A stretch of DNA of 64,000 nt from Dyella psychrodurans. Its GTDB lineage: Bacteria > Pseudomonadota > Gammaproteobacteria > Xanthomonadales > Rhodanobacteraceae. The notes beneath the pieces are model-generated. The model did no database searches. It saw only the letters and a program-made list of their open reading frames with translations, and was not told where the DNA came from. A program made the position numbers and the translations under genes. Where the stretch lies: positions 1-64,000 of the forward strand of contig NZ_QRBF01000009.1 in the NCBI RefSeq assembly GCF_003363265.1. The letters are read 5' to 3'. This document shows, piece after piece, positions 1 through 64,000 of the stretch; position 1 is the first letter of the stretch, and every line of letters starts with the position of its first letter.

Positions 1-357
1 ATCACTTGCAACCTTCTCTTGAAGATCGCCCCGAAGCATTTCGTCCCGGGTGAGCCGCCCATTCTACATCCCTTTGGCCTTCCGTCAACACCCAAAATTT
101 GGAACGTTGCGGCGAGTTTTTAGGGGAACCTTCGAAAAAGGGCTGTCCGTCGAAGGGGGTGGAATCATAGCGCCGGTCTCAGTCCCTGTGAAGGGGTAAA
201 AACGCCCTATCGCACCAAATCATCCGCCGAGCTCACCTAGAGTCAGCAAATAGCCCGACTGGCCGAGCCCGATCCCCGGCCATGTAAAAGGCGAGTGCAT
301 GCCTATGGGCGCGCGGATCTATCCGATCGGCGCGCCCATCCAGTTCAAATCGGCTAT
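1..357. other. Intergenic/edge region without a supported gene
   Basis: No convincing gene is seen in these first 357 bases. On the minus strand a reading frame begins at an ATG at 60-62 and stays open to the left edge, but only about 20 codons are visible, so it cannot be called. The base composition looks less GC-biased than the coding DNA that follows. The only clear structure is the hairpin at 305-339, listed separately. Confidence 0.5.
305..339. terminator. 10-bp inverted repeat, possible terminator
   Basis: The arms at 305-314 and 330-339 are perfect 10-bp inverted complements (ATGGGCGCGC and GCGCGCCCAT) around a 15-nt loop. It lies about 20 nt beyond the stop codon of the minus-strand small gene at 358-564, where a transcription terminator is expected. 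There is no clear T tract on either side, so it may instead be a structured 3' end. Confidence 0.45.
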
Positions 358-564
358 TTAAGTGCCGGAACCACCCGGAGAAGCGGAACTGCAACCAAGC
401 GGGATGGCTGCGGCCACGTTCGATTTCTGTGCATCGAATGAAGCGCCCGCCTGTCTTACCGGCTCGTGGGCCTGAACAAGGCCCACGCGATAGGGAATCA
501 GGGCCTCGGGACGCAGCTGTTCCAGCGCGTCCCAGTCGTCTTCAAAGGGTATGAATTGCTGCAT
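358..564 (-). CDS. Small conserved protein of unknown function (68 aa)
   Basis: This encodes a 68-residue protein with an acidic, aromatic N-terminus (MQQFIPFEDDWDALEQL) and a low-complexity Ala/Ser/Gly-rich C-terminus. No signal peptide, membrane segment or known motif is visible. The start is supported by a GAGGAG ribosome site 6 nt upstream, and codon use is like that of neighbouring genes. It lies 102 bp downstream of the rubredoxin gene on the same strand and may be co-transcribed with it. Function is unknown. I judge it real because of the ribosome site, codon use and position. Confidence 0.6.
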   Translation of the reverse strand: MQQFIPFEDDWDALEQLRPEALIPYRVGLVQAHEPVRQAGASFDAQKSNVAAAIPLGCSSASPGGSGT

Positions 565-666
565 GGCCGCTCCTCGGGGATCAGGATTCGCACGAGGATC
601 ATTCCAACAGGGGAAACGGCCTGGGCGCTGGCGAAATCGGGCGATTTGCAGGCAGCGCGCGGCGAA

Positions 667-894
667 TCAGTCGATTTCGACCATCTCGAAGTCGTCTTTG
701 GTGGCGCCGCAATCCGGGCACGTCCAGGTATCGGGCACGTCGCTCCAGCGGGTACCGGGCTCGATGCCTTCCTCGGGCAAGCCCAAGGCCTCGTCATAGA
801 TGAAGCCACAAACCACGCACATCCATTTGCGCAGGGTGGTATCGGTGGAAACTTGGTTCATGTGTACGTCGCCAGATCGGAGTGAATAGTGCAT
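667..894 (-). CDS. Rubredoxin
   Basis: Rubredoxins are small cytoplasmic electron carriers with one iron held by four cysteines. Counted from this start (75 aa), the ligands are C26 and C29 in CVVC and C59 and C62 in CPDC. The conserved GxxYDEAxG and TWxCPDCGxxK surroundings are intact. The start at 894 is preferred because a strong GGAGGAG lies 8 nt upstream. A second ATG at 859-861 would give the more usual 64-residue protein but has a poor ribosome site. The gene is divergent from thiE with a short shared promoter region. The redox partner is not evident. Confidence 0.93.
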
Positions 895-952
895 TCTCGC
901 AACTCCTCCGCCGATGCGAAAGTCGGCCAAACCCATCTTTGTCTGCGAATTC

Positions 953-1594
953 ATGACTTCCCTCCTCTTTCCGGGCCGAGGCCTTTACGTCATCACAGAC
1001 GGCCCACGACCCGATCTCATGGAAGCCGTAAATCAGGCCCTCGCCGGCGGTGCGCGATTAGTGCAGTACCGCGACAAGACGCATGAGCCGAAACGACGCC
1101 ACGCCGAAGCCAGCACTCTGCTCGCGCTATGCCGCGAACACGCAGTGCCATTGATCATCAATGACGATATCGCGCTCGCGCACGCCATCGACGCAGACGG
1201 CGTACATCTGGGCGAAGCAGACGACAGCATCGCCAAAGCACGTACTGCGCTGGGCCCGGATGCCATCGTTGGCGTGTCGTGTTACGACTCGCTCGAACGC
1301 GCACAAGAAGCGGCGCGACATGGCGCGAGCTATATCGCTTTCGGCGCTTTTTTCGCTTCACCGACGAAGCCTCGCGCGCGACGTGCCAGCATCGATCTGC
1401 TGCGACACAGCGCCACGCTAGGCATCCCCAGAGTAGCGATCGGCGGTATCACGCCCGACAATGGCGAAGATCTCGTTGCTGCAGGCGCCGACTATCTGGC
1501 GGTGATTTCCGCTGTATTCGGCACCACCGACATTCGCGCAGCCGCGCAACGCTTCACCCAACTTTATTCTTCCGATCGAGCCGTTTCTCCATGA
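953..1594 (+). CDS. thiE: Thiamine-phosphate synthase
   Basis: ThiE joins hydroxymethylpyrimidine diphosphate and the thiazole phosphate to make thiamine monophosphate in the cytosol. The 213-residue product has the family's N-terminal GLYVITDGP strand, the VHLGEADD motif that corresponds to the diphosphate/Mg site, and the C-terminal GGIT and phosphate-binding region of the TIM barrel. The start at 953 is chosen because [17 protein letters not shown] matches the usual N-terminus. The upstream ATG at 914 would add 13 residues, and neither has a strong ribosome site. The stop overlaps the hemL start (ATGA), indicating translational coupling. thiC lies 33 kb away under a TPP riboswitch. Confidence 0.93.
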
Positions 1595-2874
1595 CGAACC
1601 ACGAACTGTTCCAGCGCGCCCTGCAACTGATGCCCGGTGGCGTGAACTCCCCCGTACGCGCATTCAAATCGGTAGGCGGCGAACCGTTCTTCACCGCACG
1701 CGCCGATGGCGCTTATTTGTGGGACGTGGAAGGTAAGCGCTATATCGACTACGTCGGTTCGTGGGGACCGATGATCGTGGGTCACAACCACCCGAAAGTG
1801 CGCGAAGCGGTGGAACGCGCCGTGCGCGATGGATTGTCCTTCGGCACGCCCTGCCCTGCCGAAGTCACCATGGCTGAAGCCATCGTGCGACTGGTGCCGT
1901 CGATTGATATGGTGCGCATGGTCAACTCGGGCACCGAGGCGACGATGTCGGCGATCCGTCTCGCACGCGGCGCGACCGGCCGCAGCAAGATCGTGAAATT
2001 CGAGGGTTGCTATCACGGCCACGGCGACAGCTTTCTTGTAAAAGCCGGCTCCGGTGCCCTGACATTCGGCGTGCCTACTTCTCCGGGCGTACCCAAGGCC
2101 AATGCCGACCTCACCCTCACTCTGCCCTACAACGACCTTGCCGCGGCGGAAGCATTGTTCGCAGAACACGGCGCCGACATCGCCGGACTCATCATCGAAC
2201 CTGTCGCCGGCAACATGAACTGCATTCCGCCGAAGGTAGGCTATTTGCAGGCGCTGCGCGATCTGTGCACGCGCCATGGTGCCGTGCTGATCTTCGATGA
2301 AGTCATGACAGGCTTCCGCGTCGCGCTCGGCGGCGCACAAGCACACTACAGCGTGAAGCCCGACCTCACCACCTTCGGCAAAATCATCGGTGGCGGCATG
2401 CCGGTGGGCGCCTACGGCGGCCGTCGCGACCTGATGGAGCAAATCGCTCCCGCCGGCCCGATCTACCAGGCCGGTACTTTGAGCGGCAATCCCGTGGCGA
2501 TGGCAGCGGGGCTGGCCATGCTGGAGTTGATACAGGCACCGGGTTTCTACGATACGCTGGCCGCACGCACGCGCCTGCTCACCGATGGCCTGCAGGCGGT
2601 GGCCGATGGCGAAGGTGTCCCCTTTAGCACCAACCGGGTGGGCGGCATGTTCGGACTGTTCTTCACGCGCGACAAAGTGGAAAGCTACGCACAGGCCACC
2701 GCGGCTGACGTTGCGCTGTTCAACCGGTTCTTCCACGGCATGCTCGAACGCGGCGTGTATCTCGCACCCAGCGCGTTCGAAGCGGGTTTTCTGTCGTCGG
2801 CGCACAGCGATGACGACATCGCCGCGACATTCGACGCCGCGCGCATAGCCATGCGCGCGGCACGCACCGGCTGA
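1591..2874 (+). CDS. hemL: Glutamate-1-semialdehyde 2,1-aminomutase
   Basis: HemL is a PLP enzyme that converts glutamate-1-semialdehyde to 5-aminolevulinate, an early step of tetrapyrrole synthesis by the C5 route. The product is 427 aa, the usual length. It has the N-terminal [12 protein letters not shown] signature, the [15 protein letters not shown] phosphate-binding region, the DEVMTGFR motif and the PLP lysine K264 in [17 protein letters not shown]. It starts inside the thiE stop codon, so the two are probably one transcript. The supply of 5-aminolevulinate also feeds siroheme, the cofactor of CysI encoded later in this window. Confidence 0.97.
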
Positions 2875-2879
2875 CGGCC

Positions 2880-3740
2880 ATGCCCACGCGCCCGCCATTC
2901 GCCGACGAACTCGGCCCCGCAACGCAAACGGGATGGCGGGCGCGCTGGTTCCATATCATCTTCGGGCATGAAGATGCCGCGGGGCGTCGTTTCGATGTCC
3001 TGCTGATCATCGCCATTCTCGGCAGTATCGCCGTCGCCGTGTTCGATACCGTGGCGGAAGCCCACGCACGCTATGGCGCCATCTTCTATGCGCTGGAGTG
3101 GCTGTTCACGCTGGCCTTCACGCTGGAGTACATCACGCGCATCGCGGTGGTCGATCGCCCGTGGCGATACATACGAAGCTTCTACGGCATCGTCGACGTA
3201 CTCGCGGTGGTGCCAACCTGGATCAGCCTGGTGGCAGTGGGAAGCCAGTACCTGCTGGTCGTGCGTGCGCTGCGCATCCTGCGGATTTTCCGAATACTCA
3301 AACTCACTCGCTACGTAGGCGAGGCCGACCTCTTGTGGCTGACGCTGGTGAGGGCGCGCCGGAAGGTACTGATCTTCTTCAGCACTATTCTTACGCTGGT
3401 GTTGATCTTCGGCGCGCTGATGTATTTGATCGAAGGGCCCGAGGATGGCTTCACCTCGATCCCCACGTCGATGTACTGGGCCATCGTGACGATGACCACC
3501 GTGGGATTCGGCGATATCACGCCGAAAACCACGCTTGGAAAATTGCTTACGTCGCTGATCATCCTGATCGGCTACAGCATCATCGCCGTTCCCACCGGCA
3601 TCTTCACGGCAGAATTGGCGGCCGGCATGCGCGCCAAGCGCAAATATGCGTCATGCACGCATTGCGGCCAAGCCGACCACGATGGCGATGCCGTTTACTG
3701 TCGCATCTGCGGCGCGGCTTTACCTGCCAAGAACGATTGA
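2880..3740 (+). CDS. Voltage-gated-type potassium channel with C-terminal zinc ribbon
   Basis: This is a six-transmembrane cation channel of the inner membrane (286 aa). Hydrophobic segments span about residues 38-235. The S4 voltage sensor at about 128-144 carries regularly spaced arginines (RALRILRIFRILKLTR). The pore loop has the K+ selectivity filter TVGFGD at 207-212. After S6 a short cytoplasmic tail holds two CxxC knuckles (C259/C262 and C274/C277), which look like a treble-clef zinc ribbon. The gene starts 5 nt after the hemL stop, so it may be read with it. The channel family call is firm, but the ion preference in the cell and the role of the tail are inferred. Confidence 0.9.
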   Translation: MPTRPPFADELGPATQTGWRARWFHIIFGHEDAAGRRFDVLLIIAILGSIAVAVFDTVAEAHARYGAIFYALEWLFTLAFTLEYITRIAVVDRPWRYIRSFYGIVDVLAVVPTWISLVAVGSQYLLVVRALRILRIFRILKLTRYVGEADLLWLTLVRARRKVLIFFSTILTLVLIFGALMYLIEGPEDGFTSIPTSMYWAIVTMTTVGFGDITPKTTLGKLLTSLIILIGYSIIAVPTGIFTAELAAGMRAKRKYASCTHCGQADHDGDAVYCRICGAALPAKND

Positions 3741-3758
3741 CGCCGCAGGAGCCGAAGC

Positions 3759-4178
3759 TCACCAGGTCCCGGTGTTAGGCATCGACGCCCAGGGTTCGCG
3801 CGGCGGCAGGCGACCGTCCTGCAGCAGCTCGATGGAAATGCGATCCGGCGAACGCACGAACGCCATGTGACCGTCGCGCGGCGGACGGTGAATGGTGTAA
3901 CCCATCGACTGCAGGTGCTCGCACAGGGCGTAGATGTCCTCGACGCGGAACGCCAGATGGCCGAAGTTTCGCGCCGAACCGTAATCCTCGTCCGAACCCC
4001 AGTTATGCGTCAGCTCGACTTCCACTTCGGGATTATCAGGTGCCGCCAGATAAATCAGCGTGTACTTGCCTTCGGGCACATCCATGCGACGCACCTGCTT
4101 AAGGCCAAGTCCGTCGCAGTAAAAACGCAGCGAAGCATCGAGGTCGTGCACACGAACCATGCTGTGCAGATATTTCAT
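3759..4178 (-). CDS. gloA: Lactoylglutathione lyase (glyoxalase I)
   Basis: Glyoxalase I isomerises the hemithioacetal of methylglyoxal and glutathione to S-lactoylglutathione in the cytosol. The 139-residue protein aligns by eye with E. coli GloA. The four metal ligands are conserved as H5, E55 (VELTHNW), H74 (FGHLAF) and E117 (ISIELLQ), the pattern of the Ni/Co-type enzymes. It lies 37 nt downstream of argD on the same strand and is probably co-transcribed with it, though no functional link is obvious. Confidence 0.93.
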
Positions 4179-4215
4179 CGAGATATTCCAGTTGCCATGA
4201 CTTCGGTAAACATCC

Positions 4216-5445
4216 TTATCGTCCGACGAATGCCGTCAGTGCGGCGCGAAGGCGCGCCAGGCCGTCGTCGAGTTCTTTGTCGGAGATATTAAGCGGCGGC
4301 ACGAAACGCAGCACATCCGGACCCGCCTGCAGAACCAGCAGACCATGCGCAGCGGCGTGATCGAGAATCTCACCAGCCTTGCCACGATAGGACTCAGCCA
4401 GTACGGCACCCAGCATCAGACCACGCCCGCGCACCTCGGAAAACACACCCAGCTCCGTTCCCAACGCGGCGAGCGCATCACGCAGCTTTTCCGATTGGCG
4501 CTGCACGTTCCCAAGCAGCGCCGACGAAGACAATTTGCGCAGCGCGACGCGCGCAACCGCCGCCGCCATCGGATTACCGCCGAATGTCGTGCCGTGAGCG
4601 CCGAACTGCATGACCTGGGCAACTTTCGGTCCGGCCAGCATCGCACCAATCGGAAAACCGCAACCGAGCGCTTTTGCCAACGTCACGATGTCTGGCGTCA
4701 CGTCATCCTGCACGTGCGCGAACAACGTTCCCGTACGCCCCATGCCGCATTGAATCTCATCCAACACCAGCAACGCACCGTGCGAATCGCAGAGTTCGCG
4801 CACGCGCTTGAGAAAGCCCGGCGCAGCAGGCAGCACGCCACCCTCACCCTGCACCGGCTCCAACATCACTGCAGCGACCTCGCTTTTTGCGAATGCATGC
4901 TCCAACGCGGCAACATCATTGAAGTCGAGATAACGAAAGCCTCCCGGCAGCGGCTCATAACCTTCCTGGTACTTCGGTTGCGCCGTAGCGGTCACGGTCG
5001 CCAGCGTCCGCCCATGAAACGAACCACGGAACGTGACGATCACACGCTGTTCGGGCGACCGGCCCTGCGACGCGGCCCATTTGCGCACCAGCTTGATGGC
5101 CGCTTCATTTGCCTCGGCGCCGGAGTTGCAAAGAAACACGCGCTCGGCAAAACCCGACGCCTGCACCAGTTCCTGTGCCAGGTGCAACGGCGGCTCGGAA
5201 TAAAACACGTTGCTGGTATGCCAGAGCTTGCCTGCTTGCTCGGTCAACGCGGCAAGCAGATCGGCATCCTGATGCCCGAGCGCATTGACAGCGATGCCTG
5301 CGCCGAAATCAATGTAATCGCGGCTCTCCGTGTCCCACACGCGCGCACCTTTGCCGTGATCGAGCACCAGATCGCGCGGTTTGTACACCGGCAGCCAATA
5401 GCGTTTGCCGAGATCGACGAGAGATTGCACCGAGAACTCCTGCAT
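4216..5445 (-). CDS. argD: Acetylornithine/succinylornithine aminotransferase
   Basis: This class-III PLP aminotransferase interconverts N-acetylornithine and N-acetylglutamate semialdehyde in arginine metabolism. The product is 409 aa from the ATG at 5445. An upstream in-frame extension is rejected because it does not match the family N-terminus. Visible motifs are [16 protein letters not shown] near 108, the [12 protein letters not shown] motif and the PLP lysine K258 in [15 protein letters not shown]. AstC or succinyldiaminopimelate transaminase activity cannot be excluded by sequence alone. The gene is divergent from the fap-like operon, with 351 bp between the two starts. Confidence 0.9.
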
Positions 5446-5588
5446 TGAATACGTGCACCGCTTCTGACGCGACCGCCGTGGCCGTGCCGTCAGAAGGGAA
5501 CCGGGGGATAAGCAACATCCTAGCCATCGTGGTCTTAGCGCGCCAGCCGAACCCAACATACGCCGGCGTTGTCCACCGCAACGTGACC

Positions 5589-5606
5589 TGTAACAAGCAT
5601 GTTACA
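5589..5606. promoter_or_regulatory. Palindromic activator site 1 (TGTAACA-N4-TGTTACA)
   Basis: A perfect 7-bp inverted repeat, TGTAACA-AGCA-TGTTACA, is centred about 174 bp before the predicted transcription start of the fap-like operon. This is the usual distance for enhancer sites bound by sigma-54 activators. The obvious candidate protein is the activator encoded at 11391-12731. The link is inferred from position and symmetry. Confidence 0.6.
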
Positions 5607-5661
5607 CCTGCTGAAAACCGCGCCACGGCAAGGCTGGAGAGAGCACCAGGCGCCCGCATCC

Positions 5662-5678
5662 TGTAACAGCATGTAACA
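5662..5678. promoter_or_regulatory. Related activator site 2 (TGTAACA-GCA-TGTAACA)
   Basis: A second copy of the same half-site pair lies 72 bp, or about seven helical turns, downstream of site 1. It is one base shorter in the spacer and has one mismatch in the right half. It is centred about 100 bp before the predicted start site. Two in-phase sites fit cooperative binding of an AAA+ activator. Confidence 0.55.
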
Positions 5679-5744
5679 ACGACCTCCACGCCATGTGGAC
5701 GAACTATTCACGCCACACCGCAGTTTTGCTGGGTTTTCAGGCGA

Positions 5745-5760
5745 TGGCACGGTGTTTGCC
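5745..5760 (+). promoter_or_regulatory. Sigma-54 (RpoN) -24/-12 promoter of the fap-like operon
   Basis: TGGCAC at 5745-5750 is followed after 5 nt by TTGC at 5756-5759. The invariant GG and GC are separated by exactly 10 nt, matching the sigma-54 consensus. The expected start of transcription is near 5771, leaving a leader of about 26 nt before the first gene at 5797. Two activator-type repeats lie upstream, and a sigma-54 activator gene closes the locus. Confidence 0.88.
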
Positions 5761-5796
5761 CTTCATTCATCAGGGACTTGAAGGGGAAACTCGCCC

Positions 5797-6348
5797 ATGG
5801 ACAGCTCGCACCCATCTGTGAACAGCCAGGCATGCCGTTGCGCATTCCTCGCGGGAGCATTCGTTCTCGCACTCATTCCTGTTGTCTCCTTTGCCGATGG
5901 CGCGCGCGTGGCCCAGAAGGCCAAACCGGGCGAGATAGTCCTGATCCGCAACGTGGCCGCACGTCCTGCGGATCGTCCGCCGACGGCGCCGGGCTTGGCG
6001 CTGATGGTGAGCGCATCGCCCAATCCGCAACTTGCCAATGGAATGAACGGGTCCACCGGATCGGGCGAGATTACCGATGCGGAAATCGCCGATCTGAATG
6101 CCGGTCCCACCGCGGGAGGCGCGGCGCCCGGACAGACCAACGTACAACGCTCGCTCAACGCAGCGCTCGGCACCAATTCAGGAGGAAACAGTGCCGGCGC
6201 CGTCAGCAATAACGGCGTAAGCAATCTGGTAAGCGGCGCCACCGGCGGAGCCGGCGCAGGTGCTGCGGTTGCAGACAGCACGCGCGGCATCGGTGATCAA
6301 GTCACCGGCGCGATGTCGCAGATTCCGATGCTGGGCGCGGGTCACTGA
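5797..6348 (+). CDS. FapA-position secreted protein of the fap-like operon
   Basis: First gene of the operon, encoding a 183-residue protein with a signal peptide (hydrophobic core about residues 16-32, ending near SFADG). The mature part is low complexity, rich in Gly, Ala, Asn and Pro. It lacks the amyloid repeat seen in the next two genes. In Pseudomonas the first gene, fapA, encodes a periplasmic protein thought to act like a chaperone for the fibre subunits. The assignment here rests on operon position, size and export signal, not on recognisable sequence identity. Its ATG lies about 26 nt after the predicted sigma-54 start site. Confidence 0.6.
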   Translation: MDSSHPSVNSQACRCAFLAGAFVLALIPVVSFADGARVAQKAKPGEIVLIRNVAARPADRPPTAPGLALMVSASPNPQLANGMNGSTGSGEITDAEIADLNAGPTAGGAAPGQTNVQRSLNAALGTNSGGNSAGAVSNNGVSNLVSGATGGAGAGAAVADSTRGIGDQVTGAMSQIPMLGAGH

Positions 6349-6356
6349 GGCGCGCC

Positions 6357-7016
6357 ATGATGCCGATTCTTCGCCATCTCGCGCTTTGCGCGGCAGTTTC
6401 CTTCGCCGCCATCGCACCAAATACATCCGTCTTCGCACAAACCGCGAATGCGGACAGCTATGCGTCGATGCTGAGTTATCTGGACAGCAACACCATCGGC
6501 GGCAATGCCCTGTCCGGCACGCAAGGCATCAGCTCCGTCAACACGGCATCGGGCGATGCGAATGCGCAGGCCAATATCCATGCTTTCGCGTTGGGGAGCC
6601 AGAACCAGACATTGATCCTGGCGCGACAGCGCACACGCTTCAACGCACCCAATGTTCCACTCGATGCCACCGCCATGATCGGCGGTCACGCCTACGACAA
6701 CGGGCAAGGCATCGCATCGATCAACCAGGTCAGCGGCAACGGCAACACCCAGCTCAACGGTGTGACCGGAACGCTGACACCACAAGGCATACGCGAGGCG
6801 ACGGACGGCACCCTGTCGGCCACTGTCTCTGCGTCGGCAGGGGGGCAATCATCGTCGAATCCACAACATGCACAGGCCGGCGGCACGCGGAGCGTGGGAG
6901 TCGATCCGTCCGCAATGGAAGGATTCAACGGTGTGATGCAACTCAACCAGGTCGCGGGATCCGGCAACGCCTCGGACAACTTGCTTTTGTTGTCGGCGCC
7001 TGCCTCCTCGCATTAA
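6357..7016 (+). CDS. fapB-like: FapB-like minor amyloid subunit
   Basis: A 219-residue exported protein (signal peptide about 1-27, cleavage near VFAQT). It contains three imperfect copies of an amyloid-type repeat with the pattern GxxxxNxxSGxxNxQxN, at about residues 56-73, 117-134 and 191-208. The third has lost part of the Asn/Gln ladder. This matches the three-repeat plan of Fap fibre subunits, and its place before the FapC-like gene suggests the minor or nucleating subunit. It starts 9 nt after the preceding stop. Confident as a Fap-type subunit, less so as FapB specifically. Confidence 0.75.
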   Translation: MMPILRHLALCAAVSFAAIAPNTSVFAQTANADSYASMLSYLDSNTIGGNALSGTQGISSVNTASGDANAQANIHAFALGSQNQTLILARQRTRFNAPNVPLDATAMIGGHAYDNGQGIASINQVSGNGNTQLNGVTGTLTPQGIREATDGTLSATVSASAGGQSSSNPQHAQAGGTRSVGVDPSAMEGFNGVMQLNQVAGSGNASDNLLLLSAPASSH

Positions 7017-7050
7017 TCATCCGCAACATCCAGTCAAGAGAGAAGACACC

Positions 7051-7941
7051 ATGAACGCAAATCTGAGAAGGACTTTGATTGCATTGGCTGTGGTAGGCGC
7101 ATTCGGCGCGTCGGTTGCTTATGCTCACGATGACGGCGGAAACAGCAGCAGCGTGAAGATCAGCAAGAAAGTTTCGCTGCGCTCCGACATCAACATCAAC
7201 GGCGACCCCAGGGTCAGCGGCCAGATCGACATCAACGCCGCGGCCGTGGCGCTGTCCAACACCACCCAGACCTCGGCATGGAACACCGTCGGCAATCATC
7301 ATGACGTAGCCAACACGTCCGACATCTCGGGCAATGTGGGCGAGAACGCATCGGGCAACGTGGGCGTCAACCAGGCATCCGGTGACTACAACGCTCAAGG
7401 CAACAGCGCTGCTATCGCGGCAGCCGGAAGCTCCACCAGCGATACCAGCTTTACGTTCGACTGCCAACACGGCGGCGGCTGCGGCAACAACGGCGGCGGT
7501 AGCGATCCGAATGCCGGCGGCATGGCAGATGCCGAAACGTTCACGAGCCAGTCTGTCCATCAGGACCGGACGTGGAACCACGGCACGACCAACTCGTCGA
7601 ACATCAGCGGCAATGCCTTCGACAATGCATCGGGCAACGTGGGTGTGAACCAGGCCTCGGGCGACAACAACGAGCAGAGCAACTCGCTCGCCGCCGCCAC
7701 CACGTCGAACAACGTGTATGCGCTGGCCACCTCGACGCTCGACCAGGAAATCACTGGTAACAGCGTGAGCAACGATCCAGGCACGCTCGGCTGGTGCAGC
7801 TATCCGCAGGCCACGACCAACACCAGCGTCCTGAAGGGCAATGTCGCTGCCAACTTCAGCGGCAACCTGGGTATCAACCAGGCCGCGGGTACCGGCAACG
7901 CGCAGAGCAACAGCCTGTCCATGGCGGTCGCCAACCCGTAA
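7051..7941 (+). CDS. fapC-like: FapC-like major amyloid fibre subunit
   Basis: A 296-residue exported protein (signal peptide about 1-25, ending AYAH). Three well-preserved repeats share the core SGNxGxNQAxGxxNxQxNS, at about residues 98-118, 193-213 and 269-289, each preceded by a short SGN motif. They are separated by linkers of unequal length, as in Pseudomonas FapC. The fibre core is expected to form from stacked Asn/Gln ladders. Three cysteines sit in the linkers (C138, C144, C249). This differs from the C-terminal CxxC I recall in Pseudomonas FapC. Strong hairpins follow the gene before fapD. Confidence 0.85.
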   Translation: MNANLRRTLIALAVVGAFGASVAYAHDDGGNSSSVKISKKVSLRSDININGDPRVSGQIDINAAAVALSNTTQTSAWNTVGNHHDVANTSDISGNVGENASGNVGVNQASGDYNAQGNSAAIAAAGSSTSDTSFTFDCQHGGGCGNNGGGSDPNAGGMADAETFTSQSVHQDRTWNHGTTNSSNISGNAFDNASGNVGVNQASGDNNEQSNSLAAATTSNNVYALATSTLDQEITGNSVSNDPGTLGWCSYPQATTNTSVLKGNVAANFSGNLGINQAAGTGNAQSNSLSMAVANP

Positions 7942-7995
7942 TAAGGGGAGGGAGTGGAGGAATGCGCCGTCGCAAGACGGCAATGAGGGCGGTAA

Positions 7996-8057
7996 CCCGG
8001 CGACATGCCGCCGGGCACCATGTGGAAGCCCCCTGCCCGTCCCCTGCGGGCAGGGGG
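7996..8057 (+). terminator. Two intercistronic hairpins between the FapC- and FapD-like genes
   Basis: Hairpin 1 has 7-bp arms at 7996-8002 and 8009-8015. Hairpin 2 has perfect 11-bp arms at 8029-8039 and 8047-8057 (CCCCCTGCCCG and complement). Neither is followed by a T run, so they look more like a partial terminator or an mRNA 3'-end stabiliser. Either would raise subunit output relative to the secretion genes. Hairpin 2 also resembles the GC-rich palindromes seen elsewhere in the window. Confidence 0.6.
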
Positions 8058-8088
8058 TCTTCCCTTCGATGGATGCGGGGATAGGGAC

Positions 8089-8799
8089 GTGCGATTAGCC
8101 GGTTTACACATCGCTGGCCTGCTCGGGCTCGCCACGGCGTGCTGGAGCATGCATGCACTCGCGGGCGACGTGAGTTTCGCCAACGTGCTGCCCAATGGCG
8201 CGCAATACGAAACGCGCGTCACCAGCATGCAGGAACTGCGTTTCGCCAACATCGTCCGCCAGCACACCGATTACAGCTGCGGCGCGGCCGCGCTCGCGAC
8301 GATCCTGCGCTACGCGTATCACCTCGATGTCGACGAATACACCGTCATCGACGGCATGCTCGGCCAGGCCGATCCGACGCTGGTCAAGGAACGCGGCTTT
8401 TCCATGCTCGACATCAAGCACTACGTGGAATCGTTAGGCATGCGCGGACGCGGCTATCGCGTCGACACGGCACGCCTGCACACATTGCGCGTACCCGTGA
8501 TCGTGCTGATGGACGTGCGCGGCTATCGCCACTTCGTCGTGCTCAAGCAGGTGCATGGCGATCATGTAGAACTCGCCGATCCGATCCTCGGCAACCGCAC
8601 CATGATGCTCGACGATTTCATGAAAGCCTGGCCCTCGCATGTCCTTTTTGTCGTGATTGGGAGCGATTTCGACCGCAGCACCGTACTTCTTCAGCCGGTC
8701 GACAAGCCCAGTGCACGGAGCCTCTTCGAGCGCCAAGGTGGCGCTATCACCGACGCCGAACTATTGGATTTCGGCTTCACCCATGCCGATCTGTTCTGA
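8089..8799 (+). CDS. fapD-like: FapD-like C39-family cysteine peptidase
   Basis: A 236-residue exported protein with a peptidase C39 domain, the fold that processes bacteriocin leaders and that FapD carries. Counting from the GTG at 8089, the oxyanion Gln and catalytic Cys are Q58 and C64 (RQHTDYSCGAAAL), followed by H148 (YRHFVVLK) and D164 (ELADPILGN). The GTG start is chosen because it yields a clean signal peptide (about 1-25, ending ALAGD) behind a purine-rich GGGGATAGGG. The first internal ATG would destroy the signal. It probably acts in the periplasm on subunits or the pore during Fap export. Confidence 0.82.
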   Translation: MRLAGLHIAGLLGLATACWSMHALAGDVSFANVLPNGAQYETRVTSMQELRFANIVRQHTDYSCGAAALATILRYAYHLDVDEYTVIDGMLGQADPTLVKERGFSMLDIKHYVESLGMRGRGYRVDTARLHTLRVPVIVLMDVRGYRHFVVLKQVHGDHVELADPILGNRTMMLDDFMKAWPSHVLFVVIGSDFDRSTVLLQPVDKPSARSLFERQGGAITDAELLDFGFTHADLF

Positions 8800-8809
8800 G
8801 GGCTTGGCC

Positions 8810-9955
8810 ATGTATAAGCGTTCATTGATTTTCACCGCACTCGCGCTGGCAATGGCGTGCAGATGCGCCCCCCTGCTCGCCAACGAAATGCCGACAAGCG
8901 AAACCACGGATCAACACCTCGCACCCGGCATCAACGAAGTGGGCGACGACGAACTGGCCACCATGCGCGGCCGCTATACCGCCGGCGACAACACGGTTGT
9001 CTGGTTCGGCGTGGAGATGGTTTCCACCTGGCAAACCAACACGGGGCAGACGCTGCAGAGCGCGATGACCGTGAGCATGAACTTCAGCAAGAACCCCAAT
9101 CGTCCGCAGGTAACGTTCGTTCCGACCGTCACGATCACCACCTCCGACGCACCTTTGCCGACCTCCGTAACGCCTTCCACGATCAATCGCAGCGTGCAGA
9201 GTGGCGGCGTCGCAAACGTGGGCGGCCTGACACAAAGCGTGCAGCTCGCCGGCGACAACAATGCCGCAACCAACGTTGCCAGCTTGAATATTCAGAACGG
9301 CGGTAGCGCACCGTCGTCAAGCAATAGCTCCACTAGCAGCAGCACGTCGACGACAACGCCGAACACTTCGCCGCCTTCATCCAGCGCCAGTGTCGCAGTG
9401 AACAGCCCGACGGCCAATACCAGCTCATCTACCACAACCGTGGCTTCGAACAATTCGAGCAATGCCGGCAGCACCAACAACGTTGCCTCGAACAACTCGA
9501 GCAATGCCAGCAATACCAACAACGTCGCCTCGAGCAATTCGAACAATACCAGCAATACCAACAGCATCGCCTCGAACAATTCGAACAGCGCGAGCAGCAC
9601 CAACAACGCTGCTTCTGCGGGCAACAGTACAACCACCACGCCGTCGACAATCACCACCAACACAGGCGTAAGCACGCCAACCGGCCGAACGGCCACGGCC
9701 GGCAATGCGACGGCATCGTCGACCTACTCGAACAACAGTGCCGAAGTCTCCCTGTCGGTAACCGGACAGGGCAACGTGTCGCAGTGGATTCATGCTGGCA
9801 ACCTGGGCCAGACGATCGCATTGACCACCGACAACCAGGTCGTAACAAACCAGATGATCGTGAGTCTCGTGACGCAGTCGATCGCTTCGACCACGTCGCA
9901 AGTCGCGCACAGCCTGGCGCAGTCCATGAACTTGTCCCACACCATCGGCCACTGA
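8810..9955 (+). CDS. FapE-position secreted protein with Asn/Ser/Thr-rich tandem repeats
   Basis: A 381-residue exported protein (signal peptide about 1-25). The N-terminal region has a GDDELATMRGRYT motif and a predicted beta-rich stretch. Residues 165-300 are almost entirely Ser, Thr, Asn and Ala and include four 14-residue tandem repeats (211-266). The C-terminal 75 residues return to ordinary sequence with alternating hydrophobics. In Pseudomonas the gene at this position, fapE, encodes a small fibre-associated protein. This one is longer because of the repeat insert. The role is inferred from operon order, and homology to FapE is possible but not proven by eye. Confidence 0.62.
   Translation: MYKRSLIFTALALAMACRCAPLLANEMPTSETTDQHLAPGINEVGDDELATMRGRYTAGDNTVVWFGVEMVSTWQTNTGQTLQSAMTVSMNFSKNPNRPQVTFVPTVTITTSDAPLPTSVTPSTINRSVQSGGVANVGGLTQSVQLAGDNNAATNVASLNIQNGGSAPSSSNSSTSSSTSTTTPNTSPPSSSASVAVNSPTANTSSSTTTVASNNSSNAGSTNNVASNNSSNASNTNNVASSNSNNTSNTNSIASNNSNSASSTNNAASAGNSTTTTPSTITTNTGVSTPTGRTATAGNATASSTYSNNSAEVSLSVTGQGNVSQWIHAGNLGQTIALTTDNQVVTNQMIVSLVTQSIASTTSQVAHSLAQSMNLSHTIGH
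9440..9607 (+). repeat. Four 42-bp tandem repeats within the FapE-position gene
   Basis: Four in-frame units of 42 bp (9440-9481, 9482-9523, 9524-9565, 9566-9607) encode variants of VASNNSSNASNTNN. The units differ at several bases, so the array is not freshly expanded, but its regular length makes copy-number change between strains likely. Confidence 0.9.
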
Positions 9956-10004
9956 GCGCGCGCCCTAGCCCAGCGCACGCTCACTACATGCAGGGGATAC
10001 CACT

Positions 10005-11348
10005 ATGCGCAAGACACTTTTGGCCACTGCGGTGGCATGCAGTTGGATTTCCGGTTTCGCGAGTTTCAGCACGTTCGGCCAGGATGCCCAGTCCACCGCA
10101 GCACCGGCCACGAGCGCGCAGAATCAGGCGGACGTGCAGGAGCTCGTCCGCCAGCTGCAGATGCTCAAGGTGAGTTATGCGCAGGAGGTACGCAAGCTGC
10201 GCGTGCTCGATGCCCAGGTACAAGCGCTGCAGTCGCGCCTGACCGGAAAGAACGCCACGGCGCCGCTTCCAGCGGAAGCCGTTCCACCTTCGGAAACGGC
10301 AAACGCCCCGACCGTGTCGGCGCCGGGTGGCGTGGAAAGCTCGCAGGCAGCGTCGACAACTCAGACAGCACAGACCGCCAGTTCAACCCAGAGCCGCAGT
10401 GTCCAGGATGTCCTGGAGCAGGAACAGAACGCGTATTTCAGTCGCAAATTCACCTTTGAAAACGACCTCACCTACAACCATTACGATCGCGCGGAACTGA
10501 CGCTCAACGGCTTCCTGGCGTTGAATTCGATCTTCCTCGGCAACATCGCCATCGATCGCGTGACGTCCGATTCGCTCACCTACGACATGATCGGACGTTA
10601 TGCGATCACGCCGCGCCTGAGTTTCAACCTGGATGTTCCGTACGTCGGACGCGCCACGGATTACCAGCAAGGTGGCGCCGGCGGATCGGCAGCCGCCATC
10701 GATGAAAAGCAATCCACCGGCAAGGCCATCGGCGACGTCAGTTTCTCCGTCAACTACAAGCTGTTGACGGAGACGCAAAGCCGGCCCGATACCGTGCTGA
10801 CCTTTGGCATGACCGCTCCCAGCGGCCGCGCGCCGTATGGCATCAAGTGGTACAACGTCGCCAGTTCGCAATTTGAAGAGTTTGCGGTGCCGTCCAGGCA
10901 ACCCACCGGCAACGGCGTGTGGCAAGCATCACTCGGATCGTCGTTCGTGAAGACCATCGATCCTGCCATCGTGTTCGGCAACGTGGGGTACATCCACTCC
11001 TTCATCCGCGGCTTCAACGACATCAACACCGATCCGCAGGTGGTCACGCCAGGCAGCGTCAAGCTGGCGGATGTCTTCTACTTCGGTGCGGGTTTGGCAT
11101 TTGCGTTCAATGATCGCGCCAGTCTGAGCCTGTCGTTCAGCGACCGCATCAACGGCAAGGATTCCTTGCGCGAAACCGGCGGCTCGTGGACCAAGATCAT
11201 CGGCAGCCAGGCGAACGCGGCGACGTTGAACCTCGGTTTCACCTATGCGGTGAACGCGCACACGACGATCGTGACCTTGCTTGGCATGGGCATGACACCC
11301 GATGCGCCGGACTTCACGCTGACGTTCAAGGTTCCCTACATGTTCTGA
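10005..11348 (+). CDS. fapF-like: FapF-like outer-membrane secretion pore
   Basis: A 447-residue outer-membrane protein. It has a signal peptide (about 1-25), a periplasmic coiled-coil segment at about 41-80 (ELVRQLQMLKVSYAQEVRKL), a Pro/Ala/Thr-rich linker to about 135, and a beta-barrel of alternating strands from about 145 that ends in the aromatic FKVPYMF. This is the architecture of FapF, a trimeric pore that exports Fap subunits. A family with the same layout is annotated as transporters of phenol degradation type, but the operon context favours FapF. It is the last gene of the operon, and its stop is 42 bp from the convergent activator gene. Confidence 0.82.
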   Translation: MRKTLLATAVACSWISGFASFSTFGQDAQSTAAPATSAQNQADVQELVRQLQMLKVSYAQEVRKLRVLDAQVQALQSRLTGKNATAPLPAEAVPPSETANAPTVSAPGGVESSQAASTTQTAQTASSTQSRSVQDVLEQEQNAYFSRKFTFENDLTYNHYDRAELTLNGFLALNSIFLGNIAIDRVTSDSLTYDMIGRYAITPRLSFNLDVPYVGRATDYQQGGAGGSAAAIDEKQSTGKAIGDVSFSVNYKLLTETQSRPDTVLTFGMTAPSGRAPYGIKWYNVASSQFEEFAVPSRQPTGNGVWQASLGSSFVKTIDPAIVFGNVGYIHSFIRGFNDINTDPQVVTPGSVKLADVFYFGAGLAFAFNDRASLSLSFSDRINGKDSLRETGGSWTKIIGSQANAATLNLGFTYAVNAHTTIVTLLGMGMTPDAPDFTLTFKVPYMF

Positions 11349-11390
11349 CGTGCGATGGACAGGCGCAGGCCGATGGCCTGCGCCTCGGCG

Positions 11391-12731
11391 TCAATGCATG
11401 TCTTCCAGCACCAGCTGATGCTTTTTGCAAAGCCGATAGATCGTTACGCGCGACACCTTCAGGCGACGCGCGCATTCGCTGATGTTGAAGCGCGTCTCGC
11501 GCAGGCAGGCCACCACGGCATCGCGTTCGGCCGATGTTCGAGTGAGGCCGAGACTGGAATGTCCCGCGCGCATGGTTATCGCATCCTGCAGATCCAGGTC
11601 GGCAACGCTGATCTGTGCGCCCTCCGCGACCACCGCGGCACGCTGCACGCGGTTGAGCAGTTCGCGCACGTTGCCTGGCCACGCAAAGTCGCGAAGTGCC
11701 TTGCGCGACAGTGCGCTGAAGGTGCGTGCGTTGCAGTCGTGTTGCTTGCGGAATACGTCCAGGAACAGTTGTGCCAGCTGCAGCACATCGTCCTCGCGCT
11801 CCCGCAGGGCCGGCATGCGCAGCCGCAGCACGTTGAGCCGGTAGTACAGGTCTTCGCGGAAACGACCCTGGGCGACCGCTTTTTCCAGGTCCACATGGGT
11901 GGCTGCCAAAACACGCACATCGAGCTTGATCGATTGCGTGGAACCTACGCGCTCCAGCGTGCCTTCCTGCAGCAACCGCAACAGGCTGATCTGCGCGTCC
12001 GGCGGCAGGTCGCCGACTTCATCGAGAAAAACCGTGCCGCCCGCGGCCGCTTCGAAATGGCCGATACGACGCGCATTGGCGCCGGTGAACGAACCGCGTT
12101 CGTGACCGAACAATTCCGATTGCACGAGGTTGGCCGGCAGCGCTCCGCAATTGATCGCCGCGAACGGATGATCCCGCCGCGGCGACAATTTGTGTAGCGC
12201 GCGCGCTGCGATTTCCTTGCCCGTGCCGGTTTCGCCGGTAATCAGCACCGGCAAATCCACCGGTGCGTATTTGCGCAGGCTGGCAACCACCGCCATCATC
12301 GCCGCGCTGGAACCGGTGATACCTGGGACATCGGCATAAGGCACCGGCGCAGGTGCATCGCCCGCCAGTGTGCCGAGCGTCTCAATCAAACGCTGCATGT
12401 CGATGGGCGCGGTGAAGAAATCGATGCTCGCGCGAAGAACGCGTTCTACTTCGGGCGCCTGCACAACCGTCTCGGTCGACAGCAAGGCCAACCATGGAAG
12501 TCGCGGATGGTCGGCCATCAGCCGCGCCATCTCGCGCAATGCATCGGCATCTGCGTTGCGCAGATCCGCCATCGCTACCACGGTGTCGCCACGTCGGATG
12601 CCTACGCCACCTCCCTGCGCGTTCGCATCCGCGACTCGTGTATGCCAACCTGCCTGCGCCAAGCGCGTTCTTTCAGCGCTCGTGGGCTGACCAAACCAAA
12701 CCACACACCGGATCGACGTGTCGCTCGTCAT
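11391..12731 (-). CDS. Sigma-54-dependent activator with VpsR-like N-terminal domain
   Basis: A 446-residue bacterial enhancer-binding protein. Residues 1-125 form a degenerate receiver-like domain resembling the VpsR N-terminal domain. Residues 137-370 are the AAA+ ATPase, with Walker A GETGTGKE at 166-173, the sigma-54 contact loop GSFTGA at 213-218 (the usual form is GAFTGA) and Walker [12 protein letters not shown] at 231-241. Residues 416-437 are a Fis-type helix-turn-helix ([19 protein letters not shown]). It faces the fap-like operon, whose promoter is of the sigma-54 type, so it is the natural candidate activator. Whether it responds to phosphorylation or cyclic-di-GMP, as VpsR does, cannot be read from the sequence. 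Confidence 0.9.
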
Positions 12732-12993
12732 CGCAACGCCTCCCTCCAGGATTGCTGATCACAGCCCCTGTCACGTCCAAGTCAACAGGTTTCCTGCCCC
12801 ACCCCAAATAACAAGCACGCGCCACAAAAAAGCGATGCAGTTCACGGAATATACACCCAATTCTATACCGGTGATCACTTTTTGAGCAGATACCTCGCCC
12901 GTCCACCGTCCCGGTGGAGAGCGATGCGCGATGGGATCTTACGCGCCGAATGACGGCGCCCTGATGACAGCTCCCGGGAAATTATTGAACTAC
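12732..12993. other. Intergenic region between the activator and SDR genes
   Basis: This holds the promoter of the minus-strand activator and the 3' end of the SDR gene. An 8-bp inverted repeat (12985-12992 and 12995-13002, TTGAACTA and complement) spans the SDR stop codon and may end that transcript. No TGTAACA half-site was found here, so there is no sign of autoregulation through the fap-type sites. Confidence 0.5.
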
Positions 12994-13812
12994 TTAGTTC
13001 AAAAATAAATCCGGCAATAAAGCGCCGCCGGGCTTATAAGCGTAGGCCTCGAAGTCGTGAATGCCGGCCTCGTGCAGGACGTCTTCGTCAATCGCGAAGC
13101 GGCCGGTGCACTGCCGAGCGGGTTGAACCAGCAAGGCATGCGCCGCGTCGGCCACGATCTCCGGGCGGCGGCATTGCTCGGGCTTCACGCCATCGATCAT
13201 GGCGATGGCTGCCGTGGCAATCACCGTTTTCGGCCACAGGGCATTCACGGCGATGCCCATCGGCGCAAACTCCGCGCTCATGCCCAGCACGCAAAGACTC
13301 ATGCCGTACTTGGCGATGGTGTACGCAGTGTGCGGCGCGAACCACTTCGGATCGAGATTCGGCGGCGGCGACAGCATCAGCACATGCGGATTGCCGGCTT
13401 TCTTGAGGTACGGCAGGCACGCCTGCGTAACCATGAACGTGCCCCGCGTATTGACCTGATGCATGAGGTCGAAGCGCTTCATGGGCGTGCCTTCGGTACC
13501 CGCCAGCCAGATCGCGCTGGCGTTGTTCACCAGGATGTCGATACCGCCGAAATGCTCCGCCGCCTTCGCCATGGCGGTGTGCACTTCGTCTTCGTCGCGA
13601 ATGTCGACCTGAAGTGCGAGCGCCTTGCCGCCGGCCGCTTCCACGGCAGCCGCGGCGGTGTGAATGGTTCCGGGCAGCTTGGGATTGGGAACGCCGCTCT
13701 TGGCGGCGATCACCACATTGGCGCCGTCGCGCGCGGCGCGCAATCCGATCGCCAGACCGATGCCGCGCGACGCACCGGTGATGAACAGCGTCTTGCCCGC
13801 CAGATTGCTCAT
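12994..13812 (-). CDS. Short-chain dehydrogenase/reductase, HSDL2-like
   Basis: A 272-residue Rossmann-fold oxidoreductase of the classical SDR type. The cofactor motif TGASRGIG is at 12-19, NNAS is at 96-99, and the catalytic pair is Y164 and K168 in AYTIAKYG. The SPPPNL stretch before the catalytic Tyr and the overall pattern resemble hydroxysteroid dehydrogenase-like protein 2, but without the sterol-carrier domain of the animal protein. The substrate is unknown. It starts 4 nt after the stop of the LON-domain gene, so the two form an operon. Confidence 0.88.
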   Translation of the reverse strand: MSNLAGKTLFITGASRGIGLAIGLRAARDGANVVIAAKSGVPNPKLPGTIHTAAAAVEAAGGKALALQVDIRDEDEVHTAMAKAAEHFGGIDILVNNASAIWLAGTEGTPMKRFDLMHQVNTRGTFMVTQACLPYLKKAGNPHVLMLSPPPNLDPKWFAPHTAYTIAKYGMSLCVLGMSAEFAPMGIAVNALWPKTVIATAAIAMIDGVKPEQCRRPEIVADAAHALLVQPARQCTGRFAIDEDVLHEAGIHDFEAYAYKPGGALLPDLFLN

Positions 13813-13816
13813 GTCA

Positions 13817-14419
13817 TCACCCTTTCTGGAAACGCGGAAGGATATCGCGCAACACCGCCAGCCGTTGCAACGGATCGGTCATTTCCAACAGTTGTTGCTG
13901 TTCCTCGCCCGCGAGCGGCAGCAGCTCGGCCAGGCGAAAGCCCACCCAGCCGGCATCGTCATACGACGAACGCGGCGCGGCGCGCCATTGCGGCCCCATG
14001 GTTTCAATCAGGCGTTCGAGGATGGTCGGCAGCAACGCGAACTCCACCGGCACCTGTTGTGCCCCCTCCGTCGGCCACAGCTCCACGTCGCCGCGCAGCA
14101 GCCCATCCGAGCGCACGCGCGTACGCAGTACGCGAAAGCGCTGCCCGCCTTCCGTCGCGATGCCGAGCAGCCCGTCCGCCCGATGACCGAAATCCGTGAT
14201 GGAGGCCAGCGTTCCCACCGCAGCAGGCCGCGCCGGCGCCCCCACTTCGCTTCCTTCGAGAATCAAACAGATGCCAAACGACGAGCCGGTGCGCGTGCAC
14301 TCGCGGACGAGGTCCAGGTAGCGCGGTTCGAAGATCCGCAACTGCAGTTGTCCGCCCGGATACAACACGGTATTGAGCGGGAACAGCGGCACTTCGAGAC
14401 TTGGAAGCTGGGCAGCCAT
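13817..14419 (-). CDS. LON peptidase substrate-binding domain protein
   Basis: A 200-residue protein consisting only of the N-terminal substrate-binding domain of Lon (PUA-like fold), with no ATPase or protease part. The opening PLFPLNTVLYPGGQLQLRIF and the FEPRYLDLV motif are diagnostic. Such stand-alone domains are widespread in proteobacteria and their partner is unknown. It is the first gene of a two-gene unit with the SDR. Confidence 0.88.
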   Translation of the reverse strand: MAAQLPSLEVPLFPLNTVLYPGGQLQLRIFEPRYLDLVRECTRTGSSFGICLILEGSEVGAPARPAAVGTLASITDFGHRADGLLGIATEGGQRFRVLRTRVRSDGLLRGDVELWPTEGAQQVPVEFALLPTILERLIETMGPQWRAAPRSSYDDAGWVGFRLAELLPLAGEEQQQLLEMTDPLQRLAVLRDILPRFQKG

Positions 14420-14508
14420 GTGGCCATCTTAACGGACACAAAGCCACTGGACGGCCAGCCTCGGCACACGGCAGAGTGCGTCGAACCATATGACGGAGTA
14501 CTTCACGG

Positions 14509-15441
14509 ATGACCGCTTCCAACTTGGCCGCCGCACCGTCCGCCTCGATGCCTGCACTCGATCTTGCAGCACCTGCGGTGCTGCAAGTGCGCGGCCTGGA
14601 AAAGTCCTTCAAGAAGCGTCAGGTGCTAAAGGGATTGGATTGGAGCGTGCCATCTGGTCGAGTGGTCGGCCTGCTGGGCCGCAACGGCGCAGGCAAGACA
14701 ACGCTGCTGCGCTGCCTGCTCGGCCTGTCGCCCATCGATGGCGGCAGCATCGAGCTGTTCGGCGACCCCATGCTGGAACCGGGCGGGGATCGCATGCACC
14801 GCGTCGGTTTCGTGCCGCAGACGTTCGATCTGTTTCCATGGATGAAAGTGCGTGCGTATCTCGATTTCACCGCCGCGTTCTACGCGCGCTGGGATGCGAC
14901 GCTGGTCGATCGACTGTTGAACGAGTGGGAGCTCGATGCGAAACAGAAGATCGGCGAACTCTCGCAAGGCCAGCGCCAGAAACTGGCCATCGTGCGCGCC
15001 ATCGCGCCCGATCCGGATTTGCTGGTGCTCGACGAACCCGTTGCCAGCCTTGACCCGCAGGCGCGTCGCGCCTTCATGGGCGAACTGCTCGCCTTGATGC
15101 GCGCGCCCGGCAAGACGGTGATTTTCTCCACGCACATCACGGCGGATCTGGAACGCGCCGATGCGGATATCGCCCTGTTGCGCGACGGTCGCATTCAATT
15201 CACCCGGCCACTGGCCGAGCTGCGCGAAAGTCTTCGGCGTGTCGTGTTCACGCGCGCGGAAGGCTGGTCGCACGCCCCTGTCGTGGCGGGTGCGCTGAAG
15301 TCGCATGTGCAAGGCGAACAGGCCGTGCTGCTGATTGAAAATCCGCTGCTGGACAGTCTCCATGCCTTCGCCGACCGTGAAAACGCCAGCCTGCGCGTTG
15401 AAACGCCGACGCTGGAAGACCTGTTCGTGGAACTGGCATGA
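14509..15441 (+). CDS. ABC transporter ATP-binding protein
   Basis: A 310-residue nucleotide-binding subunit acting at the inner membrane. Walker A GRNGAGKT is at 57-64, the signature is LSQGQRQK, and Walker B is LLVLDEPVASLDPQ, followed by the H-loop STHITADLE. The C-terminal 80 residues form an extra domain as in the CcmA/YadG group of exporters. The following gene overlaps by 4 nt (ATGA) and encodes a membrane protein, so the two should form one transporter. The substrate is unknown. Confidence 0.9.
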   Translation: MTASNLAAAPSASMPALDLAAPAVLQVRGLEKSFKKRQVLKGLDWSVPSGRVVGLLGRNGAGKTTLLRCLLGLSPIDGGSIELFGDPMLEPGGDRMHRVGFVPQTFDLFPWMKVRAYLDFTAAFYARWDATLVDRLLNEWELDAKQKIGELSQGQRQKLAIVRAIAPDPDLLVLDEPVASLDPQARRAFMGELLALMRAPGKTVIFSTHITADLERADADIALLRDGRIQFTRPLAELRESLRRVVFTRAEGWSHAPVVAGALKSHVQGEQAVLLIENPLLDSLHAFADRENASLRVETPTLEDLFVELA

Positions 15442-16853
15442 ACGTCATCCGGCAGTTGTGGATGCAGCTTTTTCGCCGCCTGCCGGTGGTCGTCGTGGTG
15501 GCCAATCTCGCGCGAGTCGCCGCGGTGTATTTCGCCTTCCGCACATGGGACGGTTCTCCCAGGATGATGCCGTTGACGGCAACCCTGTTCGGTCTTGCAA
15601 CGTGGATCTGGCACATTGGCCAAGGCCATCTGTTGCGCGTCCTGTGTATGCCGGAAAGCTTTCTGCTGCCGCAATTCCGGCGCCGCCTGCTGGAGTACGG
15701 CGCGGTCGACGGATTGATGTGGGTGCTCGTGCCCACGTTGGTGGCCGCGGCCTTGCATGCGCCTTATCTGCTTCTTGTCGCGTGCGGCTCGCTGCTCCTC
15801 GCCTCGCTCGGCCTGACGATGGGCGCGAACCGAACGGCTGGCCTGTATATATGGCCGATCTTCGTTCTGTTCGGCTGGATGCCCAGGCTCTTTCTCGAAA
15901 TCCTCGAACAGGCCTTGCAATCGCCGCTCACGCCGCTGTTGCTGATAGCTGCCTCGATGTTGCTGCTCCAGCTCAGCATCCGGCCCTTGCTGCGCATCGA
16001 AGACCGCGAGCCCGATACCTCGCCGCTCGAAAGCACCAGCCTGGGGCGCACCGCATCGCGCAGCATTCCCGGCGAACTGCGGCGCACGGGTGCTTTCACC
16101 CGTCGCATCAGCGCGCTCTTCGACCGCGCATCGCAACGCGCGATGGATCGCGCACTCGCGATGTACGAAAAATATCCCACGTTTACGCGGCGCATGGTGC
16201 TGGTGCGCCGCCTGTTGCTGCCTCACGACAATCCCGAAGCCATCGCCTTGCGCATCGCCATGGTGGCCGTGATCGTCGGCTTCTACTTTTTCGCCGTGAT
16301 GCACCGGCAGCATTTCAATCCGGTGATCATCGGTGGATACGCCATCATGGTGAGCGTGTCGCGGTTTCCGCAATTGAACGCCGGCATGGTGCGCATGCGC
16401 CCGAACATGGCCGATCTCTATCTCACGCTGGCGCCGGAAACGCGCTCCGAGTATCAGAAAACCATCTCGGATGCGCTGATCGTGCTGGTGCCGATCAGCA
16501 TCCTCACCGCACTGATCTACACCGCGTTGGGTGCGGTGCTGGTGCATGCGGACGACCCCTGGCACATGCTGTTTGTCGCAGCGATCGTATCGGCGTCGGC
16601 GAGCCTGGCGGCGCTGGCCGTCCATCTGGTAGGGCCGGAAGGCATGACTGGACGAAGACTGGTGAACGCGGTGCTGATCTTCGGCGTGATGGGCGTGTAC
16701 TGGGGCGGCTACTGGCTGGTCGGCTGGGCCGGTTACGTCATCGGCGGCAGCGTACTGGCCTCGATCACGCTGGGCTTCAGTTTCGGCGCCTGGTTTGCGG
16801 CGCAGCGCGAATATCAGCTGCGCTCGCCCTGCTTCGATACACCGATCGGTTAG
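15438..16853 (+). CDS. Putative ABC transporter membrane subunit
   Basis: A 471-residue integral membrane protein with many hydrophobic segments, grouped at about 10-195 and 270-455. Between them is a charged cytoplasmic stretch of about 70 residues (RIEDREPDTSPLE onward). No specific permease motif was recognised. Its start overlaps the stop of the ATPase gene, which is the main reason for calling it the partner permease. Its stop overlaps by 4 nt that of the convergent mpl gene. Confidence 0.75.
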   Translation: MNVIRQLWMQLFRRLPVVVVVANLARVAAVYFAFRTWDGSPRMMPLTATLFGLATWIWHIGQGHLLRVLCMPESFLLPQFRRRLLEYGAVDGLMWVLVPTLVAAALHAPYLLLVACGSLLLASLGLTMGANRTAGLYIWPIFVLFGWMPRLFLEILEQALQSPLTPLLLIAASMLLLQLSIRPLLRIEDREPDTSPLESTSLGRTASRSIPGELRRTGAFTRRISALFDRASQRAMDRALAMYEKYPTFTRRMVLVRRLLLPHDNPEAIALRIAMVAVIVGFYFFAVMHRQHFNPVIIGGYAIMVSVSRFPQLNAGMVRMRPNMADLYLTLAPETRSEYQKTISDALIVLVPISILTALIYTALGAVLVHADDPWHMLFVAAIVSASASLAALAVHLVGPEGMTGRRLVNAVLIFGVMGVYWGGYWLVGWAGYVIGGSVLASITLGFSFGAWFAAQREYQLRSPCFDTPIG

Positions 16854-18214
16854 CGCGATGAATCGCTCAGCGCCGCCACGAAGCGGCGAGGTGCATTCTC
16901 GAAACCGCCATTGGACATGAACACGACGTGGTCGCCGGCGTGCGCCTGCGACTTCAGCGACGCGAGCAAGTCATCCACCGTCGGCGCCGTGATGGCGCGA
17001 CCGTGCAATGCGTCCGTCACGCGCTTGGCGTCCCACGGCAATTCGGGCCGATGCAGGAACACCACGGCATCGGCGTCTGCCAGCGACGGCGCGAGGCCAT
17101 CGGCATGCGCGCCCAGGCGCATGGAGTTGGAACGCGGTTCCAGCGCAACGAGAATCCGTGCTTTGCCCACCTTGGCGCGCAAGCCGGCCAAGGTCGTGGC
17201 GATCGCCGTGGGATGGTGTGCGAAATCGTCGTAGACGCGCACGCCGTCGATATCGCCCACCACTTCCATGCGCCGCTTCACGCTTTCGAAGTTGCCAAAG
17301 GCTGGCAGCAATGCGCGCGGATCGGCGCCAGCCGCCGTAGCCGCGGCCAGCGCGGCCAGCGCATTCATCACGCTGTGGTCGCCAAGCAACGACCAACGGA
17401 TCTCGCCGATCGACTCGCCCTTGTAGTGCACGGCAAAGGCAGAACCATCCGCGGCGATCAGCGTCGCCTGCCAGTCGCCCTTGCCGATGCCGAAAGTTTC
17501 CACCGGAGTCCAACAGCCCATTGCCAGCACTTCAGCGAGATAGGCGTCGTGCGCGTTGACGATCAACCGTCCATTGCCTGGCACGGTGCGCACGAGATGA
17601 TGGAACTGCCGCTGGATCGCGGCGACATCGGGGAAGATGTCCGCGTGGTCGTATTCCAGATTGTTGAGGATCGCTATGCGCGGACGGTAATGCACGAACT
17701 TCGAACGCTTGTCGAAGAACGCGCTGTCGTACTCGTCGGCCTCGATGACGAAATGCTTGCCCTGCCCCAGTCGCGCGGAAATGCCGAAGTTGCCGGGTAC
17801 GCCACCCACGAGGAACCCAGGAGCGAGCCCTGCACTTTCCAACAAATGCGCCAGCAGGCTGGTGGTGGTCGTCTTGCCATGCGTACCGGCGACGGCAAGC
17901 ACTTCGCGTTCGACCAGCAGGCGTTCGCCCAGCCACTGCGGGCCGGAAACATAGCGCAGCTGCTCGTTGAGCATGTATTCGACCGCGGGATTGCCGCGCA
18001 CCATCGCATTGCCCACGACCACGAGATCCGGCGCAGGTTGCAGGTGCTCGGCCTTGTAACCTTGCATCAAGCCGATGCCGAGCGCTTCGAGCTGCGTGCT
18101 CATCGGCGGATAGACGTTGGCGTCGGAACCTTCCACCGTTTCGCCAAGCTCGCGCGCCAATGCGGCGACGCCGCCCATGAAGGTGCCGCAAATGCCGAGG
18201 ATGTGCAGACGCAT
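16850..18214 (-). CDS. mpl: UDP-MurNAc:L-Ala-gamma-D-Glu-mDAP ligase (murein recycling)
   Basis: Mpl reattaches the recovered tripeptide L-Ala-gamma-D-Glu-meso-diaminopimelate to UDP-MurNAc, returning it to peptidoglycan synthesis. The protein is 454 aa and has the Mur-ligase plan: an N-terminal Rossmann-like UDP-binding motif (HILGICGTFMGGVA), the ATP loop GTHGKTTT at 110-117, then the central ATPase and the C-terminal domain with DDFAHHPTAI. HILGICGTFMGG, rather than the MurC form, identifies Mpl. The start at 18214 matches the family N-terminus. The 3' end is unusually tight against the convergent membrane protein gene. Confidence 0.94.
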   Translation of the reverse strand: MRLHILGICGTFMGGVAALARELGETVEGSDANVYPPMSTQLEALGIGLMQGYKAEHLQPAPDLVVVGNAMVRGNPAVEYMLNEQLRYVSGPQWLGERLLVEREVLAVAGTHGKTTTTSLLAHLLESAGLAPGFLVGGVPGNFGISARLGQGKHFVIEADEYDSAFFDKRSKFVHYRPRIAILNNLEYDHADIFPDVAAIQRQFHHLVRTVPGNGRLIVNAHDAYLAEVLAMGCWTPVETFGIGKGDWQATLIAADGSAFAVHYKGESIGEIRWSLLGDHSVMNALAALAAATAAGADPRALLPAFGNFESVKRRMEVVGDIDGVRVYDDFAHHPTAIATTLAGLRAKVGKARILVALEPRSNSMRLGAHADGLAPSLADADAVVFLHRPELPWDAKRVTDALHGRAITAPTVDDLLASLKSQAHAGDHVVFMSNGGFENAPRRFVAALSDSSR

Positions 18215-18292
18215 GTAAGACCTGTGTGCGTGTTTCGTGGCGCGCAGAACAACGCGCAAAAACAAACAGGCCGCTTGTGGCGGCCCGTGTCG

Positions 18293-18877
18293 TCAGCCGT
18301 TGGCGGCCGCCGTTTCGCCGGCGAGCGCTCGCTTGACGCGTGCGGTGACATCGTCCAGCTCGCCGACACCATCCACCACTTGCAGCTTGCTGCACCGGAC
18401 ATAGAAATCGGCGACCGGTGCGGTCTGCTCCGCGTAGACCTTCAGGCGATCGCGCACCACCACCGGATCGTCGTCCTTGCGGTGCTCCGCCGCAAAGCGG
18501 ATCTCGCAACGCTTGATGATCACTTCGTTGGGTACTTCGAGCTTCACCACCGCATCGAGCGGCTGGCCGATCTTGGTGAGCAGGTGATCGAGCGCGTCGG
18601 CCTGCGCGAGATTGCGCGGATACCCATCGAGAATGAAACCGGACTTCACGTCCGATTCGGCGAGGCGCTCTTCCAACATGCCGAGCAGGATGTCGTCGGA
18701 CACCAGTTGGCCCGCATCCATCACGGCCTTGGCCTTCAGACCCAGCGGAGTACCTGCTTTCACCGCCGCGCGCAGCATGTCGCCGGTCGAGATGTGCGGC
18801 ACACCCAGATCGGCCTTGAGCCGGGCAGCCTGGGTACCCTTGCCCGAGCCGGGCGCACCTAGGAGGACAAGTCGCAT
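18293..18877 (-). CDS. adk: Adenylate kinase (short-lid type)
   Basis: Adk catalyses AMP + ATP = 2 ADP in the cytosol. The 194-residue protein has the P-loop GAPGSGKGTQ at 7-16, the AMP-site TGDMLRAAV and the FILDGYPRN motif. The LID domain is reduced to a short loop (FAAEHRKDDD), as in Xanthomonas and the eukaryotic cytosolic type, and has no zinc cysteines. It lies upstream of mpl on the same strand with 78 bp between, and is divergent from the PPi-phosphofructokinase gene. Confidence 0.95.
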   Translation of the reverse strand: MRLVLLGAPGSGKGTQAARLKADLGVPHISTGDMLRAAVKAGTPLGLKAKAVMDAGQLVSDDILLGMLEERLAESDVKSGFILDGYPRNLAQADALDHLLTKIGQPLDAVVKLEVPNEVIIKRCEIRFAAEHRKDDDPVVVRDRLKVYAEQTAPVADFYVRCSKLQVVDGVGELDDVTARVKRALAGETAAANG

Positions 18878-19065
18878 AGAACTCCACAAGACCCGCGTTC
18901 TGCCGCACACTGCGGCAGTTCCACGGATTCCTCAAATGATACGGCCAAAGTACCGTCTGCGGGGGGTGCCGTCAAACCGCAAAAGGGTAGAAAAGCGGCC
19001 AAGTATCTGATCCGCATGCGTTCCGCGACTGAAGTCGTACTGTCATATCTGCCTGGAGAGCATCG

Positions 19066-20337
19066 ATGAAGTCCAAAGCCCGCCCCGCTACCGGTCGCAT
19101 GCTCTATGCGCAATCCGGCGGTGTCACCGCCGTGATCAATGCCACCGCCGCGGGCGTCATCCAGACAGCGCGTGCGCACGGCGTCAAAGTTTACGCGGCA
19201 CGCAACGGCATCCTGGGCGCGCTGCGCGAGGAACTGATCGATACCGGCAAGGAAACCGCCGCCGCCATCGAGGCACTGCGCCACACGCCTGGCGGTGCGT
19301 TCGGCTCCTGTCGCTACAAGCTCAAATCGCTGGACGCCAATCGCGCCGAGTACGAGCGCCTGATCGATGTGCTGCGCGCGCACGACATCCGCTGGTTCCT
19401 CTACAACGGCGGCAACGATTCGGCCGACACCGCGCTGAAGATCTCCCAGCTCGGCAAGGCGATGGGCTACGACATCCGCTGCATCGGCGTACCCAAGACG
19501 GTGGACAACGATCTGGCCGTCACCGATTGCTGTCCCGGCTTCGGTTCGGTGGCGAAATACACCGCTGTGTCCACGCTGGAAGCGAGCCTCGACGTCGCGT
19601 CGATGGCCGATACATCCACCAAGGTGTTCATCCTGGAAGTGATGGGTCGTCACGCAGGCTGGATCGCCGCGGCATCGGGACTGGCCGGCGAAGGCGAGGA
19701 TGCGCCGCCGCACATCATCCTGTTCCCGGAGCGCGTGTTCGACGAGGCCGCGTTCATCGCGAAAGTCAAAGCCACGGTGGAGCGTGTGGGCTGGTGCACG
19801 GTGGTCGCCTCTGAAGGCATCCGCAACGCCGAAGGCCAGTTCCTTGCCGAAGCCGGCACGCGCGATGCATTCGGTCACACGCAGCTGGGCGGCGTGGCGC
19901 CGGTGCTCGCTGCGCTGGTAAAGGAAGAGCTCGGCTACAAGTATCACTGGGCGCTGCCCGATTACCTGCAGCGTTCCGCTCGCCACCTGGCTTCCAAGAC
20001 CGATGCGGACCAGGCCTACGCCGTGGGCAAGGCGGCAGTGGAATACGCGCTCAAGGACATGAACGCGGTGATGCCGGTGATCGTGCGCTCGTCCGATGCG
20101 CCTTATCGCTGGAAGATCGAACCCGCTTCGCTGGACAAGATCGCCAATCGTGAAAAGAAGATGCCGGCGAATTTCCTCACGCGCGACGGTTTCGGCATCA
20201 CGGCTGCCGCACGTCGCTATCTCGCGCCGCTGATTCAGGGCGAGGCACCGTTGCCGTATGGCCGCGACGGTTTGCCTAAATATGTGCAGATGAAGAACGT
20301 CGCCGTCGCCAAACGACTCCCCGAATTCTCCCATTGA
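19066..20337 (+). CDS. pfp: Pyrophosphate-dependent 6-phosphofructokinase
   Basis: This enzyme reversibly phosphorylates fructose-6-phosphate with PPi instead of ATP. The 423-residue protein has GGNDS at 115-119, where ATP enzymes have GGDGS, and PKTVDND at 143-149, where the Lys is the classical marker of PPi specificity. MGRHAGWIA follows. A typical ATP-PFK is about 320 aa, so the length also fits the PPi group. The next gene on the strand is a proton-pumping pyrophosphatase, and a soluble pyrophosphatase lies 10 kb away, linking PPi use and PPi recovery. Confidence 0.93.
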   Translation: MKSKARPATGRMLYAQSGGVTAVINATAAGVIQTARAHGVKVYAARNGILGALREELIDTGKETAAAIEALRHTPGGAFGSCRYKLKSLDANRAEYERLIDVLRAHDIRWFLYNGGNDSADTALKISQLGKAMGYDIRCIGVPKTVDNDLAVTDCCPGFGSVAKYTAVSTLEASLDVASMADTSTKVFILEVMGRHAGWIAAASGLAGEGEDAPPHIILFPERVFDEAAFIAKVKATVERVGWCTVVASEGIRNAEGQFLAEAGTRDAFGHTQLGGVAPVLAALVKEELGYKYHWALPDYLQRSARHLASKTDADQAYAVGKAAVEYALKDMNAVMPVIVRSSDAPYRWKIEPASLDKIANREKKMPANFLTRDGFGITAAARRYLAPLIQGEAPLPYGRDGLPKYVQMKNVAVAKRLPEFSH

Positions 20338-20589
20338 TCGCGCACTCCCTCCCCTGCTTGCAGGGGAGGGCTGGGGAGGGGTCAAGCAATCTAGCAAGAG
20401 CGTTACCCCCTCCCAACCTCCCCCTGCAAGCAGGGGGAAGAGCATCAGCGCGAGCGAATCGTGCGCGAGGAAATCGGTGAAATCCGCGCCGATCCGCTGC
20501 GCCGCACAACATTCCGTCACACATCCTCTGCCTATACTCGACCGGAACCGTCCGTCCGGGCGGTCGACACAACTGGAGGGGAGGCACCG
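20338..20589. other. Intergenic region with dispersed repeat A and hppA leader
   Basis: Apart from repeat A (20343-20443, listed separately), this region carries the promoter and leader of hppA. A very strong ribosome site, GGAGGGGAGG, ends shortly before the hppA ATG at 20590. No additional gene is seen. Confidence 0.6.
20343..20443. repeat. Dispersed double-hairpin repeat A, copy 1
   Basis: Two GC-rich hairpins flank a core. The first has 11-bp arms (CCCTCCCCTGC, 2-nt loop, complement) and the second 8-bp arms (CCCCCTGC, AA, complement). The inner flanks GGGGAGGGGT and ACCCCCTCCC can also pair. The same element occurs inverted at 50430-50541, with the outer hairpin nearly identical. This is a BIME-like intergenic repeat that could end the pfp transcript. 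Confidence 0.8.
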
Positions 20590-22617
20590 ATGCTGCAGCA
20601 GTATGGCTTGTGGATCGCGTTGGCTTGCGCGGTCGTGGCGATTTTGTACGGGGCGTTTTCCGTGCGTTGGATCCTGGCGAAATCGCCGGGCAACGAACGC
20701 ATGCAAGAGATTGCCTCGGCTATTCAGGAAGGCGCACGCGCCTACCTCAACCGCCAGTACCGCACGATCGCGCTCGTTGGCGTGGTGCTGCTGGTCATCA
20801 TCGGATTCGCCTTGGATTGGGGCACGGCGATCGGCTTTGCGATCGGCGCCATCCTCTCGGGGGCGACCGGCTATATCGGCATGAATGTCTCGGTACGCGC
20901 CAATGTGCGCACGGCCGAGGCAGCGCGCGGCGGTCTCGCCGCCGCGTTGAACGTTGCGTTCCGCGGTGGCGCGATCACCGGCATGCTGGTGGTGGGCCTC
21001 GCTTTGCTCGGCGTGGCGGGCTACTACGGTGCGCTGACTCACTTCGGCTACGACACCGAGCACGCCTTGCACGCGATGGTGGGCCTGGCGTTCGGTTCCT
21101 CGCTCATCTCGATCTTCGCGCGCCTGGGCGGCGGCATCTTCACCAAGGGTGCGGATGTGGGCGCCGACCTGGTCGGCAAGGTGGAAGCCGGCATTCCGGA
21201 AGACGACCCGCGCAACCCTGCCGTGATCGCGGACAACGTGGGCGACAACGTAGGTGACTGCGCGGGCATGGCCGCGGATCTCTTCGAAACCTACGCGGTG
21301 ACGCTGATCGCCAGCATGCTGCTGGGCGGCGTGCTCGGCGATCAGGCCGGTTCCAACTCGGTGCTATATCCGTTGTTGCTGGGTGGCGCTTCGATCATCG
21401 CCTCGGTGATCGGCACGTTCTTCGTGCGTGCCCGTGGCGGCGCCAAGATCATGAGCGCGCTGTACATGGGCGTGATGGTGTCCGGCGTGCTCGCCGCCAT
21501 CGCGTTCTGGCCCATCACCACCGCGCTGATGGCCGATGCCACGCTGGGCGTGAAAAACCTCTACGGCAGCGCGCTGATCGGGCTGGTGCTGACGGCGATC
21601 ATTGTCGTGATCACCGAGTACTACACCGCGACCGAGTACGCACCGGTGCGTCACGTTGCGCAGTCGTCCACGACGGGTCATGCGACCAACATCATCGCCG
21701 GCATCGGCGTGTCGATGAAATCCACCGCGTTGCCGGTGTTGGCCGTGTGCGCCGCGATCTGGGGTGCGTTTTCGCTGGCGGGACTCTACGGCATCGCCGT
21801 CGCCGCCACGGCGATGCTGTCGATGACGGGCATGATCGTGGCGCTCGATGCCTATGGTCCGATCACCGACAACGCCGGCGGCATCGCCGAGATGGCCGAA
21901 CTGCCGCCGGAAGTGCGCGGCGTCACCGATCCGCTCGACGCAGTCGGCAACACCACCAAGGCCGTGACGAAGGGTTACGCGATCGGCTCGGCGGGCCTGG
22001 CCGCGCTGGTGCTGTTCGCGGACTACACGCACCGCCTTGCGCTCGATCATCCCGGCAAGGTGTTCACGTTCGATCTTTCCGATCATCGCGTGATCGTCGG
22101 TCTGCTGATCGGCGGCCTGATTCCATATCTGTTCGGCGCAATGGCGATGGAAGCAGTGGGTCGTGCGGCGGGCGCGGTGGTGGAAGAAGTGCGCCGCCAG
22201 TTCCGCGAGATCAAAGGCATCATGGAAGGCACCACCAAGCCCGACTACTCGCGCGCGGTGGACATGCTGACCAAGTCGGCGATCAAGGAAATGATGATTC
22301 CATCGTTGCTGCCGGTGCTGATCCCGATCCTGGTCGGCTTCCTGCTCGGTCCTGTCGCGTTGGGCGGTCTGCTGATCGGCACCATCGTCACGGGTTTGTT
22401 CGTGGCGATCTCGATGACGACCGGCGGCGGCGCGTGGGACAACGCGAAGAAGTACATCGAGGACGGCAACTTCGGCGGCAAGGGTTCCGATGCGCACAAG
22501 GCGGCGGTGACCGGCGATACCGTGGGCGATCCTTACAAGGACACTGCAGGCCCCGCGGTGAACCCGCTGATCAAGATCATCAACATTGTGGCGCTGTTGC
22601 TGATTCCGTTGCTCTGA
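20590..22617 (+). CDS. hppA: Proton-translocating membrane pyrophosphatase
   Basis: This pumps H+ across the inner membrane using PPi hydrolysis. The 675-residue protein has the usual 15-16 hydrophobic segments. The conserved substrate loop [19 protein letters not shown] sits near residue 215, and matching acidic motifs ([18 protein letters not shown]) lie near the C-terminus. Lysine 457 in [10 protein letters not shown] is the residue that distinguishes the K+-independent subclass. The start at 20590 follows a very strong ribosome site, and an upstream in-frame extension is rejected. The gene follows the PPi-dependent phosphofructokinase. Confidence 0.96.
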
Positions 22618-22630
22618 TTGTTCCCTGATG

Positions 22631-22661
22631 GATTCCCCTCGCTCTCATGGCGAGGGGAATC
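22631..22661. terminator. 12-bp hairpin between convergent hppA and HAF genes
   Basis: The arms GATTCCCCTCGC (22631-22642) and its complement (22650-22661) enclose a 7-nt loop. It lies between two convergent stop codons and probably serves both transcripts, though it lacks a T tract. Confidence 0.6.
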
Positions 22662-22683
22662 TCACAGCGCGCTTCACCGTTCG

Positions 22684-23856
22684 TCAGTGTCCATTCGGTA
22701 CGGCCAGGAATGTCAAACTCACGCCCGACGTCGCATTCAAGGACTGTCCCGTGATGGCACCCTCATCGTTGATGTCATTCGCATAAACCAGCTGATCGCT
22801 GTAGCCCGGCGCAACCCGCGTATTGAGATCAACGATGTTGCCGTTCTGCCACAACACGGCGCGACATCCGTTTGCACCGCAGGATTCGCCCACGATCAAT
22901 CCTTCGTCATTGATGCCCAGCGCTTCGCTGATCGTATCGCCCGGCAACGTACCCAGATCGCGCATGCCGCCACTGGCCGTCCAGATGAATGCATGGGCAT
23001 TGAAATTTCCGGGATCACCGCCGCCCGGCACGTTGGCGAAACCTACGATCACGCCGCGCTCGTTGATCGCCATCGGCGTATTCCAGGCACCGACACCGAG
23101 ATTGCCCAGATCCCTCGCTTTGTTGTTCTGCCACACCACGGCATGGATGGCGGAGAAGCGACCGACGGCCTGATCGCAAATGCCCGATATGCCGACAATC
23201 TGACCGCGATCGTTGATGGCCGTGGCCGCGCCGGAGGTATCGGTGCCGATCAACGGCAACGCCTGGATGTCGTTATCGTCCGGCCCCCACACGACAGGCT
23301 TGAACTGCAACACCTGCGTTGACGTGGGATCGCAAGTGGGATCGTGAATGGTGTTTTCCGCCCATCCCACAATCAAACCAAAATTGTTGGCACCCGTCGC
23401 AAAACCATTGTTGCCGCCCAGCGTAGGCAACGCCTGCATATGGCCCCACCGCCACACGAAGCCAACGCAGACATGGCCGGTGGTGGTGGGAAAGAACGCC
23501 GAACAACTCCAGTTTTCGCCCAGCGGATCCACCTGGGCCGTTTCGGCAATGCCCACCAGCACGCCGAATTCATTTTTTACCGGCCAGGTGATGCCGCTGT
23601 TGGCGCCGCCCAGGGTTCCCAGATCGAACGCCGTGCCGCCCAGCCACAACGCCGCATGCATGCTCTGGTTACCGGCGAGATTGGAAAAACCGCTGACCAA
23701 ACCGACGTTATTGATGCTGATACCCGCGCTGGACGTACCGCCCAGCGAGCCCAGATTGTGAACCTGGTATTGCGTAGCTGCCGCCACCGGAACCTGCGCT
23801 GCCATCAGGCCCGTGACGCACGCAGCCGCTACCATCACGCTCGTTATCCGACGCAT
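22684..23856 (-). CDS. Secreted HAF-repeat protein
   Basis: A 390-residue exported protein with a signal peptide (about 1-27, ending VAAAT). The mature chain consists of repeated units of the HAF type, of which forms such as DLGTLGG, INxxGxIVG and HAFIWTASGGMRDLGTL are visible at least six times. Such repeats are thought to fold as a beta-propeller and occur in extracellular proteins of unknown function. The start at 23856 is supported by AAGGAG 6 nt upstream, whereas an ATG five codons earlier would overlap that ribosome site. It is divergent from a MocR-type regulator gene. Confidence 0.8.
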   Translation of the reverse strand: MRRITSVMVAAACVTGLMAAQVPVAAATQYQVHNLGSLGGTSSAGISINNVGLVSGFSNLAGNQSMHAALWLGGTAFDLGTLGGANSGITWPVKNEFGVLVGIAETAQVDPLGENWSCSAFFPTTTGHVCVGFVWRWGHMQALPTLGGNNGFATGANNFGLIVGWAENTIHDPTCDPTSTQVLQFKPVVWGPDDNDIQALPLIGTDTSGAATAINDRGQIVGISGICDQAVGRFSAIHAVVWQNNKARDLGNLGVGAWNTPMAINERGVIVGFANVPGGGDPGNFNAHAFIWTASGGMRDLGTLPGDTISEALGINDEGLIVGESCGANGCRAVLWQNGNIVDLNTRVAPGYSDQLVYANDINDEGAITGQSLNATSGVSLTFLAVPNGH

Positions 23857-23962
23857 GGGATGCTCCTTCATTCAGTTGTAACGACATACAGCCATAAGGA
23901 CGAACGGTTGTAGCTTGGTCACTCCGGACCAGCAGAAAAAGCACCACTTTTGCGACGCCAGC

Positions 23963-23988
23963 TAGTCCGGTCCGCGCTATAGTCCGGT
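23963..23988. promoter_or_regulatory. Direct repeat TAGTCCGGT, likely MocR operator
   Basis: TAGTCCGGT occurs at 23963-23971 and 23980-23988, 17 bp apart, immediately before the MocR-type gene at 23990. A related inverted copy, ACTCCGGACC, lies at 23921-23930. Spaced direct repeats plus an inverted half are typical of MocR/PdxR autoregulatory sites. The assignment is positional. Confidence 0.5.
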
Positions 23989-23989
23989 T

Positions 23990-25498
23990 ATGCGTCGCTG
24001 GGAATTGACGATTGCGCTCGATCCCAAACACGAACTGCCGATCTTCCTGCAGCTCGCGAACGCGATTGCGGACGACATCCGATCCGGACGTCTAAAAGCC
24101 GGTGAGCCGCTGCCCGGTACGCGCGAGCTGGCCGAGCAGTTGGCCATCAATCGAAATACTGTCGTCGCAGGTTATGAAGAGTTGGCGGCCGAAGGACTCG
24201 TCAACACACGCGTGGGCGGCGGCACGTTCGTTTCCGTGCCGATGCCGACGGTCGCTCACGCGGTGCCGCCCACCGGCGACTCGCCTACTTACGCGCTCTC
24301 GGCACCCGAACACACGGCACCGTTCGCCACGGCGCCTAAACCCGGTACGCTGGTCATCGCCAACAGCCTGCCCGACACACGGCTGTTTCCAGCCGCAGCG
24401 CTCACGCGTGCGTTTCGTCGCGCCATCGCGCAACGCGGCCACTCGCTGATCGGCTACGCCGATCCATGCGGCCATCGGCGCCTGCGCGAAGAGCTGGCGA
24501 ACATGCTTGGCAGCACGCGAGGACTCCCCGCCACCGCCGATTGCCTGATGGTGACGCGCAGCCTCGAACAAGGCATCGATCTGGTCGCACGCATGCTGAT
24601 CAAGCCCGGCGATGTGGTGGCCGTGGAAGCGTTCGGCTATCCGCCTGCCTGGAGCGTATTGCGTCTCGCGGGTGCGCAGCTCGTACCCATGCCGCTCGAT
24701 GACGATGGGCTGGATGTCGAGGCGCTCGAACGATTGCTGGCGACGCAACGCATCCGCGCGGTGTTCCTCACTCCGCATCATCAATTTCCGACGACTGTCG
24801 TCATGTCGCCGTCGCGACGCGCGCGGTTGGCCGACCTTGCGCTGCTGCACGGCTTTGCGATCATCGAAGACGACTACGATCACGAATTCCACTACGCTGG
24901 AAAACCGGTCCTGCCGATTGCCGCAGGCCGCGGACGAGCGAATGTCATCTACGTGGGATCGCTATCCAACTTGCTTGCACCGGGCATCGGAACCGGTTTC
25001 GTCCTTGCCCCGCCTGCGGTGTTCGAATCTCTCGCGTCGCTGCGCGCCGCCAGCGATGCACGCAGCGACGTGGCGATGGAATGCGCGATTGCCGAATTGT
25101 TCGAAGATGGCGAACTGCTTCGCCACGTACGCCGCATGCGGCGCACCTATGAAGCGCGCCGCGATGTCCTGGCCGACGCATTGCATCGCCATCTCGGCAG
25201 CGCATTGCACTTTCGCGTTCCAGACGGCGGCCTGGGACTGTGGGCGCATGTCGATGAAGCCATCGACCTTGCCGCCTGGGCTCATGAAAGCGAACGCGAA
25301 GGCGTGCAGTTCTACGAAGCCAGCCGCTACGACTTCCATCAGCGCAAGCAGCCTTACCTGCGCCTGGGTTTCAGCTACCTCAACGAAACCGAACTCGATG
25401 AAGCCGTGCGGCGCATGGCGCTGGCCCTGAATCGCCTGATCGGCCAGCGCACCTCCAGACCGTTAAAAGCGGGGCAAGTCCTGCGGAATCGCGTTTGA
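23990..25498 (+). CDS. MocR/PdxR-family regulator lacking the PLP lysine
   Basis: A 502-residue fusion of a GntR-type winged helix (about 10-80, GTRELAEQLAINRNTVVAGY) and a class-I aminotransferase-like domain (about 120-480). Members normally bind pyridoxal phosphate through the Lys of a SK(T/V) motif. Here the matching position is asparagine, N327 in GSLSNLLAPG, read from the codon AAC at 24968-24970. Many other fold-I landmarks are present (EDDYDHEFHY, TPHHQFPT). It may therefore bind a different effector or none. It is divergent from the HAF-protein gene across 133 bp, and repeats at 23963-23988 may be its operator. No pyridoxine gene is nearby. Confidence 0.88.
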   Translation: MRRWELTIALDPKHELPIFLQLANAIADDIRSGRLKAGEPLPGTRELAEQLAINRNTVVAGYEELAAEGLVNTRVGGGTFVSVPMPTVAHAVPPTGDSPTYALSAPEHTAPFATAPKPGTLVIANSLPDTRLFPAAALTRAFRRAIAQRGHSLIGYADPCGHRRLREELANMLGSTRGLPATADCLMVTRSLEQGIDLVARMLIKPGDVVAVEAFGYPPAWSVLRLAGAQLVPMPLDDDGLDVEALERLLATQRIRAVFLTPHHQFPTTVVMSPSRRARLADLALLHGFAIIEDDYDHEFHYAGKPVLPIAAGRGRANVIYVGSLSNLLAPGIGTGFVLAPPAVFESLASLRAASDARSDVAMECAIAELFEDGELLRHVRRMRRTYEARRDVLADALHRHLGSALHFRVPDGGLGLWAHVDEAIDLAAWAHESEREGVQFYEASRYDFHQRKQPYLRLGFSYLNETELDEAVRRMALALNRLIGQRTSRPLKAGQVLRNRV

Positions 25499-25602
25499 CC
25501 CACATCCGCCTCTGACCTTCTCCACTGGCGCGGCGGGCCAGGACATGCATGCTTGACATTCCGCGCGAGGCCAGCAGCCCGCGCCCACCACGGAGCGGAA
25601 GC

Positions 25603-27729
25603 ATGCGTGCGAAGAACCCGATCAAGCTCGTCTTGGCACTCGCCGTCATAATGGGCGGCATGGCCCAAGCAAACGACACCACGACTGCCGGCACGGCGGC
25701 ACCCAGCGACGATCCCTATCTCTGGCTGGAAGATATCCACGGCACACGTTCGATGGACTGGGTGAAGGCCCAGAACACCGTCACGCAAAAGCAGTTCGCC
25801 GACAGCCAGGAATTCACCAAGACGCGCGATCGCATCCTGGAAGTGCTGGATTCCAACGCACGCATTCCCTATGTCGAACGGCGCGGCGATTACCTCTACA
25901 ACTTCTGGCAGGACAAGACGTATCCGCGCGGCATCTGGCGCCGCACCACGCTGGCCGAATACCGCAAGTCCGATCCGCACTGGGAAGTGCTGCTGGACAT
26001 CGACGCGCTGAACAAGGCCGAAGGCAAGCACTGGGTGTTCAAGGGCGGCGATTGCCTGAAACCGGCATACACGCGCTGCCTGGTCTCGCTGTCGCCGGGC
26101 GGCGGCGACGCGGTCGAAGTGCGCGAGTTCGATATCCCCAGCAAATCCTTCGTGAAAGGCGGCTTCGAATTGCCGGTCGCGAAAACGCAGGCCAGCTGGA
26201 TCGACGACAACCATATCTACGTCGGTACCGATTTCGGGCCGGGTTCGATGACGTCGTCGAGCTATCCGCGCATCGCAAAAGTGTGGACGCGCGGCACGCC
26301 GCTCAGCGCTGCGGTCACGGTGTACGAAGGCAAGACCGACGATCTTGCCGTCAGTGCCTCGCACGATCGCACGCCGGGCTTCGAACGCGATTTCATCAGC
26401 GTGGCGCACGACTTCTTCCACAGCGACACGTATCAGCTCAAGGACGGCAAGCTGATCCACCTGGACGTGCCCTCCGACGCCGCCAACGCGGACCCGCACC
26501 GCGAATGGCTGTTGGTGCAGTTGCGTTCGGCATGGACAGTCGGCGGCGCCACCTACCCGTCCGGCGCGTTGATTGCCATCAAGTACGACGATTTCATGGC
26601 CGGCAAGCGCCAGTTCACCACGCTGTTCGCGCCCGACGAACACACCGCGCTGTCCAACTATGCCTGGACGCGGCATCACCTCATCCTCGACATCATGGAC
26701 GACGTGAAAAGCCGCCTCGACGTGCTGACCCCAAAAGACGATGGCACCTGGGCGCGCGAAGACATGCCTGGCGCGCCGCAATTCAGCACTGTCGAGGTCG
26801 TCGATACCGATCCGGACAACAGCGACGAATACTGGCTGAGCGTGACCGGCTTCCTCACGCCTTCGTCGCTCGAGCGCGGCGTGCTGGGCGAGGATCAGGC
26901 GCAGACGATCAAGCAGAGCCCCGCATTTTTCGATGCCTCCAGATTCGAAGTAAGCCAGCACTTCGTCGCTTCGCGCGACGGCACAAAAGTGCCCTACTTC
27001 GAGATCGCGCCGAAGGGCATGAAGCTCGATGGCGGCAACCGCACGCTGCTTTATGGCTATGGCGGATTCGAAGTGTCGCTGCAGCCGTTCTACAGCGGCA
27101 GCATGGGTCGTGCATGGCTGGAGCGCGGCGGCGTGTATGTCATCGCCAACATCCGCGGCGGTGGCGAATACGGACCGCGCTGGCACCAGGCGGCACTGCA
27201 GGCCAACCGTTTGCGCGCCTATGAGGATTTCGCGGCTGTCGCGCAGGATCTGGTCAAGCGCGGCGTCACCTCGCCGGCACATCTGGGTGCCGAAGGCGGC
27301 AGCAACGGCGGCCTGCTGATGGGCAACATGCTTACGCTTTATCCGCACTTGTTCGGCGCCATCGCCTGCGAAGTGCCGCTGCTGGACATGAAGCGCTATA
27401 CGCACCTTTCCGCAGGCGCATCGTGGATCGCCGAATACGGCAATCCGGACGATCCCAAGCAGTGGGACTTCATCAAGACGTTCTCGCCGTATCAGAACGT
27501 GAAAGCCGACGCGACCTATCCGCCGGTGCTCTTCTACACCACCACCAGCGACGATCGCGTGGGTCCGGTGCAGGCGCGCAAGATGGCCGCCAAGATGGAA
27601 GGCATGGATTACAAGAACGTGTGGTTCTTCGAGAACACCGAAGGCGGCCATGGTGCCGGCGCGGACAATAAACAGACCGCGTACATGCATGCGCTTGCCT
27701 ACACCTTCCTGTGGGATCGCCTGCAGTAA
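25603..27729 (+). CDS. Secreted prolyl oligopeptidase (S9A family)
   Basis: A 708-residue serine peptidase that cleaves short peptides after proline. A signal peptide (about 1-23, ending MAQAND) suggests a periplasmic or extracellular place, unlike the cytosolic mammalian enzyme. The N-terminal DPYLWLED motif opens a seven-bladed propeller. The C-terminal alpha/beta hydrolase has the nucleophile S567 in GGSNGG, the acid in DDRV (about 650) and H683 in GGHGAG. The start at 25603 follows a GGAG ribosome site. An upstream ATG at 25549 would precede the signal peptide and is rejected. Confidence 0.93.
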   Translation: MRAKNPIKLVLALAVIMGGMAQANDTTTAGTAAPSDDPYLWLEDIHGTRSMDWVKAQNTVTQKQFADSQEFTKTRDRILEVLDSNARIPYVERRGDYLYNFWQDKTYPRGIWRRTTLAEYRKSDPHWEVLLDIDALNKAEGKHWVFKGGDCLKPAYTRCLVSLSPGGGDAVEVREFDIPSKSFVKGGFELPVAKTQASWIDDNHIYVGTDFGPGSMTSSSYPRIAKVWTRGTPLSAAVTVYEGKTDDLAVSASHDRTPGFERDFISVAHDFFHSDTYQLKDGKLIHLDVPSDAANADPHREWLLVQLRSAWTVGGATYPSGALIAIKYDDFMAGKRQFTTLFAPDEHTALSNYAWTRHHLILDIMDDVKSRLDVLTPKDDGTWAREDMPGAPQFSTVEVVDTDPDNSDEYWLSVTGFLTPSSLERGVLGEDQAQTIKQSPAFFDASRFEVSQHFVASRDGTKVPYFEIAPKGMKLDGGNRTLLYGYGGFEVSLQPFYSGSMGRAWLERGGVYVIANIRGGGEYGPRWHQAALQANRLRAYEDFAAVAQDLVKRGVTSPAHLGAEGGSNGGLLMGNMLTLYPHLFGAIACEVPLLDMKRYTHLSAGASWIAEYGNPDDPKQWDFIKTFSPYQNVKADATYPPVLFYTTTSDDRVGPVQARKMAAKMEGMDYKNVWFFENTEGGHGAGADNKQTAYMHALAYTFLWDRLQ

Positions 27730-27739
27730 GTGCTTGAAA

Positions 27740-27766
27740 GCATCCGGCTGCGTCGCAGCCGGATGC
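27740..27766 (+). terminator. Hairpin after the prolyl oligopeptidase gene
   Basis: The 12-bp perfect arms GCATCCGGCTGC (27740-27751) and complement (27755-27766) enclose a 3-nt loop, starting 11 nt after the stop. There is no strong T run, so termination may be factor-assisted. Confidence 0.55.
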
Positions 27767-27788
27767 CTTGCTGTGGCATGCTTTCCCG

Positions 27789-28643
27789 ATGAAATCGCAT
27801 CTCCCCATCCGCCCTGAACTACGCGACTGGATTCTTTCCACGACCCGCGCCGGCCACAGCGTCGATGCCGTCCTCAAGCTGATGCAGGACTCCGGCTACG
27901 ACCCGCGGCAAAGCCGCACGATCGTCGCCACCGTGCTCAACATGCCGATCTCGGCGCTCGATGCTCATGCGCAGCCGGCAAAGAGCCAGGGCCGCCGCAC
28001 GCGCCATCCCGAACCGCCGCAGGCGATCGCCGAAGGACGCACCATCGATGTCTCGCTGAGCGTCGAGTCGCCTGTCTTGCGCGTGCTCAACAACCTGCTG
28101 TCGCAGGGGGAATGCGAAGCGCTCATCCTCGAAGCGAAACCGCGCCTGCAACGCGCCATGACGGTGGACAGCGGCGGCAAGCAACAGGTGGATGCGCGCC
28201 GCACCAGCGAAGGCATGTTCTTCGGCATCGGCGAAACGACGCTCGTCAAGCGCATCGAGCAACGCATCGCCACGTTGTTGAGCATTCCCGTCGATCACGG
28301 CGAGGGTCTGCAGGTGCTGCATTACCTGCCGGGTCAGCAATACGAGCCGCATCACGACTGGTTCGATCCGGAGCAACCCGGCTTCGCCGCCATCACCGCC
28401 AAGGGCGGCCAGCGCATCGCCAGCGTGGTGATGTATCTCAACACGCCGGAAGCCGGCGGCGGCACGGCCTTTCCTGAAATCGGACTCACCGTGACCGCGT
28501 TACGCGGTTCAGCCGTCTATTTCGCCTATGACACGGGCGATACGGCATCCCTGCACGCGGGCCTGCCGGTCTTGAAGGGAGAAAAGTGGATTGCCACCAA
28601 ATGGCTGCGCGAGCGACCCTTTCAGGCGCCCTCGCGCAAGTAG
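27789..28643 (+). CDS. 2-oxoglutarate/Fe(II) oxygenase, prolyl 4-hydroxylase-like
   Basis: A 284-residue protein whose C-terminal 190 residues form a prolyl-4-hydroxylase alpha-type double-stranded beta-helix. The iron ligands are H188 and D190 (EPHHDWFD) and H256 (SLHAGLPV). K266 (GEKWIATKW) should bind the 2-oxoglutarate carboxylate. The N-terminal 80 residues are helical and of unknown role. Bacterial members hydroxylate proline residues in proteins or peptides, but the target here is unknown. No signal peptide is visible, so it is probably cytosolic. Confidence 0.88.
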   Translation: MKSHLPIRPELRDWILSTTRAGHSVDAVLKLMQDSGYDPRQSRTIVATVLNMPISALDAHAQPAKSQGRRTRHPEPPQAIAEGRTIDVSLSVESPVLRVLNNLLSQGECEALILEAKPRLQRAMTVDSGGKQQVDARRTSEGMFFGIGETTLVKRIEQRIATLLSIPVDHGEGLQVLHYLPGQQYEPHHDWFDPEQPGFAAITAKGGQRIASVVMYLNTPEAGGGTAFPEIGLTVTALRGSAVYFAYDTGDTASLHAGLPVLKGEKWIATKWLRERPFQAPSRK

Positions 28644-28657
28644 CGTGATAAATCCGT

Positions 28658-29149
28658 TTAGTCGCGGCGTACCGCCCAGCGCGCGCCGTGCGCAATAGAC
28701 ACCCCAATGATCAAATGCACCACGACGCTGCCGACGATCCAGCTCGGCACGACAGGCCCTTTCGGTGCCGCCGACAGCGGCAGCACGATGAAATTCATCA
28801 CCACGAACAGCACCACGCCATAGAGCAAACCGTACTGCCAGGGTCGTTCGCGCAGCACGTGCATGCGCGTACTGATTGCGTAGTACGCGCCCACCATGAT
28901 GGACATCATGAAATATTGCAGCAGCGCGCCCAGCACGACGGTGGGCGCTCCTCCGGCAAACGAACGCTTGCCGAGCAACCCCGCTGCAATGTTCTGCACC
29001 AGGCGCGACCATGGCACGGCGTACAGCTGATGCCAATAGGTGCACGCGAAAATCAGGTCCGCGGAGGCAAGCAGAAAAACCATCAGGGCTGCGGACGCGA
29101 TGAAACGATTCACGGCGACGGCGCGCGAATCGGCATGGGCGATCGACAT
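28658..29149 (-). CDS. Small integral membrane protein of unknown function
   Basis: A 163-residue protein with four likely membrane helices (about 15-35, 60-90, 105-125 and 133-152). No catalytic motif was recognised. The start at 29149 (MSIAHADSRAV) is preferred to an upstream ATG at 29200 because it leaves a short polar N-terminus before the first helix, but the ribosome site is weak either way. It is divergent from the second MocR-type regulator, which may control it. The 250 bp between them contains a strong hairpin. Confidence 0.65.
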   Translation of the reverse strand: MSIAHADSRAVAVNRFIASAALMVFLLASADLIFACTYWHQLYAVPWSRLVQNIAAGLLGKRSFAGGAPTVVLGALLQYFMMSIMVGAYYAISTRMHVLRERPWQYGLLYGVVLFVVMNFIVLPLSAAPKGPVVPSWIVGSVVVHLIIGVSIAHGARWAVRRD

Positions 29150-29210
29150 GGGCAAACGCTCTTCAGTTTGGCGAAAGATGACAACGGTTTCGCGGCTCAA
29201 TTAAGAAGAA

Positions 29211-29244
29211 CCCGCGGGGTGGCGGCTTCAAGCCACCCCGCGGG
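29211..29244. repeat. 13-bp perfect inverted repeat between divergent genes
   Basis: CCCGCGGGGTGGC (29211-29223) and its exact complement (29232-29244) enclose an 8-nt loop. It lies 62 bp upstream of the membrane-protein start and about 160 bp upstream of the MocR-type gene. In an upstream position it is unlikely to be a terminator for either neighbour. It could be a dispersed palindrome or a structured regulatory element. Confidence 0.6.
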
Positions 29245-29400
29245 GGCGGGGACTGTGGGAGACATCGCCGCCGAGGTTCCAGCCTGGGGAGGGGCCGGGA
29301 AACTTTTCTGAATCAGCGACGAATTCAGACTAGGTATGTAGACACATTCCCTCCATAGCCAATTGCTCGTAATTTCCAGGTACCAATTGGAGGGTATCGC

Positions 29401-30834
29401 GTGTACCTAGAACTGGATGGGCGAGGACCGCTCTACGATCAGCTGACACGTGCGCTGAAAGCTTCCATTCTCGATGGTCGGATCGTCGCAGGCACCCAGT
29501 TGCCGCCAACCCGGGAATTGGCCGACGAACTCGAGCTTTCGCGCACCACGGTGCTGGCCGCCTACGAACAACTGCGCGCCGAGGGTTACATCGACGGCCG
29601 CGTCGGTTCAGGCAGCTATGTCAGCGACCTGCGCGCCAAACCGGTGCTGCACCACATCCAGACTCAAATCCCTGCGCCCTCCCGCTATGCGCAACGCGCG
29701 CGCGAAGTGCGCAACTGGGACATTCCGCGCATTCATCGCGATCTTCGTTACAACCTGCAATACGGCAATCCGCAGCTCAATCCGGCACTCAACAATGCGT
29801 GGGGACGCGAGCTGGCGCGTGCGGCGGCCTACACGCGATTGAACGTCAACGAAGTGGCCGGCTTGGGGGCGCTGCGCAAGCAGACATGCGACTACCTCGC
29901 ACGCCGACGCGGCGTGCATGCAGAACCCGACGACGTGTTGATTGTCGGCGGCACGCAACAAGCCATCGACCTCGCGGCACGCGTGCTGCTGAACGAAGGC
30001 GATCGTGTCGTGCTGGAGGAACCTCACTATTTCAGCGCGCATCAGGCGCTGGTGGCTCACGGTGTCGATTTGGTTCCGGTGAATACCGATGACGAAGGCC
30101 TGATCTGCGAGCGGCTTCCCGCCGAGCCGCCGCGACTGATTTATGTCACGCCCTCGCACCACTTTCCGACCGGCGCCGTCATGTCGCTGCAACGCAGGCT
30201 CGAACTCCTGCGCTACGCGACAGAACACGACTGCTGGATACTCGAAGACGACTACGACGGCGAATTCCGCTACGACGCGCATCCGCTGGCCGCGCTGAGG
30301 GCGCTGGACGAGAGCGATCGCGTGATCTACGTCGGCACCTTCTCCAAGGTCATGTTCGGCGGCCTTCGCCTTGCGTACATGGTATTGCCCACCGCGCTTC
30401 GCGTCGATTTTCTCAATGCGAAATATCTCGGCGACATCGCCTGTCCGATCATCGAACAGGCTGCGCTGGCCCGCTTCATGGAAGACGGCGGCTTCGAACG
30501 CCATCTGCGCCTGGCGCGCAAGGAATTGAAGGTACGCCGCGAAACCCTGATCGCCGGGCTGAAAGAACATGCCCGGGATCGCATCGAGATCAGCGATACG
30601 CCCGCCGGCATGCACGTCGTCGTCTGGTTGCGCGGTTACGATCGGGCCCGCTGCGAAGCGCTGACCGCGTATGCGCACGAACGCGGCCTGGGCCTGTATC
30701 CGATGAGTCCGCTTTACATCCATCCGCCCGCGCAGCAGGGCTTGATCCTCGGTTATTGCGGACTTTCCGTGGCCGAACTGCGCGAAGCCATGCAGTTGTT
30801 CGGCCAGTGCCTGGATCATTTCGACGCGGCCTGA
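29401..30834 (+). CDS. MocR/PdxR-family transcriptional regulator (PLP lysine present)
   Basis: A 477-residue GntR-aminotransferase fusion. The winged helix is at about 8-75 (TRELADELELSRTTVLAAYEQL). The fold-I domain keeps the Schiff-base lysine K316 in GTFSKVMFGG and the acidic LEDDYDGEFRY motif. Translation starts at GTG 29401 behind GGAGGG. Direct CCAATTG repeats at 29359-29365 and 29383-29389 could be operator sites. It is divergent from a small membrane protein, a likely target by analogy with other MocR systems. Confidence 0.9.
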   Translation: MYLELDGRGPLYDQLTRALKASILDGRIVAGTQLPPTRELADELELSRTTVLAAYEQLRAEGYIDGRVGSGSYVSDLRAKPVLHHIQTQIPAPSRYAQRAREVRNWDIPRIHRDLRYNLQYGNPQLNPALNNAWGRELARAAAYTRLNVNEVAGLGALRKQTCDYLARRRGVHAEPDDVLIVGGTQQAIDLAARVLLNEGDRVVLEEPHYFSAHQALVAHGVDLVPVNTDDEGLICERLPAEPPRLIYVTPSHHFPTGAVMSLQRRLELLRYATEHDCWILEDDYDGEFRYDAHPLAALRALDESDRVIYVGTFSKVMFGGLRLAYMVLPTALRVDFLNAKYLGDIACPIIEQAALARFMEDGGFERHLRLARKELKVRRETLIAGLKEHARDRIEISDTPAGMHVVVWLRGYDRARCEALTAYAHERGLGLYPMSPLYIHPPAQQGLILGYCGLSVAELREAMQLFGQCLDHFDAA

Positions 30835-30982
30835 TCGCTCCTTCCCCGCACGCAGCCTGCCGTCCAACTCGACACCTGCCTGAACGACACGGCGTCCCGC
30901 AGCCCCGTCTTGGTGCGCTGCGGCAAGGTTTGCCGTATCCTGAGCAGCTTTCCCCGCTTCGGATAGATGTAAGGAGTGCCCC

Positions 30983-31510
30983 ATGGGCCTGGATATGGTT
31001 AGCGCCGGCCGCGACGTGCCGCACGAAATCAACGTCGTCATCGAGATTCCCAAGGATGCGGAACCGGTCAAATACGAGGTGGACAAGGAAAGCGGAGCGA
31101 TCTTCGTCGATCGCATCCTCTCCACTCCCATGCGCTACCCCTGCAACTACGGCTACGTGCCGGGCACCCTCGGCGGCGACGGCGATCCGCTCGACGCCCT
31201 GGTGATCCTGCCCCTGCCGCTGGTCCCCGGCTCCGTGATCCGCTGCCATCCCGTCGGCATGCTGAAGATGACCGACGAAGCCGGCAACGACGAAAAGCTG
31301 ATCGTGATCCCCTCGCCCAAGATCTTCCCCGGTTACGCCCACATCAACGACATCAAGAGCGTCTCCGCGCACTGGCTGGAACGCATCGGCCACTTCTTCG
31401 AGCACTACAAGGACCTCGAGAAGGGCAAGTGGGTGAAGGTGGAAGGCTGGGTCGGCGCCGAGGAAGCCAAGGCCGAAATCAAGGCCGGCGTCGAACGCGC
31501 GAAGAAATAA
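30983..31510 (+). CDS. ppa: Soluble inorganic pyrophosphatase (family I)
   Basis: Ppa hydrolyses PPi to phosphate in the cytosol, pulling biosynthetic reactions forward. The 175-residue protein has the family signature DGDPLDALVI around residue 65-74, the KYEVDKESG segment and the C-terminal helix-rich tail. An AAGGAG ribosome site precedes the ATG, and a strong intrinsic terminator follows. It coexists here with a membrane H+-PPase and a PPi-using phosphofructokinase. Confidence 0.97.
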   Translation: MGLDMVSAGRDVPHEINVVIEIPKDAEPVKYEVDKESGAIFVDRILSTPMRYPCNYGYVPGTLGGDGDPLDALVILPLPLVPGSVIRCHPVGMLKMTDEAGNDEKLIVIPSPKIFPGYAHINDIKSVSAHWLERIGHFFEHYKDLEKGKWVKVEGWVGAEEAKAEIKAGVERAKK

Positions 31511-31530
31511 AAAGCTGAAATGCACAAAAA

Positions 31531-31560
31531 ACGCGTCGCCTAACGGCGGCGCGTTTTTTT
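31531..31560 (+). terminator. Intrinsic terminator of ppa
   Basis: Stem ACGCGTCGCC (31531-31540), loop TAAC and complementary arm (31545-31554, one G-T pair) are followed by an uninterrupted T run to 31560. The position, 20 nt after the ppa stop, fits a classical rho-independent terminator. Confidence 0.92.
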
Positions 31561-31605
31561 GTGCCTGTCATTTGTTCTTCGCTCTTCAGGTTTTGCTTTT
31601 GTGAA

Positions 31606-31719
31606 GAGTGCGCGCAACGCGCGCATCGGGCCCCGTAGGCGGTGAGTGAGCTGGGGACGAAAAGCCCCGCCCCAGCTCACGCTTCGGAGGGCGTAAGCCC
31701 GTAGAGCACCGCATCCCGG
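31606..31719. repeat. Dispersed repeat B, copy 1
   Basis: About 114 bp with a central inverted repeat, GTGAGCTGGGG at 31646-31656 and complement at 31670-31680. It is closely matched in inverted orientation at 44155-44334, which carries an extra 64 bp in the loop. An open frame across it on the minus strand is considered spurious. Confidence 0.8.
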
Positions 31720-31828
31720 TTCATCCATTTGGACGTATAAACACGCCGTACCGTTTCCTTTCCACCGTACGTCACGCGCCTGCTGTCTCAACCCCATCTT
31801 TTTCGATTGATTTGCGGAGACATCCCCC

Positions 31829-32845
31829 ATGAAAGCCGTCGCTTTTACGCGTTACCTGCCGATCGACGACCCTCAATCGCTGGTCGACGTGGAACTGCCG
31901 AAACCGGAGATCGGGCCCCACGACCTGCTGGTTCGCGTCGAAGCCGTTTCGGTCAATCCGGTCGATACCAAGGTTCGCTCGCCGAAGCCGCAGGTGGAAT
32001 CGCAGCCGCGCATCATCGGCTATGACGCCGCGGGCACGGTCGAAGCGGTCGGCGCCGAGGTGAACGGATTCAAAGCGGGTGACGAGGTGTATTACGCCGG
32101 CGACATCACCCGGCCCGGCAGCAATGCGCAGTATCAGGCTGTCGATGCGCGGATCGCCGCCCATCGTCCACGCCGCCTTGATGCCTGCGCCGCAGCCGCG
32201 TTGCCGCTCACTGCCATCACGGCATGGGAACTGCTGTTCGAACGCATGCCTTACAACAGTGAAAACGGTGGTGAAGGCAAGTCGCTGCTGATCATTGCCG
32301 GCGCCGGTGGCGTGGGCTCCATCGCGATCCAGCTGGCGCGACGCGCCGGCTTCACGGTGATCGCCACGGCATCGAGGCCGGAGACGCAGGCGTGGTGTCG
32401 CGCCATGGGCGCGCAGCATGTGATCGATCATCGTCAGCCGTTGACGCCGCAGCTGGCCGCACTGGGCTTCGAGCAAGTCGATGCGGCACTCAATCTCGCC
32501 AAGAGCGAGCAGTACTGGACAGAGCTTGGCGAACTGCTCGCGCCGCAAGGTCATGTCGGCCTGATCGTCGAACCGGCGACGCCCTTGAATATCGGCGACC
32601 CCTACAAAGCCAAGTGCATCGGCATCCATTGGGAAATGATGTTCGCGCGTTCGCGCTTCAAGACGCCCGACATGGCCGAACAAGGGCGCATCCTTGCGCG
32701 TGTGGCCGCGCTGATCGATGAAGGCGAATTGCGCGGCATTCAGCGCGAAGTCCTGAGTCCGATCAACGCGGAAAACATGCGCGAAGCACATCGCCGGCTC
32801 GAATCGGGCACTACCATCGGCAAGCTGGTGATATTGGGCTGGTAA
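31829..32845 (+). CDS. Zinc-type alcohol dehydrogenase family oxidoreductase
   Basis: A 338-residue medium-chain dehydrogenase/reductase resembling the quinone-oxidoreductase branch. The N-terminal GroES-like domain (about 1-125) includes GYDAAGTVEAVG. The Rossmann domain has the NADP(H) motif AGAGGVGSIAIQLAR near 155. The structural-zinc cysteines of true alcohol dehydrogenases are missing, so it probably works without zinc. The substrate is unknown. It stands alone, 9 bp before the stop of a convergent DUF3224 gene. Confidence 0.88.
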   Translation: MKAVAFTRYLPIDDPQSLVDVELPKPEIGPHDLLVRVEAVSVNPVDTKVRSPKPQVESQPRIIGYDAAGTVEAVGAEVNGFKAGDEVYYAGDITRPGSNAQYQAVDARIAAHRPRRLDACAAAALPLTAITAWELLFERMPYNSENGGEGKSLLIIAGAGGVGSIAIQLARRAGFTVIATASRPETQAWCRAMGAQHVIDHRQPLTPQLAALGFEQVDAALNLAKSEQYWTELGELLAPQGHVGLIVEPATPLNIGDPYKAKCIGIHWEMMFARSRFKTPDMAEQGRILARVAALIDEGELRGIQREVLSPINAENMREAHRRLESGTTIGKLVILGW

Positions 32846-32854
32846 ATAGCTTTA

Positions 32855-33244
32855 TTACGGCACGTCGTAATCAAAGATATAGGCGTGCCTTCCCTGCTCG
32901 ATCTGGATTTGCATGGAGCCGGTGAGTCCCGTCAATGCATCCGTCCCCGAATCGGGTACGACGGTGATCGACAGTTGCGGCACACCGCGATTCATGGTGC
33001 CGGTGTGCTGCAGCACGAAGCTTCCGCGCTTGCCATGCAGCGTGCCGGTCACGCGCTCGATGGCGACATAGCCGGCCGAACCCTGCACGTTGCCCATGGC
33101 CGACAGCATTTCGCCGAGGCTTGTCGCCTCCAGATCGCCATGGAACTCTTTGTTGATGGTCTGTCGCCCGAGATTGGCCTGCTCGATGCCCGATGCGGCC
33201 GGTTGGGGCGCGAGTTTCACTTCGAAGGGTCCGCTTGCCTGCAT
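32855..33244 (-). CDS. DUF3224 domain protein
   Basis: A 129-residue protein with the DUF3224 pattern: opening GPFEVKLAPQP, central KEFHGDLEATSLGEML, GYVAIERVTGTLHGK, and closing SMQIQIEQGRHAYIFDYDVP. The family is thought to form a beta-barrel, and its function is unknown. The start at 33244 follows TGGAGA by about 9 nt. A longer form from 33298 is possible. It is divergent from an AraC-type regulator 102 bp away, which may control it. Confidence 0.85.
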   Translation of the reverse strand: MQASGPFEVKLAPQPAASGIEQANLGRQTINKEFHGDLEATSLGEMLSAMGNVQGSAGYVAIERVTGTLHGKRGSFVLQHTGTMNRGVPQLSITVVPDSGTDALTGLTGSMQIQIEQGRHAYIFDYDVP

Positions 33245-33346
33245 GATGAGATTCTCCAGTCGCTTTCCGGTCGTGACCTTAGTACAAGGTACCTCCATGG
33301 CGATTGGAAAAACGCGACAATTTGGCGATGACCGGACCCGCTCATC

Positions 33347-34159
33347 ATGAGCACCGACATAGGCAAACCGCGCGGCGTGCTGCGCCAGCGGCTGGAACAC
33401 GGCGAATTCCAGCATGCCCGCCAAGCACCCTCGCCCGCGTTGGCCGGCCTGATCGAGCACTACTGGCATGTGTCGTGGGATCTGCGCGACCTGCCCGCGC
33501 AGCAGCAGGAAACCCTGCCTCATCCGAACGTGCAGTTCGTGGTGGAGCCAGGAGTGACCGGCATTTATGGCGTGCACACGGGACGATTCATTCGCGTGCT
33601 TGAAGGACAGGGCCGCGTATTCGGCATCAAGTTCAAGGCTGGCGGCTTCTTTCCCTTTTACGGTGCCCCGGTTTCTGAGCTGATGGATCGTTCTCTCGAA
33701 CCGTCTCGCATTTTCGACGACGACGCCACGCGCTTCGAATCGGACATCTTCGCCGCACCGGACATGGATGCCATGTCGACGCTCGCCGAACGGCTTCTGC
33801 TGGCACATCGACCTCCCGATGATGCTAACGTCGCACGCGTGAGCACGCTGGTCGCCCACATCGCGGCAGACAGAGACCTCACGTCGGTCGACAAGCTGGT
33901 AACGCAGACCGGACTCACCAAGCGCGCGCTGCAGCGGCTGTTCCATCAATACGTCGGCATCGGTCCCAAGTGGGTGATCAACCGCTACCGGATTCACGAA
34001 GCCGTGGCGCAATTGCAGGCGGGCACACCCATAGCCTGGACGGAACTCGCGCTAAAGCTGGGTTATTTCGACCAGGCGCACTTTATCGGCGATTTCCGCA
34101 AGCTGGTCGGGCGTTCACCTACCGAATACGCGCGGGCCGAAGGTCAATCCGGCACCTGA
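33347..34159 (+). CDS. AraC-family transcriptional regulator
   Basis: A 270-residue regulator. The N-terminal 150 residues form a cupin-like sensor domain of the type found in many AraC proteins (GLIEHYWHVSWDL and GRVFGIKFKAGGFFPF). The C-terminal double helix-turn-helix spans about 170-262 (KLVTQTGLTKRALQRLFHQYVGIGPKW, split here by spacing; LALKLGYFDQAHFIGDFRK). It is divergent from the DUF3224 gene and followed by a hairpin terminator. Its effector is unknown. Confidence 0.9.
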   Translation: MSTDIGKPRGVLRQRLEHGEFQHARQAPSPALAGLIEHYWHVSWDLRDLPAQQQETLPHPNVQFVVEPGVTGIYGVHTGRFIRVLEGQGRVFGIKFKAGGFFPFYGAPVSELMDRSLEPSRIFDDDATRFESDIFAAPDMDAMSTLAERLLLAHRPPDDANVARVSTLVAHIAADRDLTSVDKLVTQTGLTKRALQRLFHQYVGIGPKWVINRYRIHEAVAQLQAGTPIAWTELALKLGYFDQAHFIGDFRKLVGRSPTEYARAEGQSGT

Positions 34160-34218
34160 CGACAGTTTCTGTTCTATTGCTTTCCGCTTCGGACTGCTTG
34201 CAGTTAGGGAACTTGTCC

Positions 34219-34249
34219 AATCCCTCTCCCATCCGGGAGAGGGATTTTG
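34219..34249 (+). terminator. Hairpin terminator after the AraC-family gene
   Basis: Arms AATCCCTCTCCC (34219-34230) and complement (34235-34246), a 4-nt loop, then TTG. It sits between the convergent AraC and thiC genes and could serve both. Confidence 0.7.
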
Positions 34250-34273
34250 TACGAGTGACACTGCCGGGCGGCA

Positions 34274-36319
<2,046 letters not shown>

Positions 36320-36330
<11 letters not shown>

Positions 36331-36360
36331 TTAAGTGCTTATTGGAACACGAAGCGGGGG
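36320..36360 (-). promoter_or_regulatory. Alternative hairpin overlapping the 5' side of the riboswitch
   Basis: CCCCCGCTTC at 36320-36329 and GAAGCGGGGG at 36351-36360 are perfect 10-bp inverted complements. In the thiC transcript the upstream arm could pair with the start of the aptamer and compete with P1. Alternatively it ends transcripts from the upstream TetR gene, though no T run follows. Confidence 0.5.
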
Positions 36361-36377
36361 CAGTGACGAGTGCGGAC

Positions 36378-37028
36378 TCACCGCGGGGCGTAGGCGCGCA
36401 GAAACATGGCAACGCCAGCAAGGGCGTTTTCCTCGATTTCCTTCGCATAGGCCTGCGCGCAATCGGCGCAGCCGAACATACGGCGCATCATCATGTCGCC
36501 CTTGATCAGCGACATGAACTGGACGCTGGCGCGCGACACGTCCTGAATATCGAGCTTGCCCGTATCGGCGGCCTGCTGCAGCAGGCGCTCCATCAGGGCG
36601 CGCGTACGCATGGGGCCTTCTTCCCACATCAACTTGCCGTAGCGGGGGTTGCCCTGGCGGCAATCGCTGAGAATGGCGCGGAACGTGCCCACGTTTTCCG
36701 GATCGCAATCCAGATGCGCGTGGATGAGGGCGACGCGGTTGAGGATGTCGCCGATCTTCGCGCTGGGGTCGAAGCCATAGGTTTCTTCGGGCAACAAGTC
36801 CTGGATGCGCGCGCGGATGACCTCGCGGAACAGGTTGTCCTTGTCGCCGAAATGGCTGTAGACGGTCAGCTTGGAAACGCCGGCTTCGGCGGCGATCGCA
36901 TCCATGCTGGTGCCGGCGAAGGCGTTGCGAATGAACAGAGCCTTGGCAGCCTCAAGGATTGCCGCACGCTTTTCCATGTCCTTCGGGCGACCTGGCCCGT
37001 GCGCCTTGGGAAGCGGGATCGAGTTCAT
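36378..37028 (-). CDS. TetR-family transcriptional regulator
   Basis: A 216-residue repressor. The N-terminal helix-turn-helix is at about 20-68 (ILEAAKALFIRNAFAGTSMD, then VSKLTVYSHFGDK). The basic PGRPKD lead-in and the C-terminal TetR_C_7-like ligand domain resemble regulators of efflux genes. The C-terminal region has a pair of cysteines (FGCADCAQAY). It is divergent from a small unknown gene, with AT-rich DNA between them (37029-37091) that probably holds its operator. Confidence 0.9.
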   Translation of the reverse strand: MNSIPLPKAHGPGRPKDMEKRAAILEAAKALFIRNAFAGTSMDAIAAEAGVSKLTVYSHFGDKDNLFREVIRARIQDLLPEETYGFDPSAKIGDILNRVALIHAHLDCDPENVGTFRAILSDCRQGNPRYGKLMWEEGPMRTRALMERLLQQAADTGKLDIQDVSRASVQFMSLIKGDMMMRRMFGCADCAQAYAKEIEENALAGVAMFLRAYAPR

Positions 37029-37091
37029 GGTTGCACCTTCACAAATCTAAAAACCCAATTTATTATACGGGACGGTTTAATTATTTTCTGA

Positions 37092-37445
37092 ATGATACCC
37101 AATTCTCGCCCCATGTGCTCAACCACCCCCGAATTGACGCTCAGCGCCCCGTACCGCCAGGCGCAGCGTTTGCTGGCGATCTGGCTGGAGCGCGACCGTA
37201 TCCAGGCGCGGCGCCAGGCCTTTGCCCTACGCACGGCGGTGGCGGCATTGAATGCTACGGAGCGGCACAGCCTGTCACGCTGGCTGGCATGGCTGTGCGT
37301 GGCGGGCGCAAGCCAGGGGGAGTCGATCCTCGGGCGGATCCGGCAGCTGGACGATATGCTCGGCAAAAGTACTTTCGACGCGCTTTCGCGCCTGCCCGTC
37401 AGCGTGCCGTTTTTGGTGGTTCGACAGCATTGGAAAAGTGCGTAA
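37092..37445 (+). CDS. Hypothetical protein (117 aa)
   Basis: A mostly helical, Arg/Leu/Ala-rich 117-residue protein with no signal peptide and no recognised motif. A hydrophobic segment near WLAWLCVAGAS could be a buried helix. GC-rich third codon positions support a real gene. The start is uncertain: ATG 37092 has no clear ribosome site and ATG 37113 is possible. It is divergent from the TetR-family gene and may be its target. Confidence 0.5.
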   Translation: MIPNSRPMCSTTPELTLSAPYRQAQRLLAIWLERDRIQARRQAFALRTAVAALNATERHSLSRWLAWLCVAGASQGESILGRIRQLDDMLGKSTFDALSRLPVSVPFLVVRQHWKSA

Positions 37446-37609
37446 GTGTCCGCGGACACAGCTAGTTTCATGACTTACGTCAGGTCGTCGCGATGACTTC
37501 CGGCACTTCGTCGACGATGGGTATGCCCGCACCCTAACCATTGTCGGAACAGGGGCTAAGCGCTTATCCTTTTTGACCTTTTTTCCGATCCCCAAAGGCT
37601 TGTTTTCTC
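37446..37609. other. Intergenic region with a 14-bp perfect palindrome
   Basis: GTGTCCGCGGACAC at 37446-37459 is a perfect 14-bp palindrome just after the preceding stop codon. The rest is the promoter region of the Pcm-type gene, with two short ATGACTT repeats. No gene is seen. Confidence 0.5.
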
Positions 37610-38269
37610 ATGGCGATGAACTTCGATCAGGCGCGTCAAAACATGGTTGAGAACCAGGTGCGCCCCTGGGAGGTGCTGGATGGCCGCGTGCTCGATGTGC
37701 TCAGCCGCGTCCGCCGCGAGGAATTCGTCGCGCCGGCGCATCGTCAGCTGGCTTTTGCCGACCTGAGCCTGCCGCTCGGCCATGGCGAAGTGATGATGAA
37801 GCCGGTACTGGAAGGCCGCGTGCTGCAGGCACTCGAGCTGAAGCCGGAAGATCAGGTGCTGGAAATCGGCACCGGCTCGGGCTTCCTCACCGCCTGCCTG
37901 GCCAGCCTCGCCGCGCACGTGACCAGCGTGGACATCCACCCCGACTTCACCGCCACCGCCGGCCAGCGCCTGCAGGCCGCCGGCATCGGCAATGTGCAGC
38001 TGGCGACGGGCGAGGCCGTCAACGGCTGGCAGCCGCAGGGCACGTTCGACGCCGTGGTTGTCACGGGCGCCGTCTACCGTATTCCGGACCGCTTCCTGGG
38101 CTGGCTGAAGCCTGGCGGCCGCCTGCTCGTCATTCGCGGCGAGTCGCCGGTGCAACAGGTCGTGCTGCTCACCCACGAGGGCAACGGCCGTTACCGGGAA
38201 GAGAGCTTGCTCGAAACCGACCTGCCCTACCTCGCTAACGCAGAACCACCCCGCCGTTTCGTTTTTTAA
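37610..38269 (+). CDS. Pcm-family methyltransferase, atypical
   Basis: A 219-residue SAM-dependent methyltransferase of the protein-L-isoaspartate O-methyltransferase family, with the SAM motif EIGTGSGFLTACLA at about 85-98. In standard enzymes the substrate loop reads GNGQTISQP or close to it. Here the matching stretch is GHGEVMMKP (58-66), so the Thr-Ile-Ser triad is absent. It may not repair isoaspartate. It is directly upstream of tolC (35 bp) on the same strand and probably shares its transcript. Confidence 0.82.
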   Translation: MAMNFDQARQNMVENQVRPWEVLDGRVLDVLSRVRREEFVAPAHRQLAFADLSLPLGHGEVMMKPVLEGRVLQALELKPEDQVLEIGTGSGFLTACLASLAAHVTSVDIHPDFTATAGQRLQAAGIGNVQLATGEAVNGWQPQGTFDAVVVTGAVYRIPDRFLGWLKPGGRLLVIRGESPVQQVVLLTHEGNGRYREESLLETDLPYLANAEPPRRFVF

Positions 38270-38304
38270 CCCCGCTACCGACCCCGAAACCTACGAGGCG
38301 AATC

Positions 38305-39657
38305 ATGCGCTTGAAGCTTCTGACCCTTGCCCTGACGATGGCTGCAGTGTCCCTGCCCAGCCACGGCGAGGATTTGCTGGATGCATACCGTCAGGCGCGT
38401 GCAAACGACCCTGTCCTGGCCCAGGCCGATGCCACCCGACTTGCCGTGCACGAAGGCGTGCCGCAGGCGCGCGCGTTGTTGCTGCCGCAGATCAACGGCT
38501 CGCTGAGCCTGCAGCAGCAGAGCGGCGGCGCTCTGTCGAACAACTCGAACAACAACAACAGCACCACCGGTGGAAACGGCGACTTTGGACACATCCGCTC
38601 GCGCACGATCGGCGCCGAAGTGGATCAGACCATCCTGAACCTGGCCGACATCGCCAACCTGCAGGCCGCGCACTCGACCTCCGATGCGCAACAGAAAACG
38701 TACGACGCCGCGGCGCAGGATCTCTTCATCCGCGTGGCCACCGCGTACTTCACGGTGCTGAGCGACGAAGATCAGCTGGCCTACGCCAAGGCGAACGAAG
38801 AGGCCTTTCGCGTGACCTACGATCAGGCCGATCAGCAGTACAAAGTCGGTATCGCGGCGGTCACCAACGTCTATCAGGCCAAGTCGTTCTACGAGTCGGC
38901 CAAGGCGACCACCATCACAGCGGAAAATACGCTCGCCAACGACCGCCAGGCGCTTACCGTGATCACCGGCCAACCCGTGGGTGATCTCAAGAAGCTGAGG
39001 CCCGAGCTGCCGATGGATGCACCCACGCCTTCCGATCCGCAGGCCTGGGTCGACATGGCCATGAAGAACAACCCCACGCTGCAGTCGGCGCAATTGTCGG
39101 TCGATGCCGCGGACCACAGCGTCAACGCGGCGCGCGCCGGCCACCTGCCGACGATCACCGCCAGCCTCAGCCACTCGAAAACGACCGCGTGGTTCGAGAA
39201 CGGCAGCTACAACGCGGCCGGCAATGGCCGCTGGGGCAACACCATCGGCGTGACGCTGTCCGTGCCGATCTTTTCCGGCGGCCTGACGCAATCGAAGGTT
39301 CGTCAGTCGATCGACCAGCGCGAGGAAGCGAAGGACTCGCTGGAATTGACCCGTCGCCAAACGATCCAGAACACCCTGAACTTCTACAACTCGGTGAACT
39401 CGGAGATCAGCGAAGTGCAATCGGGCAAGGCTGCCGTGGACGCCGGCCAGAAAGCGCTGGATGCCACGAAGGCGGGCTTCCAGGTCGGCACGCAGATCAT
39501 GCTGGATGTGCTGACCGCGATTCAGACCCTGACGCAGGCGCAAAGCCAATACTCGGTGGCGCGTCACACGCTCGTGCTCGATCGGCTGCTGCTCAAGCAA
39601 TCCGCCGGCACGATCGAATACCAAGACATGGAATACGCCAACTCGCTGCTGCAGTAA
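38305..39657 (+). CDS. tolC: TolC-family outer-membrane channel
   Basis: A 450-residue outer-membrane efflux protein that forms a trimeric tunnel and serves tripartite pumps or type I secretion. Signal peptide about 1-21 (SHGED). It shows the duplicated helical/strand pattern of the family, with AYRQARANDPVLAQADA at the start and a second half beginning near AMKNNPTLQSAQLSVDAAD. An Asn-rich insertion (about 75-90) lies in the first strand loop. No pump genes are adjacent. It ends at a strong bidirectional terminator. Confidence 0.92.
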   Translation: MRLKLLTLALTMAAVSLPSHGEDLLDAYRQARANDPVLAQADATRLAVHEGVPQARALLLPQINGSLSLQQQSGGALSNNSNNNNSTTGGNGDFGHIRSRTIGAEVDQTILNLADIANLQAAHSTSDAQQKTYDAAAQDLFIRVATAYFTVLSDEDQLAYAKANEEAFRVTYDQADQQYKVGIAAVTNVYQAKSFYESAKATTITAENTLANDRQALTVITGQPVGDLKKLRPELPMDAPTPSDPQAWVDMAMKNNPTLQSAQLSVDAADHSVNAARAGHLPTITASLSHSKTTAWFENGSYNAAGNGRWGNTIGVTLSVPIFSGGLTQSKVRQSIDQREEAKDSLELTRRQTIQNTLNFYNSVNSEISEVQSGKAAVDAGQKALDATKAGFQVGTQIMLDVLTAIQTLTQAQSQYSVARHTLVLDRLLLKQSAGTIEYQDMEYANSLLQ

Positions 39658-39674
39658 TCCTGCAGAAACTCGAT

Positions 39675-39705
39675 AAAAAAGGCCGGGATCATCCCGGCCT
39701 TTTTT
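39675..39705. terminator. Bidirectional intrinsic terminator between tolC and waaA
   Basis: Arms GGCCGGGAT (39681-39689) and ATCCCGGCC (39691-39699) are flanked by an A run on the left and a T run on the right. It therefore works as a rho-independent terminator in both directions for these convergent genes. Confidence 0.95.
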
Positions 39706-40969
39706 ATTCCTGGAGCATGCGATCGATCAGCTTCATCACGCGACCTACAGCGCCACGCTCGCTGTCGAACACCACGCGCGCCTGCTGTCCCATCTGCTTG
39801 CAGCGCACCTCGTCCTGCAACAGCTCCAGCACCTCGCCACCCAGGGCTTCGCTTTGCAACACGCGCTTCGCACCACCGCCGCGAATCAGCGTGAGCGTGA
39901 TTTCCTCGAAGTTGAAGGTATGCGGCCCGACCAGCACCGGCCGTGCCAAGGCAGCAGGTTCCAGCACATTGTGACCGCCGATCGGCACCAGGCTTCCGCC
40001 TACGAAAGCGAGATCGGACGCGGCAAAAAACGGCATCAGCTCGCCCATCGTGTCGATCAGGAAGACCTGATGCGACGCGCCGGGCACGAGATCCGCGCTA
40101 CGCATCGCCATCGAAAAACCGAGACTGCGAACGGAGTGTTCGACGACGCGGAAACGCTCCGGATGACGTGGCGCGATCAACAGCAAGGCATCCGGCAACC
40201 GCTTCAGCACTTCCAGGTGCGCTTCGAGCACAGCCAGCTCTTCGCCCTCGTGTGTGCTCGCCGCGATCCACACGGGACGCAGCCGCCCCCATTGCTGACG
40301 AAAAACAGAGCCACCTTCCAACGCTCCAACCGGCACGGGCATATCGAACTTGAGATTGCCGCTTACCGTAACCTGCGCAGGGTCCGCACCGAGGAGGCGG
40401 TAGCGCGCGGCATCGGTGCGCGATTGCGCGGCGATCTGGCGCACGCAACGTAGGGCCGAACGCAGCAAGGCACGCATCGGCGCATAGCCGCGCAGCGAGC
40501 GGCCGGAGAGGCGCGCGTTGACGATCATCAGCGGAATGCCGCGGCGATGGCAGCCGAAATACAGGTTCGGCCAGATTTCGGTTTCCACGATCAGCGCCAG
40601 CCTCGGCCGCACCTGCTTGAGAAAGCGATGCACCGAAAACGGCAAGTCGTACGGCAGGTACACATGAAACACGCTGTTGCCGAACAGCTGATGCACGCGC
40701 GCCGAACCGGTCGGCGTGACGGTCGTGACGACCAGCGGCGCATTGGGATAATCGTCGCGCAAGGCCTTGATCAGCGGCTCGGCCGCGTTGACCTCGCCTA
40801 CCGACACGGCGTGGACCCAGATGCTGCCGCGCAGGTCCGGCGCCTTGAAAATGCCGAAGCGTTCGGGCCAGCGCTGGTGATAGTTGCCGTAACGCATGCC
40901 GCGCGTCAGCAGCCGCATCACGATCAGCGGCGTGGCAAGGTACATGAGGATCGTATACAGGTAGCGCAA
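39704..40969 (-). CDS. waaA: 3-deoxy-D-manno-octulosonic acid (Kdo) transferase
   Basis: WaaA adds Kdo to lipid IVA at the cytoplasmic face of the inner membrane, the first step of LPS core assembly. The 421-residue protein has the usual N-terminal membrane anchor (RYLYTILMYLATPLIVMRLL). It also has WVHAVSVGEVNAAEPLI, the LIVETEIWPN motif and the C-terminal FVGGSLVPIGGHNVLEPAA. The start is TTG at 40969, because only this gives the expected MRRLYTxLxYL-type N-terminus. The next ATG would cut into the anchor. Confidence 0.95.
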   Translation of the reverse strand: MRYLYTILMYLATPLIVMRLLTRGMRYGNYHQRWPERFGIFKAPDLRGSIWVHAVSVGEVNAAEPLIKALRDDYPNAPLVVTTVTPTGSARVHQLFGNSVFHVYLPYDLPFSVHRFLKQVRPRLALIVETEIWPNLYFGCHRRGIPLMIVNARLSGRSLRGYAPMRALLRSALRCVRQIAAQSRTDAARYRLLGADPAQVTVSGNLKFDMPVPVGALEGGSVFRQQWGRLRPVWIAASTHEGEELAVLEAHLEVLKRLPDALLLIAPRHPERFRVVEHSVRSLGFSMAMRSADLVPGASHQVFLIDTMGELMPFFAASDLAFVGGSLVPIGGHNVLEPAALARPVLVGPHTFNFEEITLTLIRGGGAKRVLQSEALGGEVLELLQDEVRCKQMGQQARVVFDSERGAVGRVMKLIDRMLQE

Positions 40970-41046
40970 CGGAGATTCCCGGCAGTGACGCGGCAGTATA
41001 AAGGCCCACTGCCCATAGCAGACCGGGACCCTGCCGGACCGCTACA

Positions 41047-41982
41047 ATGCGTCGGATGCCCGGCACGCCTTATCCCGCCTTCACCCGCTCCCTGCTTGCT
41101 CCACGCCTCTGGCCGGCGTGGATCGGCGTGGGCATCATGAAACTGATCGCCATGCTTCCCATGAAGGTGCTGATGGCGATCGGACGCACCCTCGGCGCGA
41201 TGATCGAGCGCTTCCCCTCGCCGCGGCGTCAGGTCGCCGCCACCAACGTCGCGTTGTGCTTTCCGGAACTGGACGCGCCCGCGCAGAAGCGACTGGTGGA
41301 TGCCCACCTGCGCGACATCGGCATGATGCTGATCGAGTTCGCGCTCGGCTGGATGGGTTCCGATCGCGCGATCGCGCGCATCCCCGTGCAATTCGAAGGC
41401 CTTGAGCACCTTGAAGCCGCGCATCGCGAAGGACGCGGCGTGCTGCTGGTCGGCGGTCACTTCTCGCACCTGGAACTTTGTGCACGACTCGTATCGCAGC
41501 GCATCCGCATCGCGGGCATGTATCGCCGCATGGACAACCCGGTGTTCGAATGGTCCGTGCTGCGCGCACGCCTTGGTTACGCCCGTGCGATGTTCGACAA
41601 GGACGACATCCGCGGCACGGTGAAATACCTGCGCCAGGGCGGCACGCTCTGGTACGCGCCCGACCAGGACATGCGCAGCAAGGACAACGCCTTCGTGCCG
41701 TTCTTCGGCGTGATCGCGGCGACCATCAACGCCACCCATCATCTCGCGCGGATGTCCAACTCGGCGGTCATTCCGTTCTTCCATCGCCGTCTGCCCGGCA
41801 ACCAGGGCTACGCGCTGCGGCTCGGAGCACCGCTGGAGAACATGCCGAGCAAGGACGCCGAGGCCGACACCGCCCGCATCAACCTGAGCATCGAGGACAT
41901 GGTGCGCGAGGCACCGGAGCAGTATCTGTGGGTGCACAAGCGCTTCAAGACCCGTCCGGAAGGCGAACCACCGATTTACTGA
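41047..41982 (+). CDS. lpxL: Lipid A lauroyl/myristoyl acyltransferase (LpxL-type)
   Basis: This family transfers an acyl chain to Kdo2-lipid IVA at the inner membrane. The 311-residue protein has an N-terminal hydrophobic segment (about 22-40), the catalytic HX4E motif in GGHFSHLEL at about 137-145, and the conserved MYRRMDNPVFE. It also has YAPDQDMRSKDNAFVPFFG. It is divergent from waaA. LpxL versus LpxM cannot be separated by eye. An alternative start three codons downstream is possible. Confidence 0.9.
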   Translation: MRRMPGTPYPAFTRSLLAPRLWPAWIGVGIMKLIAMLPMKVLMAIGRTLGAMIERFPSPRRQVAATNVALCFPELDAPAQKRLVDAHLRDIGMMLIEFALGWMGSDRAIARIPVQFEGLEHLEAAHREGRGVLLVGGHFSHLELCARLVSQRIRIAGMYRRMDNPVFEWSVLRARLGYARAMFDKDDIRGTVKYLRQGGTLWYAPDQDMRSKDNAFVPFFGVIAATINATHHLARMSNSAVIPFFHRRLPGNQGYALRLGAPLENMPSKDAEADTARINLSIEDMVREAPEQYLWVHKRFKTRPEGEPPIY

Positions 41983-42141
41983 AACCTGACAGGCCAGCGA
42001 CAGGCACCCCCGGTACATAAGCTGGCTGGCTTTTCCCTACACCGCCCCCATGCCTCATCGCCACCCGCCCTATCGGTCGACCTGCCGCCCGGCTCAAGCG
42101 TTTGCCGTAAGCTCTTGCACGTGGCCCATATGGAGCGCCGC

Positions 42142-42900
42142 ATGACCGCAACACCAGGACAGGCCGGCGCCTGTCCGATTTTCATGTACCACAACATCGC
42201 CCAGGCACCGCGCGGCCTGCGCCGCTGGCGCAGCCTGTACGTGAGTCCCGGCGCGTTCGCGCGCCAGATGTGGCTGCTCAAGCGGCTGGGTTACACGGGC
42301 TTGTCGATGTCCGATGCGATGCCTTATCTGCGCGGCGAGCGAAAAGGCCGCATCGCGGTGGTCACGCTGGACGACGGTTACGTCGACAACCTGGAATCCG
42401 CATTGCCGGTACTGCAGCGCTACGGCTTCACCGCGACCTGCTACGTGGTGAGCGGCAGTATCGGCCGCTATAACAACTGGGACGCGGAAAAACTCGGCAT
42501 ACAGAAACCGCTGATGACCGCCGCCCAACTCCGCGCCTGGCATCAGGGTGGCATGGAAGTTGGCGCGCACACGCGCAGCCATCCGCACCTGACCCAGTGC
42601 AGCGACGCGCAACTTCAAGACGAGATCGTTGGCAGCAAAGCCGACCTGGAAGACCACCTGGGCGCGCCAGTCACACAGTTCTGTTATCCCTACGGTGACA
42701 TGAATGATCATGTCGCCGAAGTCACCCGCGCGGCCGGTTACGCGGCTGCCACCACCACGCACCGCGGTCGCGCGATCATCGGCACCGACCTGTGGCGTCT
42801 TCCGCGCGTGCAAGTGGCGCGACACCATGTGCTGCCGCAGTTCGCCATGCGTGCGTTTACCAACTACGAAAACAAGCGTTACGAGAGCAAACGCGCATGA
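42142..42900 (+). CDS. Polysaccharide deacetylase family protein
   Basis: A 252-residue NodB-fold protein, expected to remove acyl groups from a glycan. The metal-binding motifs are TLDDGYVDN (the DD pair) and HTRSHPH (HxxxH), and the FCYPYGDMND stretch is typical. ATG 42142 is chosen because GGAG lies 6 nt upstream. ATGs at 42115 and 42130 would extend it. There is no signal peptide, which suggests a cytoplasmic or membrane-associated role on a lipid-linked sugar. It overlaps the next glycosyltransferase gene by 4 nt. Confidence 0.85.
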   Translation: MTATPGQAGACPIFMYHNIAQAPRGLRRWRSLYVSPGAFARQMWLLKRLGYTGLSMSDAMPYLRGERKGRIAVVTLDDGYVDNLESALPVLQRYGFTATCYVVSGSIGRYNNWDAEKLGIQKPLMTAAQLRAWHQGGMEVGAHTRSHPHLTQCSDAQLQDEIVGSKADLEDHLGAPVTQFCYPYGDMNDHVAEVTRAAGYAAATTTHRGRAIIGTDLWRLPRVQVARHHVLPQFAMRAFTNYENKRYESKRA

Positions 42901-43973
42901 AATTTCTTTTCGTCGGCACCAACCCGGAAAATACCGGGGCTGCCACGCACTTCGTGGCCCTGGCCCAGGCCATGGTCGAAGCGGGCCATCAAGTCAGCGC
43001 GGTCGTCTACCCGAACGGGTTGATCGCCAACAGCCTGGCCAGGTCGGGCGCGCGCCTGTATACCGCGAAGTTTCGCAACGTGTTCGATCTGCGCGGCTAC
43101 TTCGCCACCTTCAAGGCGGCACGCGATCTTCGTCCCGACTGGCTGGTCGGCAATTTCGGCAAGGAATACTGGCCGCTGATTCTGATCAGTCGCTTGCTGG
43201 GCATTCCGGTGGCGTTGTTCCGTCATCGCACGCCGGCGATGGGGCGCGTTTCCGGCTATCTCGTGCCGCGTCTTGCGCAGCGCTTCTTTGCAGTGTCCAG
43301 TCATGCGCGCCAGGCGTATCTTGAACGCGGCGTTCCGCCGCAACTCGTGCGCGTGCTGTACAACCCGGTGAACATGGCGTGGTGCCAGCCCGATCCGCAA
43401 AAGCGCAGCGAGATTCTGCACGACCTCGGCATTCCGCAGGATGCGATCGTGCTGGGCTATTTCGGCCGCATCCACCACAGCAAGGGCATCTTTACCTTGC
43501 TCGAAGCGGCGGAGGGCGTGATGGCGCAGGAGCCGCGACTGCATTGCATGTGGCTGGGTCACGGTCCTGACTCGCAGTTGCTTGGCGAGCGCATCGACGC
43601 CGGCTCCTTTGCGCATCGGCATCACATGCTGGGCTGGATCGACGATGTGCATCCGTACTACAGCGCCATCTCGATGCTCGCGTTTCCTTCGATCGCGACC
43701 GAGACCTTCGGCCGTGTTTCGGTGGAGGCGCAGGCGGCGGGTGCGCCGGTGCTTGGCAGCAATATCGGTGGGATTCCTGAGACGCTTTCGACCAACGTGA
43801 CCGGGATGCTCCTGCCGCCGGGCAATGTGGCGGCTTGGCGCAATGCGATTTTGCGCATGTGTGATACGGAAGTGCGCAAGCCGATGGGAGTTGCGGCGCG
43901 CGATTTTGTGGATCGGCATTTCAGTACGCGGGTGATTGCGGACGAATTTGTGCGGATTTTGGGCGACAGTTAA
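42897..43973 (+). CDS. Glycosyltransferase, family 4 (GT-B fold)
   Basis: A 358-residue retaining-type glycosyltransferase. The N-terminal nucleotide-like domain opens with FVGTNPENTGAATHFVALAQ. The C-terminal GT1/GT4 signature is visible as GYFGRIHHSKGIFTLLEA, then FPSIATETFGRVSVEAQAAG with the EX7E pair, and NIGGIPE. It starts inside the stop of the deacetylase gene, so both act in one pathway, probably decorating LPS core or another envelope glycan. Confidence 0.88.
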   Translation: MKFLFVGTNPENTGAATHFVALAQAMVEAGHQVSAVVYPNGLIANSLARSGARLYTAKFRNVFDLRGYFATFKAARDLRPDWLVGNFGKEYWPLILISRLLGIPVALFRHRTPAMGRVSGYLVPRLAQRFFAVSSHARQAYLERGVPPQLVRVLYNPVNMAWCQPDPQKRSEILHDLGIPQDAIVLGYFGRIHHSKGIFTLLEAAEGVMAQEPRLHCMWLGHGPDSQLLGERIDAGSFAHRHHMLGWIDDVHPYYSAISMLAFPSIATETFGRVSVEAQAAGAPVLGSNIGGIPETLSTNVTGMLLPPGNVAAWRNAILRMCDTEVRKPMGVAARDFVDRHFSTRVIADEFVRILGDS

Positions 43974-44369
43974 CGCGCGCCTCGCGGTTCCGTTTCTTCC
44001 CGTCATCCCGGCGAAGGCCGGGATCCAGTGGCCTCGGTTTTTGGTTGAGCGTTATCTCCAGATTGCTCGCCTGCCGCGGGCTTTCGACCGTCTGCCGACG
44101 GCCGAGTCACTTTTCTTTGCGTGCTCAAAGAAAAGTAACCAAAAGAAAGAGCACCCCGGATGCGGTGCTCTCCGGGCTACGCCCTCCGAGGCGTGAGCTG
44201 GGGCCGGGCTTTTCGACAGGGCTCCTGCCCTGACAAAAAGGGATCGGCATCCATGCCGATCCCCCTGCGGGCCTGATCGTCCCCAGCTCACTCACCGCAT
44301 ACGGGGACCCGATGCGCGCGTTGCGCGCACTTTTTAAGAGCAAAAAAGCAGGCGCTGCAAGTCGCTTGG
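43974..44369. other. Gene-free region rich in palindromic repeats
   Basis: This 396-bp gap is filled with repeats and has no supported gene. ATCCCGGC and its complement (44005-44012, 44017-44024) form a 4-nt-loop hairpin of a type common in proteobacterial intergenic DNA. ACTTTTCTTT and its complement (44109-44118, 44127-44136) form a second hairpin. Repeat B, copy 2, spans 44155-44334. Confidence 0.7.
44155..44334. repeat. Dispersed repeat B, copy 2, with 64-bp insertion
   Basis: Inverted match to 31606-31719. The stem GTGAGCTGGGG (44193-44203) and its complement (44281-44291) flank a loop that carries about 64 extra bases (44216-44279) relative to copy 1. The insertion has its own hairpins, including GGGATCGGCAT with an exact complement two bases later. 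A TCG triplet is found at both of its borders. Confidence 0.8.
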
Positions 44370-45134
44370 CTATCGCGATTTATCCTTCGCCCTGCGTGCT
44401 TCATGCAGCTTTGCGTATTTCAGGAAGACGTAGAACGCGCCAAGTACGCTGGCAATGAAACCGGCCCAGCCGCTCAGGAAATAACGCTTCAGCAGATATT
44501 GCCGGACAAAAAACAACGGTGGATAGATCACCATGCGAAAGCCGGTGAAGCGCTGCCCTCGGCGCAACTTGTGCGCGACCATGCCGCTGCTGTAGCGATT
44601 GATCTTTTCCACGCGCGTGGCGATGTCGCCATCGCCATTGTTGACGAAGTCCGCGCCCCACAACGTCTTGACCGGGCCACGCACTTCCACGGCCGCGTGC
44701 ACTTCCACATCGTTCATACCGCCGCGTCTGCGGTTGAACAGGCGAAGATGGCCGTTGCGGTGGCTCCAGCGATGCTGCTCGGTCCAGAACATGCGTTCGC
44801 GGCGCGGCAGGCGGAAGCCCGCGTGTTTGGGATCATCCAAAGCGCGCTCGATGATGGCGCGTGTGCCGGGCGAGAGGATTTCGTCGGCGTCGAGATTCAG
44901 AACCCAGTCGTTGCGTGCCATGTCGTACGCACGCTGTTTCTGAGGACCGTAATCGTCGAACGGATGCACTTCCACGCGCGCACCATGCATGCGCGCGATC
45001 ACGACAGTGCTGTCGGTGGAGCCGGAATCGAGCACCACGATCTCGTCCGCCCAATCCACTTCGCGCAGGCACGCATCGAGCGTGTCTGCGTTGTTGTAGG
45101 TGATCAGTACGACCGAGAGCAGCTCACGCGCCAT
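44370..45134 (-). CDS. Glycosyltransferase family 2 (WaaE-like)
   Basis: A 254-residue inverting glycosyltransferase with the GT-A opening LSVVLITYNNADTLDACL, the sugar-nucleotide Asp motif VVLDSGSTDST and NLDADEILS (DxD-like). The C-terminal part has a hydrophobic stretch (about 205-240) that may anchor it to the membrane. The pattern is that of WaaE/KdtX core glucosyltransferases. The ATG at 45134 overlaps the O-antigen ligase gene upstream by 11 nt, so the two are translationally linked. Confidence 0.88.
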   Translation of the reverse strand: MARELLSVVLITYNNADTLDACLREVDWADEIVVLDSGSTDSTVVIARMHGARVEVHPFDDYGPQKQRAYDMARNDWVLNLDADEILSPGTRAIIERALDDPKHAGFRLPRRERMFWTEQHRWSHRNGHLRLFNRRRGGMNDVEVHAAVEVRGPVKTLWGADFVNNGDGDIATRVEKINRYSSGMVAHKLRRGQRFTGFRMVIYPPLFFVRQYLLKRYFLSGWAGFIASVLGAFYVFLKYAKLHEARRAKDKSR

Positions 45135-46392
45135 GGCTCTGCTCCTTTGCCTGCGCGTACAGCGCCGCGCACCACAGGCCCAGCAACCACGCAAATAGTA
45201 AACCCCACCAGGCCGAATAAAACGCCAGGTGCGTATTGAGCGGAAAAAGCATCGCCACCAGGCAAACAGTCACCGGAAACGCTCCCTCGCGATCCACGAC
45301 ATCCGCACGACGCCACGCGCGCCAGGCCACGACGATAGCCGTCACCCATAGCAGCAATCCGATACCGCCGGTTTCGGTTAGGATTTCCAGCACGATCTGA
45401 TGGGCATGGCAGGCACCCTCGCCTTCGCCGCAGGTTTCCGCCGTCATGAAGTGATCGTTCGCCGGCGCGTAATGCGGATAGGCGTAGCGGAAATCGCGCA
45501 CGCCCACACCTGTGAACGGATGCGCCTCGATCATCGCCAGGCTGTTGCGCCAGATATCGAGCCGGCCGGTCATGGCTTCGTTGATATCTTGTTCGCTGCC
45601 GCCCAATGCGGTGAGCGTGTGTTGCATCCGGGTGTCGAATCGCGTGGAGGTCTTCCACGCGATTCCACCTGCGGCAAGGAGGATCACGGCGCCGATCGCG
45701 CAGGCGGCCATGAATCGCAGAGGCGACCCCGCCTCACGCCATGCGAAGAGCAACGCGACCACGCCAAAGCAGATCCAGGCGCCACGCGAGCCGCTCAACA
45801 TCACCGGCCCCAGCAGCAGCAAAAATGCGACGATCAATCCCCGCAGGCCCCAACGCTTGCGTGCTACCCACAGGGCCAACGGCGAAAGCACCGACAAGGT
45901 CGGCCCCAGCTTGGGGTCGTCGGCGCCGAACAGACCCGAAATGCGCTGCGGCTCGGCATACCCGCGCAAGCTCCAGCCGGTAAGCATCTGCATCCACGCA
46001 TCAAGCGTCCAGAACGCGATCACGACTGCCACGGCGACGTAGAAACCTTGCAGGCCGCGCTCGCCGCGAATGGCATGGCACGCATACAGACCCAGCGGTA
46101 CGTAGCGCAGCAGCGCCAGCACCGTCGTCCAGCTTTTGCGGGGTTCCATCGCCGTGAACGACGAAAGCAGTGCCGCACCGATGTAGCAAGCGAGCAATGC
46201 CAGCAGCAGTCGCGCGTCGGCATGCCTGAGCAGTGCGCCGCCCTCGCGGCGCCATGCGACGATCACACCGACCAGGCACAGGAACGTGCCGAACTCCGCA
46301 CTGCGCCAGAACGGCAGCAAGGCCACCACCAGCCAGAACGGCAGCAGCGGAGAGATCATCCGATTTTTCTGGGCCAGCGTAGAGGAACTCAT
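45124..46392 (-). CDS. O-antigen ligase family membrane protein
   Basis: A 422-residue polytopic inner-membrane protein with about 11-12 hydrophobic helices. It carries the Wzy_C/WaaL region between helices: SGSRGAW in a transmembrane turn, then a large periplasmic loop with RLDIWRNSLAMIEAHPFTGVG (split) and the conserved His (CHAHQIVLEILTETGG). It probably ligates O-antigen or another undecaprenyl-linked glycan to the lipid A core. It lies between two glycosyltransferase genes on the same strand. Confidence 0.87.
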   Translation of the reverse strand: MSSSTLAQKNRMISPLLPFWLVVALLPFWRSAEFGTFLCLVGVIVAWRREGGALLRHADARLLLALLACYIGAALLSSFTAMEPRKSWTTVLALLRYVPLGLYACHAIRGERGLQGFYVAVAVVIAFWTLDAWMQMLTGWSLRGYAEPQRISGLFGADDPKLGPTLSVLSPLALWVARKRWGLRGLIVAFLLLLGPVMLSGSRGAWICFGVVALLFAWREAGSPLRFMAACAIGAVILLAAGGIAWKTSTRFDTRMQHTLTALGGSEQDINEAMTGRLDIWRNSLAMIEAHPFTGVGVRDFRYAYPHYAPANDHFMTAETCGEGEGACHAHQIVLEILTETGGIGLLLWVTAIVVAWRAWRRADVVDREGAFPVTVCLVAMLFPLNTHLAFYSAWWGLLFAWLLGLWCAALYAQAKEQSHGA

Positions 46393-46447
46393 GCAGGATC
46401 CGGAGCGACGATCCCTGCATTGTAGGCGAGTCGTCGCCGCCTACCGA

Positions 46448-47572
46448 TCAGCCGGCCACTTCCTCGTAAAGCGCAAGCGCCGCGTGCTGCATGTCGATCA
46501 GGCGGTAACGGTGCAGCGGCGAAATGGGCGGGGCCACGCGCAGCAGTTCGGCGGCTCGCTCGACCAGACGCTCGCGATCGCCGGGTGGAACACGGCCGGC
46601 CGGATAGAGCTCGGCGAGCAGTTCGCCGACACCGCCGTGTGCGTAGCCGAGTACTGGGCGGCATAGCGAAAGCGCTTCCACCACCGTCCGGCCAAATGCT
46701 TCGGGTTTGTTCGACAGCTGCAGGATCAACGCCGACATGGCGTAGATGTCGCGCACGTCTTCGCGTGGCTGCGTCATCACGACCTGCGAGGCAATGCCGC
46801 GGGCTTTGATCAGATCTCCCAGCTCGCTGATGTACGCTTCGCGTCCCGGCTCGATCACGCCAAGCAGCAGCAGGCGCGTTTCGATGCCACGCTGCTTGAG
46901 TTCCGCCACCAGTTCGATGGCGTCGCGATGGCCCTTCAGGCGCGTACCGCGGCCGGGCAGCGTGAGCAACGGGGCCCCGGCCAGATTCGGGTACTGCGCA
47001 AAGAAGGCTTTCTGCCAGGCCTCGTCGGGCCGGTGACCATAGGGAAAGGCCGCCGGATCGATGCCGCGCGGGATGATGCGGATGCGCGCGGTGTCCAGAT
47101 TGCGATAGTGGCTGATGAGGTAGTCGCGCACCGTCTGGGACACGACCACCACGCGCTCGCCGCGCAGCATGATGGCGCTGTAGCGGCCGGGCGAATTGAG
47201 ACCGTGCACCGTGGTGACGAAGTGGGGCTTGGGCGACATGCCCTTGAGCGCCCACCAGCCCATCCAGGCCGGCAGCCGCGATCGAACGTGAACGACGTCC
47301 GGGCCTAGCTCGCGCAAGATGCGCCGCAAACGACCCAGACGCGCCAGGGTACCCAGCGACTTGCGACCGATGTCCAGCGTGATGTGCTCGCTGCCCTCGG
47401 CTTCGAGCTGGGCCGTCATGCGACCGCCCGCCGAGATCACCACCGAACGGTGGCCGGCCTGAACCAGTGCCTGCCCTGCCTCCAGCACGGAACGCTCCGC
47501 GCCGCCGGCGCGCAGCGCAGGGATCAGCTGCACTACGGTCAGTGCCCGGGCCGGCGTGGCGGCAACAGACAT
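46448..47572 (-). CDS. Glycosyltransferase, family 4
   Basis: A 374-residue GT-B glycosyltransferase. The N-terminus TVVQLIPALRAGGAERSVLE shows the GGAE acceptor loop, and the C-terminal domain has LTLPGRGTRLKGHRDAIEL and LSNKPEAFGRTVVEALSL (EX7E). The ATG at 47572 has GAGGG just upstream. An earlier ATG eight codons before is less well placed. First gene of a three-gene minus-strand run (GT4, ligase, GT2), likely for LPS outer core. Confidence 0.88.
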   Translation of the reverse strand: MSVAATPARALTVVQLIPALRAGGAERSVLEAGQALVQAGHRSVVISAGGRMTAQLEAEGSEHITLDIGRKSLGTLARLGRLRRILRELGPDVVHVRSRLPAWMGWWALKGMSPKPHFVTTVHGLNSPGRYSAIMLRGERVVVVSQTVRDYLISHYRNLDTARIRIIPRGIDPAAFPYGHRPDEAWQKAFFAQYPNLAGAPLLTLPGRGTRLKGHRDAIELVAELKQRGIETRLLLLGVIEPGREAYISELGDLIKARGIASQVVMTQPREDVRDIYAMSALILQLSNKPEAFGRTVVEALSLCRPVLGYAHGGVGELLAELYPAGRVPPGDRERLVERAAELLRVAPPISPLHRYRLIDMQHAALALYEEVAG

Positions 47573-47657
47573 GGTTCCCTCATTTGCGACTCTCATCCAT
47601 CAAAGCAAGCACCAATCGTGCCGGTAGGCGCCCAAAGACCCGGGCGGCGGCAGGCGA

Positions 47658-47864
47658 TCAGTCACGCAGGACGTAATGTGCCCCGCAGTAAGGGCAAATG
47701 GATTCGCCACCGTCTTCGACGATGGGCAGATAAACCTTGGGATGAGAGTTCCAGAGCGCCATGCCGGGCATCGGACAGGACAACGGAAGGTCCGAACGCG
47801 TCACTTCGTAACGATTTTGGGCATTCGCCAGGATCGGCGTAACCGCCGCAGTGGAACCCGACAT
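47658..47864 (-). CDS. Zinc-finger CHCC-type small protein
   Basis: A 68-residue protein of the zf-CHCC group, related to the zinc site of mitochondrial complex I subunit NDUFS6. Zinc ligands are visible as LSCPMPG, NSHPKVYL and CPYCGAHYVL (C, H, C, C). The ATG at 47864 matches the short family length. Bacterial members are of unknown function and are often found near envelope genes. Confidence 0.82.
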   Translation of the reverse strand: MSGSTAAVTPILANAQNRYEVTRSDLPLSCPMPGMALWNSHPKVYLPIVEDGGESICPYCGAHYVLRD

Positions 47865-47949
47865 GGGACGTTGCTCCGGGTGAGACAGTGGGATCGAGAA
47901 TGTTAGCAGGCCAGTGGCTGACATGGCCTAACCCGAGCTGTCCCCTGAA

Positions 47950-47978
47950 TAAAAAAGCCTGCGCCGAACGGCGCAGGC
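47950..47978 (-). terminator. Intrinsic terminator of the YceI-family gene
   Basis: On the minus strand, GCCTGCGCC, loop GTTC and the complementary arm are followed by a T run (A run at 47950-47956 on the plus strand). It lies 31 nt after the YceI stop. Confidence 0.93.
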
Positions 47979-48008
47979 TCCAGGGTCTTGCAGAGAAAAC
48001 CGAAAAAC

Positions 48009-48602
48009 TTACTTGCCGCCACCCGCGTGAGGCACCGCGCCTTCGGTGGTGATGGTGAGCTTGATGTCGTCGCTGACCATCGGCACGTAGGCGCCCATGC
48101 CGAAGTCCGAGCGCTTGAGGGTACCGCTGGCGTCGAAGCCGATCGCCTGCACCTTGAGCATCGGATGAACACCGGCCTTGTTGAGCGTCACGTCCAGGGT
48201 CACCGGCTTGGTGACGCCGTGCGCGTTCAGGTCGCCGACCACTTCGTACTTGTTGTCGCCCAGCGACTTCACGCTGGTGCTCTTGAAGGTGATCGTCGGG
48301 TACTTGTCGGCATTGAAGAAATCGGGCTCCTTCAGGTGCTTGTCCAACGCCGGCACGTGGGTGTCCAGCTTGCTCAGGGGCATGGTCACTTCCACCGACG
48401 AATTGGCGGGATTCTGGTCATCGAACACAAGCGTGGCATCGCTGATGCCGATATCGGCGACGGGGTTGGAGTAGCCGAAGTGGTTCCAGCTGAACAGCAC
48501 CATGGTATGGCCGGGGTCGAGCTTGTAGGTCACCGGTGCGGCCTGGGCCGACAGAGCGGCTCCCAGCAGGCCAGCCAACAGGACGTAGCGGAACGTGCGC
48601 AT
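48009..48602 (-). CDS. YceI-family periplasmic lipid-binding protein
   Basis: A 197-residue exported protein (signal peptide about 1-22, SAQAAP). It shows the YceI pattern: KLDPGHTMVLFSWNHFGYS near the start, DLNAHGVTKPVTLDVTL in the middle, and GTLKRSDFGMGAYVPMVSDD. The family forms a lipocalin-like barrel that binds isoprenoid or amide lipids, and the ligand here is unknown. Single gene with its own terminator. Confidence 0.93.
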   Translation of the reverse strand: MRTFRYVLLAGLLGAALSAQAAPVTYKLDPGHTMVLFSWNHFGYSNPVADIGISDATLVFDDQNPANSSVEVTMPLSKLDTHVPALDKHLKEPDFFNADKYPTITFKSTSVKSLGDNKYEVVGDLNAHGVTKPVTLDVTLNKAGVHPMLKVQAIGFDASGTLKRSDFGMGAYVPMVSDDIKLTITTEGAVPHAGGGK

Positions 48603-48743
48603 AAATTTCTCCGAACGTGAGGATCAGGGGTTATCGGGGTAACAGCTGCGGATGGGCGATGGCTTTCCGCCCGCAAAACTTCCGGACGACCAGGTGCCAA
48701 GACAAGTGCCAGGGGTTCTGGTCATGCGGACAGACGACACGGA

Positions 48744-49337
48744 TCACTCCACGCGGCACGCTTCGTCGAACGACAGACGCGGGCTGCGCGGGAACAGGTC
48801 ACGGCTGGCATCGCCGTAACCGATATTGATGAGGAAGTTCGACTTGATCGGCGTACCGGCAAAAAACGCCTGGTCCACACCGGCGTTGTCGAAGCCGGAC
48901 ATCGGACCGCAATCCAGCCCCACCGAGCGCGCGGCCATGATGAGGTAACCACCCTGCAGGGTGCCGTTGCGGAACGCGGTGCGGTCGATCAGGTCCTGAT
49001 TGCCGACGAACCAGCTGCGCGCATCGGCATGCGGAAACAGCTGCGGCAGCTTTTCGTAGAACTCATGGTCGGTGGCCACGATCGCCGTGACCGGCGCGGC
49101 CATCGTCTTGGCGCGATTGCCTTCGGAGAGGAACGGCTTGAGCTTTTCCTTGGCCGCCGCCGATTTCACGAACACCACGCGCATCGGCGAGCAATTCGCG
49201 CTGGTCGGACCGAATTTCGTCAATTCGTACAGCGCATGCAGCTTCTCGTCGGTCACTTCCTTGGGCAGGAAAGCGTTGTAGGTGCGGGCAGTGCGGAACA
49301 ACTGATCCAGTGCTGCCTCGGCAAGCTTCTCGCTCAT
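48744..49337 (-). CDS. rutE-like: Nitroreductase-family enzyme, RutE-like
   Basis: A 197-residue flavin oxidoreductase very similar in plan to E. coli RutE (malonic semialdehyde reductase of pyrimidine breakdown). [43 protein letters not shown] and LLINIGYGD-type stretches are all present. The ATG at 49337 follows GAGGAT. No other rut genes are close, so it may act more generally on enals or nitro compounds. A longer frame upstream is not supported. Confidence 0.9.
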
Positions 49338-49457
49338 CGGTATCCTCTGCATGATAGACGCGCCGTCATGGCGCAACGGACAAGAGTGTAAGGGCAAGCC
49401 TGGCCACTCACGAGTAAACGGGACGAAACGAACTGTGCACCAGCGGGCGACAATCCC

Positions 49458-50429
49458 ATGATCACGGCCGCCTTGCCGGGCGAATGCTGGGCCATCACCG
49501 ACCAGGCCGCCGGCAATCAGCGCCAGGCGCTGGCACTGGCTGAACGGCTGGGCATGCCGGTCCGCCATCTCGTGCTCTCGCCGCGCGCGCCGTGGTCGTG
49601 GCTGGCGCCGCGGCTCGCGCTTGGCGGGCGGCTCGTCCTGCCTGCCTCGCAACGCACCGTCTTTGCTCCGCCGTGGCCCACCGTGGCCATCGGATGCGGC
49701 CGCGGCGCCGCACTGCTTACCCGCGTGCTTCGCCGATGCGCACAGGGGCACTGTCATACCGTGCAGATCCTCGACCCGCGCATCGATCCCTCCCACTGGG
49801 ACACGGTCATCGCCCCCCGCCACGACGGCACAACCGGTACGAACGTGCTGAACCCCCTGGGATCGCTCAACCCCATCGACGATGCGTGGCTGAAAGACGG
49901 TCGCGATGCGTTCCCCACCCTGGGTGCTCTACCCCGGCCGCGCATCGGCGTACTGCTGGGCGGTCCTCGCGGGAGCATTCGTATCGACAAGCCTTACGCA
50001 CAGCGGCTGTGCGATCTGCTGCTTGCTCACCAGCGTGCCGATGGGGGAAGTTTGCTGGTGCTTGGCTCGCGTCGCACGCCGGCCAGCGTCATGGACGTGA
50101 TGCGCGCCCGTCTGCGCGACCTGCCCGGCTTGATCTGGCCCGACCCTGATGAAGACAGCAATCCTTACCCCGGTGTGCTGGGTTGGTCCGATCGGCTCGT
50201 CGTGACGCCAGATTCGGTGAATATGCTCAGCGAAGCGTGCGCGGTCGGCTGCACCGTACAGACCTGGGTGGCAGCACCGCTGACCGGCAAACTTGCGCGA
50301 TTCCATCAAAGCCTGCGCGACGCGGGCCTTTTGCACGACCTCACTGACAAGACCGCACCGCATCAGCAGCCGCTGCGCGAAACCGAGGCCATTGCCGAAG
50401 CGTTGCGCCGGCGCATCCTTGTTGCCTGA
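49458..50429 (+). CDS. ELM1/GtrOC1-family putative glycosyltransferase
   Basis: A 323-residue protein of the mitochondrial fission ELM1 family. It opens with [20 protein letters not shown] and has the GT-B-like motifs VLLGGPRG, a SRRTP loop and [14 protein letters not shown]. In bacteria such genes lie near LPS genes and are annotated as nucleoside-diphosphate-sugar epimerases or glycosyltransferases. Activity is unproven. It is divergent from the RutE-like gene and is followed by repeat A, copy 2. Confidence 0.85.
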
Positions 50430-50541
50430 GCTCCTCCCCCTACTTCGTAGGGGGAGGTTGGGAGGGGGTCAAACAATCTTGCCTCAACGCAGGATTGCAT
50501 GACCCCACCCCGCCCCTCCCCTGCAAGCAGGGGAGGGAGTC
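50430..50541. repeat. Dispersed double-hairpin repeat A, copy 2 (inverted)
   Basis: Reverse-complement match to 20343-20443. The outer hairpin CCCTCCCCTGC with its complement is shared, and the core contains the same GGGGTCAARCAATC stretch. It begins directly after the ELM1 stop and ends 23 nt before the glnE stop, filling the gap between convergent genes. Confidence 0.8.
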
Positions 50542-50563
50542 ACTCCGCATTGATAGACAGCGC

Positions 50564-53416
50564 CTAGAAATCAAACCCAAGCGCACGCGTCACCACATTC
50601 ACATCGCTGCACAACGCCTCCAGCTCCGCATCGCGAGCTGCGATGCGCGAACGCAAATCCAGCGTGCATAGCAATGCGCGACGCAGCAACTCCGCATGTG
50701 CACGGGTAAAACAATTCGCCTGGGCGGTGTCGAGCAATCCGGCATCGCGACACGCTTCGATCAATCCGGCATTGGCCGTCACCGAAAGCAGCGCAGGCCA
50801 CTGCGAAGCATGCGCCAACACCAACCCTTGCAAGGCAAATTCGATATCGAGCAGCGCGCCATGCCCCTGCTTGAGGTCGATCTGCGTCTCGCTCGAGCGG
50901 TCGCGTTCCGAACGCCACCGCTGGCGCATCTTGCTCACTTCGACCAGTACCGCACGCCGCTCGCGCGGCACGGAAAGTGTGCGACGACGAACCTCCGCCA
51001 GCTCCGCGTTCAAGGCCGCATCGCCCGCCACCGACCGGGCACGCAACAGCGCCTGATGCTCCCAGGTCCACGCACGGCTCTCCTGGTAGGCCACGAACGC
51101 TTCCAGGCTGCCCACGAGCAATCCCTTGGATCCGTCCGGCCGCAATCGCGTGTCCACTTCGTAGAGACGGCCGGCGCGCGTCAACACCGTCAACCAGTTC
51201 ATCACGCGCTGCGTCAGCCGCTGATACCAGCGCGAACCTTCCAGCGGCCGCGGCCCGTCGCTCATCGCCTGCGCACGTTGTCCGTCGAAGACGAACACCA
51301 GATCGAGATCCGACGCGAAACCCAGCTCTTCACCGCCCAGGCTGCCGTAGCCGAGTATCGAAAAACCCGAACCTTCGCCGGGCAACCGGCCATGCTGGGC
51401 GATCACCTCGCGCTCGGCCAGCGCCGCCACCGCGTTTACCACCGATTCCGCCAACGCGGCCAGGCGACGCGCAGTGGCCACGGCATCGGCCCGACCGTCG
51501 TTGAATGCCAATCCCAGCCGGAATGCAATGCTCGACTTGAATTCGTTGATGCGTTCAAGCTCGACTTCGGCTTCGCGCTCGTCCAGCGTGGTCAGCACGT
51601 GTGCGATTTCGGCGCTGATGTCGGCACGCTTGAGCGGCAGCTGATCGATGCGCGGATCGAGCACATCATCGAGCAGCAAGGGGTGCGCAATCACCCGCTC
51701 GGCGAGAAAGGCGCTGTCGGCAAACAGCTGCGCCAGGCGTTTTCGCGCCGCAGGCTGCTCTTCGAGCAGCGCCAGATAGGAAGGTCGCCGCGCCACAGCC
51801 TGCACCAGGCGGCTCAAACGCAGGAGACACGGCACCGGCGCCGCGGTGTCGCGAGCGACCGCCAGCAACTGCGGCATGACGTGATCCAACTGTTCGCGCG
51901 CACGCGCCGACATCGCACGTAACTGCGCCGCCTGCTGCAGCTTGAGCAAGGCCTCGGCCGCTTCGCTGCCCGGCACAAAACCGGAGGCTTCCATCGCCTT
52001 GGCATCGAGCGATTCGTCGCACGCGCGCTTCCACAACACGGCATCGGCAGCCGGCACGCTCGCCCGCGAACCGCCTTCAGGCATCAGCACGGCGGCGAAT
52101 TCCGTCGCCACGATCTCGCGATGTTTTGCCAGTTCCTCGGCGAGGGGTTCCCATGCCGGATAATCCAGGCCGAGCGCAAGGCGTTCTCGCGTCAGCGCAT
52201 CCTCGGGCAAATCGTGCGTCTGCGCATCGCGCAGCATCTGCACGCGGTTTTCCAGGCGCCGCAGAAACACATAGGCGTCGCGCAAGGCACGTGCGCGCGC
52301 CGCGGGGATATGTCCGCGTGCTTCACACGCAGTCAGCGCCGGCAACAGACCGCGCACACGCAAGCTCGGTTCGCGACCGCCGCGAATCAGCTGCACCAAC
52401 TGCACGATGAATTCGATCTCGCGAATGCCACCCGGACCGAGCTTGAGATTGTCGGCGAGATCCTTGCGTGCCACTTCCGCATCGATCAACGCCTTCATCT
52501 CGCGCAACCCCGCGAACGCGGTGTAGTCGAGGTATTTGCGATAGACGAACGGCCTCAGCATCTCCTGCAATTGCTTGCCTTCGCTGCGATCGCCAGCCAC
52601 CGTGCGCGCCTTGATCCACGCATAGCGCTCCCAGTCGCGACCCTCGCGCTGGTAATACTGTTCCATCGCGCTGAAAGGCAATGCCAGCCGACCCGAATTG
52701 CCGAAAGGACGCAAACGCAGATCCACGCGCGCGCAAATGCCATCGGTGGTTGGCTCGTGGAGCAAGCGTACGAGTTGACGCCCCAGGCGCACGAAATATT
52801 CGCTGTTGTCGAGCGTGCGCGTACCGTCGCTCTCGCCGCCATGCGGATACGCCAGCACGAGATCGATATCGGAGGAGAAATTGAGCTCGCTGCCGCCCAG
52901 CTTGCCGAAACCGATCACCACCAGCCGCTGGAGCTCACCGTCGCTGTTGCGCGCATGACCGTAACGCTCGACCAGCGCGCGCTCCGACCAATCCAGCGCC
53001 CTGCCTAGCAATGCTTCATAAAGCACGCTCGTGGCGGAAAGGATTTCCGGCAACTCGTCCAGGCCATTGACGTCGCGAAACACCAGGCGCAGGGCCTCGG
53101 CATGGCGAAAACGCCGGAGCGTGCCCATGCACGCCGCCTCGTCGGTATCGAGCTTGAGCGCATCGATGCGCGCGGAAGCGTCGCTTCCCGAACGCAGGCG
53201 CTCCAATCCCTGCGGTGCCAGCAGCTGCGGCTGGCTGCGCCATGTCTCGAAAGCAAAATCGCTGGCGAGCAGCGTGCGGCGGATGCGTTCCGCCACGCCT
53301 GCATCGTCGTGCAACGGCACACCCGCCGCACGACAACGGGCGACGAGCTGGGCGTAACGATCATCGATCAGGGCACGCAGCGCGGGGGATTCGAGCGATG
53401 GGGATGCAACAGTCAT
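50564..53416 (-). CDS. glnE: Bifunctional glutamine synthetase adenylyltransferase/deadenylase
   Basis: GlnE attaches and removes AMP on glutamine synthetase in response to PII and glutamine. The 950-residue protein has two nucleotidyltransferase domains. The N-terminal one contains FSSDIDLVLAYPHGG (deadenylylation) and the C-terminal one FASDLDLVFVFDG (adenylylation). Helical regulatory segments lie between them. Length and order are standard. It stands alone, divergent from nothing close by and 69 bp downstream of cysA. Confidence 0.96.
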   Translation of the reverse strand: MTVASPSLESPALRALIDDRYAQLVARCRAAGVPLHDDAGVAERIRRTLLASDFAFETWRSQPQLLAPQGLERLRSGSDASARIDALKLDTDEAACMGTLRRFRHAEALRLVFRDVNGLDELPEILSATSVLYEALLGRALDWSERALVERYGHARNSDGELQRLVVIGFGKLGGSELNFSSDIDLVLAYPHGGESDGTRTLDNSEYFVRLGRQLVRLLHEPTTDGICARVDLRLRPFGNSGRLALPFSAMEQYYQREGRDWERYAWIKARTVAGDRSEGKQLQEMLRPFVYRKYLDYTAFAGLREMKALIDAEVARKDLADNLKLGPGGIREIEFIVQLVQLIRGGREPSLRVRGLLPALTACEARGHIPAARARALRDAYVFLRRLENRVQMLRDAQTHDLPEDALTRERLALGLDYPAWEPLAEELAKHREIVATEFAAVLMPEGGSRASVPAADAVLWKRACDESLDAKAMEASGFVPGSEAAEALLKLQQAAQLRAMSARAREQLDHVMPQLLAVARDTAAPVPCLLRLSRLVQAVARRPSYLALLEEQPAARKRLAQLFADSAFLAERVIAHPLLLDDVLDPRIDQLPLKRADISAEIAHVLTTLDEREAEVELERINEFKSSIAFRLGLAFNDGRADAVATARRLAALAESVVNAVAALAEREVIAQHGRLPGEGSGFSILGYGSLGGEELGFASDLDLVFVFDGQRAQAMSDGPRPLEGSRWYQRLTQRVMNWLTVLTRAGRLYEVDTRLRPDGSKGLLVGSLEAFVAYQESRAWTWEHQALLRARSVAGDAALNAELAEVRRRTLSVPRERRAVLVEVSKMRQRWRSERDRSSETQIDLKQGHGALLDIEFALQGLVLAHASQWPALLSVTANAGLIEACRDAGLLDTAQANCFTRAHAELLRRALLCTLDLRSRIAARDAELEALCSDVNVVTRALGFDF

Positions 53417-53485
53417 GGGAACATTATGACCGCATCCCGCACTTCGCTGATAAAACCCCGCCGAATCGGCCCAGCTACCGCACCG

Positions 53486-54631
53486 TCACGCTTCCACTCG
53501 CCGCCACGGCCCAAGGGTGACAGGCGCCGCACCGTGCGGCGGCTGGAATTCCTTGCGCGCCACCACGCGCCCGTCCGCATCGCTGCCGAACACCGTCAGC
53601 GATTGAATATGCACATCGATGACATCACCGACGGCCACCGGATGCCGATGCCACTCGCGTTCGTTCCACTCCGCCTCGAGTGGCTCCTCCAGACCTGCCA
53701 TCGCCAGACTGGCGCGCACCGTACCGGCAACATGCCGCACATTCAGCACACGGGCAGCCAAGCCTTCGCGATGGGCTTGTGTCGGGAAGATGTCTTCCGG
53801 CCGCACATGCACGGTGATCGACGTGATCTGATCCTCCGCAAATCCGCCGACGGCCCACACGCGATCGAGCACACGCAAGGTTCCATGCTCCACCTCGCCA
53901 GGTATCGGCTGTCCCCGCGCGATGAAGCGCGATGCAAACGGCGTGGCGGGATGGCGATAGATCTGTTCCGGCGTCCCGATCTGCTCGATGCGCCCCTGAT
54001 TCATCACGACCACGCGATCGGCCATCTCCAGCGCCTCGTCCTGGTCGTGGGTCACGAACAACGTGGTGATGCCCAGCGATCGATGAAACTCGCGCAACCA
54101 GCGACGAAGCGTCACGCGCACCTGCGCATCCAGCGCACCGAACGGTTCGTCCAGCAGCAACAGCCTCGGCTGGATGGCCAGCGCGCGCGCCAATGCGACA
54201 CGCTGACGTTGCCCACCTGAAAGCTGTGCCGGATAACGCGTCGACAAGTGGTCGAGCTCCACCCGCCGAAGCAATTCCTCCACGCTCGCCTTGATCGCCG
54301 ACGCACGGGGCCGCAGGCGCCACGGACGAACACGTAAACCGAAGGCCACGTTCTGCGCCACTGTCATGTGCGGAAACAAGGCATAGTGCTGGAACACCAG
54401 GCCTACGCCACGGCGACGCGCATCGAGCGCAAGCAGATCTTCGCCATCGCGCAGGATGCTGCCCGCATCGGGCAGATCGAGCCCGGCGAGAATGCGCAGC
54501 AGGCTCGTCTTGCCCGACCCTGAAGGCCCCAGCAGCGCGACGAATTCACCATCGGCAATCGAAAGACTGACATCGTCCAATGCGGTGAACTGACCGAACC
54601 GGCGACGAAGATGGGAGATGTCGATACCCAT
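53486..54631 (-). CDS. cysA: Sulfate/thiosulfate ABC transporter ATP-binding protein
   Basis: The ATPase of the sulfate importer (381 aa). Walker A is GPSGSGKTS at about 36-44, the signature LSGGQRQR, and Walker [13 protein letters not shown], then the [12 protein letters not shown] switch region. A TOBE-like C-terminal domain (about 240-360) is present. Last gene of the minus-strand sulfate-uptake operon, 13 nt after cysW. Confidence 0.95.
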
Positions 54632-54644
54632 GAGACCTTGTTCC

Positions 54645-55502
54645 TCAATGTCCGTTGCGCGCTTCGCCGTGACGCCACTCCAGCAATCGCTTCAACCCCA
54701 GCGTAAGCAGCGTCAACAAGGCAAGGAGCGAAGCCACCGCAAACGCAGCGGAGAAATTTTCCTGATAGAGCTGATCCACCTGCAGCGGCAAGGTATTGGT
54801 CAAACCGGGCAAGTGACCCGACACCACGTAAACGGCGCCGAATTCCCCCATCGCACGCGCGTTGCACAACAGCACGCCATAAAGCAGCGCCCATCGCACG
54901 CGCGGAAGCGTCACGTGGAAGAAAATCCGCCAACCGCTCGCACCCAGCGTGAGCGCGGCTTCCTCCTGCTCCGATCCTTGCGCCTGCATCAGCGGAATCA
55001 GCTCGCGCGCCACGAACGGCAGCGTGACGAAGACGGTTGCCAGCACCAAACCTGGCAAGGCGAAAATCACCTGGACATCGTGTGCTTCGAACCAGGAACC
55101 CAGCCAGCCGTCCTTGCCGTAAACCAGGATCAGCATCATGCCCGCGACCACCGGCGACACGGAGAACGGCAAGTCGATCAGCGCTCCCAGCAGCGATTTG
55201 CCGGGAAACGTGAAATGCGTCATCGCCCACGCCGCCGCCAGTCCGAAGACCAGATTCAGCGGCACCGCGATGGCCGCGACGGTCAGCGTCAGACGCACGG
55301 CGGCCATGCTGTCGGGCTGGCTTATCGCATCCAGATAAAACGACCACCCCTGGCGGAACGCTTCCGCGAAGATCGCGGCAAGCGGCAGGACCAGCAACCA
55401 TGCCAACACCATCAGGGCAGCGGACACCAGCACGACGCGCACCACGCTGGCCGACCACGACGGTCGCACACCGATCGATACGATGGCCGATATCGCAGCC
55501 AT
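54645..55502 (-). CDS. cysW: Sulfate ABC transporter permease CysW
   Basis: A 285-residue inner-membrane permease with about six helices. The BPD-type loop [21 protein letters not shown] docks on CysA. The ATG at 55502 overlaps the cysU stop (ATGA), so the two permeases are translationally coupled. A longer reading frame upstream (to 56231) lies inside cysU and is not real. Confidence 0.94.
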
Positions 55503-56326
55503 CAGCGTGTCACCGCCCATCGTCGCGTCCAACGCTGCAGCCAAGCCATCGCCACCAGCAACAGCAAGGATGCCGCGAGCATCACCGCGCCCAACGCCGC
55601 GGCGCCACGGTAGTCGTATTGCGAATCGACCTTCTGCACGATGAGGTACGGCGCAATCTCCGTCTTGAAAAGGCGATTGCCCGAGATGAAGACCACCGAT
55701 CCGTACTCGCCGATCGCACGCGCCAGCGCAAGCGCATAACCTGTCAGCAAAGTCGGCGCGAGCAGCGGCAGAAGCACGCGAAAGAATCGCTGTGATGGCG
55801 ACGCGCCCAAGGTGTAGGCCGCCTCCTCCAGATCGCTCTCCATGCTTTCCAGCACCGGCTGCAGCGTGCGCACGACAAACGGAAGACCGACAAACACCAT
55901 CGCGAGAAGCACGCCAAGACGCGTATAGGCCACATCGATGCCGAACGGTGCCAGTCGACTGCCCAGCCATCCATGCGGCGCATAGAGCGCCGTCAACGCG
56001 ATGCCCGCCACCGCCGTGGGCAAGGCGAACGGCAGGTCCACCAGGGCATCGCACAGACGGCGAAAAGCAAAGCGATAGCGCACCAACACCCAGGCCACCA
56101 GCAACCCCAGCACGACGTCGATGGTTGCCGCCAACATCGCCGCACCGAAACTCAGGCGCAGCGAGGCCAGCACGCGCCGCGTGGCGATTTGTGCCCACCA
56201 GCCGGCCGGCCCAAGCTCGCACGCCGTCCACAACAGGGCCGCCAGCGGCAGCAGCACGCTGCCGCCAAGCACGGCGAGCGTGTAGCCCGTGCTGAGGCGA
56301 AATCCTGGCAGTACCTGGCGCGCCAC
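55502..56326 (-). CDS. cysU: Sulfate ABC transporter permease CysU (CysT)
   Basis: A 274-residue inner-membrane permease, partner of CysW. About six hydrophobic helices and the coupling motif EEAAYTLGASPSQRFFRVLLP are present. LDLPFALPTAVAG-type sequence (VDLPFALPTAVAGIAL) is characteristic of CysT. It starts 4 nt after the sulfate-binding protein stop. Confidence 0.94.
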   Translation of the reverse strand: MARQVLPGFRLSTGYTLAVLGGSVLLPLAALLWTACELGPAGWWAQIATRRVLASLRLSFGAAMLAATIDVVLGLLVAWVLVRYRFAFRRLCDALVDLPFALPTAVAGIALTALYAPHGWLGSRLAPFGIDVAYTRLGVLLAMVFVGLPFVVRTLQPVLESMESDLEEAAYTLGASPSQRFFRVLLPLLAPTLLTGYALALARAIGEYGSVVFISGNRLFKTEIAPYLIVQKVDSQYDYRGAAALGAVMLAASLLLLVAMAWLQRWTRRWAVTR

Positions 56327-56330
56327 GGCC

Positions 56331-57332
56331 TCAGCGCTCCTCTTCGGTGATCTGGTCGAAGATGCCGCCGTCGGCGAAGTACGTGGCTTGCACCTTGCGC
56401 CAGTCGCCGAACTGATCGGCGATGGTGAATGCCTTCACGGCGGGAAACTGATGGACATAACTTGCCGCGACCGACGCAAGCCGTGGGCGGAAGAAATGCT
56501 TCGCGGCGATGGCCTGCCCTTCCGGGCTATACAGGAATTGCAGGAAGGCTTCGGCGGTTTTTTGCGTGCCGCGCTTGGCTACGACAGCGTCGACCACCGC
56601 CACCGGCGGCTCGGCCACGATGGTCGCGGAGGGCACCACGATCTCGTAGCTGTCCTTGCCGAATTCCTGCTGCGTGAGCAGCGCTTCGCTCTCCCACGCG
56701 ATAAGCACATCGCCAAGGCCGCGTTGAACAAAGGTATGAGTCGCGCCGCGCGAACCGGTGTCGAGCACCGGCACGTTCTTGTACAGCGCCGTGACGTACG
56801 CACGCGCCTTGTCCGCATTGCCGCCAGGCTGACGCTCGGCCCATCCCCACGCAGCCAGAAAGTTCCAGCGCGCGCCGCCGGATGTCTTCGGATTGGGCGT
56901 AATGACCTGCACATCCGGGCGAACCAGATCCGGCCAGTCGTGAATCTTCTTCGGATTGCCCTTGCGTACAAGGAACACCACCGTCGACGTGTACGGCGAA
57001 CTGTTGTCCGGCAGCCGCGATTGCCAGTTTTTGGCGAGCAGGCCTTTATCCGCCAGTACGTCGATGTCGTAGGCCAGCGCCAGGGTCACCACATCCGCCT
57101 GCAAGCCATCGAGCACCGCGCGAGCCTGCTTGCCGGAGCCGCCGTTGGACGCGGTGATAGTGACAACGTCCCCCGTCTGCCTGGCCCATTGCGCCTGGAA
57201 CGCCGCATCTTCTTCCTGGAACAGCTCGCGCGTCGGATCGAATGAAACATTCAACAGCCGCGTGTCGGCAGCTATCACGTTGCCGACCGCGAATGCGAGC
57301 AACACGACAGGTATGGCGAGAGACCAAGTCAT
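56331..57332 (-). CDS. sbp: Periplasmic sulfate-binding protein
   Basis: A 333-residue periplasmic receptor for sulfate (signal peptide about 1-21, VIAAD). The family landmarks are [31 protein letters not shown] (helix-dipole anion site), the [17 protein letters not shown] segment and [20 protein letters not shown]. It is the first of the sbp-cysUWA set, 108 bp downstream of a porin gene on the same strand. Confidence 0.95.
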
Positions 57333-57390
57333 CGGGAAAACGCTCCTGAAGATGGGCGAGAAATGCCCACCGTGAACTTTAGGTTTGGAT

Positions 57391-57432
57391 GGCCATACGG
57401 CTGAAAGCGCGAATCGTTCTATCCATATGGCC
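57391..57432. promoter_or_regulatory. Imperfect inverted repeat between porin and sbp
   Basis: GGCCATACGG (57391-57400) and CCATATGGCC (57423-57432) pair with one mismatch around a 22-nt loop. Lying between porin and sbp in a probable operon, it could set the ratio of the two products or be an operator. Confidence 0.45.
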
Positions 57433-57440
57433 GCGCCGGG

Positions 57441-58646
57441 CTATATGAAAATTTCCGCCCGCAATTCGAAGACATGGGGATTGATCACCAGACCCCTGCG
57501 ATCGCTGAACGCTCGGATGTAATTCGCCTGCAGGCGCAGATGAGTGCCCAGGTACCAGTTGGCGCCCGCGGTCCAGTCGTGTTCCTTGCCGCCCAATGCG
57601 CGACCGTCGTTCAGATCCAGCTCGCTGTAGCGCAACGCAAACTCCACCGCGCCCCAGGGGTGAGACGGAATCACGTTGGAGACGTTGCCGTCGTGGTACT
57701 GGCGCGACTCGCCGGTCACGACCCAGGTTCCATAGGCGTAGAAGCCGCCGATGTCGTAATTCGGCTTGCCGTTGTCGAAGGTGGTCTGCGCGTGCAGATA
57801 CTCGCTTTGTACCGACCAGGGACCGTCGATCCACACTTGCTCGAAACCCAGTCGGTTGATGTGGTCGACGTTGGTCAACGTGCCTGAGCTGATCAGCGTG
57901 ACCGTCGTAAGCCCTGCCTCGGGCGGCGTCTTGAAGCTGGTCGTGGCCGGCGCCTGTACGCCGGCTTCGTCGACGATGCCGTAGGGGCGCTCCTGCGACG
58001 CCGTAATGCCCAGGTGAAGCACATCGTTCGCTTCATGGATGGGAATCCACGCGGCGCGCCCCGCCAGCGTATGGCCATGATTTTTGCCTTGCAGGTTCTC
58101 GCCGTAATAGCCGAGGCTCGCCAGCCAATGCGGGTGCTGGATAGCCCAATCCAGCCCGATGCGGCGATTCTCGTAGATAGCCTGCGACGGCAACGCGAGT
58201 TCGATGAAGGTGGTCTGGGTCGAGGTGGTATTGCCTTCGAAACTCAGCGGCGTCTTGCTTTGGCCGAAGCGGACGGCACCGAAGTCGTGGCCGAAAATCG
58301 CCTGGGATTGCAGCCGTGCGAAGACGTCCTGCCACGCCCGGGACTGGAAGTCGTAGTAAACCGTGGCGTCGTAGACACCGGGTTTCTTCACATAGAAACC
58401 CAGGTATTTACGGCGATTAGTGTGCGAGTCCTCGAATTTGTCGTCATCGTGCGAGAAGTTGTTGACGTCGTACTGGTAGCGCAGCACCAGGCCCACATCG
58501 GTTCCGTCATTGAACGTCACATGGGTGGGCCAGTTGTTGAGCCAGTCGTCATCGCCGGCCCTGGCGCTAACGGGCAGCAGCGTGGCCAGCGCCGTCGAGG
58601 CGGCGAGCGTCAACAGGGCATTCGTAGACTTCGATCTTCGCGGCAT
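57441..58646 (-). CDS. Outer-membrane porin (Porin_O_P family)
   Basis: A 401-residue outer-membrane beta-barrel related to phosphate-selective porins OprO/OprP. Signal peptide about 1-30 (VSARAGDDD). Typical motifs are VTGESRQY, alternating strands throughout and a closing aromatic/aliphatic strand (LRAEIFI). The ATG at 58646 has GGAGGGAATGC upstream. An upstream in-frame extension is rejected. Its place ahead of sbp-cysUWA suggests it admits sulfate or organosulfonates rather than phosphate. Confidence 0.85.
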   Translation of the reverse strand: MPRRSKSTNALLTLAASTALATLLPVSARAGDDDWLNNWPTHVTFNDGTDVGLVLRYQYDVNNFSHDDDKFEDSHTNRRKYLGFYVKKPGVYDATVYYDFQSRAWQDVFARLQSQAIFGHDFGAVRFGQSKTPLSFEGNTTSTQTTFIELALPSQAIYENRRIGLDWAIQHPHWLASLGYYGENLQGKNHGHTLAGRAAWIPIHEANDVLHLGITASQERPYGIVDEAGVQAPATTSFKTPPEAGLTTVTLISSGTLTNVDHINRLGFEQVWIDGPWSVQSEYLHAQTTFDNGKPNYDIGGFYAYGTWVVTGESRQYHDGNVSNVIPSHPWGAVEFALRYSELDLNDGRALGGKEHDWTAGANWYLGTHLRLQANYIRAFSDRRGLVINPHVFELRAEIFI

Positions 58647-58874
58647 GCATTCCCTCCGACGCCCGACAACGCGGCGCCTTCTGTTGATTGGAAACTCCCA
58701 TGGGAAGCGTCCGGGGATGGCGCTCCGGAATCCATGCTGCCCGCCCCCTTTTGCCAAGGGGAAAGGAAGGAATGGCATGGAGATATGCCACCCCATCATT
58801 TCTTTGTCAAAAAACGGAGTTCTAACATTTTCCATCTATCAGATAGACGTCTAAACGTCTGTGGAAGATGAATC
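58647..58874. promoter_or_regulatory. Shared control region of the divergent sulfur operons
   Basis: This 228-bp gap must contain promoters for both porin-sbp-cysUWA and cysJIH-sat. The left part is the porin leader and the right part is AT-rich. Near the right end are CTATCAGATAG (58836-58846, a symmetric sequence) and the tandem octamers at 58845-58860. No clear CysB site could be fixed by eye. Confidence 0.6.
58845..58860 (+). promoter_or_regulatory. Tandem met-box-like octamers before cysJ
   Basis: AGACGTCT (58845-58852) is followed directly by AAACGTCT (58853-58860). The first is identical to the enterobacterial MetJ octamer consensus and the second differs by one base, and tandem arrangement is how MetJ binds. 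They end 14 nt before the cysJ start. Whether this organism has MetJ is unknown, so another sulfur regulator may use the site. Confidence 0.6.
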
Positions 58875-60680
58875 ATGACGGCCGTTACCTTATCGCCCCT
58901 CCCTGAAGATAAGCACCCCCTCGTCGGCAGGCTGGTCGAGGGGCTCGATGTGGCCGCGCTGCAATGGCTCTCCGGCTATATCGCGGGTGTGGCGGCCCAG
59001 CGCCAGACTGGCGCAAAGGGGGCATCCCCCGAAGCAGCCGCCGCAGCCAACGCCGAGCCGCAAGACCGCCTCACCGTGCTCTATGGAAGCCAGACCGGCA
59101 ACGCCAAGCGACTGGCGGAGGATCTGGGACGTCGCGCCAGTGCCGCCGGACTCGCTACGCGCGTCGCGCGAGCCGATGCCTACCCGGTACGCGACCTCAA
59201 GCAGGAGCGCCTGCTCTATGTCGTCATCAGCACGCAGGGCGATGGCGAACCGCCGGATGACGCTCGTGCGCTGATGGAATTCCTGGGCGGCGCACGCGCG
59301 CCCAAGCTCGAGCAACTCCATTACGCCGTATTGGGCCTCGGCGATTCCAGCTACCCGCAGTTCTGCGCGGTCGGCCGCCAGGTCGACGAGCGGCTTTCGG
59401 CGCTGGGCGCCCAGCGCCTTTTTGTCGCGGGCGAGGCCGATGTCGATGTGGAGACGGTCGCGACGCCGTGGCTGGAACAGGCACTGCAACAAGCGCGCGA
59501 ACAATTGAAAACGGCGACACCGCTCGCCAAGGTCACGGCGCTGCGCACGGCGCGCACCGCACCGGCATGGCATCGCGATCAACCGTTCGACGCGCCCGTA
59601 TTTCTCAACCAGCGCGTCACCGGCCGCGACAGCGATCGCGATGTCCGTCATATCGAACTTTCGCTGGAAGGGTCCGGCCTGCGCTATGCGCCGGGCGATG
59701 CATTGGGTGTATGGCCCACGCAATCGACAGCGCTTGTGGATGCGGTGCTTGCAACGTTGAAGCTCGACGCAAGCACATCCGTCCACGCTGCCGGCGAAAC
59801 GCTCCCGCTGCATACCTGGCTCACCGAGCGACGCGAACTGACCCAGCTCACGCGCCCGTTCTTCACGGCACATGCCGAACGCAATGGCGACCCCGCCCTG
59901 CGTCAGCTGCTTTCGCCCGATGCACGCGATGCACTGGCCCACGTGTTTTCCCAATGGCAGGTACTCGATCTTCTGCGCAGGCATCCCGCCGATTGGACGG
60001 CCGACACATTGGTGGCAGCGCTTCGCCCGCTTGCGCCGCGCCTCTATTCGATTGCATCCAGCCAGTCGGTGGTCGGCGACGAAGTTCATTTGCTCGTAAG
60101 TCACGTCGACTATGCCTTCGACGGTGACGCGCGCTGGGGCACAGCCAGTCACTATCTGTCCGGGCGCGAGGAAGGCTCGACCACACCCGTGTTCGTGGAA
60201 GCCAACGAACGCTTTCATCTTCCCGCTGACGATCAGCGCGATATCGTCATGATCGGCGCCGGAACCGGCGTCGCACCGTATCGCGCGTTCGTGCAGGAAC
60301 GCGCGGAGCGTGGCGCCAGCGGACGCAACTGGTTGCTGTTCGGCAATCCGCGCTTCTATTCCGATTTCCTCTACCAGGTCGAATGGCAGCAGGCCTTGAA
60401 GAGCGGCCAGCTGCATCGCCTCGATCTCGCGTTCTCGCGCGATCAGGACGAAAAGATCTACGTGCAGCATCGTCTGCGCGAACAAGGCCGCCGCATTTAC
60501 GAATGGCTGGATGGCGGCGCGCATCTTTACGTATGCGGCGATGCCAATCGCATGGCGAAGGATGTGCACAAGACGCTCGTCGCCATCGTGGCCGAACACG
60601 GGGCACGCTTGCCGGAAGACGCCGAGGCGTGGTTGAACCAGTTGATCCAGCAGGGCCGTTATGCCCGCGATGTGTATTGA
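58875..60680 (+). CDS. cysJ: Sulfite reductase flavoprotein alpha subunit
   Basis: CysJ passes electrons from NADPH through FAD and FMN to CysI. The 601-residue protein has an N-terminal flavodoxin domain (about 67-205, [17 protein letters not shown]). It also has an FAD-binding ferredoxin-reductase domain (RLYSIASSQ near 397) and a C-terminal NADPH domain ([18 protein letters not shown], ending RYARDVY). All domains are intact. It is the first gene of the plus-strand operon, 8 nt before cysI, with met-box-like octamers in its leader. Confidence 0.96.
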
Positions 60681-60688
60681 GGCCCGCG

Positions 60689-62386
60689 ATGAGCGACTCC
60701 ACCGTTTCCGAACTCGAACAGATCAAGGCCCGCAGCCGCCTGCTGCGCGGCACGCTGGTCGACAGCCTTGCCGACCCCATCACGGGCGCCATCAGCGAGG
60801 ACGACAACAAGCTCCTGAAATTCCACGGCAGCTACCAGCAGGATGATCGCGACCTGCGCGAGGAACGGCGCAAGCAGAAGCTGGAGCCTGCTTATCAGTT
60901 CATGGTGCGCGCGCGCCTTGCCGGCGGCGTGTTGAGCCCCGCGCAATGGTTGTCGTTCGATCACATCGCACGTACCTGGGCCAATGGCACATTGCGCATC
61001 ACGACGCGACAGACGTTCCAGTTGCATGGCATTCTCAAGCGCAATCTGAAGCGTTCGATCGCGGCAATGAACGCGGCGCTGGTCAGCACGATCGCCGCTT
61101 GCGGCGATGTGAATCGCAACGTGGTCGCCAGCGCCAACCCAGTACAGACGCCGGCGCATCGCCTCGCCTATCGCTGGACCGAACGCCTGTCCGAGCACCT
61201 GAAGCCCAAGACCCGCGCTTATCACGAAATCTGGCTGGATGAGCAACGGGTCGCCGGAGGCGAAGAGGAAAGCGAACCGCTTTACGGCCCGACCTATCTT
61301 CCACGCAAGTTCAAGATCGGCATTGCCGTGCCGCCCACCAACGACGTGGACGTGTTCGCGCAGGATCTCGGCCTAATCGCGATCATCGAACATGGCGAGC
61401 TGCTCGGCTTCAATGTGGCCGTCGGTGGCGGCATGGGCGCCAGTCACGGCGACCCGAGCACCTACCCGCGCCTTGGCAGCGTGATCGGCTTCGTCGTGCC
61501 GGAACAGTTGCTGCGCACCGCCGAAGGTGTGATCGAAGTGCAGCGCGATCAGGGCGACCGCAAGGAACGCAAGCACGCACGACTGAAGTACACCATCGAC
61601 CGGCTGGGACTGCCCGCATTCAAGGCGGAACTGGAGCGTCGCATCGGCTTTTCGCTGCAGCCTTCGCGCGCATTCCGCTTCGATCACAATGGCGACCGTT
61701 ACGGCTGGACCGAAGGCGACGTCGGCCGCTGGCACCTCACGCTGCAGATCGAATCGGGCCGTCTTGCCGACCTGCCCGGTCAACCGCACCTGAGCGGTTT
61801 GCGTGCCATTGCCGAAGTGCACCAGGGTGATTTTCGCCTCACCTGCAATCAGAACCTGATCGTCGCCAATGTCCCGGCGACGCAACGCGCACAGATCGAT
61901 GCACTCGTCGCCGAACACAAGCTGGACGGCCATCGTCGACTGAGCGGCATCCGCCAACATGCCGTGGCGTGCGTCGCCTTACCCACCTGCGGCCTGGCGA
62001 TGGCGGAGAGCGAACGTTACCTGCCCCAACTGCTGCCGAAACTGGAAGCGCTTCTCGACCGCCATGGACTGCGCGACGAACCCATCCTGCTGCGCCTTTC
62101 CGGCTGCCCGAATGGTTGCTCGCGCCCTTATCTCGGCGAGATCGCGTTGATCGGGCGAGCCATCGGCCGGTACGACCTGCGCCTTGGCGCCGATTTCGCG
62201 GGCAGACGACTGAATCGCACGTTGCGTGAAAACGTCGATGAAACCGAAATCCTGCGCGAGCTGGATACGTTGTTCGCGCGCTATGCATCGGAGCGGCAGG
62301 AAGGCGAGCGCTTCGGCGATTTCCTCGTGCGCAGCGACGTGCTGCCAGCGGCACGCCACGCCATCGACGTGGAGGTTTTCGCATGA
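60689..62386 (+). CDS. cysI: Sulfite reductase hemoprotein beta subunit
   Basis: CysI reduces sulfite to sulfide at a coupled siroheme and [4Fe-4S] site. The 565-residue protein has the cluster ligands C428 and C434 (CVALPTC) and C473 and C477 (SGCPNGC), and the repeated ferrite-like arrangement of the family ([17 protein letters not shown], then [14 protein letters not shown]). The stop overlaps the cysH start (4 nt). Siroheme synthesis genes are not in the window. Confidence 0.96.
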
Positions 62387-63105
62387 CGCTGCCCACGCTC
62401 GACAAAGCCGCCGTCGACACACAGGCACTGATCAAGCTCGATGCCTGGCTGCTGGCCCAAAGCGCGGAGGAGCGCGTGGACTGGGCATTGCAGCATCTTC
62501 CCGGCACCTATGTGCTGTCCTCCAGTTTTGGCGCGCAGTCGGCGGTGTCGCTGCACCTGCTCACCCGGCGGATTCCAACGATCCCCGTCGTCGTCGTGGA
62601 CACCGGCTATCTCTTCCCGGAGACGTATCGATTCATCGACGAACTGACCGGACGTCTGTCGCTCAATCTGCACATCGTCCGCCCGGAGCTGTCTCCCGCC
62701 TGGCTCGAAGCCCGGCATGGCGAGCTGTGGAAGCAGGGCCGCGAAGGACTTGATCACTACAACCGCCTGGCGAAGGTCGAGCCCATGCAGCACGCATTGT
62801 CGGATCTCGGCGCCGGCACCTGGTTCGCGGGATTGCGGCGTCAACAATCGCTCAGCCGCGCCACGGCACCTGCGCTGGACTACCGCCACGGGCGGTGGAA
62901 AGTGCATCCGATCATCGACTGGACCGACCGCGACGTGGGCCTTTATCTGCGCCGCCACGACCTGCCCTATCACCCCTTGTGGGACAAGGGTTATGTCTCG
63001 ATCGGCGACACGCACACCACGCGCCGCTGGGAGCCCGGCATGCGCGAAGAAGACACCCGCTTTTTCGGCATCAAGCGAGAATGCGGATTGCATTTGGACG
63101 TCTGA
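62383..63105 (+). CDS. cysH: Phosphoadenylyl-sulfate reductase (thioredoxin)
   Basis: CysH reduces PAPS to sulfite using thioredoxin. The 240-residue protein has the PP-loop [15 protein letters not shown] near 46-60 and the catalytic Cys C234 in the C-terminal [10 protein letters not shown]. The extra paired cysteines that bind an iron-sulfur cluster in APS reductases are absent, so PAPS is the expected substrate. That in turn requires an APS kinase, which should lie beyond the window end. Confidence 0.95.
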
Positions 63106-63155
63106 AAGCATTCAACACACATAACGATCGATCATTACCCCGATAAGGAAACTCC

Positions 63156-64000
63156 ATGAAAGCCGTCGCCGCCGAGATTGCCTCGGCCGAACTCGATGCC
63201 CTGATACCGCCGCACGGCGGCGTGCTGCGCGATCTTTACCTTCCCACCACTGAAGCCGCGGCGCTCAAGCGCCACAGCGCGTCGCTGCCGCAATGGACGC
63301 TCAATCAGCGCCAGTTGTGCGATCTCGAATTGCTGCTCAACGGTGGTTTTTCGCCCTTGCAAGGTTTTCTCGGGCGCGCGGATTACGATCGTGTCGTCAA
63401 GGAGATGCGCCTCGCCGACGGCACGCTTTGGCCGATGCCGATTACCCTGGATGTCGACGAAGCCTTCGCGGCCAGCCTGCCGGAAGGCGCGCAGATCAGC
63501 CTCAACGATGTGCAGGGCACGCCGCTGGCCGTGTTGACGGTGGAAGACGTCTATTTCCCCGATCGCATTGCCGAAGCGCGGTTCGTCTTCGGAACCACCG
63601 ATCGCACGCATCCGGGCGTGGCCGAGCTGCTCGATCGCACGGGCCCGGTGTACCTGGGCGGTCGCCTGCAGGGCATCCAGCCGCCGGCGCATTACGACTT
63701 CGCGGCGCTTCGCCACAGTCCGCGCCAGTTGCGCGATTGGTTCCGCCAGCACGGCTGGGACCGCATCGTGGCGTTTCAGACCCGCAATCCCATGCATCGC
63801 GCGCACCGCGAACTGACCTTGCGCGCTGCCGAACAGGTCGGCGCGAAATTGTTGATCCAGCCGTCTGTGGGGCGCACCAAGCCTGGCGACGTGGATCACT
63901 ACACGCGCGTACGCTGCTATCGCGCGTTGCTCGAAAACTATCCGCGAGACCGCGCCACCCTGTCGTTGCTGCCGCTCGCCATGCGCATGGGCGGTCCGCG
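63156..64000 (+). CDS. sat: ATP sulfurylase, Sat type (partial, runs off the end)
   Basis: A frame opens at ATG 63156, behind AAGGAAA, and stays open to the window end (281 codons seen). It makes adenosine 5'-phosphosulfate from ATP and sulfate. The Sat/PUA-like N-terminal domain includes LLLNGGFSPLQGFLG. The catalytic domain has FQTRNPMHRAHRELT (the QTRNPxHxxH motif) and the PSVGRTKPGD segment. This is the homo-oligomeric Sat family, not the CysD/CysN pair. Whether an APS kinase is fused at the C-terminus cannot be seen. It is preceded by a 50-bp gap after cysH. Confidence 0.93.
   Translation, partial: MKAVAAEIASAELDALIPPHGGVLRDLYLPTTEAAALKRHSASLPQWTLNQRQLCDLELLLNGGFSPLQGFLGRADYDRVVKEMRLADGTLWPMPITLDVDEAFAASLPEGAQISLNDVQGTPLAVLTVEDVYFPDRIAEARFVFGTTDRTHPGVAELLDRTGPVYLGGRLQGIQPPAHYDFAALRHSPRQLRDWFRQHGWDRIVAFQTRNPMHRAHRELTLRAAEQVGAKLLIQPSVGRTKPGDVDHYTRVRCYRALLENYPRDRATLSLLPLAMRMGGP

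Follow-up and report, generated by a model that had tools for sequence, protein, structure and literature searches.

A conserved structured RNA inside a predicted Fap amyloid operon, and its retention at related loci that lack fap

The closest described relatives of the locus analysed here are the fapABCDEF operon of Pseudomonas and the scheme that controls it in P. fluorescens PF07. Passages of PMC3792158 name Xanthomonadales and Stenotrophomonas as carriers of fap, mention Rhodanobacter once in the text, and report that Fap proteins from outside Pseudomonadales have a mean identity of 17–39% to those of PAO1; on the strength of these passages, fap in Xanthomonadales is already published and is not new. 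In PF07, according to excerpts of PMC9207406, the next gene after fapF is brfA, in reverse orientation, and both RpoN and BrfA are required for fap; BrfA is a protein that senses c-di-GMP (PMC13101488, in excerpt). Among the titles and abstract openings of the open-access papers listed by our searches, we recognised no RNA in a fap operon and no second Fap-like operon, and the RNA in the fapC–fapD gap discussed below is apparently undescribed so far.

The window, by which we mean the whole 64-kb stretch of Dyella psychrodurans DNA that was analysed, almost certainly contains, as judged from its gene sequences, a Fap operon for extracellular amyloid fibres. Six open reading frames lie on one strand between 5797 and 11348, where an earlier note had placed them (Table 1), and the best NCBIfam match of each is the expected Fap model in the order A-B-C-D-E-F, a six-gene agreement that is, at the level of sequence, far beyond chance. 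The note's reading, a full Fap set in a genome of Xanthomonadales type, is thus borne out. The same gene order occurs in 17 of 17 fetched relatives, and a fapA homologue is present in all 17 fap loci of relatives. All six scores fall under the curated equivalog cut-offs; because published distant Faps average the low identities cited above, true members could miss cut-offs set for close equivalogs. The note had allowed that sequence search might leave divergent A and E components unlabelled; both do receive labels (2.3e-5 and 2.7e-18), though under the curated cut-offs. Pfam gives a label to FapD alone among the six proteins (C39).

The individual proteins fit their predicted parts. The 219- and 296-residue proteins, taken earlier for amyloid subunits with three Asn/Gln repeats each, match the FapB and FapC models in a profile search; a regular expression finds the FapB motif at 57, 118 and 192, and the three repeats of FapC, none of which it caught, are visible by eye. 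FapC also matches the FapC fibril structures PDB 9nqd/9u4u (6e-13), in an alignment that spans the last two repeats. The proposed C39-type protease is FapD, whose sequence alone supplies Cys63 and His148 together with an ADP motif at 163; its GTG start is a choice made in this analysis. The 447-residue outer-membrane protein proved to be FapF and not an unrelated transporter: as a sequence match only, residues 128–447 align to solved FapF (5o65/5o67/5o68) and residues 31–447 to the family model, which predicts a trimeric barrel with an N-terminal coil. The locus thus shares with Pseudomonas fapABCDEF the six components, their order, the FapC repeats, a C39 FapD and the FapF pore. It differs in its sub-cut-off scores, in a Ser/Asn-rich FapE insert that is mostly missing from three aligned FapE proteins of other genera, and in an elaborate RNA in the fapC–fapD gap. 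The operon itself extends a known system; it is the embedded RNA that merits attention.

Table 1. Features of the fap locus, in window coordinates
Feature	Position	Strand	Description	Evidence
Candidate upstream activator site 1	5589..5606	+	palindrome TGTAACA-N4-TGTTACA	
Candidate upstream activator site 2	5662..5678	+	TGTAACA-N3-TGTAACA	
sigma-54 type -24/-12 promoter	5745..5760	+	upstream of fapA	TGGCACGGTGTTTGCC
fapA	5797..6348	+	183 aa; exported, chaperone-like (predicted)	NCBIfam NF058617 2.3e-5, under cut-off
fapB	6357..7016	+	219 aa; minor/nucleator amyloid subunit (predicted)	NF058557 7.8e-20; three repeats
fapC	7051..7941	+	296 aa; major amyloid subunit (predicted)	NF058558 7e-27
Conserved three-hairpin RNA	7964..8069	+	in fapC-fapD gap	fold z-score -5.5; covariation
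Stem-loop SL1	7966..7981	+		covariation alignment, sequence reading
Stem-loop SL2	7991..8019	+	CCCGGC/GCCGGG with outer GGU/ACC	overlaps invariant GGGCGG
Stem-loop SL3	8024..8063	+	invariant CCCCUG at tip	T-run after it in some fap-minus relatives
fapD	8089..8799	+	236 aa, GTG start; C39-family maturation peptidase (predicted)	NF058616 1.5e-78; Pfam C39 9.5e-23
fapE	8810..9955	+	381 aa; Ser/Asn-rich repeat insert ~9310-9640	NF058559 2.7e-18
fapF	10005..11348	+	447 aa; outer-membrane export pore (predicted)	NF058560 4.4e-117; PDB 5o65 2.1e-86
brfA-like sigma-54 activator	11391..12731	-	VpsR domain, AAA+, Fis-type HTH	convergent with fapF

The sequences around the operon suggest that fap is very probably under BrfA/sigma-54 control here. 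Scored with the usual -24/-12 consensus and weights set for this analysis, the sigma-54 site before fapA attains 21 or more out of 23 points in 16 of the 18 fap loci compared, the window included, against 0.6% of shuffled regions. Across 17 of those 18 loci (L058 was left out), again with the window among them, and counting from the -24 element, half-sites of candidate site 1 fall between -143 and -185 in 13, and a half-site of candidate site 2 between -70 and -93 in 14; the only two paired TGTAACA-type sites in the whole window are those upstream of fapA. A consensus promoter scan of 5500–12800 found no sigma-70 site. The activator has Pfam matches to Sigma54_activat (4e-69) and VpsR (3.4e-12) and the motifs GETGTGK and GSFTGA, and its gene adjoins fap in every one of the 17 relatives fetched, convergent and downstream in 16 and divergent and upstream in one (L057). 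The PF07 scheme, as excerpted from PMC9207406 and PMC13101488, likewise has a -24/-12 promoter before fapA and a reverse activator gene after fapF, the two activators being likened by gene arrangement alone; what sets the present system apart is that control appears to persist over a small RNA after fap is lost. Promoter, brfA-like regulator and structured RNA were all absent from the earlier note.

That the fapC–fapD element is a structured RNA is, on its covariation, hardly in doubt. From 72 RNA matches we retained 27 fap-plus and 44 fap-minus loci, dropping L213, a weak extra match in G479; the fap-plus set includes L055, from outside the family, and four loci (L051, L052, L193 and L199) counted as fap-plus by hand on their fap genes. 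In the covariation alignment (A7; 69 of the 71 loci, without L055 and L212), 15 of 31 pairs carry double compensatory changes, compensatory cells number 66 against 21.5 in shuffles, with 0 of 500 shuffles equally high, and both GGGCGG and the loop CCCCUG are invariant in 69 of 69 sequences. SL1 is weak, its outer part being paired in 76.5% of cells. The RNA begins 8–28 nt past the last fapC sense codon in all 27 fap-plus loci; a script placed it between fapC and fapD in 22 of them, and in the other five the FapD profile alignment begins within the RNA, across which the reading frame stays open.

Its resemblance to described elements is limited. A repeat element is ruled out by the single full copy in the window's genome, where other matches span 16–24 nt. 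No Rfam family reaches its gathering score at the window's RNA or at the same element in seven related loci; 6C RNA (RF01066), which scores 22.6 bits where the gathering threshold is 47, is not its family, although two GC hairpins and a C-rich loop are shared in a weak alignment. Compared by description, sX13 of Xanthomonas (PMC3771888) is also a compact three-hairpin RNA with a C-rich loop, but the excerpts of that paper place C-rich motifs in three loops, whereas the fap RNA has one invariant motif, in SL3; they place sX13 at another locus and tie it neither to fap nor to BrfA. A meeting of the C-rich loop with G-rich ribosome-binding sites is proposed here for the fap RNA as a likeness to sX13.

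We favour, with a probability of roughly 70%, a reading in which a BrfA/sigma-54 switch governs fap and the operon carries a small RNA with roles in cis and in trans. At high c-di-GMP, BrfA would bind the TGTAACA sites and the sigma-54 promoter would fire; FapA–C would be made in excess, FapD would mature and gate, FapE would accompany and FapF would export, and FapC would assemble into amyloid. In cis, the strong hairpins would protect or cap the fapABC portion of the message, leaving less fapDEF. In trans, the processed RNA would be a regulatory small RNA whose invariant CCCCUG loop may pair with G-rich ribosome-binding sites. We lean towards the RNA as a trans-acting regulator, while the C-rich loop as its pairing site is a tentative assignment, at somewhat under even odds.

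A narrower explanation confines the element to cis, as an intra-operon terminator or mRNA stabiliser that would raise the output of subunits over that of the export machinery, with no trans action. The principle by which such elements set unequal gene output is known for other operons. In the first 18 loci to be folded, stable hairpins come directly after fapC. Of 14 more distant loci, 10 have FapD no more than about 210 nt from the fapC stop, and in these a strong hairpin can be read by eye shortly past that stop; L145 and L154 show textbook terminators. A pattern scan of 5500–12800 listed 10 terminators, none of them in the fapC–fapD gap of the window. In PF07, excerpted RNA-seq results have fapA–E rising together and fapF not, and report no step at the fapC–fapD junction; this argues against a general cis role. 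A purely cis element would also leave unexplained both the invariance of GGGCGG and CCCCUG and the retention of promoter, RNA and activator at fap-minus loci, and we regard it as unlikely, at about one chance in four.

In all 44 fap-minus loci the RNA has the activator gene as its convergent neighbour. A sigma-54 site is present no more than 300 nt upstream of the RNA in 38 of them, compared with 0 of 27 fap-plus loci and 0.35% of shuffles; with the limit widened to 450 nt, the number is 42. A T-run of at least four follows SL3 in 13 of 44 fap-minus and 0 of 27 fap-plus loci, counts that ignore kinship, and a T-run of four is absent from the other 31. We consider it very likely from these arrangements that the RNA is an independent transcription unit in fap-minus relatives. 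Clear fap remnants beside the RNA in five genomes of the window's genus (L157, L158, L159, L161 and L162) could mean that the fap-minus copies are decaying relics, a promoter and an RNA awaiting deletion, but this is improbable. All six genomes of that genus without FapF retain the RNA, at five distinct promoter-to-RNA distances (28, 155, 191, 338 and 344 nt; the site at 338 nt scores only 20), so separate deletions spared it. It is also kept in 20 g14 genomes, none with a FapF match, and across 20 like-spaced loci (19 RNA-plus g14 genomes and L157) the RNA is much more similar from locus to locus than its flanks are, with a mean pairwise identity of 92.5% against 73.8% for the leader, 65.5% downstream and 59.2% when shuffled.

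Across the family, the RNA occurs in 70 of 233 genomes, and 44 of those 70 are without FapF at E 1e-70, which rules out a fap-specific element. Conversely, 16 of 42 FapF-plus genomes have no match to the RNA (R1), so Fap is independent of this form of it. An activator homologue (E ≤1e-115) occurs in 121 of the 233 genomes; all 70 RNA-plus genomes belong to this group and none to the other 112, in listings compared by eye and counted without regard to kinship. Twenty of the 51 activator-plus, R1-minus loci were examined: only seven have a sigma-54 site scoring at least 21, and only five, all Luteibacter-type, have a short promoter-to-terminator unit. The activator can therefore persist without the RNA, and the notion that an activator without fap always has some RNA beside it is ruled out by the 15 of 20 loci that show none. 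On an activator tree of 70 of the 71 loci (L178, with a fragmentary activator, was left out), Fap presence changes at least 13 times, six of these changes being forced by well-supported branches.

Two further possibilities fare worse. The element might be a ligand- or protein-controlled switch of fapD translation, in which the 3' strand of a three-way junction could cover the fapD ribosome-binding site. RNAalifold closes such a junction over 14 sequences, pairing in the closing helix reaches 89.6% over 69, the whole-structure covariation score is slightly higher with it (0.144 against 0.124), and the window's own minimum-energy fold retains a short form of it. Yet the 71-sequence consensus shifts to an extended SL3, the closing helix has no double-change pair, and a switch says nothing of RNA retained without fapD; we regard it as quite improbable. 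Least probable of all, a terminator that acts in both directions and serves the convergent activator gene would suit the 19–454 nt between the RNA and the end of the activator reading frame in fap-minus loci, but not fap-plus loci, where the RNA sits about 2.9–3.3 kb away between fapC and fapD.

The most likely account of the sequence evidence is thus a BrfA/sigma-54-controlled small RNA, embedded in an amyloid operon and outliving it; its trans role would be why the sigma-54 site, the RNA and brfA are retained after the amyloid genes are lost. We would go further, at slightly better than even odds, and propose that fap in Rhodanobacteraceae doubles as the gene for a three-hairpin regulatory RNA, under BrfA/sigma-54 (c-di-GMP) control and cut from the fapC–fapD junction, and that the RNA, not the amyloid, is what selection kept at repeated losses of the operon. 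If so, the RNA would tie amyloid production both to other genes for biofilm or motility and to fapA translation; AGGGGA, the complement of the loop, occurs in only 11 of 26 fapA leaders, nearly all from the window's genus. If the RNA is transcribed as we infer, it would represent a new RNA family coupling a matrix amyloid to post-transcriptional control and would account for the survival of a brfA-like regulator after fap loss in some genomes. The many species in which the amyloid was lost and the RNA kept offer a natural experiment on an amyloid-independent role. FapF-like proteins also occur on 18 plasmid records, every one at less than 60% identity.

The earlier note had read six open reading frames in the window as fapA-B-C-D-E-F; all six were found where it placed them and, judged by profile search, the operon is a real Fap operon. 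The best NCBIfam match of each frame is its own Fap component, with E-values from 2.3e-5 (FapA) to 4.4e-117 (FapF), all six under curated cut-offs. Residues 128-447 of FapF match the solved FapF at 2.1e-86, FapC matches FapC fibril structures at 6e-13, and FapD carries a C39 domain with Cys63 and His148. FapE contains a Ser/Asn/Thr-rich repeat insert that is shorter in L044, a locus of the same genus, and largely missing from three aligned FapE of other genera. The fap genes are known from Beta-, Gamma- and Deltaproteobacteria, and passages of the same report mention the Xanthomonadales and Stenotrophomonas and name Rhodanobacter once (PMC3792158).

Coordinates of the features discussed, in the window unless a second operon is named (L022 is a locus of the same assembly)
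Feature	Location	Strand	Match or remark
fapA-B-C-D-E-F	5797-11348		
Three-hairpin RNA (SL1, SL2, SL3)	7964-8069	+	fapC-fapD gap
Repeat insert in FapE	9310-9640		
BrfA-like sigma-54 activator gene	11391-12731	-	convergent with fapF
TPP riboswitch	36240-36334	-	68 bits
Second Fap-like operon, five genes	L022 (contig C2) 2781-6952	-	
FapD-like C39 peptidase	second operon, L022	-	7.6e-43
FapF-like pore	second operon, L022	-	1.2e-42
FapE-like protein	second operon, L022	-	profile match, 62 columns including signal peptide, 90% probability, E 1.4e-6
Gly/Ser-rich exported protein	second operon, L022	-	no named family
Small exported protein with QNTGNN motif	second operon, L022	-	no named family

Comparison across relatives supports BrfA-type, sigma-54-driven transcription as the predicted mode for fap. 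All six genes and an activator homologue occur in each of the 17 relatives' fap loci fetched, in 16 the activator gene lies 3' of fapF and converges with it, and in L057 it sits upstream of fapA and is transcribed away from it. Of 18 loci, 16 have a sigma-54 -24/-12 site scoring at least 21 of 23 (weights set for this analysis) ahead of fapA, the exceptions being L055 and L058, versus 0.6% of shuffles; TGTAACA-type half-sites fall into two zones, -70 to -93 (14 of 17 loci) and -143 to -185 (13 of 17). Passages on Pseudomonas fluorescens PF07 state that fap needs RpoN and BrfA and describe the layout found in the window, with brfA adjacent in reverse orientation (PMC9207406); BrfA is described as sensing c-di-GMP in part of another report (PMC13101488). 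Across 14 distant loci (L143-L156), an activator homologue lies near fap in 12, upstream of it in 9, and the hairpins past fapC are strong, some of them terminator-like.

The fapC-fapD gap folds far more stably than shuffles (z -5.5). In a 69-sequence alignment of this RNA, 93.3% of the cells in SL1, SL2 and an extended SL3 are paired, falling to 59.2% at most when pairing partners are slid. Double changes affect 15 of the 31 pairs, in 66 cells versus 21.5 in shuffles, a count reached by 0 of 500 shuffles. A variant in which a closing helix replaces the SL3 extension performs about equally overall, being 93.2% paired with a covariation score of 0.144 versus 0.124, but zero pairs of that helix show a double change; in the minimum-energy fold of the window RNA, the extension coexists with a short form of the closing helix. 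Two motifs are identical in all 69 aligned sequences: GGGCGG, at the base of SL2, and CCCCUG, at the SL3 tip. In comparison with Rfam, neither the RNA site in the window nor its counterpart in seven related loci attains the gathering score of any family, and the genome carries one full copy of the RNA. The TPP riboswitch elsewhere in the window is ordinary.

Among 233 Rhodanobacteraceae genomes, our first search model (R1) matches 70 (E up to 0.01) and FapF is found in 42 (E up to 1e-70); the two overlap in 26 genomes, leaving 44 in which the RNA occurs but FapF does not and 16 in which FapF occurs but R1 has no match. A second model (R2) matches 37 of 299 Xanthomonadales genomes. Its 31 strong matches (E below 1e-10) all fall within the same family; the six weak ones comprise three in the fapC-fapD gap of a second family, two between argD and the activator gene in Luteibacter-type genomes, and one unrelated. 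Class-wide, 2 of 274 match, the genome under study being one.

From 75 sources we obtained 72 RNA matches which, with four loci reassigned and L213 left out, give 27 loci with fap and 44 without. In all 27 of the former the RNA starts 8-28 nt past the final sense codon of fapC; the next 420 nt contain a FapD-type Cys motif in 26 of them, versus 1 of the 44. In all 44 of the latter the RNA lies between a convergent activator gene and an argD homologue, whose open frame overruns the RNA start in five; a sigma-54 site (score at least 21) is present in the 300 nt upstream of the RNA in 38 loci, and in 42 if the stretch is extended to 450 nt. A run of at least four T follows SL3 in 13 of 44 loci without fap versus 0 of 27 with it (raw locus counts, kinship ignored). 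Fragments of fap genes still adjoin the RNA in several genomes lacking the operon. Within the window's genus the RNA is present in 16 of 16 genomes and FapF in 10; in the six others the promoter-to-RNA distances are 28, 155, 191 and 344 nt, and 338 nt for a site scoring 20, with no sigma-54 site found upstream of the RNA in L162. Because these distances differ, several separate deletions spared the RNA. Where the spacing is similar (20 loci: 19 from one genus group, g14, and L157), mean identity is 92.5% in the RNA, 73.8% in the leader and 65.5% downstream (shuffled baseline 59.2%). On the activator tree, fap presence requires at least 13 changes, 6 of them forced by well-supported branches (70 rows, quick method).

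As the RNA is retained without fap, we infer that it may be processed out of the fap message and then act in trans. Analogy with sX13, for which part of one report describes C-rich loop pairing with G-rich ribosome-binding sites as a demonstrated mode (PMC3771888), suggests that the C-rich loop here could pair likewise. AGGGGA occurs in 11 of 26 fapA leaders; among 94 long ORFs of the window, 2 have it no more than 25 nt from their first ATG. The stretches compared are unequal (85 versus 25 nt) and the ORF set takes in spurious ones; leaders with the motif come almost exclusively from the window's genus, and as a candidate target site we treat it as a lead only. A role in cis is likewise plausible: in 10 distant fap loci with FapD close behind FapC, a strong hairpin can be read past the stop codon of fapC, but in a passage of the PF07 report fapA-E go up together and fapF does not.

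Of the 233 family genomes, 121 carry an activator homologue (E up to 1e-115), and these include all 70 with the RNA (listings compared by eye). We inspected 20 of the 51 loci with the activator but no R1 match, and a sigma-54 site scoring at least 21 is present in 7. In five Luteibacter-type loci the site begins 145-164 nt ahead of the activator stop; in four, a script placed a hairpin and its T-rich tail 92-94 nt past the site start, and in the fifth, L236, it chose another hairpin and the terminator was spotted by eye. The other 15 loci have no such promoter-to-terminator unit beside the activator, and the pairing of activator and RNA is therefore not universal. Short units of this kind adjoin the brfA-like gene in L233-L237, L218 and L219 (Luteibacter-type, no fap), where the RNA-model match is weak or absent and the product would therefore be a diverged or analogous RNA.

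The genome also holds a further five-gene operon (table), against which FapA, B, C and E of the window give zero matches. Its five genes are complete in 19 of 20 fetched loci; in the remaining one the contig begins partway through the operon. They are also complete in 77 of 80 named loci, a set retained from 462 candidates that takes in Lysobacter, Pseudoxanthomonas, Burkholderia, Ralstonia and Pandoraea; the pore gene is oppositely oriented in some. C39 peptidases were previously unreported in operons with COG4313-like pores, according to a passage of PMC6173800, and in our searches of open-access literature we recognised no published description of the operon, which may represent a sister secretion system new to the literature. 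In Mizugakiibacter (L023 and L119), a BrfA-like gene and the FapF-like gene of this second system are immediate neighbours in convergent orientation, a hint that a BrfA-like regulator can serve it too.
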